NCBI GenBank assembly: GCA_002898375.1
Contig: BEIN01000025.1
Span: 1 to 34,175 of the forward strand
DNA length: 34,175 bases
DNA from: a bacterium HR37
GTDB taxonomy: Bacteria; Desulfobacterota_D; UBA1144; Nemesobacterales; CSP1-2
Direction: 5' to 3'
Each line of letters begins with the position of its first letter. Positions within the stretch are counted from its first letter, which is position 1. Positions 1 through 34,175 of the stretch are shown here, piece by piece. The translations under genes were made by a program, and so were the position numbers. The notes beneath the pieces are model-generated. The model was not told where the DNA came from, searched no databases, and was given only the letters and a program-made list of their open reading frames with translations.

Positions 1-240
1 AATCCTCAAGCGTATACACCTTAAGCGCCTCACCATATGCACTTATTGCCCTCCTGCAGTTCTCAACCCTGTCCTCAACCTCAGCTAAAGTACGATAGAC
101 TATCCCAAGGTTGTTCTGTGTGGCAGCATACTGAATGGGGAAATCCTCAAGCGTATACACCTTAAGCGCCTCACCATATGCACTTATTGCCCTCCTGCAG
201 TTCTCAACCCTGTCCTCAACCTCAGCTAAAGTACGATAGA
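1..240. repeat. 99-bp perfect direct repeat (1-99 and 142-240)
   Basis: Bases 1-99 recur exactly at 142-240. The offset is 141 bp, which is one 47-codon TPR unit, so the copies are in the same reading frame of the giant repeat protein. The first copy may extend past the window edge. The identity is at DNA level including synonymous positions, so the duplication or gene conversion is recent. Confidence 0.95.
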
Positions 241-3200
241 TATCCCCAAGTTTTATGTAAACGGTTGCATTCTCTACAGGATTCTCATAAGACAACTTTA
301 AAATCTCTTCATAGGATTCAGCAGCCCTTTTTAGCTCTTTAATTCCTGCGTTTTCATCCTCCTCAACCAAACTTTCGTATATGATACCGAGTTTCTTATG
401 AACCGAGGTGTAATACAGAGGAGAGCTCTCAAGGGTATATACACTTAGAGATTCACGGTAAAACTGAGCAGCCTTTCTTAGATTCTCAACCTTATTCTCG
501 ATTTCTGCTAGATTGCAATAGATTTCCCCCAGGCTTTTACACAGGAAACCATATTCCTCAGGAAAGTCCTTTAATGTATAAACCCTTAGGGAATCAGAAA
601 AAGACTCTGCTGCCTTTTTCCAAAGTCCAATACCATCCTCCCCAAGCTGAGCAAGCTTGGTATAGATTACCCCTATTCTCTTTTTAATCCCCCCGTATTC
701 CACCGGGAATTCATCAGGCATATAAATCCTTAAAGCCTCGTTGTAGTTCTCTATAGCTATATGGTAGTTCTCTATCTTCTCTATTTCGCCTCTCTCTGCG
801 GTGTATTCGTAAATCGTTCCAAATTGCCTTTTTATGTATGCATACTCTTTTGGAAACTTCTCGGGTACAAAAAATCTAAGAGCTTCTCTGTAGTATTGCA
901 GTGCTGTTGCAAAATGTGTGATTTCCTTTTCTAATTCTCCAAGCTCTTTGTAAGCATCCCCAAGCTTCCTGTTACAGGTACTGTAATCAATAGGAGAATG
1001 TTCAAAGGTGTATATGTTTAAGGCTTCCTTGTAAGCCTCTATTGCCCTTTTGTAAATAGAAGGATCGCGTTCTAAACTGGCCAGAAAACTGTATAAGGAA
1101 CCAAGGTTTCCCTGAACAAATGCATACTCGTTTGGAAAATCTATCATCGTATAAACAGAAAGCGCATCCTCGTAAGCCTCAATTGCTTTCTTACAGTTCT
1201 CAACTCTTTCCTCCTCCGTTCCCGTATTCAGGAGAACCGTGTAAATAGCTCCGATATTATTTTTGATAACCGCATAATCCAGAGGAAAGCTCTTAGCACT
1301 GTAGACCCTAAGAGCTTCATTGTATGCAGTTATAGCCTTTGTATAGTTAAGATGGGGTTCTTCAAGCTCTGCAAGCGCCTCATAGATAATCCCCAGATTT
1401 TTCTGTAGCACTCCGTACTCACTGGGAAACCTCTCAAAGGTATAGACCTTAAGGGCTTCCATATAAGCTCGCACAGCTAACCCATACCCCTTACCTATAT
1501 CACCTTCAAACTGAGCAATAACCTCGTAAACGGAACCAAGGCTTTTATTGATGGCCGCATAATCGTCTGGATGCTCTGTAAGAGTATAAATCCTTAATGC
1601 CTCTTTATAGGCTCTTACCGCTTCGTTAAGATACTCAACCTTATCATCAAAACCCGCCAGTGCCCTATAGGTATCTGCCAGATCCTTTTGAATTGCCCCG
1701 TATTCCAGAGGGAAATCCTCAGCTGCATAGAACCTAAGAGCCTCATTGTGCGAATTAATTGCCTCAAGGCAATCCTCTAAACCACACTCTCCCATCTCCA
1801 AAAGCCTTGTGTATGCAAAACCAATGTTTTTATTTATAGATGCAAAATCTCTAGGGAACCTATCGAAGTCGTAAACCCTAAGGGCTTCCCTACCCGCCTT
1901 TATGGAATTTCTGTAGTTCTCTTTGGGACTTTCCCCCAGTTTAGCAAGTGTAGAGTATGCTGTGTTCAATCCTTTTTGGATAAAACCATAATCCAGTGGG
2001 GAATCTTCGTATTTAAGTGCTGAAACAGCTTCTTCAAAATAGTGGATGGCCTTTTTGGTATTCTCAACCCTGTTTTCCAACTCAGCCATCTGGCTGTATG
2101 CTACCCCAATGTTTCTAAATGTAGTTGCACACCTAATCGGAAAACGCCTGGGGCTTCTCACCTGAATTGATTGAAGATAGCACTCTATTGCGTTTTTTAG
2201 GTTTTCCTCTCTGTTTTCAAACTCAGAAAGAACACTGTAGGCAACCCCAAGATTGTTCTGAATAGCTCCATACTCAACAGGATACCTATCGACCGTGTAA
2301 ACCCTCAAAGCCTCCATATAAGCATCTATTGCACCCTTACAGCTTTCAACCGTTCCTATCGTAACAAGGGCATTCCCGAGATTGTTTTTAACCATAGCAT
2401 AATCAAAAGGATGGTTTTCAATCCCATAAACCCTCAAAGCCTCCATATAAGCATTCTTTGCCCTCTCACAGTTATCGATCCTACCTTCTAGCTCAGATAT
2501 ACCCCTGTAAGCATTTCCGAGATTATTCTGTGTTATTGCATAATAAAGCGGAAACTTATCTACAGACCTGATCTTTATAGCCTCTTTAAAACACTCTATT
2601 GCCTCTCTATAGCCCTTAACGCTACACGTCATTTCAGCAAGCCCGGTGTAAGTAATTCCCAAGTTGTTTAAAACCATTGCATAGTCAACAGGAAAGGAAC
2701 CGGGATTATAAACACCAAGAGCCCTTTTATAACACTCTATTGCGTTTTTTAGGTTTTCCTCTCTGTTTTCAAACTCAGAAAGAACACTGTAGGCAACCCC
2801 AAGATTGTTCTGAATAGCTCCATACTCAACAGGATACCTATCGACCGTGTAAACCCTCAAAGCCTCCATATAAGCATCTATTGCACCCTTACAGCTTTCA
2901 ACATCCCCCTTGATACCAAAGATATCCCTGTATATGTTCCCAATCATGCTCTTAACCCTTGCATAGAGCTCTGGAAACTCCTCAAACCCATACACCCTAA
3001 GAGCCTCACCATAGCAAACCAAAGACCTGTTTAAGTTCTCCTCCCTGTCCTCAAACCCCGAAAGACCCCTGTAAATATCCCCTAAACCCATCTGAATAGC
3101 TCCATACTCAACAGGATACCTATCAACCGTGTAAACCCTCAAAGCCTCCATATAAGCATCTATTGCACATTTACACAGATCCAGACTCGAGGTAGCAGAA

Positions 3201-4507
3201 AACAAACTACTGTAGAGATTGGCAGTGCTTGTATTAATAGCTCCAAAGTAAAAGGGAAAATGCTCAAGCGTATAGACTCTTAAAGCCTCTTTATAGGCTG
3301 TTATCGCTCTATTTAGGTTCTCAACCTTATCTTCTACATTCGCAAGGCTTGTGTATGCAATGCCAAGATTATACTGGGTAACCGCAAAATCCAGGGGAAA
3401 AGCCTCCAGGGTTCTTTTACCCAGTAAGCTACGATAACACTCTATAGCCTTTTTTAAGTTCTCGGTTTCGTTACCAAACGCAGCCAGATTACAGTAGGCA
3501 ACCCCAAGGTTATTCTCAACAGATACACATTCATATGGAAAGCCCCATGTGCTATATGCAGAGAGGGTATCTTCATACAATGAAATCGCCCTTCTCAGGG
3601 TTCTCTCGCTATCCGAGATCCTTAAATAGGTGTCTGCTAATCTCTTTTTTAGATGGTTTCTAAACTCAAGATCCTGTTCGGACTCAAGAATTCCTTCATA
3701 GATATCTGCTGCTTTATAACAGAGATAGGCACCGTCAGATGAATCCTTTTCGTATAGAGCCAGGTACAGGGAGGCAAGCAAGCTGTAGAGCTTGGAAGAT
3801 ACACCTATCCCAGATTCCTCAATTTTTCTTATCCTACTTACAAGACTATCTACATCTTCACTGCTAAAGGATGACAACCCAAGATAGCACTCAACAATTC
3901 TAGTTACAGGTTCTCTAAGCTCATTCAGATAGTTAGAGTCTATACCTTTAAAGAAACCAAGGCTATAATCACAGAACTTACTGCAAATTTGCGGTTTTAA
4001 ACCCTCGATTTCACGTCCAAGCCTGTTTAGTGGATGCTCCAAAGACCCTGGGTCCGCATCGGGTTTTACCACTAAATCACGTACATGGTGGCGCTCAAGC
4101 AAACGTCCGAGATAACTATTTACATAACCACCTTCCTTTGAAGATTTACCTCCGATATCGTCCGGATTATCCACAGTATCAGTTCCCTTATCACGAACTG
4201 AGATTACCAATTTATCTCTTCCCCTTAGCAATCCATAAAGATACAAGATATCGGGTTTAAAGCCATTTAGCACCAATACGCCCAACAGAGAATCACCAAT
4301 TAACTTCTCACATCTTTCCAAAAGAGAATCGTTCAAAATAGCGTTATCAAGAAGTAAAGATACCCTGAACCCATATCTTGAGAGGAATCCGTGTATTAAC
4401 CCAGCCAGATTGGCGCCTTGATCTTTGTTAAATATAACCACACAGGGAATTTCACCCTCTGTGCTTAACCTGCTGTTTATTGTTCTTACCTTATGGAACT
4501 TGTCCAT
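1..4507 (-). CDS. Giant TPR-repeat protein with TIR/Rossmann-like N-terminus (3' end outside window)
   Basis: I followed one frame from an ATG at 4507 to base 1, about 1,502 codons; most 60-base lines were translated in full and showed no stop, the last ~400 bases only in part. A GGTGAGG site lies about 12 bases upstream of the ATG. Residues 20-105 alternate beta strands and helices: a strand near 20-26, a helix, a strand near 48-54, then a block FKPDILYLYGLLRGRDK followed by a strand. This resembles the [PN]-x-[LF]-Y-E-x-G motif of TIR-like and nucleoside-deoxyribosyltransferase-like domains, but the usual Glu is Tyr. From about residue 270 onward, roughly 26 TPR-like units of 47 residues follow, with a recurring core NNLGxAY...ENLxxAIxxYxEALRVYT...FPxxYA. 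The TPR assignment is firm. The N-terminal domain is inference, and the C-terminus, which might carry an effector, is not visible. A scaffold or ligand-sensing protein is plausible. Confidence 0.85.
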   Translation of the reverse strand, partial: MDKFHKVRTINSRLSTEGEIPCVVIFNKDQGANLAGLIHGFLSRYGFRVSLLLDNAILNDSLLERCEKLIGDSLLGVLVLNGFKPDILYLYGLLRGRDKLVISVRDKGTDTVDNPDDIGGKSSKEGGYVNSYLGRLLERHHVRDLVVKPDADPGSLEHPLNRLGREIEGLKPQICSKFCDYSLGFFKGIDSNYLNELREPVTRIVECYLGLSSFSSEDVDSLVSRIRKIEESGIGVSSKLYSLLASLYLALYEKDSSDGAYLCYKAADIYEGILESEQDLEFRNHLKKRLADTYLRISDSERTLRRAISLYEDTLSAYSTWGFPYECVSVENNLGVAYCNLAAFGNETENLKKAIECYRSLLGKRTLEAFPLDFAVTQYNLGIAYTSLANVEDKVENLNRAITAYKEALRVYTLEHFPFYFGAINTSTANLYSSLFSATSSLDLCKCAIDAYMEALRVYTVDRYPVEYGAIQMGLGDIYRGLSGFEDREENLNRSLVCYGEALRVYGFEEFPELYARVKSMIGNIYRDIFGIKGDVESCKGAIDAYMEALRVYTVDRYPVEYGAIQNNLGVAYSVLSEFENREENLKNAIECYKRALGVYNPGSFPVDYAMVLNNLGITYTGLAEMTCSVKGYREAIECFKEAIKIRSVDKFPLYYAITQNNLGNAYRGISELEGRIDNCERAKNAYMEALRVYGIENHPFDYAMVKNNLGNALVTIGTVESCKGAIDAYMEALRVYTVDRYPVEYGAIQNNLGVAYSVLSEFENREENLKNAIECYLQSIQVRSPRRFPIRCATTFRNIGVAYSQMAELENRVENTKKAIHYFEEAVSALKYEDSPLDYGFIQKGLNTAYSTLAKLGESPKENYRNSIKAGREALRVYDFDRFPRDFASINKNIGFAYTRLLEMGECGLEDCLEAINSHNEALRFYAAEDFPLEYGAIQKDLADTYRALAGFDDKVEYLNEAVRAYKEALRIYTLTEHPDDYAAINKSLGSVYEVIAQFEGDIGKGYGLAVRAYMEALKVYTFERFPSEYGVLQKNLGIIYEALAELEEPHLNYTKAITAYNEALRVYSAKSFPLDYAVIKNNIGAIYTVLLNTGTEEERVENCKKAIEAYEDALSVYTMIDFPNEYAFVQGNLGSLYSFLASLERDPSIYKRAIEAYKEALNIYTFEHSPIDYSTCNRKLGDAYKELGELEKEITHFATALQYYREALRFFVPEKFPKEYAYIKRQFGTIYEYTAERGEIEKIENYHIAIENYNEALRIYMPDEFPVEYGGIKKRIGVIYTKLAQLGEDGIGLWKKAAESFSDSLRVYTLKDFPEEYGFLCKSLGEIYCNLAEIENKVENLRKAAQFYRESLSVYTLESSPLYYTSVHKKLGIIYESLVEEDENAGIKELKRAAESYEEILKLSYENPVENATVYIKLGDIYRTLAEVEDRVENCRRAISAYGEALKVYTLEDFPIQYAATQNNLGIVYRTLAEVEDRVENCRRAISAYGEALKVYTLED
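2181..2350. repeat. 170-bp perfect direct repeat, copy 1
   Basis: This stretch is identical to 2733-2902, 552 bp away. 552 is a multiple of 3, so the reading frame is preserved, but it is not an exact multiple of the 141-bp unit. It encodes parts of two neighbouring TPR units. A third, slightly diverged copy of its right half lies near 3092-3175. Confidence 0.95.
2733..2902. repeat. 170-bp perfect direct repeat, copy 2
   Basis: Exact copy of 2181-2350 in the same orientation and frame inside the TPR gene. Identity ends abruptly on both sides (g/a on the left, c/a on the right), as expected for a gene-conversion tract or segmental duplication. Confidence 0.95.
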
Positions 4508-4529
4508 AGAAACCACAAAACCTCACCCT

Positions 4530-4545
4530 ACAGAGATTTCTCTGT
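4530..4545. promoter_or_regulatory. Palindrome ACAGAGA-TT-TCTCTGT upstream of the TPR gene
   Basis: A 7-bp perfect inverted repeat with a 2-base centre sits 23 bases upstream of the TPR gene ATG, in the 98-bp gap after sodC. It could be an operator or a small hairpin in the leader. No run of T follows in the sodC direction of reading, so a terminator is less likely. Function is not known. Confidence 0.3.
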
Positions 4546-4605
4546 AATTATTTGGCCAGTTACGGTTATATGTCAATACACAGGGGATTATCTAAGGAAG
4601 ACGAC

Positions 4606-5121
4606 CTACCTTTTTATAACACCACAGGCCAGACGCTCACCTGAGTTCCCAGAAGGATCCGACACATAATCATCCGGGCCCGAATGAATCACAAGAGAGG
4701 TTCCCCCCTCACGAAACAAAGAGTTCTTACCGCTTCCCAGTGTAACAAGTGGAGCAGTTACAACAGCTGTTGCTTCCCCGTTAGGACCTACCAAAAGGTT
4801 TGGAAGGTCTCCTGCGTGTGGACCATCTGGATTCTTAAGACCATGTTTCTTACCGTAAGGATTAAAGTGGCCACCTGCTGATTTAAAGTCAGGACCACTA
4901 CACTTTCCATACTCATGTATGTGAAATCCATGAAGACCTGATGGAAGGTTATAGACCTGTATTGCAATTCTTACCCCATCTGAACTCTCCATAAGAGTTG
5001 CAATCCCAATCTTTTCTCCTTTTGGGTTATAAATCTCCGCAGTGGCAATCCTAGGTTCAGATACTGCATTTGAACCTATAAGAAGCAGAAAGAAAAAAGA
5101 TATAGCAACTAAATACCTCAA
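4606..5121 (-). CDS. sodC: Cu-Zn superoxide dismutase, secreted
   Basis: Dismutates superoxide in the periplasm or envelope. The 171-residue protein starts with a signal peptide (charged MRY, then a hydrophobic run to about residue 17, cleavage near SNAVSEP). The copper and zinc ligands are visible: H67 and H69 in GFHIHEYG, H85 in AGGHFNP, H93, H102 and D105 in GPHAGDL, and H146 in VIHSGPDD. C74 and C166 fit the conserved disulfide. The start is a TTG at 5121, chosen because AAAGGAGGG lies 8 bases upstream. The 59-bp gap to the preceding gene leaves room for its own promoter, though it could be read through from the small membrane-protein operon. Confidence 0.95.
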   Translation of the reverse strand: MRYLVAISFFFLLLIGSNAVSEPRIATAEIYNPKGEKIGIATLMESSDGVRIAIQVYNLPSGLHGFHIHEYGKCSGPDFKSAGGHFNPYGKKHGLKNPDGPHAGDLPNLLVGPNGEATAVVTAPLVTLGSGKNSLFREGGTSLVIHSGPDDYVSDPSGNSGERLACGVIKR

Positions 5122-5180
5122 CTTCTAACCCTCCTTTGCAATCTGAGTTTGTTCGTTCTACTATCCGTATTTAAATAATA

Positions 5181-5522
5181 CTATCTTACACCTTGGACAA
5201 TGCAACCCGGGAAGATTGGAACGATTAAATTAAGAGGAAGAAAACGCCTAACACAAGTTGTTCTTTTACCAAAGACTACCTCTACTACGTAATCACTACT
5301 AACCAATCCAAACATATCCGGAAGAGGTAACAGCTTCTTTTTGTAAAGCTTCCTGTCCGTAATCCTGGCTTCCTCTACCACTCCACCGGAAACAAGCTTA
5401 CTCCAGTAGATATAGCTACTAAAGGCTTTAAAAATAAAAAAGCCAACTGCAGCACCCAGAACGATAAGTCCTAAAGCCAAAAATCTACTGTGTACTTTAT
5501 AATCTGAACCCACACCAGGCAT
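5181..5522 (-). CDS. Small membrane protein, unrecognised
   Basis: A 113-residue protein with a short soluble N-terminus, one strong hydrophobic segment at about residues 13-32, a basic/polar middle, and a second moderately hydrophobic stretch near the C-terminus (LNLIVPIFPGCIVQG). I recognise no family. The ATG at 5522 lies 4 bases past the stop of the upstream DUF2752 gene, so both are probably translated from one mRNA together with the DUF4234 gene. Its partner genes are also small integral membrane proteins of unknown function, so an envelope role is the only inference. Confidence 0.65.
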   Translation of the reverse strand: MPGVGSDYKVHSRFLALGLIVLGAAVGFFIFKAFSSYIYWSKLVSGGVVEEARITDRKLYKKKLLPLPDMFGLVSSDYVVEVVFGKRTTCVRRFLPLNLIVPIFPGCIVQGVR

Positions 5523-5526
5523 GATC

Positions 5527-5925
5527 TCACGCAGATAGTACCCTTGTTAATAACCACCAAAATATTATAACAACAATAAGAACCACTGAAAGATAAAACT
5601 TTATATCCCTAATATCCCTAGACAGAGGTATCCTGAGTTTAACGGCAGAGGCAACAAAGTAGAGGAAAAGAGGTACGCTAAAAGGATTTAGCTTAATGGC
5701 CAGAGAAACATCAAACTCAGCCAGTGCAAGAAAAGCCCGGGTCATCCCACATCCCGGACATGAAATGCCGGTAAGCAACCTAAAAGGACAGAAAACAGGT
5801 AAGAATTCACCAATAGCATCCTTTGATACACCAAACATATGGATCGTAAAAGATGCAATAAGCCACAAAAGCAAAATTACAGAGCTAAAACTTAAATACT
5901 CCTTATATCCCTTAAATTTACACAT
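5527..5925 (-). CDS. DUF2752 family membrane protein
   Basis: A 132-residue protein with about three hydrophobic segments (residues 10-32, 75-97, 107-128). Near residue 46-63 it carries the diagnostic block CPFRLLTGISCPGCGMTRA, i.e. C-P-x4-T-G-x2-C-P-x-C-G-x-T-R, which defines DUF2752. Biochemical role is unknown; the conserved cysteines may bind metal or form disulfides. It is the middle gene of a three-gene minus-strand set, separated from the DUF4234 gene by 2 bases. Confidence 0.85.
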   Translation of the reverse strand: MCKFKGYKEYLSFSSVILLLWLIASFTIHMFGVSKDAIGEFLPVFCPFRLLTGISCPGCGMTRAFLALAEFDVSLAIKLNPFSVPLFLYFVASAVKLRIPLSRDIRDIKFYLSVVLIVVIIFWWLLTRVLSA

Positions 5926-5927
5926 CT

Positions 5928-6332
5928 TTAACCAACATCTTTTAAAGCCTTCTCAACTAGCATATTTATCTCTCTTTGCTGAATTGCATCCGCAACTATA
6001 CTTAATCCAACAATTGCAAGAATCACACTTATCGTTGGAAGAGAACCGCTTCTCGTTACAGCAAACCTTTCCTGCAACGTTTCAATCTCTCTGCCTACAA
6101 CATACTCATAGTAGATGTGATAGATACCACATGTAAGAACAGAGAGTATTAACCACCTGATAAAAGAAAGCCTTTCCTCCCCTAACAGGGTATTTACGGC
6201 TCTTATCTGTCTGTACTGCCAGAAAAGGTTATATATTCCGCAGGTAAGGATAGAAAGAACTACATCCCAGGCAATACTGCTCTTAAATCCCTCCAGCTCA
6301 CCCCTGGTAAAATGGTAAGCACCTTTACTCAT
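5928..6332 (-). CDS. DUF4234 family membrane protein
   Basis: A 134-residue integral membrane protein. The two WDVVLSILTCGIYNLFW / WLILSVLTCGIYHIYY half-repeats are the tandem motif typical of DUF4234 (L-T-C-G-I-Y followed by aromatic residues), and a third hydrophobic helix lies at about residues 101-116. Function of the family is unknown. It is the first gene of the set that continues into DUF2752 and the 113-residue protein. The ATG at 6332 has only a weak ribosome binding site. Confidence 0.85.
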   Translation of the reverse strand: MSKGAYHFTRGELEGFKSSIAWDVVLSILTCGIYNLFWQYRQIRAVNTLLGEERLSFIRWLILSVLTCGIYHIYYEYVVGREIETLQERFAVTRSGSLPTISVILAIVGLSIVADAIQQREINMLVEKALKDVG

Positions 6333-6375
6333 GAACTCTGAAAAGTTAACCCTTCATAACGGTATTTTCAACCCC

Positions 6376-6423
6376 TAACTGTGTAAAATCATACATCGTA
6401 CACAGTGTGCTATTACACAGTTA
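6376..6423. promoter_or_regulatory. 11-bp inverted repeat TAACTGTGTAA ... TTACACAGTTA
   Basis: Perfect 11-bp arms at 6376-6386 and 6413-6423, separated by 26 bp, lie in the 219-bp gap between the divergent DUF4234 gene and the small secreted peptide gene. An extra CACAGTGTG sits between the arms. The layout suits a dimeric regulator with two sites, or a long hairpin. No protein can be assigned. Confidence 0.4.
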
Positions 6424-6508
6424 ATAGTGAAATGCAAACCAAGGTTCCAAAAATCCCCAATAAGTAGCTATTTCCCTATGTGTAAGTATTCCGGCACATA
6501 AATTGCAT

Positions 6509-6528
6509 ATTTAATTTAAAAATTAAAT
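6509..6528. promoter_or_regulatory. AT-only inverted repeat just upstream of small secreted peptide gene
   Basis: ATTTAATTT and AAATTAAAT form a perfect 9-bp inverted repeat with a 2-base centre, ending about 23 bases before the ATG at 6552. TTGCAT at 6504-6509 could act as a -35 hexamer running into it. It may be promoter, operator or AT-rich upstream element; the sequence alone does not decide. Confidence 0.3.
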
Positions 6529-6551
6529 TCCCATAAAGGAGGTCATAACAA

Positions 6552-6713
6552 ATGAGAGTGCTTGCCATGCTGTTATTACTGCTTCTCTCAGTTTCTTTCG
6601 TAGAGAGAATGGCCTTTGTTCCTTTCTTTACCACCCAGGCCGTAGCTTCCGAGCACGAAGAAGGAACAGAACCAGCTCCAACACCTGAGCCTGAAGAAGA
6701 GCCTGCAAACTAA
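6552..6713 (+). CDS. 53-residue secreted acidic, proline-rich peptide
   Basis: An ATG at 6552 is preceded by a near-ideal AGGAGGT 8 bases upstream and is followed by 53 codons and TAA. The product has a hydrophobic leucine-rich N-terminus (residues 4-15) and an AVA|SE signal-peptidase site near residue 32. That leaves a mature tail of only about 21 residues, almost all Glu, Pro, Thr and Ala. A strong terminator follows 19 bases after the stop, so this is a self-contained transcription unit. I recognise no family. A longer hydrophobic block at 21-27 also allows membrane retention. Confidence rests on ribosome binding site, signal peptide and terminator agreeing. Confidence 0.65.
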   Translation: MRVLAMLLLLLLSVSFVERMAFVPFFTTQAVASEHEEGTEPAPTPEPEEEPAN

Positions 6714-6731
6714 AGAAGAATAAAACCAACC

Positions 6732-6760
6732 GGAGGAGGTTTCTTCAAACCTCCTCCTTT
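6732..6760 (+). terminator. Rho-independent terminator
   Basis: GGAGGAGGTTT (6732-6742), loop CTTC, AAACCTCCTCC (6747-6757): an 11-bp perfect stem followed by a short T run. It lies directly after the small secreted peptide gene. Confidence 0.85.
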
Positions 6761-6779
6761 ACTTAGGATCCCTTCCTGT

Positions 6780-6795
6780 CCTGCTTCAAAGCAGG
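6780..6795. terminator. Second short hairpin
   Basis: CCTGCTT-CA-AAGCAGG followed by TTTACTGTTTA. It could be a backup terminator behind the strong one at 6732, or part of the leader of the crotonase gene. Weak stem length and broken T tract. Confidence 0.35.
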
Positions 6796-6827
6796 TTTAC
6801 TGTTTACTGCTAGTTATACTAGGCAAG

Positions 6828-6855
6828 TGTGTTTTTAACACATTACGGTTATAAT
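6828..6855 (+). promoter_or_regulatory. Promoter -10 with operator-like palindrome for the crotonase gene
   Basis: A perfect TATAAT lies at 6850-6855, 31 bases before the ATG at 6887. At 6828-6842, over the expected -35 position, is TGTGTT-TTT-AACACA, a 6-bp inverted repeat with a 3-base centre. No good -35 hexamer is visible, so the promoter may need an activator, or the palindrome may bind a repressor. Confidence 0.5.
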
Positions 6856-6886
6856 GTTTAAAATCCCTCTAAAAGGAAATCAATGA

Positions 6887-7720
6887 ATGGTAAAGAAACA
6901 AAACACTAAAAGCCGTTTTAAAAAAGACACCCAGTCTAAATTTGAAGACATCCTATATGAGAAAAAAGACAGGGTAGCCCGTGTGACCATAAACCGCCCC
7001 AAGGTGCGTAATGCCCTTCGTACCAAAACACGCAAAGAGCTTGCAGTTGCAATAGAAGATGCATGGCTTGATGACAACATAGGGGTAATAGTAATTACGG
7101 GGGCAGGAGACAGAGCCTTTTCTGCAGGTGGAGACCTTTCATGGATAGTAGACCCTAAAAAGAAGGTGGATTCACATTTTATGCTTGCCCACTACCGACT
7201 TGCCACGGCGATGAGGTGCTGTGGTAAACCAATTATTGCCAGGGTAAATGGATACTGTATAGGCGGAGGCAACGAGCTTAACATGCTCTGTGATTTAACA
7301 ATCGCCTCAGAAGACTCCATATTCGGGCAGGCAGGACCACTTGTAGGAAGCGTTCCCATCTGGTATGGGATGCAAATGCTATTTTTCTCGGTAGGGGATA
7401 AAAAAGCAAGGGAGATAGTTTACCTGTGTAACCGCTACACGGCAAAGGAAGCAGAACAACTTGGATGGGTAAACAAGGTTGTACCAAAGGAAAGGTTAGA
7501 TGAGGAAGTTGACTCATGGTGTAGAAGGCTTCTTGAGATGAGCCCCCAATCCCTTAGAATCGCAAAGTTTCAGCTAAATTTTGTATCCGATATGGCTTTT
7601 CCACAGATTACCCACGGGCTTGAGCTGGCAAGGTTCTTCTTTAAATCACCAGAGATGATAGAAGGAGCCACTGCTTTTCTGGAGAAAAGAAAACCCGATT
7701 TCTACAAGGTAAAGACCTAG
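6887..7720 (+). CDS. Crotonase-fold enoyl-CoA hydratase/isomerase, MenB/BadI-like
   Basis: A 277-residue acyl-CoA enzyme close in layout to 1,4-dihydroxy-2-naphthoyl-CoA synthase (MenB) and 2-ketocyclohexanecarboxyl-CoA hydrolase (BadI). It has FEDILYE near the start, the first oxyanion-hole block GAGDRAFSAGGDL, the second block GYCIGGGNELNMLCDLTIAS, FGQAGPLVGS, then KKAREI and a C-terminal EKRKPDF. In MenB and BadI the GS is followed by a short stretch with a conserved Asp (GSFD, GSVD); here it reads GSVPIW, so that Asp is absent and the true reaction may differ. The ATG at 6887 follows AAAAGGAAAT; an out-of-frame ATG lies 4 bases earlier. No other menaquinone or benzoate-pathway genes are adjacent. 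Fold is certain, substrate is not. Confidence 0.85.
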   Translation: MVKKQNTKSRFKKDTQSKFEDILYEKKDRVARVTINRPKVRNALRTKTRKELAVAIEDAWLDDNIGVIVITGAGDRAFSAGGDLSWIVDPKKKVDSHFMLAHYRLATAMRCCGKPIIARVNGYCIGGGNELNMLCDLTIASEDSIFGQAGPLVGSVPIWYGMQMLFFSVGDKKAREIVYLCNRYTAKEAEQLGWVNKVVPKERLDEEVDSWCRRLLEMSPQSLRIAKFQLNFVSDMAFPQITHGLELARFFFKSPEMIEGATAFLEKRKPDFYKVKT

Positions 7721-7800
7721 ATTCCATATCCGGACGGAGTGAAAACCACGGTTCCTCAAGTATAATATATTATCATCCAGATCCCGCAAAAATTACCTCT

Positions 7801-8736
7801 ATGAAGCCTGAACTTGCTTCACCAAATGTGTTATGGACTCTTGGCTCCATACTTTCTCTCCTGGCTCTGGCAACGGTTTCCAAAAGGATAGTACAGCGAA
7901 TAAATCCCAAGATTGACCTCAGCTTACCGGCTCACTACATTAATACCTGGTGGATTATAGTAATCCCCCTTGCTCTGGCAATAGCTGCAAGTAAAAGACT
8001 CTCTATAATCCTCTTTGCCTTCGTAAGCTTTATGACCCTTAAAGAGTTCTTCTCTATTATCCCTATACGAAGAACCGACCGTAGGGTGCTTTTCTGGGCT
8101 TATCTTACAATCCCCGTTCAATACTACTGGATCTCAAAGGACTGGTTTGAAATGTTTGTTATCTTTATTCCGGTAATTGTCTTTCTAATTCTACCTATAC
8201 GGGTAATCCTTATAGGCGATATATCTGGTCTTGTTAAAACAACCGGTGTTATCCAGTGGGGTTTAATGACCACAGTTTTTGGAATCAGCCACCTTGCATA
8301 CCTTCTAGTACTACCCCCCAAATACAACCCCAATGGTGGTGGAGCAGGTTTTGTCCTTTACCTTATCCTCTTAAACCAGCTAAATGATATAGCACACACT
8401 ATATTTGGAAAGGTTCTCGGGCACCTAAGTGTCTTCCCAAATTTAAGATCCCAGAAGACATACGAAGGACTGGTTTTTGCAACCTCGCTAACGGTATTTT
8501 TATCCCTGCTTCTATCCCAGGTGTTAACCCCTCTTACCCGTATTGAATCGGTGCTTGCCGGGCTTGTAATCGGCCTAGGGGGGGTTATCGGAGACGCCAT
8601 AATGTCAGGACTAAAACAAGATTTGGGAATAAAGCAGAATAACAGCAACGAACAGACGTACACAAGAATCCTTGATAATATGGATAGCCTTATGTATACA
8701 GCACCACTTTTCTTTTATTTCTTAAAGATTACCTAG
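7801..8736 (+). CDS. CdsA-like phosphatidate cytidylyltransferase
   Basis: A 311-residue multi-pass membrane protein with about eight hydrophobic segments. The C-terminal region GDAIMSGLKQDLGIKQ...RILDNMDSLMYTAPLFFY is the CDP-diglyceride synthase signature in variant form. The S-x2-K-R of standard CdsA reads SGLKQ, and the HGGxxDRxD part reads RILDNMDS. CdsA makes CDP-diacylglycerol from phosphatidic acid and CTP at the inner membrane. The downstream acyltransferase starts 1 base after the stop, and it would supply phosphatidic acid, which supports the phospholipid role. The ATG at 7801 has a poor ribosome binding site. The weakened signature leaves room for a related cytidylyltransferase. 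Confidence 0.8.
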   Translation: MKPELASPNVLWTLGSILSLLALATVSKRIVQRINPKIDLSLPAHYINTWWIIVIPLALAIAASKRLSIILFAFVSFMTLKEFFSIIPIRRTDRRVLFWAYLTIPVQYYWISKDWFEMFVIFIPVIVFLILPIRVILIGDISGLVKTTGVIQWGLMTTVFGISHLAYLLVLPPKYNPNGGGAGFVLYLILLNQLNDIAHTIFGKVLGHLSVFPNLRSQKTYEGLVFATSLTVFLSLLLSQVLTPLTRIESVLAGLVIGLGGVIGDAIMSGLKQDLGIKQNNSNEQTYTRILDNMDSLMYTAPLFFYFLKIT

Positions 8737-8737
8737 T

Positions 8738-9382
8738 ATGAGCACGGTTTTGCGTTATCTGTTTTTTATCTTTATAGTAAAGCCCCTTGTTCTAATTGGC
8801 TTGGGACTAAACGTCTACAACCGCCAACGTCTTCCAAGTAAAGGTCCTGCAATTATAGTAGCAAACCATAACAGCCATCTCGACACACTTGTGCTCATTA
8901 CCCTATTTCCCCTAAAGCTTCTCAAAAACATTCGGCCTGTAGGAGCTGCAGATTACTTCCTCAGGAATAGATTTCTTTCCTGGTTTGCACTTAAGATCAT
9001 AGGTATTATACCAATATACCGTGAGGTCTGCCCGGGAACAAAAAGGAACCCTCTTACCCACATATCAGCTGCCCTTGAAAGGGGGGATATCTTGATCTTC
9101 TACCCTGAGGGAACAAGGGGTCAGCCCGAAAAGCTTCAATCCTTTAAAACCGGGATAGCCCACATTGCAAAACGCCATCCTCAAGTCCCAATAATCCCTG
9201 TATTTATACACGGACTGGGTAAGGTACTGCCCAAGGGAGAGGCACTTCTGGTACCATTTATATGCGATGTTGTTGTCGGAGAGCATATAAGGTGGGAGGG
9301 AAGCAAAGAGGCTTTTATGAATAAACTGAGCTCAACAATGAAAGAGCTTGCCTTCAAAATAAGCTTTCCCGCATGGGAATAG
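8738..9382 (+). CDS. PlsC-like 1-acyl-glycerol-3-phosphate acyltransferase
   Basis: A 214-residue membrane-associated acyltransferase. Motif I is NHNSHLD (H44, D49), the catalytic H-x4-D. Motif III is FYPEGTRG at about 121-128, which binds the glycerol phosphate, and a later VPIIPVFIHG block matches motif IV. A hydrophobic N-terminal segment (residues 6-24) anchors it. It is read directly behind the CdsA-like gene, so the two probably perform consecutive steps from lysophosphatidate to CDP-diacylglycerol. It ends 12 bases before the convergent SDR gene. Confidence 0.9.
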   Translation: MSTVLRYLFFIFIVKPLVLIGLGLNVYNRQRLPSKGPAIIVANHNSHLDTLVLITLFPLKLLKNIRPVGAADYFLRNRFLSWFALKIIGIIPIYREVCPGTKRNPLTHISAALERGDILIFYPEGTRGQPEKLQSFKTGIAHIAKRHPQVPIIPVFIHGLGKVLPKGEALLVPFICDVVVGEHIRWEGSKEAFMNKLSSTMKELAFKISFPAWE

Positions 9383-9394
9383 ATAGAGCTGCAT

Positions 9395-10087
9395 TTACTT
9401 CTTTCTTAACTGAAGCCTCTGAGGCCTTAAAACCACCTGAGTAACTACAGTTCCCTCTCTTTGTGATAGTATAAACTCCACTGCCCCTGCCACACATTCA
9501 GGTGTCACGTAGCAGTAAGGGTTGTCCTCAGGTTCAAAGTTTAGTTTATCGTAAAAAGGTGTTTGTGTAATATCAGGGTAAACCGTAACCACCTTAACAC
9601 CGCTTTTTCTTACCTCCTCAAACAAAGAGCTGCTAAACTGATGCAGTCCCGCTTTGGTTGCAGCATAGGCACATCCAAACCTTCCGGGGTGGAGTGCAGT
9701 GATTGAGGCTATGTTAATAACATACCCTTGAGTCTTTCTAAGGCTCCTTAAAGCAAGATGGGTAAGTACAAGTGGAGCAATAAGATTTACTCTAACCATC
9801 TCCTCAATATACTTTGGCTTAATCGTCTCATGCGGACCAAAGTAGCCAACCCCGGCATTGTTTACCAGTATGTATAAATCTTCTCTCTTCAGTATATCCT
9901 CTACAGTTTTAACAAGACCTGCAGAATCGGTAAGGTCACATACAATGGGAACAAAATCCAAATCCTTAAATACCGTTTTTGAAAAGTCTCTGGCTATTCC
10001 GTATACTCTGTGCCCCATCTTAACAAGCCTTTTTGACACACTGAGCCCAATCCCAGACGACGCACCCGTAACAATAGCTACTCCCAT
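9395..10087 (-). CDS. Short-chain dehydrogenase/reductase
   Basis: A 230-residue classical SDR oxidoreductase. The NAD(P)-binding TGASSGIG is at residues 7-14, NNAG at about 76-79, and the catalytic set is N101, S128, Y141 and K145 in YAATK. An Arg (R33) after the second strand suggests NADP(H) preference, which is inference. The ATG at 10087 overlaps the stop of the SPL-like gene by 10 bp, so it is the last gene of the operon that starts at 13423. The substrate is not identifiable. Confidence 0.9.
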   Translation of the reverse strand: MGVAIVTGASSGIGLSVSKRLVKMGHRVYGIARDFSKTVFKDLDFVPIVCDLTDSAGLVKTVEDILKREDLYILVNNAGVGYFGPHETIKPKYIEEMVRVNLIAPLVLTHLALRSLRKTQGYVINIASITALHPGRFGCAYAATKAGLHQFSSSLFEEVRKSGVKVVTVYPDITQTPFYDKLNFEPEDNPYCYVTPECVAGAVEFILSQREGTVVTQVVLRPQRLQLRKK

Positions 10088-11109
10088 ACGGCTATCCTTT
10101 CCTCCGGTATGTACTGGGTTAGCTTTTCAAGCAAAGAAGAAATCATCTCCTTTCTATGCAGTAAAGGATAGCTAACCGTATCACCCCGAACCTCAAAAGG
10201 ATAAAAGAGTATATCGCTGTCCTGTCTAAGCTTCCTTATACGCCTCAGGTAATCTGCGTTCATTCGGAAAACACCCAGACTGACATCGTAAACCTTCTCT
10301 ACCGGGAGATATCTAAATACCTCTTCCATAAAATCGGTATATACGTAGTTCCAGTTCCTTATCCTCAGCACAGGATCAAAGCACAGACGGACCTGCCACC
10401 CATCCTCCATAGCCTCTCTAATAGCCTCGAGACGTCTATCCAGAGACGGTGCACCTTTTTCGTAAACCTCTGCAACCTTCCTTGGAGATAACGTCCATGC
10501 CAGGATAACCCTTGGTGTGGCCTTTAGGTGTTTAATTGCCTTGTAGTTGGCGCTTTTGGTTCTAACCTCAATTAAAAGGTCATCACAGGCATCTGCAAAC
10601 TCAATCCAGTAGGCAGTATAGGGAACCACCGACTCAAAGGCTAGAAGGTCTGTATTGTAGGAAACGCTAAGATAAAGTGGCTCTGATTTGTACTTACGCT
10701 CTGCAACAGCTTTTCTGGTAGCTTCAAAGAAATCCTCCAGGTTTACAAAGAGCACCATATTGGCTGAGGGATACATCCCCTGCAAATAGCAGTAATCACA
10801 GTTATACACACAATTTAACATAAGCGTGTTATAGTAGAAGTTTTTGTACCCGAATCCCTGACTAAAGTCTGAACCCCTATACAGGTAACCCCCTTTCTTA
10901 ACCGCTAAGATAAGCTTTACACTTCTTTTCTGGATCTGAAAGTGCTGGTTTAGACGTCCAAAAACCTCCTTGTAGTCACCAATCCACACTCTTTTTGCAT
11001 TTGGAAACCTCTCCAAGATACGGGTAGAGATTGGGTAACCCAATGCCTCATCCTCTATGTAGATGTGGGAAAACTTACTCATCCAGGAGGAGAGAACGGA
11101 GTTTTTCAA
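10078..11109 (-). CDS. Spore-photoproduct-lyase-like radical SAM protein lacking the catalytic Cys
   Basis: Radical SAM enzyme of the SPL family. The 4Fe-4S motif is C-x3-C-x2-C in LNCVYNCDYCYLQG (C100, C104, C107 from the chosen start), and the N-terminus HIYIEDEALGYP...ILERFP matches SPL. In Bacillus SPL the H-donor Cys141 lies in an S-C-T-S-D block; here the matching block reads SYNTD, with Tyr in place of Cys. Repair of spore photoproduct in its classical form is therefore doubtful. I chose TTG at 11109 because GGGAGAGGA lies 9 bases upstream; GTG at 11136 and ATG at 11082 are alternatives. Its 5' end overlaps the nucleosidase-like gene, which could degrade the 5'-deoxyadenosine made by a radical SAM enzyme. 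Confidence 0.85.
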   Translation of the reverse strand: MKNSVLSSWMSKFSHIYIEDEALGYPISTRILERFPNAKRVWIGDYKEVFGRLNQHFQIQKRSVKLILAVKKGGYLYRGSDFSQGFGYKNFYYNTLMLNCVYNCDYCYLQGMYPSANMVLFVNLEDFFEATRKAVAERKYKSEPLYLSVSYNTDLLAFESVVPYTAYWIEFADACDDLLIEVRTKSANYKAIKHLKATPRVILAWTLSPRKVAEVYEKGAPSLDRRLEAIREAMEDGWQVRLCFDPVLRIRNWNYVYTDFMEEVFRYLPVEKVYDVSLGVFRMNADYLRRIRKLRQDSDILFYPFEVRGDTVSYPLLHRKEMISSLLEKLTQYIPEERIAVWE

Positions 11110-11914
11110 GGTAGTTATTCCTCTCCCTTTTATCACTTACAGAATACTGAAGGTACTGCCTGAGTATCTCTAGGGAACCTTTTTTATGTATTTTATAGCT
11201 TCTTGCCCACTCAATCAACTGATGGTACTGAGAAAAGGTTAACCTAAAATGCATGCTTAATTGCTCTAGAAGGGAATGCTCGTTTGCATCAAGGACATCG
11301 GTTGCCAGGAAAGAACAAAGAGCATCGTAGCTCGATATTATACCGTTTATTGCTTCCATATTACGCTCAACCAAACCGCTTACCTTCGCTTTATTTATAA
11401 CCTCTCCTTCAAGGAAATCGGAAACTATCTTTAAGCAAACGACCTGATGCGGAGAGAGAAAAGTAAGAGCCGCTTCAAAAAAACCAGAGGCCTCCATATC
11501 CACAAGCCCTTTATATTCCTGGGGGAAATCTAACTGGGTTACGGGTTTATCAAAAGTCATGAGTTGAGATTCGGGTAAATTGTGCTCTATAACTATATCG
11601 GGATAATAGCTCCTTCCACTTCCATGGTCTATAACCTTGTTTACAAAGAATAGCTCTCCCAGATTTACTTCTTTAGTGGTGCTTCCACAAATACCTATGT
11701 TAAAGACAACAACATTGTGGGGCTCTTTTTCCTGAGCCAAAAGACTGGCAGTTGCAATAGCGGATCTCATCTTTCCGATTCCACTTACGCAAAGGGAAAC
11801 AGGTTCACCACTATAAAAAGGAATCTTTGCAAACAGGTTGCTCTTTTTAAGATTGAAGAACTCGATAAACGGTTTTGCTTCAGCGTGTAATGCCGTAATT
11901 ATTATCTTCCTCAT
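11075..11914 (-). CDS. MTA/SAH-nucleosidase-like phosphorylase-superfamily protein with extra C-terminal domain
   Basis: Residues 1-200 fit the PNP_UDP_1 fold: MRKIIITALHAEAKP with E12, GIGKMRSA, FNIGICGS (72-78), DMEASGFF with M140/E141, and KIVSDF with D166. E12, the Met-Glu pair and this Asp correspond to the catalytic residues of MTA/SAH nucleosidase, so hydrolysis of MTA, SAH or 5'-deoxyadenosine is likely. Residues about 200-279 form an additional charged helical region that standard MtnN (about 230 residues) lacks. It sits 12 bases after the acyl-CoA synthetase stop and overlaps the SPL-like gene. HpnG, the hopanoid-linked phosphorylase, belongs to the same superfamily and is the other possibility. 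Confidence 0.8.
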   Translation of the reverse strand: MRKIIITALHAEAKPFIEFFNLKKSNLFAKIPFYSGEPVSLCVSGIGKMRSAIATASLLAQEKEPHNVVVFNIGICGSTTKEVNLGELFFVNKVIDHGSGRSYYPDIVIEHNLPESQLMTFDKPVTQLDFPQEYKGLVDMEASGFFEAALTFLSPHQVVCLKIVSDFLEGEVINKAKVSGLVERNMEAINGIISSYDALCSFLATDVLDANEHSLLEQLSMHFRLTFSQYHQLIEWARSYKIHKKGSLEILRQYLQYSVSDKRERNNYLEKLRSLLLDE

Positions 11915-11926
11915 ACCCCATACCCT

Positions 11927-13423
11927 TTATCCAGATACCGTAAACAGGGTCACTATATCAGGCTTTACAACCTTGCCCATTGCATTGCGAGGCAATTCCT
12001 TAAGAACAAGCATTCTGGAGGGAATCTTATATACAGCCAGACGTTCCTTTGCCCAACTTCGTAGGGAATCAAGATCTAATGTACACCCCTCCTTAAGTAC
12101 TATAGCAGCACACACCCTCTCTCCCCATTGAGCATCTCTAACCCCAACAACCGCACACTCCTTTATGAAAGGATGAGCCCTAAGAACATCTTCTACCTCA
12201 AGTGCTGAGACCTTGTATCCTCCAGTTTTTATAATATCCACACTCTTTCTTCCCAAGATGCGGTAAACACCGTTTTCCTCTAAAGCAATATCTCCTGTAC
12301 AAAACCAGCCATCTTTAAAGGCCTTTTGGGTAGCATCAGGATCCTTCCAGTACTCAAGAAACACTCCTGGCCCCCTAACCTGTATTTCCCCCGGGGTTCC
12401 TTCTCTAACCTCTTTACCATCATCATCAACCAGCCTAATTTTAACACCAGGAAGGGGTCTTCCCACGTATCCAGGAATCCTCTTACCATAAAGAGGATTT
12501 GAAAGAGCCATCCCTATCTCCGTCATACCATATCGCTCAAGAAGCATATGACCACTTATGCTTTTCCACCTGTTGAAGGTACTGACGGGTAAAGGAGCGG
12601 ATCCGGAAACCATAAGACGCAGCTTAGAGCAGCTCTCAGACATCTTTTTCTTCTCCTCCGGAGAGGCAGAATCCCAAAATGCTATGAGTTTTTCATAGAT
12701 AGTTGGAACTGCCATAAAAAGCGTTATTCTTCCTGACATAAAACGTGACCATACCTCCGCCGCACTAAACCTTGGAAGCATCTCACAGGTAGCTCCAGAC
12801 CACAGCGCACACGTAAGCGCATTTATGATACCGTGTACATGATGTAGGGGTAACACATGAAGTATGTGATCATCCTCAGTCCACCCCCAGGCCGAAACGA
12901 GCGTAACAACTTGGGCCTCTATATTTTTATGCGTGGTTACAACCCCTTTGGGTTTGCTTGTTGTCCCGCTTGTATAAACAATCATTGCTCGTCTGCTGGG
13001 TTCAACTTGGGGTAGCAAACTCCGTTTTTTGTAACTTATAGCATCCGTAGTTAGAAGCAATCTTATATTCCTGGAACGCATCACAGGTTGAATCCTCTCC
13101 TTAAAATCCGGATGCACAACGACTATCTGTGCCTCAGAGTTATCAACCACATACTCGATTTCAGGTAGTGGATAGAAAACGGATATAGGAACAGCTATTC
13201 CACCAGCACGCCATATTCCCCATTGGGTGGCAACATACTGAAATCCTGAAGGAACCAAAAAAGCAACTCGTGCCTCACATAAATCCTCAAGCCCACCTAA
13301 AAGGCATGCAGCAACCCTTGAAGAAGCATCTAAAAGCTCCCTATAAGTATAGCTTCCCTGGTTATCTAAAATCGCAACCCTTTCCCCGTATTTACCCGCT
13401 CGTTTAATCAACTCCATACACAT
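11927..13423 (-). CDS. AMP-dependent acyl-CoA synthetase, malonyl-CoA synthetase (MatB/ACSF3)-like
   Basis: Adenylate-forming enzyme of about 498 residues. The ATP-binding loop is YTSGTTSKPKG, then LPLHHVHGIINAL, the core LLERYGMTEIGMALSNPL, GDIALEENGVYRILGR, DIIKTGGYKVSALEVE, and the C-terminal lysine motif PRNAMGKVVK. The HHVHG, VSGSAPLPV and ERYGMTEIGMALSNP blocks are particularly close to malonyl-CoA synthetases of the ACSF3/MatB group, so activation of malonate or a methyl-malonate to its CoA ester is the best guess. The start could be GTG at 13435, ATG at 13423 or ATG at 13417; I took the first ATG. It heads a four-gene operon. Confidence 0.85.
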   Translation of the reverse strand: MCMELIKRAGKYGERVAILDNQGSYTYRELLDASSRVAACLLGGLEDLCEARVAFLVPSGFQYVATQWGIWRAGGIAVPISVFYPLPEIEYVVDNSEAQIVVVHPDFKERIQPVMRSRNIRLLLTTDAISYKKRSLLPQVEPSRRAMIVYTSGTTSKPKGVVTTHKNIEAQVVTLVSAWGWTEDDHILHVLPLHHVHGIINALTCALWSGATCEMLPRFSAAEVWSRFMSGRITLFMAVPTIYEKLIAFWDSASPEEKKKMSESCSKLRLMVSGSAPLPVSTFNRWKSISGHMLLERYGMTEIGMALSNPLYGKRIPGYVGRPLPGVKIRLVDDDGKEVREGTPGEIQVRGPGVFLEYWKDPDATQKAFKDGWFCTGDIALEENGVYRILGRKSVDIIKTGGYKVSALEVEDVLRAHPFIKECAVVGVRDAQWGERVCAAIVLKEGCTLDLDSLRSWAKERLAVYKIPSRMLVLKELPRNAMGKVVKPDIVTLFTVSG

Positions 13424-13583
13424 GATATTACCCACTTAAAAGAATACACGAATCTGGGGTTAAACTGAACATACATAACGTATCTTCCCATGTAGAAGAA
13501 CCCCAAGAACAGTAATGGAGTAATTACCCGACAATACATACATTATAAAATAGGAAAACCACACAAAAGGGAGGGAGATAAGA

Positions 13584-13886
13584 ATGAAGATCCTTATAGT
13601 AACACACGATGAAGTAAAGCCCTGGCAGGTAAAGAAACTAAGAAGGCTATTTGAACCTGAGGAGATTAAAGCTGTTTTTTCATCCTCTAGCAGTGGGGTA
13701 TCAACAGACATAATTGAAGACCAGATACTTCAGGGTGGAGCTGTAGCATTTACCCATCCTGATAAGGATTGGTTGGGTGTAGCCGTTGCTGTGCTAAACA
13801 CTGCAATGTCTGGCAAAGGTATGGTACTTGCTTTCTCAGGGAAGAAGATCATAAAGATTACAAACGGTGTTATATCGAAGCACTGA
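13584..13886 (+). CDS. 100-residue orphan protein
   Basis: A well-formed gene: GGGAGGGAGAT lies just upstream of the ATG at 13584, and a TATAAA box lies near 13540. The product has an N-terminal beta strand MKILIVTHDE, a charged helix (VKKLRRLFEPEEIK), a serine-rich stretch SSSSSG, and a C-terminal strand pair around MVLAFSGKKIIKI. No signal peptide or membrane segment is evident. I recognise no family; the alternating layout suggests a small alpha/beta protein. Its last 17 bases overlap the convergent membrane hydrolase gene. Confidence 0.65.
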   Translation: MKILIVTHDEVKPWQVKKLRRLFEPEEIKAVFSSSSSGVSTDIIEDQILQGGAVAFTHPDKDWLGVAVAVLNTAMSGKGMVLAFSGKKIIKITNGVISKH

Positions 13887-14544
13887 ACCCAGATGTTTTA
13901 ATCCGTGTTTCCTCTACCTTCACAAGAAGCAGTATAATCAGGTAAATGATTACAGAGCCAAAGACGTGCCAGAGAAAGTGGGTACCTACAGGTAACACCT
14001 TACAGACCATAAAATCCATTGAACGGAAGAAGAGTGCAACCACGGATAAAAGCACAATAAAGAGCACATAGATGAAAACTTCGGGAAACCTCTTTGTGAG
14101 AGCAACACATATAAAAACTCCAGAAACCATAACAGCCAGATACCGCATAGAGCCGTTAAGCGAAGGAAGGGCTTCCAAAAGAAAAGGAATCTCAATTGAG
14201 GCAATCAAAAAAAGCACCCCCCATACAAACACCCTGTTTCTTACAATCCTGCTTAACATATAAAAGTACGATAAGAAAACAAAAAACGTAATTGGCACGG
14301 TGTCAGCAAGGTTTGAAAGCACATTGGGTATGCTGTGCCAAGTGACACTTCCAAAACCGATCCCGGCAACCACATATGGAAGTATACAGATTAACCTGTT
14401 TTTAACCCTCCGCCTTCTTAAAAGCCTATAGGAAAAAAAAGCCGAAGCAAAGAAGACGAGACTTGAAGCGGTATTTACCGGTTGAAAACTACCACGCTCA
14501 CAGTAAACGGGCAGGTTTTCTCTAAATGCCTCTAATAAGCCCAT
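13870..14544 (-). CDS. CREST/ceramidase-type membrane hydrolase
   Basis: A 224-residue membrane protein with about seven hydrophobic segments. It shows the conserved layout of the alkaline ceramidase/CREST superfamily: CERGSFQPVNTASSL at the N-terminus, then S66 and H70 (GSVTWHS), D81 (LADTVP), and a C-terminal GTHFLWH with H189 and H193. In this superfamily the three His, the Asp and the Ser coordinate zinc for amide or lipid hydrolysis. The actual substrate in bacteria is unknown and may be a lipid. It is divergent from the HpnR-like gene, with 67 bp between them. Confidence 0.8.
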   Translation of the reverse strand: MGLLEAFRENLPVYCERGSFQPVNTASSLVFFASAFFSYRLLRRRRVKNRLICILPYVVAGIGFGSVTWHSIPNVLSNLADTVPITFFVFLSYFYMLSRIVRNRVFVWGVLFLIASIEIPFLLEALPSLNGSMRYLAVMVSGVFICVALTKRFPEVFIYVLFIVLLSVVALFFRSMDFMVCKVLPVGTHFLWHVFGSVIIYLIILLLVKVEETRIKTSGFSASI

Positions 14545-14574
14545 CTAAATATATATACAGATTGTTCCCTTTAT

Positions 14575-14603
14575 TTGACAAATATGTTAGTTTATCTTAA
14601 AGA
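14575..14603 (+). promoter_or_regulatory. Candidate promoter of the HpnR-like gene
   Basis: A consensus TTGACA at 14575-14580 is followed after 17 bases by TAAAGA, just before the ribosome binding site AAAGAGGT and the ATG at 14612. The -35 is perfect but the -10 is poor and very close to the start. Confidence 0.4.
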
Positions 14604-14611
14604 GGTAGCGG

Positions 14612-16024
14612 ATGAGGGTTCTTTTGGTGCAACCCCCTCAGGGGACAAGTTTTGGGATAAGTAAGATAGTTACAACCGAACCCCTGGGCCTGGAATCAAT
14701 AGCCTCTCCCATGCTACTTAACGGGCACGAGGTTCGAATAATAGACCTAAAGGTAGAAAATCCCCTAAGGCTGGATGAAGAACTAAAAAGGTTCTTCCCG
14801 GATGCAGTTGGGATAAGTTGCTCTTTTACAACAGATGTCTATCCCTCACTGGGTATAGCAGACCACGTAAAGAGCTACAGTAAAAGTACCTTTGTGTTTG
14901 TAGGTGGGCATCATGCTTCCCTGCTTCCCTCTGACCTGCTTACACCTTCGGTTGACGCAGTTGTAATCGGGGAAGGAGAAGAAACAGGGGTAGAGCTTGT
15001 AGATCAACTGGAAAGAGGAGATGATCCCAGTAGGGTAAAAGGGGTTATGACACACCAAAACAGAGCTTATGGGTTTACCCCCCGTGGACTTGTACGTGAT
15101 ATAAACGAGTTTCCACCGCCTGCAAGACACCTGACACGACACCTCAGGAGAAAATATCATATGGGTTTTGATGCCCCCATGGCCACAATGGAGACCAGCC
15201 GTGGATGTCCTTTTGATTGCAATTTCTGCAGTGTCTGGGTTTTTTTCAATAGAAAAGCAAGGGTTAAATCACCTGAGAAAGCACTTGAGGAGATAGCTGG
15301 TATAGAGGAAAAAGAGATCTTTTTAACAGATGATATAGCCTTTATAAACCGCAAAGAGGCGGAAAGACTTGCAATACTTCTAAAGGAAAACAAAATCAAG
15401 AAAGCCTATACGTGTGAAACAAGGGCAGACCTTATTGTGAGGAATGCAGACCTTATAAAACTATGGAGGGAGGTAGGGCTTAAAAACGTATTTGTAGGGG
15501 TAGAGAAGATCGATGATGAGGGGCTAAAATCTGTAAACAAACGCACAAAGGCATCCACAAACGACAAAGCTTTAGATATTTTAAAGTCCATGGGAATAAA
15601 ACCTATTGCAACCTTTATCGTTGATCCCATGTTTACAGAAGAAGACTTTGACCGCCTGAAAGAGTATGTAATCAAAAACGAACTCATAGCCCCTGCCTAT
15701 ACCATACTCACTCCCCTTCCCGGAACCGAGGTCTATGAAGCCAGGAAAAACGAGCTTATAACCACAAACTATCTGATGTTTGATCTGCTACACGCTGTCC
15801 TCCCTACAAGACTTCCCCTTGAGCGATTTTATGAGCGTTTTGCAGACCTGTATAACCTTGGTCACTTAAATGCAAAACTCAGTCCAAGGTTTATCCTAAG
15901 GCTCCTTAAAAACCTAAAGAGGATGAACCCAGGTATAGCAATAAAGGTCTTTCGTCTTATGAATATGATGAGAAATCCCCAGAGCTACCTTAAAGCCCAT
16001 AGGGAGTTTGGTGTTGGTTGGTAG
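14612..16024 (+). CDS. HpnR-like B12-binding radical SAM protein (hopanoid C-3 methylase family)
   Basis: A 470-residue enzyme. Residues about 1-140 form the cobalamin-binding domain (MRVLLVQPP, EPLGLE, FVGGHHASLLP, VIGEGEE). The radical SAM core carries C199, C203 and C206 in SRGCPFDCNFCSVW. The block PARHLTRHLRRKYHMGF, IDDEGLKSVNKR, FIVDPMFTEEDF and the C-terminal LLHAVLPTRLP strongly resemble HpnR, which transfers a methyl group to C-3 of hopanoids. No squalene-hopene cyclase or other hpn gene is in the window, so the substrate is inferred from similarity only. The ATG follows AAAGAGGTAGC. It converges on merA with a 39-bp gap. Confidence 0.85.
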   Translation: MRVLLVQPPQGTSFGISKIVTTEPLGLESIASPMLLNGHEVRIIDLKVENPLRLDEELKRFFPDAVGISCSFTTDVYPSLGIADHVKSYSKSTFVFVGGHHASLLPSDLLTPSVDAVVIGEGEETGVELVDQLERGDDPSRVKGVMTHQNRAYGFTPRGLVRDINEFPPPARHLTRHLRRKYHMGFDAPMATMETSRGCPFDCNFCSVWVFFNRKARVKSPEKALEEIAGIEEKEIFLTDDIAFINRKEAERLAILLKENKIKKAYTCETRADLIVRNADLIKLWREVGLKNVFVGVEKIDDEGLKSVNKRTKASTNDKALDILKSMGIKPIATFIVDPMFTEEDFDRLKEYVIKNELIAPAYTILTPLPGTEVYEARKNELITTNYLMFDLLHAVLPTRLPLERFYERFADLYNLGHLNAKLSPRFILRLLKNLKRMNPGIAIKVFRLMNMMRNPQSYLKAHREFGVGW

Positions 16025-16063
16025 GGCACGATGAGTGCATTCCTTAAGTTTCTATCTTTATCC

Positions 16064-17461
16064 TCAATCAGCGCAGCAACTGAGTTTGGTTACATCTTTC
16101 TTAAATGACTGGGCACAGAGCTTTATGGATTCTGAAAGGGTGGGATAGACATCTATGGTATCCAGAACATCATCTACTGTCATTTTATACTTAACAAAAA
16201 GGGCAGCCTTCTGAATTATTTCTGCCGCATGAGGTGCAACCATCCGAACCCCAAGAATACGGTTACTTCCCTCTTCTACAATCATTTTTATGAGTCCTCT
16301 TGTATCTGTTATTATCGGAGCCTTTGGAACGTATTTAAAATCTAAATATCCTACTTTAACCCTGTAACCTTTATCTCTTGCCTCCTTCTCCCCAAGCCCA
16401 ACCCCTGCAACCTCTGGCGTTGTAAATACCGCATAGGGTACAGACAGGTAGTCCATTTTTTTGTGTGCTCCACTGAGTGCGTTCTCTGCAGCAATGCTAC
16501 CCTGACGGGCAGCAACCGTAACAAGCATAGGTACCCCACTTACAACATCTCCCGCAGCCCACACATGAGGAGCAGAAGTTTGCATCTCATCATTAACCAC
16601 TATAGCCCCTTTTTCATCGACCCTAACCCCCACCTTCTCAAGCCCAAGTCCTGGGGTATTTGCTCTTCTCCCAGTTGCAACAAGCAGTGCCCTGGCTTCA
16701 AACTCCGCCCTTACACCCCCTACCTCAGCCAGCAACCTCTTACCTGATTTACCACCATTTACACTTAGCACCTTTACCCCTGTATGTACCTCAATCCCCT
16801 CCTCTTCAAGATAACCTCTTAAAGCCCTAGATACCTCTTCTTCTTCAAAGGGAAGTATCCTTGGCATAGCCTCAAGAACAGTAACCCTGGAACCAAGATG
16901 GGAAAACATCTGGGCAAACTCAAGCCCAACAGCACTCCCGCCAAGAACAATAACAGATTCTGGAAGCTCCCTGAGATCAAGGGCAGTTGTACTTGTTAGG
17001 TAATCAACCCTGTTAATACCCTCTATTGGGGGTATCCAGGGTGATGAACCCGTAGCTATTATGAACCTTTTGGCCTTATAGGTTCTCTCCCCAATCTTTA
17101 CCTCATTCTCTGATACAAAGTAACCCCTGTAAGGTAAATAGGTTATATTCTTGTAGGTCTTAAGCACATCCTCATATTTCGTACGCCTAAACTCACTTAA
17201 GAGAGAATCCTTCTGCTCTATAAGCCTTCTAAGATCCACCCTCCCCTGATGTACCTCTACCCCATTATAACCGTTCCTCTTTGGAAGGTAATAGAGCTCA
17301 GCGGCTTTAATCAAAAACTTGGATGGAACACACCCTCTATTAAGACAAGTCCCACCTATAACACTCTCCTCTGCTATAGCCACCTTTGCACCAAGCTCTG
17401 AGGCCCTTATAGCAGCAGAAAACGCAGCAGAACCTCCTCCAAGGATTATAAGGTCAAACAA
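16064..17461 (-). CDS. merA: Mercuric reductase, core form
   Basis: FAD/NAD(P)-dependent disulfide reductase that reduces Hg(II) to Hg(0) in the cytoplasm. The FAD-binding GGGSAA is at residues 8-13, the redox-active pair C39/C44 in GGTCLNRGCVPSK, the second nucleotide-binding GGSAVGLE near 173-180, and the C-terminal pair C462/C463 in KLSCCAD. That C-terminal pair is the mark of MerA and separates it from dihydrolipoamide dehydrogenase. It has no N-terminal HMA domain; one is encoded separately by the gene just upstream. The start is TTG at 17461 behind AGGAGGAAGAC. Last gene of the mer operon. Confidence 0.95.
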   Translation of the reverse strand: MFDLIILGGGSAAFSAAIRASELGAKVAIAEESVIGGTCLNRGCVPSKFLIKAAELYYLPKRNGYNGVEVHQGRVDLRRLIEQKDSLLSEFRRTKYEDVLKTYKNITYLPYRGYFVSENEVKIGERTYKAKRFIIATGSSPWIPPIEGINRVDYLTSTTALDLRELPESVIVLGGSAVGLEFAQMFSHLGSRVTVLEAMPRILPFEEEEVSRALRGYLEEEGIEVHTGVKVLSVNGGKSGKRLLAEVGGVRAEFEARALLVATGRRANTPGLGLEKVGVRVDEKGAIVVNDEMQTSAPHVWAAGDVVSGVPMLVTVAARQGSIAAENALSGAHKKMDYLSVPYAVFTTPEVAGVGLGEKEARDKGYRVKVGYLDFKYVPKAPIITDTRGLIKMIVEEGSNRILGVRMVAPHAAEIIQKAALFVKYKMTVDDVLDTIDVYPTLSESIKLCAQSFKKDVTKLSCCAD

Positions 17462-17475
17462 AGTCTTCCTCCTAT

Positions 17476-17730
17476 TTATAAAAAAGACTGTCCTTCTTTG
17501 CCGTTATTAAAAAGACTAACCCTGTAGTGACTTCCCCTGTTAAACGAATCTATAATATCCTTTATATCCCTACCCAGATACTCAACCTCTGCCTTATTTT
17601 CTGTAAGGTCCACTCTTACCCCAACTACCCCCTCTATCTTTCTTAAGGCCTTCTCTACAGCACTGGCGCAGTGAGAGCAGCTCATACCCTCAACCCTAAG
17701 TATAGCCTTTAACACTTTAGATTCACTCAT
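17476..17730 (-). CDS. Free-standing HMA domain, NmerA-like
   Basis: An 84-residue cytoplasmic heavy-metal-associated domain without signal peptide. The metal site is C18 and C21 in GMSCSHCASAV, followed by the family's KIEGVVGVRVDL strand. In many MerA proteins such a domain is fused to the N-terminus and hands Hg(II) to the reductase; here it is a separate gene directly before merA (14 bp gap). It overlaps the end of merP by 8 bp. A copper-chaperone role is possible by sequence, but position argues for mercury. Confidence 0.85.
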   Translation of the reverse strand: MSESKVLKAILRVEGMSCSHCASAVEKALRKIEGVVGVRVDLTENKAEVEYLGRDIKDIIDSFNRGSHYRVSLFNNGKEGQSFL

Positions 17731-18058
17731 TTTTCATTCCCTCCTTACCGCTAACCGGGATTGCTTTATAGTCCCCTGCACTCTCTATTGCCCGTACAAT
17801 CTCCTCTACCCCTACTTTATCCTCCCTGTACCAAACCCATGCCTTCTTGTCTTTAAAACTGACCCTGGCATCAACCACACCATCTATCCTCTTTAAAGCA
17901 GTCTTTATGGTAACAGGACACATCTTACACGTCATCCCCTCTACCTCAAGCAAAACCTCTTTTGTATTAGCCCCCTCCTTGGAAGGATAAACCTTTAAAC
18001 CCCCAGAGATAGCAACAAAACACAAAAAAACACTTAAAAAAATTAAGACCCTTTTCAT
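17723..18058 (-). CDS. merP: Periplasmic mercury-binding protein
   Basis: A 111-residue protein with a signal peptide (MKRVLIFLSVFLCFVAISGG) and one HMA domain. The binding pair is C44 and C47 in GMTCKMCPVTIKTAL, the MerP-typical TC-x2-CP form. It binds Hg(II) in the periplasm and passes it to MerT. AAAGGAGGTGG lies 7 bases before the ATG at 18058. It follows merT with a 24-bp gap. Confidence 0.93.
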   Translation of the reverse strand: MKRVLIFLSVFLCFVAISGGLKVYPSKEGANTKEVLLEVEGMTCKMCPVTIKTALKRIDGVVDARVSFKDKKAWVWYREDKVGVEEIVRAIESAGDYKAIPVSGKEGMKNE

Positions 18059-18082
18059 CTTAACCCACCTCCTTTTAAAGCC

Positions 18083-18439
18083 TTAGGAAACAAATAATCC
18101 AACTATATCTGGTAAAAAGATAAATACTGCAACCAAAATGGCTGCCACCCAGAGTACAATCCTGGTAAACCTCTTTCTCCTGGGATTTACAGCGCAATCT
18201 GAACCTTGGGAACACTCCCCTCCATTTCTATAGGCAAAGAAAAAACCAAGAGCTAGCAAAGAAAAAGATGCCACCGCAAAAGGCAACCTGTAGTGCTCTA
18301 GCTTTGAAAATAAAGCTGCCCCACCAAGACCCAAAACCACAAACACCAAAGGACCTATGCAACATATAGAAGCCAAAAGCCCTGAGGCCATAGCACCTAT
18401 GGCCGCAAAAAAACCAAGCCTATCAGATTTATCATCCAT
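18083..18439 (-). CDS. merT: Mercury transport membrane protein
   Basis: A 118-residue inner-membrane protein with three hydrophobic segments. The first carries the vicinal C26-C27 in ASICCIGPLVFV, which accepts Hg(II) from MerP. A second pair, C76 and C82, lies in the loop before the last helix, as in MerT. I chose the ATG at 18439 because AGGAGGAAAGGGAA directly precedes it and gives the usual MerT length; the frame is open 17 codons further upstream but would then overlap the regulator gene. Confidence 0.93.
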   Translation of the reverse strand: MDDKSDRLGFFAAIGAMASGLLASICCIGPLVFVVLGLGGAALFSKLEHYRLPFAVASFSLLALGFFFAYRNGGECSQGSDCAVNPRRKRFTRIVLWVAAILVAVFIFLPDIVGLFVS

Positions 18440-18455
18440 TTCCCTTTCCTCCTGT

Positions 18456-18794
18456 CTAGATTCTTGTACAGGAATAGATACTTTCTGCATTCTCAGCTAT
18501 CACTTGGGTTGCAAGCTCAATTATCTCCCTTATTCTTCTATCGGTAACCCCATAGTAGACATGCTTTCCCTCTTTTCTGGAGGTTACAAACCCACACCAC
18601 TTAAGACACGCAAGGTGGTTTGATACATTGCTCTGAGATATACCCAGATTGGAGATAAGCTCAGATACATTTCGCTCCTTCTCCAGAAGGAGTTTAAGTA
18701 TCTTTATACGTGTTGGATCACAAAGGGCCTTAAAGAATCTGGGGAGAAGTTCTTCTACCAAAGGACCGGAAAGCTCTACCTTTTGAATGCTCAC
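18456..18794 (-). CDS. ArsR-family metal-responsive repressor of the mer operon
   Basis: A 112-residue winged-helix protein: FKALCDPTRIKILKLLLEKERNVSELISNLGISQSNVSNHLACLKWCGFVTSRKEGKHVYY is the complete ArsR DNA-binding domain. Candidate thiol ligands are C25, C63, C67 and C109. It is the first gene of the mer operon, in the place where a MerR-type activator is found in most proteobacterial mer operons, so it probably represses the operon and lets go when Hg(II) binds. The start is GTG at 18794 with GTGAGGT 7 bases upstream. A palindrome over the promoter is its likely operator. Confidence 0.9.
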   Translation of the reverse strand: MSIQKVELSGPLVEELLPRFFKALCDPTRIKILKLLLEKERNVSELISNLGISQSNVSNHLACLKWCGFVTSRKEGKHVYYGVTDRRIREIIELATQVIAENAESIYSCTRI

Positions 18795-18814
18795 AGTTTA
18801 TACCTCACATTATC

Positions 18815-18856
18815 ATATTTATATATCAAAATAGCTAAATATATTTAAGTTGTCAA
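18815..18856 (-). promoter_or_regulatory. mer promoter with overlapping operator
   Basis: Read on the minus strand: TTGACA (18856-18851), a 17-base spacer, then TATTTT (18833-18828). An inverted repeat, ATATTTA at 18815-18821 and TAAATAT at 18836-18842, straddles the -10 box. The standard 17-base spacing suits a repressor of the ArsR type and differs from the 19-20 bases typical of MerR-activated promoters. Confidence 0.65.
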
Positions 18857-18961
18857 TAGATAAAACAAAAAAACCTTTAAGAAACCTAGAAACCCCTAAA
18901 ATACAAATCCCATCTTAAAACTGAAGGGAAACCTAATTAAAACTAAAGGAGGATTCAAAAT

Positions 18962-19828
18962 ATGTCAGCCTTTTTTCGCGTACTTATCCTACTTTCTATG
19001 GTCCTTTTGAGCCTTCAAGAAACAAATCAGAATAACCTTGCTTTTTCAAAAGAAACAAATTCAAGCAAGTTTGATCACCTGCATTCAACTTACAACTCCT
19101 TACTAAAGAGGTACGTTCACAACGGAAAGGTAAACTACACTGGGTTTATCTCCTCATCTGAAGAATTTAACGCATATCTCAAACAACTGGCTTCTTTGAA
19201 TTCTAGAGACTACAAAAACTGGTCACGGAATGAAAAGCTTGCTTTCTGGATAAACGCTTACAATGCTTTTACAATAAAGGCTGTAATTAACCACTATCCC
19301 ATTCAAAGAAAAAGAAGCCTTTCCGGTTTACTTTTCCCAGAAAACAGCATTCGTCAAATCGATGGTATATGGGATAAACTAAAGTTTAGTGTATTAGGGA
19401 AAAAAGTAACCTTGAGCGAGATCGAGCATAAAATACTAAGAAAGGAATTTAAGGAGCCAAGAATCCACTTTGCAATAGTCTGTGCTTCCCGTGGATGTCC
19501 TGACCTGCGAAATGAAGCCTACATAGCGGATAAAATAGATAAACAACTGGAGGACGCAACAACTAAGTTTATAAACAATCCCCAAAAGGGAGTCAGGATA
19601 AACTTATCAGATAAGACCGTAGGACTCTCAAAGATATTTAAATGGTTTGAAAAGGACTTTACTAACTACTACAATAACACAGAAACAGCTAAAAAAAGTA
19701 ATCAAAAAGAGGAAGCGGTTATCAGCTTTATTAAAGGATACATCAAATCGGATAAAGAAATAAGATTTCTCGAAACCAGGGATTTCACAGTCTACTATCT
19801 CGACTATGACTGGAGGCTTAATGAATAA
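18962..19828 (+). CDS. DUF547 secreted protein
   Basis: A 288-residue exported protein with an N-terminal hydrophobic signal segment (residues 6-20). The DUF547 core runs from about residue 85: WSRNEKLAFWINAYNAFTIKAVI, then IRQIDGIWDKLKF, LSEIEHKILRK, and RIHFAIVCASRGCPDLRNEAY with its conserved C-A-S-x-G-C-P. The family is widespread in bacterial envelopes but lacks an established enzymatic role. AAAGGAGGATTC lies just before the ATG at 18962. It is divergent from the mer operon and appears monocistronic. Confidence 0.88.
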   Translation: MSAFFRVLILLSMVLLSLQETNQNNLAFSKETNSSKFDHLHSTYNSLLKRYVHNGKVNYTGFISSSEEFNAYLKQLASLNSRDYKNWSRNEKLAFWINAYNAFTIKAVINHYPIQRKRSLSGLLFPENSIRQIDGIWDKLKFSVLGKKVTLSEIEHKILRKEFKEPRIHFAIVCASRGCPDLRNEAYIADKIDKQLEDATTKFINNPQKGVRINLSDKTVGLSKIFKWFEKDFTNYYNNTETAKKSNQKEEAVISFIKGYIKSDKEIRFLETRDFTVYYLDYDWRLNE

Positions 19829-19927
19829 AGAATGTTAAAATATTCCAATCTTATAATATACCTATTGCAAAAGATTTCTACTTATGATATTTTCATAAAG
19901 CTATTTCTTTCCCCGTCCCCAAGAAGT

Positions 19928-19971
19928 TCCCTGAGAGGTTAAAACATACACTCGGGAGGCCCTCTCAGGGA
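19928..19971. terminator. Stem-loop between convergent genes
   Basis: TCCCTGAGAGG (19928-19938) and CCTCTCAGGGA (19961-19971) are a perfect 11-bp inverted repeat with a 22-base loop. It lies between the DUF547 gene and the convergent lipoprotein gene. There is no clean T run on either side, so a factor-independent terminator is likely but not certain. A processed RNA or protein-binding site is the alternative. Confidence 0.5.
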
Positions 19972-20006
19972 GCTCTACAGCAAAGACACTCAAAAAAGAA
20001 ATCCTG

Positions 20007-20234
20007 CTACTCGCAGGGAACATTTGGTGGAGCAGGCAAGGCAAAAAGAGAAGCACACCTTGCAACATCTGCACAGCTTATCTTTCTATCCTTAAGTGAT
20101 GGATCAAGATACTGAAATCCCTCAATGCCAACGGGAACATTCATGCATACACCTGGATTAAACCCATCTTTTTTAGCTTGATATCCCACACACCCGGTTA
20201 AAAACACTAACGCTAAAATTAGCATCCTAAGCAT
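20007..20234 (-). CDS. Small lipoprotein
   Basis: A 75-residue precursor. MLRMLILALVFLTGC ends in a lipobox (L-T-G-C, C15), so the mature part of about 60 residues is lipid-anchored. It contains four more cysteines (VCMNVP, SCADVARC, PCE) that may form two disulfides. No family is recognised. The ATG at 20234 has no ribosome binding site worth the name; the upstream sequence is instead shared with the leader of the gene starting at 22308. Confidence 0.65.
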   Translation of the reverse strand: MLRMLILALVFLTGCVGYQAKKDGFNPGVCMNVPVGIEGFQYLDPSLKDRKISCADVARCASLFALPAPPNVPCE

Positions 20235-20247
20235 ATCTTTAGTTAGT
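20226..20247 (-). promoter_or_regulatory. Leader block shared with the gene at 22308 (short form)
   Basis: The plus-strand blocks cctaagcata (20226-20235) and tctttagttagt (20236-20247) are contiguous here. The same two blocks occur at 22300-22309 and 22326-22337, separated there by 16 extra bases. In both cases the first block contains the ATGCTTAGG start of a secreted protein gene. It may be a common translation-start or promoter segment. Confidence 0.45.
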
Positions 20248-20308
20248 ATATCAAAATCCGGTCTGTAAGAGCCAGCACAAATTTTAACTGAGCATACAAA
20301 GCTATTTG

Positions 20309-20887
20309 CTACTCTTTTTTAACCGTTATCTCAACCCTTCTATTTTTCTGTCTTCCATCAGGATTATCACTGCCATCAGGATTAGTATTAGGAGCAACTG
20401 GCTTTTGCTCTCCCCAACCCTTGGTTACAATCCTATTTCCATCAATACCTCCGTTTTTAACCAGCCAATCCTTAACAGAATCTGCTCTCCTCTGTGAAAG
20501 CCTAAGGTTATAGGACTCAGAGCCCTTTGAATCCGTATGTCCCTCAACAAGAACGCTTGCATCTGGATACTCTCTTATAACATCTGCAACCTTCTTAAGC
20601 ACTGGTTCAGCCTCTGGCCTTATATCCCACTTATCAAAATCAAAAAGGATATCCCCCGATAACTCAATTTTTACCTCGGTCTCGGTCTCCTTTACCTCAA
20701 GCTCTTCTATCTCCCCACCTAGATCCTCTATCTCAAAAATGAGATCCGAGGTTCTAAAATCAAGATCCGATACTGATTTCTGTAAAACCTCCTGAGCCAA
20801 AACAACACCAGACAAAAGAAGTAGAGAAAAGACAACCAGACTAAAGAGAACCCCTCTTTGCTTTATTAAACACATAAACTCAGGCAT
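20309..20887 (-). CDS. OmpA-family peptidoglycan-binding protein
   Basis: A 192-residue exported protein. An N-terminal signal segment precedes GVVLAQE; a short acidic spacer (DLGGEIEELEVKETETEVKIE) follows. The C-terminal OmpA domain starts at SGDILFDFDKWDIRPEA and contains VLVEGHTDSKGSESYNLRLSQRRADSV and the final RQKNRRVEITV. This domain binds diaminopimelate in peptidoglycan and tethers envelope complexes. I chose ATG at 20887 because GGAGG lies 9 bases upstream; the frame extends 9 codons further without a good start. It follows the secreted 175-residue protein gene after 55 bp, with which it probably works. Confidence 0.92.
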   Translation of the reverse strand: MPEFMCLIKQRGVLFSLVVFSLLLLSGVVLAQEVLQKSVSDLDFRTSDLIFEIEDLGGEIEELEVKETETEVKIELSGDILFDFDKWDIRPEAEPVLKKVADVIREYPDASVLVEGHTDSKGSESYNLRLSQRRADSVKDWLVKNGGIDGNRIVTKGWGEQKPVAPNTNPDGSDNPDGRQKNRRVEITVKKE

Positions 20888-20942
20888 AATAACAAACCTC
20901 CGTATTATAAGCACTCCCTAACACAGGAAAGGCAATAGCAAA

Positions 20943-21470
20943 CTACTTGCTAATAGGAACGTCATCCATTGGTATAAAGTGAGGGATCACTACCGTTATC
21001 TTCTCAACACTATCAGGGGGTGCGGGAAACTTTGCCCAAAGATTCATACGGGACCCAGGTTCAATCTTTCCAAGTCCTCTACTACACAAGCACTTACCTT
21101 CCGCATCACGAACCACATGGTACTTCTTCTTACCGGAAGCATCGATAAGGTAAATACCCCCTACACTGCCGTGATCTAAAATAGCTCTTGACTCATCCCC
21201 AAAGTTGTAGCCAAAGTTTATGCTCTTATCAGATTCATTAACGATTGCAAACTTTAGCGTTACCGTTTCACCACCTGTACGCTTTAGCTCAAGAACCTCA
21301 ACCCTTACCCCAGGAAAATCACCATCTGAGGTAGCTAGAACCGATGAAGCCTGAGAGCCACTCCCACCTTCTTCCTGAGCTAAAACAAAACCACTATGCA
21401 AACAAACCGCACCTAAGAGAACAAAAAAAGGTAAAAATAGAGTCCAAAAAGCAAAATCTTTTTTCTTCAT
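20943..21470 (-). CDS. Secreted protein of OmpA-partner type, function unknown
   Basis: A 175-residue exported protein: signal segment to about residue 31 (FVLAQEEGG), a Gly/Ser-rich linker, then a beta-rich domain (VRVEVLELKRTGGETVTLKFAIVNES) with KYHVVRDAEGKCLCSRGL and a C-terminal WAKFPAPPDSVEKITVVIPHF. The C-x-C pair and the FPAPP block are notable. I have the impression that similar domains occur fused in front of OmpA domains in other bacteria; here it is a separate gene immediately upstream of an OmpA gene, so the two products may act together. GAGAGGAGG lies 6 bases before the ATG. Confidence 0.75.
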   Translation of the reverse strand: MKKKDFAFWTLFLPFFVLLGAVCLHSGFVLAQEEGGSGSQASSVLATSDGDFPGVRVEVLELKRTGGETVTLKFAIVNESDKSINFGYNFGDESRAILDHGSVGGIYLIDASGKKKYHVVRDAEGKCLCSRGLGKIEPGSRMNLWAKFPAPPDSVEKITVVIPHFIPMDDVPISK

Positions 21471-21543
21471 AATACCTCCTCTCTTGAACTTATTAGGTAA
21501 TATCAGTAATTATATACCGCCTACATTAAAAAAGAACAACAGC

Positions 21544-21734
21544 ATGGACAAAAACTACCTCTACTCGAATAAAGCCCTTTCAAAAGAACCCATCTGGAAC
21601 TTAAGGGCTTTAACCACACCTTGATTTCAATATGGCACGTGCTAATAGCCTTTTTCTGGTTTACCAGTTTTCTAAAACAAAAGGACAGAAGCAACCAAAT
21701 CAATGAAAAGAAAAAGCTTCCTTTGAAACGGTGA
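21544..21734 (+). pseudogene. Possible frameshifted small membrane protein remnant
   Basis: From ATG 21544 the frame reads MDKNYLYSNKALSKEPIWNL and then stops (TGA) after 26 codons. A second frame starting at TTG 21621 overlaps the stop and continues as ISIWHVLIAFFWFTSFLKQ plus a basic tail to 21734. Joined, they look like one small protein with a single membrane helix broken by a frameshift. There is no ribosome binding site, and the region overlaps the 3' end of the minus-strand gene at 21700, so this is a weak call. Confidence 0.2.
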
Positions 21735-22308
21735 TCTTCTTCCCGCTCCTACAAGTTACAGACATCTTCGCATACTGTGTTCCTGCAGGCTCAAAAACCG
21801 CCAGGAAAATGCCAGCTTTCCGACCCTGTTTTATTTCCTGCAACCGAAGGGAACTTATATCCAGGTTCTTCTTCACCTTTGGGTGGAGTTCAAGGAGTTG
21901 TTTCATGGGCAATATGGGCTTTATAGGCTTTAACCCTTTCTGGGCCTTTAATACACCCTCAACAGCGATAGGAATCCGTTTGTTTTGTTCCTTCAAAACG
22001 CCGATTAGTTTTAGCTGACATTCCCGGCTTTCTTGCGTCTCTGGTGTACCTATACACACCTTACCTTCCGCGTCACACGATATACAGTCACTAACATCGC
22101 CACAACCTGGTATATGGTCATAGTTTATACAACACTGGTAGCTGCCGTCCGGATGCTCTATTACAAGGATATCCGCCTCAGTGCACATTTCCTTATGTGT
22201 CTTTTTACGTGCGCTGGCATCCTGGGAGATTCCTAAAAGGAATACAGAAGCCACAAACGCAAAAAGCCACAAAATAGCTCTTACCATATAAATAAGTTGC
22301 CTAAGCAT
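21700..22308 (-). CDS. Secreted cysteine-rich protein, unrecognised
   Basis: A 202-residue precursor with an N-terminal hydrophobic segment (residues 10-27) and likely cleavage near DASA. Residues 40-98 hold eight or nine cysteines (MCTEADI, YQCCINYDHIPGCGDVSDCISC, VCIGTP, ECQLK), suggesting a disulfide- or metal-bound knot; the rest is lysine-rich and helical, with a final beta segment around MSVTCRSGKKITV. No family is recognised. The upstream sequence shares two blocks with the small lipoprotein gene at 20234. The ribosome binding site is weak (AGGGACCT). Confidence 0.6.
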   Translation of the reverse strand: MLRQLIYMVRAILWLFAFVASVFLLGISQDASARKKTHKEMCTEADILVIEHPDGSYQCCINYDHIPGCGDVSDCISCDAEGKVCIGTPETQESRECQLKLIGVLKEQNKRIPIAVEGVLKAQKGLKPIKPILPMKQLLELHPKVKKNLDISSLRLQEIKQGRKAGIFLAVFEPAGTQYAKMSVTCRSGKKITVSKEAFSFH

Positions 22309-22337
22309 AGGTCCCTGTGCAGGTATCTTTAGTTAGT
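22300..22337 (-). promoter_or_regulatory. Leader block shared with the gene at 20234 (long form)
   Basis: cctaagcata (22300-22309) and tctttagttagt (22326-22337) flank 16 bases that contain CCTGTGCAGG. Without that insert the region equals 20226-20247. On the minus strand TTGACT lies just upstream (22350-22345), a possible -35 box. Confidence 0.45.
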
Positions 22338-22391
22338 TAGATAGAGTCAAAAATAACGGCAATAAATATTGCAACACTCAATAAATACCTC

Positions 22392-25300
22392 TTAATGAAT
22401 TATCCACTCAGATGATAACATCTCAGCTTGTTGCAGTACAGTTTGTGTTGCCTTCTCCTGCTTATCCGGGGGATATCCATATCTGCGCAGAATGCGTTTA
22501 ACTAAAACCCTAAGCTGTGCACGAACATTCTCTCTTACCATCCAATCTACAGTTACATTATTCCTTAAAGTTCTTACCAACTCCTGAGCTATAGTACGGA
22601 GAGTTGGCTCACCAAGTACCTTAACTGCGCTATCGTTAGCCTCAAGTGCATCATAGAAGGCTAATTCTTCATCAGTAAGCCCCATCTCCTCACCTCGCCT
22701 GTTAGCCTCACGCATCTCCCTAGCAAGCCTTATTAGTTCCTCTATCACCTGTACTGCGTCAATAGCTCGGCTCTGGTAGCGCCTGATTGCATCCTCTAAC
22801 ATTTCAGAAAAAGACCGAGCCTGAACCAGATTCTTTCTTCGACAGATGCGGATCTCACCTGAGATAAGCTTGTGTAGGACCTCAACAGCTAAATTTTTCT
22901 GAGGTATATTCCTAACCTCAGCCAGGAATTCATCAGATAGAATAGAAATATCCGGTTTCTTAAGACCCGCTGCTTCAAATAAGTCAACTACCCCTTCTGA
23001 CACCACAGCACGGGAGATAATCTGGCGGATAGCATGGTCAAGCTCCTCTTCAGGCTTAGGATCCCCAGGTAACCGCTTAACAAGAGCTGCTCGCACGGCT
23101 TGGAAAAAAGCCACATCATCACGGATCTTAAGTGCTTCCTCATGAGGAATTGCCAGGGCAAATGCTTTTGAGAGTTCCTGTACAGCTTGAAGTAAGCGTT
23201 CCTTTCCATCCCTCTGTGCCAGTATATGTTCCTGGGCAGCTGGCAAAAGCTTTAATCGTTCTTCCGGTTTGCCTGTTTTCCACAGTGACCAATCAAAACC
23301 GTAAAACAGCTCACAGCATATTTCGTATTTTTCTCTCATTACCTCAACCGCTTCTTCCTGTGAAATGGTTGTTTTTCCTCTACCTCCGCTTTCAGTATAA
23401 GTGGCAAGTGCCGCTTTGAGTTCGTATGCTATACCTATATAGTCCACAACCAAACCTCCAGGCTTATCACGGAACACCCGGTTTACACGAGCTATAGCCT
23501 GCATCAAGGTATGTCCACGCATAGGCTTATCGATATACATCGTGTGTAGACTCGGACAATCAAAGCCCGTAAGCCACATGTCACGTACTATAACAATCTT
23601 AAAGGAATCCTTGGGGTCACGAAAGCGGTTTGCAAGGAATTCTCTTCTCTGCTTATTCCGAATGTGAAGCTGCCACTCAGGTGGATCCGAAGCTGAACCG
23701 GTCATAACTACCTTAACCACCCCCTTATCATCATCCCCACTATGCCACTCTGGTCGAAGTCGAATGATTTCGTTATACAATTCCACACATATACGTCTGC
23801 TCATACACACAACCATAGCTTTTCCATCCATTGCCTCCAGTCTATGCTCAAAGTGCTCGACAACATCCTTAGCAATAAGCTTTAGCCGTTTCTCAGCACC
23901 GACTATAGCTTCTAGTTGTGCCCACTTGGTTTTTAAATGTTCTTTATGCTCGATTTCTTCATTTTCCGTAACTTCTTCAAATTCCTCATCAATCTTAGGT
24001 TTAAGCTCCTCCGGGAGATTTAGCTTTGCCAACCGACTTTCATAAAATATTGGAACTGTAGCACCATCCTCAACTGCTCGCTGTATATCATAGATAGATA
24101 TATAGTCACCAAAAACCTGACGTGTATTACGATCATCCAGCTCAAGTGGTGTACCAGTAAAGGCAATAAAGGAGGCATTGGGAAGTGCATCACGCATATG
24201 GCGAGCAAATCCATCAATAAAGTCATACTGACTACGATGGGCTTCGTCAGCTATAACAACAATATTACGGCGTTCTGAAAGCACAGGGTGTTTATCACTC
24301 TTTTCTTCTGGGAAAAACTTTTGAATCGTTGTAAAAATTACCCCTCCGGACTCACGCTGTAGCAGTTCCCTAAGGTGTGCACGACTTTCAGCCTGTATAG
24401 GTGGCTGACGCAAAAGCTCCTGACATCGAGAAAACACTCCAAAAAGCTGGTCATCTAGGTCATTTCGGTCAGTAAGTACAACAATAGTAGGATTCTTCAT
24501 TCTGGGCTCCCGGATAATACAGCCAGCATAAAATACCATGGTAAGGCTTTTCCCGGATCCCTGAGTATGCCAGATAACGCCAATACGACGGTCACCAGGC
24601 TTACCACCTGGCCTTTTTCCTGCTTCATATATACCTGGTTCCTCTGACACCTTAAGTTCCTCAATTTGAAGGTTCGAAGCACGAAGTGTTTCCTTTAGGG
24701 CAACATGCACCGCATGGAACTGATGGTATCCTGCTACTTTCTTTTCCAGCTTACCGCTACCATCGTCTTCAAACACAATAAAATCACGGATCAAACTTAA
24801 AAAACGCCTTTTATCAAAGACACCTTTAAGCAAAACCTCAAGTTGCGAGGTCCCAATATCTTCTATCTCCATACCAGATATAGTCCGCCAGGGTTTAAAC
24901 CATTCCCACCCAGCAGTAATAGTTCCCATCCGGGCCTCCAATCCATCAGATACAACCAGCAGCTCATTAAACGTAAAAAGATTGGAAAGTTCCGCTTTAT
25001 AGGTCTGAAGTTGTTTAAAAGCAGTCCATATGTTAGCTTCCTCATCAGTTGGGTTCTTAAGCTCAATAACTACAAGAGGCAAACCATTAACGAAAAGAAC
25101 TACATCTGGCCGTCTCGTATGCTGCCCTTCACTAACAGTAAATTGGTTGACTGCAAGCCAATCGTTATTTTCAGGTTCCTCAAAATCTATTACCTTCACC
25201 TGTGCACCAGCAATAGAGCCATCTAAGCGGCGATACTCTACAGTTACACCATCTACAAGCATACGGTGAAAAGCACGGTTTCTCATCTCCAAGGTAGTAC

Positions 25301-25526
25301 CTTGAGGATTGGTAATACGGCGGAAAGCGTCCTCTAAGGCCTCTGTAGGCAAATCAGGATTTAGTCGAGCCAAAGCATCTCGTAGCCGCTGAGCCAAGAC
25401 TACCTCGCGGTAGTCCGTGCGCTCAGCAAAGAGTCCGTCCGGTGCAACCTCCGACCCGTGCTTGACCGTCCAGCCGAGGGACTCGAGCCAAGCGAGGGTG
25501 ACAAATTCAACGGTGGATTCCTTCAT
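22392..25526 (-). CDS. hsdR: Type I restriction endonuclease, R subunit
   Basis: A 1,044-residue motor and nuclease subunit. The N-terminal PD-(D/E)xK nuclease shows D141 in [10 protein letters not shown] and E155-x-K157 in VIELKNP. The helicase follows with Walker [19 protein letters not shown] (DEAD-box-like motif II), FTGTPLE (motif III), and [13 protein letters not shown]...[10 protein letters not shown] (motifs V-VI). A long helical C-terminus docks on the methylase. Its ATG overlaps the stop of the OLD gene (ATGA), so it is the last gene of the defence operon. The first 50 or so codons are clearly more GC-rich than the rest, continuing the composition of the OLD gene. Confidence 0.96.
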
Positions 25527-27180
25527 GCTCCTCTCTCCGCCGATTTCTTAACCTCTTCCACGGCCTCTACAAGCGGCCTAAGACCCTTAAGATCCTTAGG
25601 CAAATTGTGTAAGTCAACCTCGCCCAATTTCTCGAAGATCCGCCGCGGTTTGTCAGTGGCATTGCGACTGATACCGAGCACATCTTCGAGACTCGGCTTG
25701 ATAACGAACAGTTTGCCTTCCTTGCCCACAGCGTCTTGAATCCGTTGGTTCTTCACCTGCTCTGCCTTGTTTTCGCTTTTGATCTTCGACCGTGTTTCAT
25801 TATCGGCGTTAGGAGGGATGGATCTTACGTCCTTGTCGTGGATAACAACGAACGAGATTGCAAGCGCCTTGCAAACGCGCACAAAGAGTTCAATGCCTGC
25901 TTTGCCGCCACAATCAACTACTGCGATCCCTTCGGCATCTAAATCGAGGTTCAGTTTCTCGGCAACCAGTTGAACCGCCACGCGATCACCGTAACCTTCA
26001 ACCAAGAGAGCCTTGCTTGCAAAGAGCAGTTCATTTCGTGCAGTGTCGAACCGGTTCCCAATCTTGAAATTATCCCTTGCTTCTGCGAGTTGAGCATGAT
26101 CGGACTCTTGAACAAAAGCTACGGTAGTCTTGCCCTGAGTTCGGCGGACCAACCGCAGCGTTTCAAATCGGCTCGCGTCTGCAAAAATCGGTGAGTGAGT
26201 CGAGTAAATAACTTGGTTTTTATCAGCCATCTCGCAAAGCAAGCGATAGAAATACCGCTGTGCCTGAGGGTGCAGATACATTTCCGGTTCCTCAATCACG
26301 ACCGTACCGAAATCTCCACCGAGTTGGCGAAACGCCTCAAAGATTCCAACGACCATAGCGCTTTGGATTCCAAGACCGAGCTCTCCTCCCGGAACCGGCA
26401 GTCCTGATTCTCGATACTCCAGCCTTAGCGAGTTAAACGGGTTGGCAGGGTCAGCGAATCCAAAATAGATCTCTACGCCTTCGATTGCTGAGCGCCCGAG
26501 AAATCCCAGCATTCGTTTCGTGGTGTCCGCGATAGTTTGTTCAATCCGCCTGACCTGTTCGGTCCTCAGCGTTTCCATTGCCAGCTCGTACTTGGCCTTG
26601 AAGTCGTCCACTGCTTGAAATTCCTTGCGCGCTTTCTGGAGAAGTCGGCCCAAAATGGAGCCTCGCACTGTAGGTAAGTGTTGAGCGAGGCTGCGGCGAT
26701 GGTCCACGAAGAGAATTCGCACGTGGTCTCGAAGTTCCGTGCCCACCGTCAGGGGTCGAAACTGGGTCTTCTGTCCTTTCTGCGGCTGGGAAACTGCAAC
26801 GTTGGGCACTTCCCCTTTTTCGCTAAGCGGCACGAGATCAACATGTAAGTCGCCTGCTTCGCCCCACGTACCCGACTTCTTGTAGGGTTTACAGGTTAAG
26901 CGAAGGGCTGTGACCTGGTGCTTTTTTGAAAGAGTATCGAGATGTTCGTAGAGGGGGTCAAACCAGACTGTGATTTCGATGTCGCGGCTGGTATCGAATG
27001 CGGTGAAGTCCTCAGGAATCCGGAAACTGCGTATACTTGGCCAAACATCTCCACAAACCAAATTGATAGCCCGAAGAAGTGTTGTCTTACCTGAGCCGTT
27101 GGGGCCGACAAACGCAGTAAGAGGCGCAAGGGGAACATCCACTTCTTCCAGACAGCGGAAATTCTTGACACATAAGCGGG

Positions 27181-27187
<7 letters not shown>
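25523..27187 (-). CDS. OLD-family ATPase-nuclease (AAA + TOPRIM)
   Basis: A 554-residue ABC-type ATPase with a TOPRIM nuclease domain. Walker A is GPNGSGKTT at 28-36, the signature region is [11 protein letters not shown], Walker B is [12 protein letters not shown], and the switch His is in YSTHSPIF. The TOPRIM domain begins [12 protein letters not shown], with the acidic pair in [11 protein letters not shown] proteins are anti-phage DNA nucleases. There is no UvrD-type helicase next to it, so it is not a Gabija pair; it sits inside the hsd operon between hsdS and hsdR. I chose ATG 27187, which overlaps the hsdS stop by 7 bases; the frame is open further upstream inside hsdS but that is a GC-rich shadow. 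Confidence 0.92.
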
Positions 27188-28488
<1,301 letters not shown>

Positions 28489-28523
28489 GATCGTGCTCCT
28501 TAGAGAAAGGACTTTACTCACGT

Positions 28524-29030
28524 TCATAACATGATCCCTAATACACGCATCATTTGAAAAGTATCAATACATGGAACGTTCAACGCCCGACAAACGTCGG
28601 GGATTTTGATTTTATGTCTAGCTCCTGGCGCAGATACTTCCTGCGTTACCACCACACACCCATTCGCTATAGCATACGATACTACCCAAGCGTCTGCGTT
28701 GTCTGCCCTAGCAAACTCAGTCTTAGCTGCATTCGTATATTGACTTTGATTCATTGCCCATTGGATTACCTGCCCATAAGCAACCAGCACGTTGTTATCA
28801 GCGGTGCTCTCAAATGAGCCGTGAAAATGATTGCCTGCCCAAGTAGCCAACTGATCTTTGCTGCGGTCGATCTCATTTTTCACCCGATCAATGCTCACTA
28901 TACGTCTGGCCTGGCTGTGTTGAAGGAGAGCCTTCCAAAAGCTAGGAGCAATATCAAAGCTGTAATATGTTCGGGCTGCTTGGGTAAAGACACTTGTATC
29001 CAACACATAACAGGGATGCACTAAGTTCAT
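28524..29030 (-). CDS. DUF4411 PIN-like toxin
   Basis: A 168-residue PIN-type ribonuclease fold. YVLDTSVF gives the first catalytic Asp (D11), E53 lies in VKNEIDR, D113 in DNADAWVVSYAIANG, and VVVTQE follows before the C-terminal helix. The block NGCVVVTQEVSAPGARHKIKIPDVCRALNVPCIDTF is typical of DUF4411. It overlaps the XRE/ImmA gene by 4 bases (ATGA). Together they look like a toxin-antitoxin pair. It lies inside the hsd operon between hsdM and hsdS. Confidence 0.85.
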   Translation of the reverse strand: MNLVHPCYVLDTSVFTQAARTYYSFDIAPSFWKALLQHSQARRIVSIDRVKNEIDRSKDQLATWAGNHFHGSFESTADNNVLVAYGQVIQWAMNQSQYTNAAKTEFARADNADAWVVSYAIANGCVVVTQEVSAPGARHKIKIPDVCRALNVPCIDTFQMMRVLGIML

Positions 29031-30175
29031 CGTAGGTCTCCTAGGAGATACTCGACAAAGCGCTCGAATGTACGCCCATAGAGCCCTGTGAGCCTGTAAG
29101 CTTCGTGATAAAGCAGGGAACCTTCGCGTACCGCTCGAACGACAGTCTCCGCAAAACGTCTTCCGAGCCGTAGCATTTGGGTTGAATAGAAGTTCCCACC
29201 TTCTTGACGGGAAGTAGAAGCCAGTCGCTGGTGCTTTTGGTATTCCTCGTAGAAAGCGAAAAAGTCATCTCTGGTAATAAGCTCAAGGTCTAATGCTCGT
29301 CGGGCTGCTACAATCTCGCTTACCTTGAAATAGCGCGCGATAGCCTGAAACCGCTCTTTTTGTTTTTGGATAGAGGGCCAGAGACGTTGTAACTCCTGGG
29401 CAGGGACCAGAAATTCTGCAGCAACGAGGTTGCAAAATTCTTCTGTCCTATCATTCGCAGGTCGCAGTTCCTGGAGGTCAAATGCTGCGCTACTGCCGAC
29501 CCAGACATGCGCAAGCTCATGTGCCAATGTAAACATTTGCGCTGCCCTGCTATCATTCCCATTAATGAAGACCAAAGGTGCATATTCATCTACAAGCACA
29601 AACCCACGGAATTCCTCTATAGATAACTTGCGCCGGGTATTGTTTCCCACGATGCTGCTTGTAACTACAATTATGCCGGCATCTTCTGCTCTATCTTGTA
29701 AAGCGCGTAGCGCGACAGTCCACGTTGGCTGAGTGTTTGCCCAGTTTACATTTACCCCTAGAGTTTCTCGTATTTTCAAAGCCACTCTCACGGGGTAGTC
29801 ACCTACACTCACCGAACGGACAAATGGGAGAGGCTCCTGCCCTTGCTCGATCAGATATTCCCTCATCCACGCCTGACGCCTCTGCATCATGTAGATGGTC
29901 TCTAATAATTCAGGGCTTGGGAACTTTTCCGGCAGCCGTTGTGTGGTTCTAAAGTAAGGGATAGGGAGTTGCTCTTTGGGAAGTTCGGGAAGAAAGAGAT
30001 AGCCGAAAGGTACAGAGGCAGCCTTAGCAAAGGCTTCCAGCTGGCGAAGCGTAGGTTTGTCCTCTCCAGAAAGCCACCTATCAAGACGCGGGAACTTGTG
30101 CCATATCTCTGGTCCAGCACGCTCAACCGCCCAGGCTAAAACCTTTAGGTTGGGGCTAACTCTAATAGTTGCCAT
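29027..30175 (-). CDS. XRE/ImmA-IrrE fusion: regulator-peptidase antitoxin
   Basis: A 382-residue two-domain protein. Residues about 8-65 resemble an XRE-type helix-turn-helix followed by [13 protein letters not shown], as in COG2856 proteins. The C-terminal zinc peptidase has H219-E220-x2-H223 in [11 protein letters not shown], with a later acidic residue in [18 protein letters not shown]. Such proteins act as cleavable or cleaving regulators and are paired with small toxins; here the partner is the DUF4411 gene directly downstream. Its ATG overlaps the hsdM stop by 14 bp, which argues for translation from the hsd mRNA. Confidence 0.88.
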
Positions 30176-31772
30176 AGCCCAACTCCTTCAGGTTCTTCCA
30201 AATCTCTTCCTCCAGCCTCCGACCCTCAGCCATTTGTTCCTGCAGTTGCGTTGCAAGACGTCGCATCTTTTCCTCAAAGGGCTCGTCGTCTTCGTCCTCT
30301 ACAACCGCCCCCACGTAGCGGCCGGGAGTGAGTACGTAGCCGTGCTTGCGGATCTCTTCGAGCGTGGCGCTCTTGCAGAAGCCGGGGATATCCTCGTATT
30401 TACCCGCATCCTCCTCACCTCGCCATGCATGGTAGGTACGGGCAATCTTTTGAATCTCTTCGTCGGTAAGCTCCCGGTGAACACGATCTACCATACGACC
30501 CATCTTGCGAGCATCAATAAAGAGCACTTCTCCACGGCGATCACGCAAAGGTTTTTTCTGACCAACGGGTGGACGGCCACTTTTATCACGAGCAATAAAC
30601 CAAAGACAGGCCGGAATCTGGGTAGAATAAAAGAGCTTATCAGGTAAAGCAACCATGCAATCTACAAGGTCTGCCTCAATAATGTTTTTTCTAATCTCCC
30701 CCTCACCTGATTGGTTTGATGACATAGAACCATTTGCCAGCACAAAACCAGCATACCCTGTAGGAGCCAGGTGATAAATTATATGCTGTACCCAGGCAAA
30801 GTTAGCATTGCGTAGAGGTGGAGTACCAAACTTCCAGCGCTTATCCTCACGAAGTCTCTCACCACCCCACTCTTTCATGTTAAAAGGGGGATTTGCCAGT
30901 ATATAGTCAGCTCTAAGGTCAGGAAAACAGTCATTAAGAAACGTATCACCCTGCTCTATCCTGCCATCAATACCACGTATAGCAAGATTCATCTTGGCTA
31001 GACGCCATGTTGTATAGTTTAATTCCTGACCGTAGATACTAATACGACTGCGAGCACGCCCTCCATTTCCATTACCCGTAGCATGTGCCTCAATAAACTC
31101 GACAGACTGAACAAACATTCCAGAAGAACCACAACACGGGTCATATACACGGCCTTCAAAAGGCTCAAGCATCTCTACAAGCAACTTAACAACACACCTT
31201 GGAGTGTAAAACTCCCCTCCTTTCTTTCCCTCAGCACTTGCAAACTGCGCTAAGAAGTACTCATAAACACGTCCAAGTACATCTCTAGAGCGAGCTTCAG
31301 CATCACCCACACGGATATTAGAAATAAGATCAATAAGCTGTCCCAGCCGCATTTTATCCAAAGCAGGACGGGAATAATCCTTGGGAAGTACCCCCTTTAG
31401 AGATGGATTATCACTCTCTATAGCCTCCATAGCTTTATCCACAATCTCACCAATTTGGGGCTGACGGGCATTTTCACGTAAGTATTCCCAGCGAGCCTCA
31501 GGTGGTACCCAGAAAACATTATGAGCTCGATACTCATCAGGATCCTCAGGGTCAGCATATGGCTCCTGCAAAAGACGCTCTTGATGCTCCTTAAACGCAT
31601 CAGATATGTATTTAAGAAAAATTAAGCCTAGAACTACATGCTTGTATTCAGCAGCATCCATGCTACCACGTAGAGCATCAGCCATACGCCAGAGCTCAGC
31701 TTCATAGCCAATTGTAGCACCACTGTTATTTTTATTTGAAGTTGACTTCCTGTTCTTACTTGCCATATCCAA
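30162..31772 (-). CDS. hsdM: Type I restriction-modification methylase subunit
   Basis: A 536-residue N6-adenine methyltransferase. The N-terminal HsdM domain includes [34 protein letters not shown]. The SAM site is [10 protein letters not shown] (211-220) and the catalytic motif IV is NPPFN (294-298). It methylates host DNA with HsdS and forms the restriction complex with HsdR. It starts 10 bases after the hepT stop. The last 110 or so codons are more GC-rich than the rest of the gene, a second composition boundary within the operon. Confidence 0.96.
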
Positions 31773-31782
31773 GCCCCCTTAA

Positions 31783-32031
31783 CTAATTTTTCTCCAAATC
31801 AGCAAGAATCCGTTCCACGCGTTCCTTAAGCATAGGAAGATCCCGAATAATTATCTGCCATATCTCCTCCAGGTCTACGCCAAAGTATTCGTGCACAAGA
31901 ATATTTCTCATGGCAACGATTTGCGCCCAAGGTACCTCTTTCTCCAATGCTTTGCGTCTCAGTGCCTTATACTTCTCGATACGGGAAATGGCATTCAGAA
32001 TATCCCGAAGCCGTTCTCCTGGATCTCTCAT
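31783..32031 (-). CDS. HepT-like HEPN protein with internal deletion
   Basis: An 82-residue HEPN protein. The RNase motif R-x4-H is intact in AMRNILVHEYFGVD, including the Tyr two residues after the His that MntA AMPylates in known pairs. Standard HepT is about 110-140 residues. Here the N-terminal helix RDILNAISRIEKY runs almost straight into EVPWAQI, and the usual middle segment with its IGEA motif is missing. It overlaps the mntA stop by 4 bases (ATGA). It is either a minimal active form or a disabled toxin. Confidence 0.85.
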   Translation of the reverse strand: MRDPGERLRDILNAISRIEKYKALRRKALEKEVPWAQIVAMRNILVHEYFGVDLEEIWQIIIRDLPMLKERVERILADLEKN

Positions 32032-32318
32032 AACGGTACGGCCTCCCGAAGTACACGTTCTTTAATACGGGCTTTAATGCTCCGCTCACTAACCACACCT
32101 ACCTTACACCCAAGAAGCTCCTGAAGCTCAAGCCAGAGTCCTGCATGGTCCAAGAGACTCCGGCCAGGCTCAAAGTCAACAATTAAATCAATGTCACTCT
32201 TCTCGTCTGCTGTTCCGCGGGCAATAGAGCCAAAAACCCTTACATCCCTAGCCCCGTACTTAGCACAGAGGTAAAGAATCTCCTCACGCTTCTCTTTGAG
32301 CAGTTGTTCAAACCTCAT
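32028..32318 (-). CDS. MntA-like minimal nucleotidyltransferase antitoxin
   Basis: A 96-residue MNT-family protein. The signature GSIARGTADEKSDIDLIVDF contains G-S-x10-D-x-D, the metal- and ATP-binding core. In characterised MntA/HepT pairs the enzyme transfers AMP to the HEPN toxin and silences it. AAGGAAG lies before the ATG at 32318. It is the first gene of the long defence operon and ends in an ATGA overlap with the HEPN gene. Confidence 0.9.
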   Translation of the reverse strand: MRFEQLLKEKREEILYLCAKYGARDVRVFGSIARGTADEKSDIDLIVDFEPGRSLLDHAGLWLELQELLGCKVGVVSERSIKARIKERVLREAVPL

Positions 32319-32351
32319 ATTTATTTGTCTTCCTTAACCTATCACACGGAT

Positions 32352-32380
32352 ATTATAAACCATAGTCATAAGGGTTGAAA
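32352..32380 (-). promoter_or_regulatory. Candidate promoter of the defence operon
   Basis: On the minus strand TTTCAA (32380-32375), a 17-base spacer, then a perfect TATAAT (32357-32352), 33 bases before the mntA start. The -35 is poor. No other good promoter is visible between here and hsdM. Confidence 0.45.
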
Positions 32381-32610
32381 TATCCGCAAAGGCCCTGAAA
32401 CAATCAAGTGTATTAAATCCTCTTACAATAAAAAATCCAGATTCTGTTAACCGCTTTATATCACAAGACAGGATGTAAAATGTTAATAAGTGTGTTTATC
32501 ATCCTTCACTTCTAAGAGGTCATTGTTAGTTATACCTTCTGGTACGAGGAAAGAATTACTAAAATACCCTCTTTTTTGTTCTAAGGCCTTTTCACCTGAG
32601 ACCAAAGCAA

Positions 32611-32623
32611 AAACCGTAGCAAT
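32611..32623. repeat. 13-bp direct repeat, left copy (right copy 32841-32853)
   Basis: aaaccgtagcaat occurs here and at 32841-32853, on opposite sides of the tRNA-Pro remnant. The core gtagcaatgaa at the left copy is repeated again at 32858-32868. This could be an integrase or excisionase binding site. The rest of the gap 32381-32671 shows no gene that I can support. Confidence 0.6.
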
Positions 32624-32671
32624 GAAGAAATGGAGAAAGTTTAATGTATCGTAAGTCCCTGAAATCATTTA

Positions 32672-32718
32672 TCGGGGTGGGGGGACTTGAACCCCCGGCC
32701 TTTGCGTCCCGAAGGCAA
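32672..32718 (-). other. 3' half of tRNA-Pro(CGG): attachment-site remnant
   Basis: Read on the minus strand from 32718: anticodon stem-loop TTGCC-TTCGGGA-CGCAA with anticodon CGG (32711-32709), variable region, a perfect T arm GGGGG-TTCAAGT-CCCCC, acceptor strand CACCCCG and discriminator A at 32672. The expected 5' half, starting CGGGGTG with the D arm, is absent; AT-rich repeats take its place. One pair of the anticodon stem is C-C instead of C-G. Such 3' tRNA pieces mark the distal end of elements integrated at tRNA genes. The element would then lie to the right. Confidence 0.85.
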
Positions 32719-32723
32719 TTCCA

Positions 32724-32763
32724 TGTTTTTATATGACTTCATACAAATTTATATGAATTTATA
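32724..32763. repeat. Four phased 10-bp repeats, cluster 1
   Basis: TGTTTTTATA, TGACTTCATA, CAAATTTATA and TGAATTTATA follow each other without gaps, directly beside the tRNA-Pro remnant. The common form is YNNNTTTATA with a period of one helical turn. Confidence 0.8.
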
Positions 32764-32796
32764 TAACCCACTGAAATTAAACAATTTTTTAAATTG

Positions 32797-32836
32797 CGTT
32801 TTTATACCTCTTTATACCAATTTATACAAATTTATA
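32797..32836. repeat. Four phased 10-bp repeats, cluster 2
   Basis: CGTTTTTATA, CCTCTTTATA, CCAATTTATA and CAAATTTATA, again without gaps. The cluster lies 33 bp from cluster 1 and starts with the same GTTTTTATA unit, so the whole array appears duplicated. Confidence 0.8.
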
Positions 32837-32840
32837 ACAC

Positions 32841-32853
32841 AAACCGTAGCAAT
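32841..32853. repeat. 13-bp direct repeat, right copy
   Basis: aaaccgtagcaat, identical to 32611-32623, followed by a partial third copy gtagcaatgaa at 32858-32868. Confidence 0.6.
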
Positions 32854-32898
32854 TTCTGTAGCAATGAAATGTGACCACTGCACTTTCTTTGCAAAGAA

Positions 32899-33597
32899 CT
32901 ACCTTCCTGCCTTCCTAAAACCTTCCCTTTGTGCTTCCTCTTCTGTAGCAAAGCACCTTTCAGGCTTTGTCCTATCGTAGAATGCACTACCTGGAACATG
33001 ATATATCCTCTCCCCTCTTCTATTAATATTCCCCTTTATAGGCCTCTCAGGAGAACATGAAAACCCATAGCTTTGGGTTTGAGAACTCGATTCTACCTGC
33101 AATTGGCTTTCTGTTTCACCCCAAAGCCCTTTCCCATTTTCTACAGCATACCTATAAGCTTTTCTTAACCTCTCTTCATACTTAACATTTGGCGGAATCG
33201 TAAGAAGCATGGCATACCCCTCACGGACAATAACCTCATTTAGCATCCTCCCATCAGGAAGCCATACATAGGCAAGGGTTCTTCCATATTTATCCTTAGG
33301 CTGAACATCAAGCTCTATCTCTACTTTAGTCCCAACAGGTATAAGGGATTGGGTAAACTTCTTTGCCCTCCTTCCCAACTCAAGTATGGTTTTTGTATCA
33401 CCCAAAGACCTCTGCTTTTCGATATGATGATTAAGAGAGCTTTCAGGGGTATCTATCCCTATAAGCCTTATCTTCTCTCCTGAGCAAAGGAAGGTATCCC
33501 CATCATAAACCTTTTCAACCACACATTGATAGGCATGGGTTATCTGGGGAAGTAAAGAGAAAAGAAGTATAAGAAAAAACAGTTTTGTTTTTTTCAT
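32899..33597 (-). CDS. Secreted thermonuclease (SNase family)
   Basis: A 232-residue exported nuclease. The signal segment ends near THAYQ. The SNase domain (24-155) has VYDGDTFLC, the active-site IRLIGIDTPES (Arg, Asp, Glu) and DKYGRTLAYVW with the second catalytic Arg. A C-terminal module of about 50 residues, with CSPERPIKGNINRRGERIYHVPG and a basic RCFATEEEAQREGFRKA tail, is common in secreted SNase proteins and may aid DNA binding. GGGAGGG precedes the ATG at 33597. It lies on the element side of the tRNA remnant. Confidence 0.92.
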   Translation of the reverse strand: MKKTKLFFLILLFSLLPQITHAYQCVVEKVYDGDTFLCSGEKIRLIGIDTPESSLNHHIEKQRSLGDTKTILELGRRAKKFTQSLIPVGTKVEIELDVQPKDKYGRTLAYVWLPDGRMLNEVIVREGYAMLLTIPPNVKYEERLRKAYRYAVENGKGLWGETESQLQVESSSQTQSYGFSCSPERPIKGNINRRGERIYHVPGSAFYDRTKPERCFATEEEAQREGFRKAGR

Positions 33598-33655
33598 GCT
33601 TTTTATCCCTCCCTAATTCTTGATTTTTTTATTATTTGTATTACATTATAGCATT

Positions 33656-33988
33656 ATGTATTACAACACATCATCTAAGGAAAAAATACTTACAGTCAGG
33701 ATCTCTAAAACCCTTGCAGAGAGAATAGATAATACCGCAAAGAAAGTGGGGATAACAAGAAGTGAGCTAATCAAAAAAGGAATAGAGAAAGTACTTGAAG
33801 AAATGGAAGATAAAGATACGGATGAAATAAAAAGAGCTACAGCTTTGATGATGCAAGGGAAATCAGTAAAGCTACCTCCCTCTGTATGGAAAGATATAGA
33901 GAGCAAACTAAAAGAATCCGTTCCAATCCATCATACGTTGAAAGAGGCGATGGAATTCATAAGAGGTAGAGAGTGGCAAGAAGACTAA
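33656..33988 (+). CDS. Ribbon-helix-helix antitoxin
   Basis: About 110 residues. The N-terminal KILTVRISKTLAERIDNTAKKVGITRSELIKKGIEKVLEEM is a CopG/Arc-type ribbon-helix-helix. The charged C-terminal half would contact the toxin. I place the start at ATG 33656; the frame is open 12 codons further to a TTG with no ribosome binding site. No ribosome binding site is seen at 33656 either, so a near-leaderless transcript is possible. The stop overlaps the start of the PIN gene by 16 bp, the usual arrangement of antitoxin before toxin. Confidence 0.8.
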   Translation: MYYNTSSKEKILTVRISKTLAERIDNTAKKVGITRSELIKKGIEKVLEEMEDKDTDEIKRATALMMQGKSVKLPPSVWKDIESKLKESVPIHHTLKEAMEFIRGREWQED

Positions 33989-34175
33989 GGGTATTTCTCG
34001 ATTCTGACATATTCATAAGAGACCTGAGATTTAAAAGAGATGAGCACTATGAAATAAATAAAAAGCTAATTGAACTAATACTTGGTTATACCTCTATCTA
34101 TAATCTCCTTGAAATATGCGGTTATTTATCGTTTAACCTGACTTTAGGGGACCTCAGGAATTTATATGTAGGGTT
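33973..34175 (+). CDS. PIN-domain toxin, partial (3' end outside window)
   Basis: Open from GTG 33973 to the window edge, 67 codons. The N-terminus RRLRVFLDSDIFIRDLRF carries the first PIN Asp pair, followed by LIELILGYTSIYNLLEICGYL with an acidic residue at the position of the second catalytic residue. In VapC-type toxins this fold cuts RNA. It overlaps the ribbon-helix-helix gene, which supports a VapBC-like pair. No ribosome binding site is needed if it is coupled to the antitoxin. Confidence 0.75.
   Translation, partial: MARRLRVFLDSDIFIRDLRFKRDEHYEINKKLIELILGYTSIYNLLEICGYLSFNLTLGDLRNLYVG

Follow-up and report, generated by a model that had tools for sequence, protein, structure and literature searches.

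Helically phased repeat blocks beside a tRNA-Pro attachment core as a probable excisionase-binding array of an integrative element

Two blocks of 10-bp repeats, each of four units in helical phase, stand beside a fragment of a tRNA gene, and the question that this locus raises is which protein such an array would serve. The window, by which we mean the whole 34,175-nucleotide stretch of DNA that was analyzed, is one complete contig (C25) of a 2.42-Mb genome in 33 contigs. An earlier note had read the region as the arm of an intasome with cooperative binding sites for an excisionase, a recombination directionality factor (RDF) or a nucleoid protein. Our analysis bears out the attachment arm; the binding protein is inferred, and an excisionase is favored. 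Based on comparisons of sequence, we hold, with a probability of about 0.75, that a temperate element integrating into tRNA genes would use the eight phased units, on its integrase-distal arm, as a binding array for an RDF (excisionase, Xis).

Layout of the attachment region

The features of the region, in window coordinates, are as follows.

32609-32644, plus strand: integrase remnant of 11 C-terminal codons (KNRSNEEMEKV) plus the stop codon, identical to the C6 integrase 3' end
32645-32671, plus strand: inner part of the integrase-side arm (GTAAGTCCCTGAAATCATT), 100% identical to C6
32672-32713, minus strand: tRNA-Pro(CGG) 3' half, the attachment-site core, identical to C6:7431-7504 up to 32713
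32724-32763, plus strand: repeat block 1, four 10-bp units (TGTTTTTATA, TGACTTCATA, CAAATTTATA, TGAATTTATA)
32764-32796, no strand: spacer between block 1 and block 2, 33 bp, A/T-rich
32797-32836, plus strand: repeat block 2, four 10-bp units (CGTTTTTATA, CCTCTTTATA, CCAATTTATA, CAAATTTATA)
32844-32868, plus strand: CCGTAGCAATTTCTGTAGCAATGAA, two direct repeats of 12 bp, presumably the arm-type sites for integrase on the distal arm, with the same pair in sister elements

The attachment site that had been proposed beside the repeats was demonstrated through a second copy in the same genome. The 105 bp at 32609-32713 are identical to an integrase 3' end plus a tRNA-Pro(CGG) 3' half at C6, where an intact 370-aa tyrosine integrase with a Phage_integrase Pfam match (C6:6291-7403) is followed by an intact tRNA-Pro(CGG) (C6:7431-7504). 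A tyrosine-integrase attachment site in a tRNA is expected to show, as it does here, a 3' tRNA fragment that matches letter for letter an intact tRNA lying next to an integrase gene. The adjoining core is of tRNA origin as had been suggested, but comparison with the intact gene identified it as the 3' half of tRNA-Pro and not a whole tRNA. The first mismatch to the intact tRNA-Pro is at 32714, following the anticodon loop letters TCCCGAA (32707-32713), and the crossover is therefore placed in the anticodon loop. Sequence similar to 32645-32671 is found beside the tRNA 3' ends of sister elements, at tRNA-Arg and tRNA-Ala junctions. Rightward from the core, the order is block 1, spacer, block 2 and the CCGTAGCAATTTCTGTAGCAA pair, such that the core is flanked in the window by an integrase-side arm on its left and a distal arm on its right. 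Judged by its identity to C6, 32609-32644 is evidently the integrase-side arm of a neighboring decayed element from which the tyrosine integrase has been deleted, and the two-arm arrangement would fit the junction of two tandem elements, the left one being without an integrase.

The two uninterrupted blocks of four were as originally described, and seven of the eight units conform to the proposed YNNNTTTATA; the second unit (32734) reads TTCATA. The 33-bp distance between the blocks proved exact, with block starts 73 bp apart, or about seven turns. What is rare here is the phasing. On its own, YNNNTTTATA occurs often (34 copies in the window versus 16 expected), whereas four phased TTTATA-N4 units with at most two mismatches occurred in the 34-kb contig only at blocks 1 and 2 and in none of 100 dinucleotide shuffles. 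Motif-free scoring returned the two blocks as the top two lag-10 stretches of the contig (z of 6.4 and 5.7). The distal arm of the window had a lag-10 z of 5.3, that is, direct repeats about one helix turn apart, as in an RDF array. Genome-wide, runs of three units in phase, with no more than one mismatch, were present only at the window site, at C24:32480-32505 and at C6:2768-2867 (minus strand), all three of which are attachment arms; equal frequency elsewhere, which by the earlier note would refute its reading, was thus not observed. An Rfam search of the window returned no match.

Conservation of the phasing across related elements

The same repeats lie at C24 beside a 3' fragment of tRNA-Arg(ACG), for which the intact tRNA-Arg and an integrase remnant are on C26, and C6:2727-2870 (minus strand) is a third, diverged copy with the layout of the window. 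When the arm of the window is aligned to that of C6, 44 of 48 TTTATA positions are identical (92%) versus 15 of 32 positions in the 4-bp linkers (47%; Fisher p = 1.4e-5): the phased positions are under constraint. The 33-bp spacer is identical at 25 of 33 positions (76%).

The distal arm carries a pair of the form CCGTAGCAA-N3-CTGTAGCAA, hereafter the GTAGCA pair, which recurs on both arms of related elements; the phased blocks sit between the crossover and this pair. One CCGTAGCAA arm-type site (32614-32622) is located within the integrase remnant codons of the window. In every family member found, the integrase-side pair lies 82 bp from the T-loop, within the final codons of the integrase gene, and the distal-side pair is placed beyond the phased blocks as seen from the core. 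The pair was also found beside tRNA genes in other phyla. Presence on both arms and recurrence beside tRNAs of other phyla are the expected look of integrase arm-type sites, and the GTAGCA pair is probably such a site. In the window, the phased blocks lie between the tRNA-Pro core (32672-32713) and the GTAGCA pair (32844-32868), where an excisionase array is expected. The places listed with a GTAGCA pair number 168, most of which look like chance matches within coding sequence.

Phased 10-bp units were found on distal arms only. The search of the other element end that had been proposed recovered the GTAGCA sites on the integrase-side arms without the phased repeats, and the att sites of related elements did carry phased repeats, on the same (distal) arm. 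The layout is the same at C24 and C6 and in G001, G002, G006, G003 (three elements) and G048, and sequence comparison makes it probable in L166/L196 and L210. The letters of the units differ at the same place: TTTGTATNNN types are found in L060, L078 and L080, TTGTGTTAAT/TTTGAGTTAA types in L083, L091 and L063, TTGWGT types in L274, and GC-rich units in an Elusimicrobia contig and a similar one (L166, L196) and in a viral contig (L210). Over 12 distal arms, the match excess at lags 10 and 20 gave Stouffer z values of 10.3 and 5.4, respectively, with the remaining lags from 5 to 23 between -2.2 and 2.7; nine integrase-side arms gave lag-10 values of 0.7 (core side) and 0.0 (integrase side). The arms tested comprised family members, arms adjoining the 3' half of a tRNA and a small number of others prominent in the periodicity ranking. 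Three of them (L166, L139 and L214) were picked by ranking on the same statistic, and the lag-10 z calculated by hand without them is still about 8.6; L210 was first noticed in that ranking, yet it qualifies independently by its tRNA half. The 10-bp phase was absent from L152, a distal arm by its tRNA signature that may not be one. Phasing is kept while letters change in several genera and, as far as the sequences indicate, probably in other phyla. An integrase search of viral contigs returned only distant relatives, mostly at about 30% identity, and phage records gave none above 60%, so that these searches yielded no free circular attP.

Several arms show rearrangements or additional features. 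At L060 (G002:C30, ~31881-31906), a distal arm is joined via a single GTAGCA pair straight to an integrase-side arm and tRNA, which looks like the scar left after an entire element was lost when its two arm-site pairs recombined with each other. At L063 (G003:C8, contig start), the distal arm is joined to a tRNA 5' half and not a 3' half, which suggests an opposite integration sense in some members. At L316 (8200-8420; G003:C321), a phased 10-bp array of TTTCACTGNN type lies beside a tRNA 3' fragment followed by integrase-side inner-arm sequence, and by these sequence features we regard it as a second tandem-element junction like that of the window. The spacer of several sister arms (L080, L083, L063 and L274; e.g., AACCCCTTGAATTTAAAGGGTTTTTT) has a hairpin resembling a terminator or palindromic site, which is weak in the window. 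This one genome holds more integrases or relics at tRNA-Arg(ACG), tRNA-Ala(CGC), tRNA-Arg(TCG) and another tRNA (L020, L021, L022 and L314), which is repeated colonization of its tRNA genes. On C6 (L018, 1-2590), cas1-like and cas2-like genes and a CRISPR-like array adjoin the decayed inverted distal arm (2727-2870), which suggests that an element of this kind may formerly have carried the CRISPR locus.

Candidate binding proteins and rival readings

By analogy, the array is best read as cooperative excisionase (RDF/Xis) sites of the same kind as those of lambda Xis, 186 Apl and P2 Cox. Lambda Xis sites are located on the integrase-distal arm, and this analogy, together with the restriction of the phased units to the distal arm, suggests excisionase sites; lambda has three (X1, X1.5 and X2) compared to the eight here. 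RDFs act on direct repeats with a period of one helix turn; the protomers bind these head to tail with high cooperativity and bend the att DNA (PMC7498355). Coliphage 186 Apl recognizes direct repeats of about 6 bp, at a spacing of 10 to 11 bp within att, and binds them cooperatively (PMC7498355); in our case, the binding is predicted. The 186 att site has five operators, whereas the window has two blocks of four that are 33 bp apart, and in the one sister element searched for an Apl-like array at its early promoter (G001), the repressor-excisionase intergenic region yielded no matching array. RdfS of ICEMlSym R7A covers a 40-bp att site towards one attP end as a tetramer, with 10 bp per monomer (PMC11963761), but has no consensus motif, unlike the clearly repeated and conserved units described here. 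Head-to-tail direct repeats are also bound by Streptomyces BldC, a MerR-like wHTH protein that recognizes AATT-N4-C repeats; a 36-bp site with four repeats is occupied by four subunits (PMC5859096). The letters AATTTATAC are found in several units of the window; however, BldC is a transcription regulator and not an att-site factor, and the resemblance may be coincidental.

Excisionase monomers would bind head to tail, one per 10-bp unit, in two runs of about four monomers each along a single helix face, and four 10-bp units twice, 73 bp apart, would fit two tetramer-sized runs. The array could then bend the distal arm, allowing integrase at the GTAGCA pair and the core to bridge into an excisive complex that would set the direction to excision. 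The 33-bp spacer would keep the two runs in phase with each other (73 bp, about seven turns) and may contain a site for a host bending protein.

We considered whether the phased units could instead be the integrase arm-type sites, as in the tandem sites of lambda or L5, with the GTAGCA pair being something else. Such sites can be tandem and about one turn apart, and the phased units are placed between the core and the arm end. This is unlikely given that the GTAGCA pair, and not the phased units, is common to both arms and constant across elements; the phased units are missing from the integrase-side arm, and so are not shared by both arms in the manner of lambda P'1-P'3, and their letters vary between elements in which the GTAGCA pair is unchanged. 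It is likewise improbable that the phased A/T tracts work by intrinsic curvature or through a host nucleoid protein (HU, IHF or H-NS type), even though a wedge model predicts bends of about 97 degrees for the window arm and 107 degrees for the C6 arm, where shuffles of the window arm give 41. Given that A/T-rich arms are predicted to be curved, part of the phasing could serve DNA shape, and intrinsic curvature may help in those arms. It does not explain the GC-rich arms (L166, L196 and L210), which retain the 10-bp phase, and several distal arms have no significant predicted curvature. The letters also change element by element, which a host protein is not expected to need. An excisionase is favored over a nucleoid protein because the letters vary between elements, the spacing is constant and GC-rich versions exist.

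That the units are operators of an element promoter, occupied by a cooperative repressor on direct repeats with excision incidental, is highly improbable. RDFs can double as repressors (PMC7498355), and BldC regulates promoters as a head-to-tail wHTH protein on direct repeats (PMC5859096), but the position of the array is fixed by the core and arm sites and not by a gene start, and no conserved gene start adjoins it across elements. A functionless tandem repeat that arose by chance or slippage could be imagined in A/T-rich surroundings where the bare motif is common. We give this almost no weight, since it is already contradicted by the rank of the blocks as the two most periodic stretches in 34 kb, by the restriction of phased units to attachment arms and by the conservation of phased positions while linkers diverged, with the phase kept across genera and probably phyla.

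Some sister elements encode a small HTH_17/PHROG_66 excisionase-type protein; most of these proteins match PHROG 66, "excisionase and transcriptional regulator." In one genome with three elements (G003), whose contigs are shared with records of Desulfobacterota bacterium AH_259_B03_O07, a 63-84-aa HTH_17 gene lies about 1-1.4 kb inside the distal arm, and in one of these elements the gene next to it matches a phage primase family. The presumed ends of the G001 element are 114 kb apart on one contig, and its 68-aa excisionase-type gene (L305:4769-4975), located beside the integrase, is the first gene of a rightward operon and is divergent from a repressor-like gene (XRE/S24-type by inspection). 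A profile of the excisionase-type proteins found its best sequence match among PDB structures, at an E-value of only 0.0027, in Gp37 (4j2n), which we take to be the Xis of mycobacteriophage Pukovnik. The sites and host of that phage are unrelated to ours. Pukovnik Xis binds tandem repeats one turn apart, according to work cited in PMC7498355. The best Foldseek match to an excisionase model (mean pLDDT 74) was the GIsul2 excisionase (8c3t), a weak one (best E-value 0.27). Three proteins of the genome with TTGTGTTAA-type units have LRWL-R-R in common in the presumed recognition region, and proteins from elements with other units differ there; that this difference tracks the unit type is suggestive only.

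No excisionase gene was detected by Pfam or profile in the window's own genome (G000), where the window's element is cut by the contig end, nor among the genes between the right-hand arm and the contig end. In G006 and G048, which have phased arms, none was recognized in the stretch read. The site in this genome is probably a relic, given that its distal arm is fused to the integrase-side arm of an integrase-less neighbor and that the genome yielded no excisionase gene. The right-hand element begins, as far as genes are concerned, with (32899-33988) an SNase-type nuclease gene (minus strand) and a ribbon-helix-helix gene (plus strand).

Wider meaning and neighboring cargo

The site is ordinary in kind; what is notable is a legible, conserved two-block layout with turnover of its sequence. 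Excisionase sites have so far been footprinted in a limited set of phages and ICEs, and here an array is visible by its helical phase. We tentatively propose, at somewhat less than even odds, that a 4+4 excisionase array is a conserved distal-arm module of a widespread CCGTAGCAA-marked integrase family in several phyla, in which the spacing is fixed and the letters follow the recognition helix. If letters do turn over with the recognition helix, excisionase sites would become readable from sequence alone. Constant spacing with varying letters would provide excisionase/site pairs for testing how these small proteins select their DNA targets, and att arms with their excisionases could be located in other genomes by scanning for periodicity next to GTAGCA arm sites. 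A full-text literature search for the lineage (a family including Candidatus Dadabacteria nzgw197) returned no relevant prophage-integrase work.

To the left of the attachment site, 22392-32318 is a defense-type island, all on the minus strand, with type I HsdM, HsdS and HsdR. Among the Hsd genes lie genes for an OLD/GajA-like ATPase and a DUF4411 protein and a third gene with capP/RmrA-type PADLOC matches, and the island also holds a HEPN/MNT-like pair. This island is possibly cargo of the decayed left-hand element.
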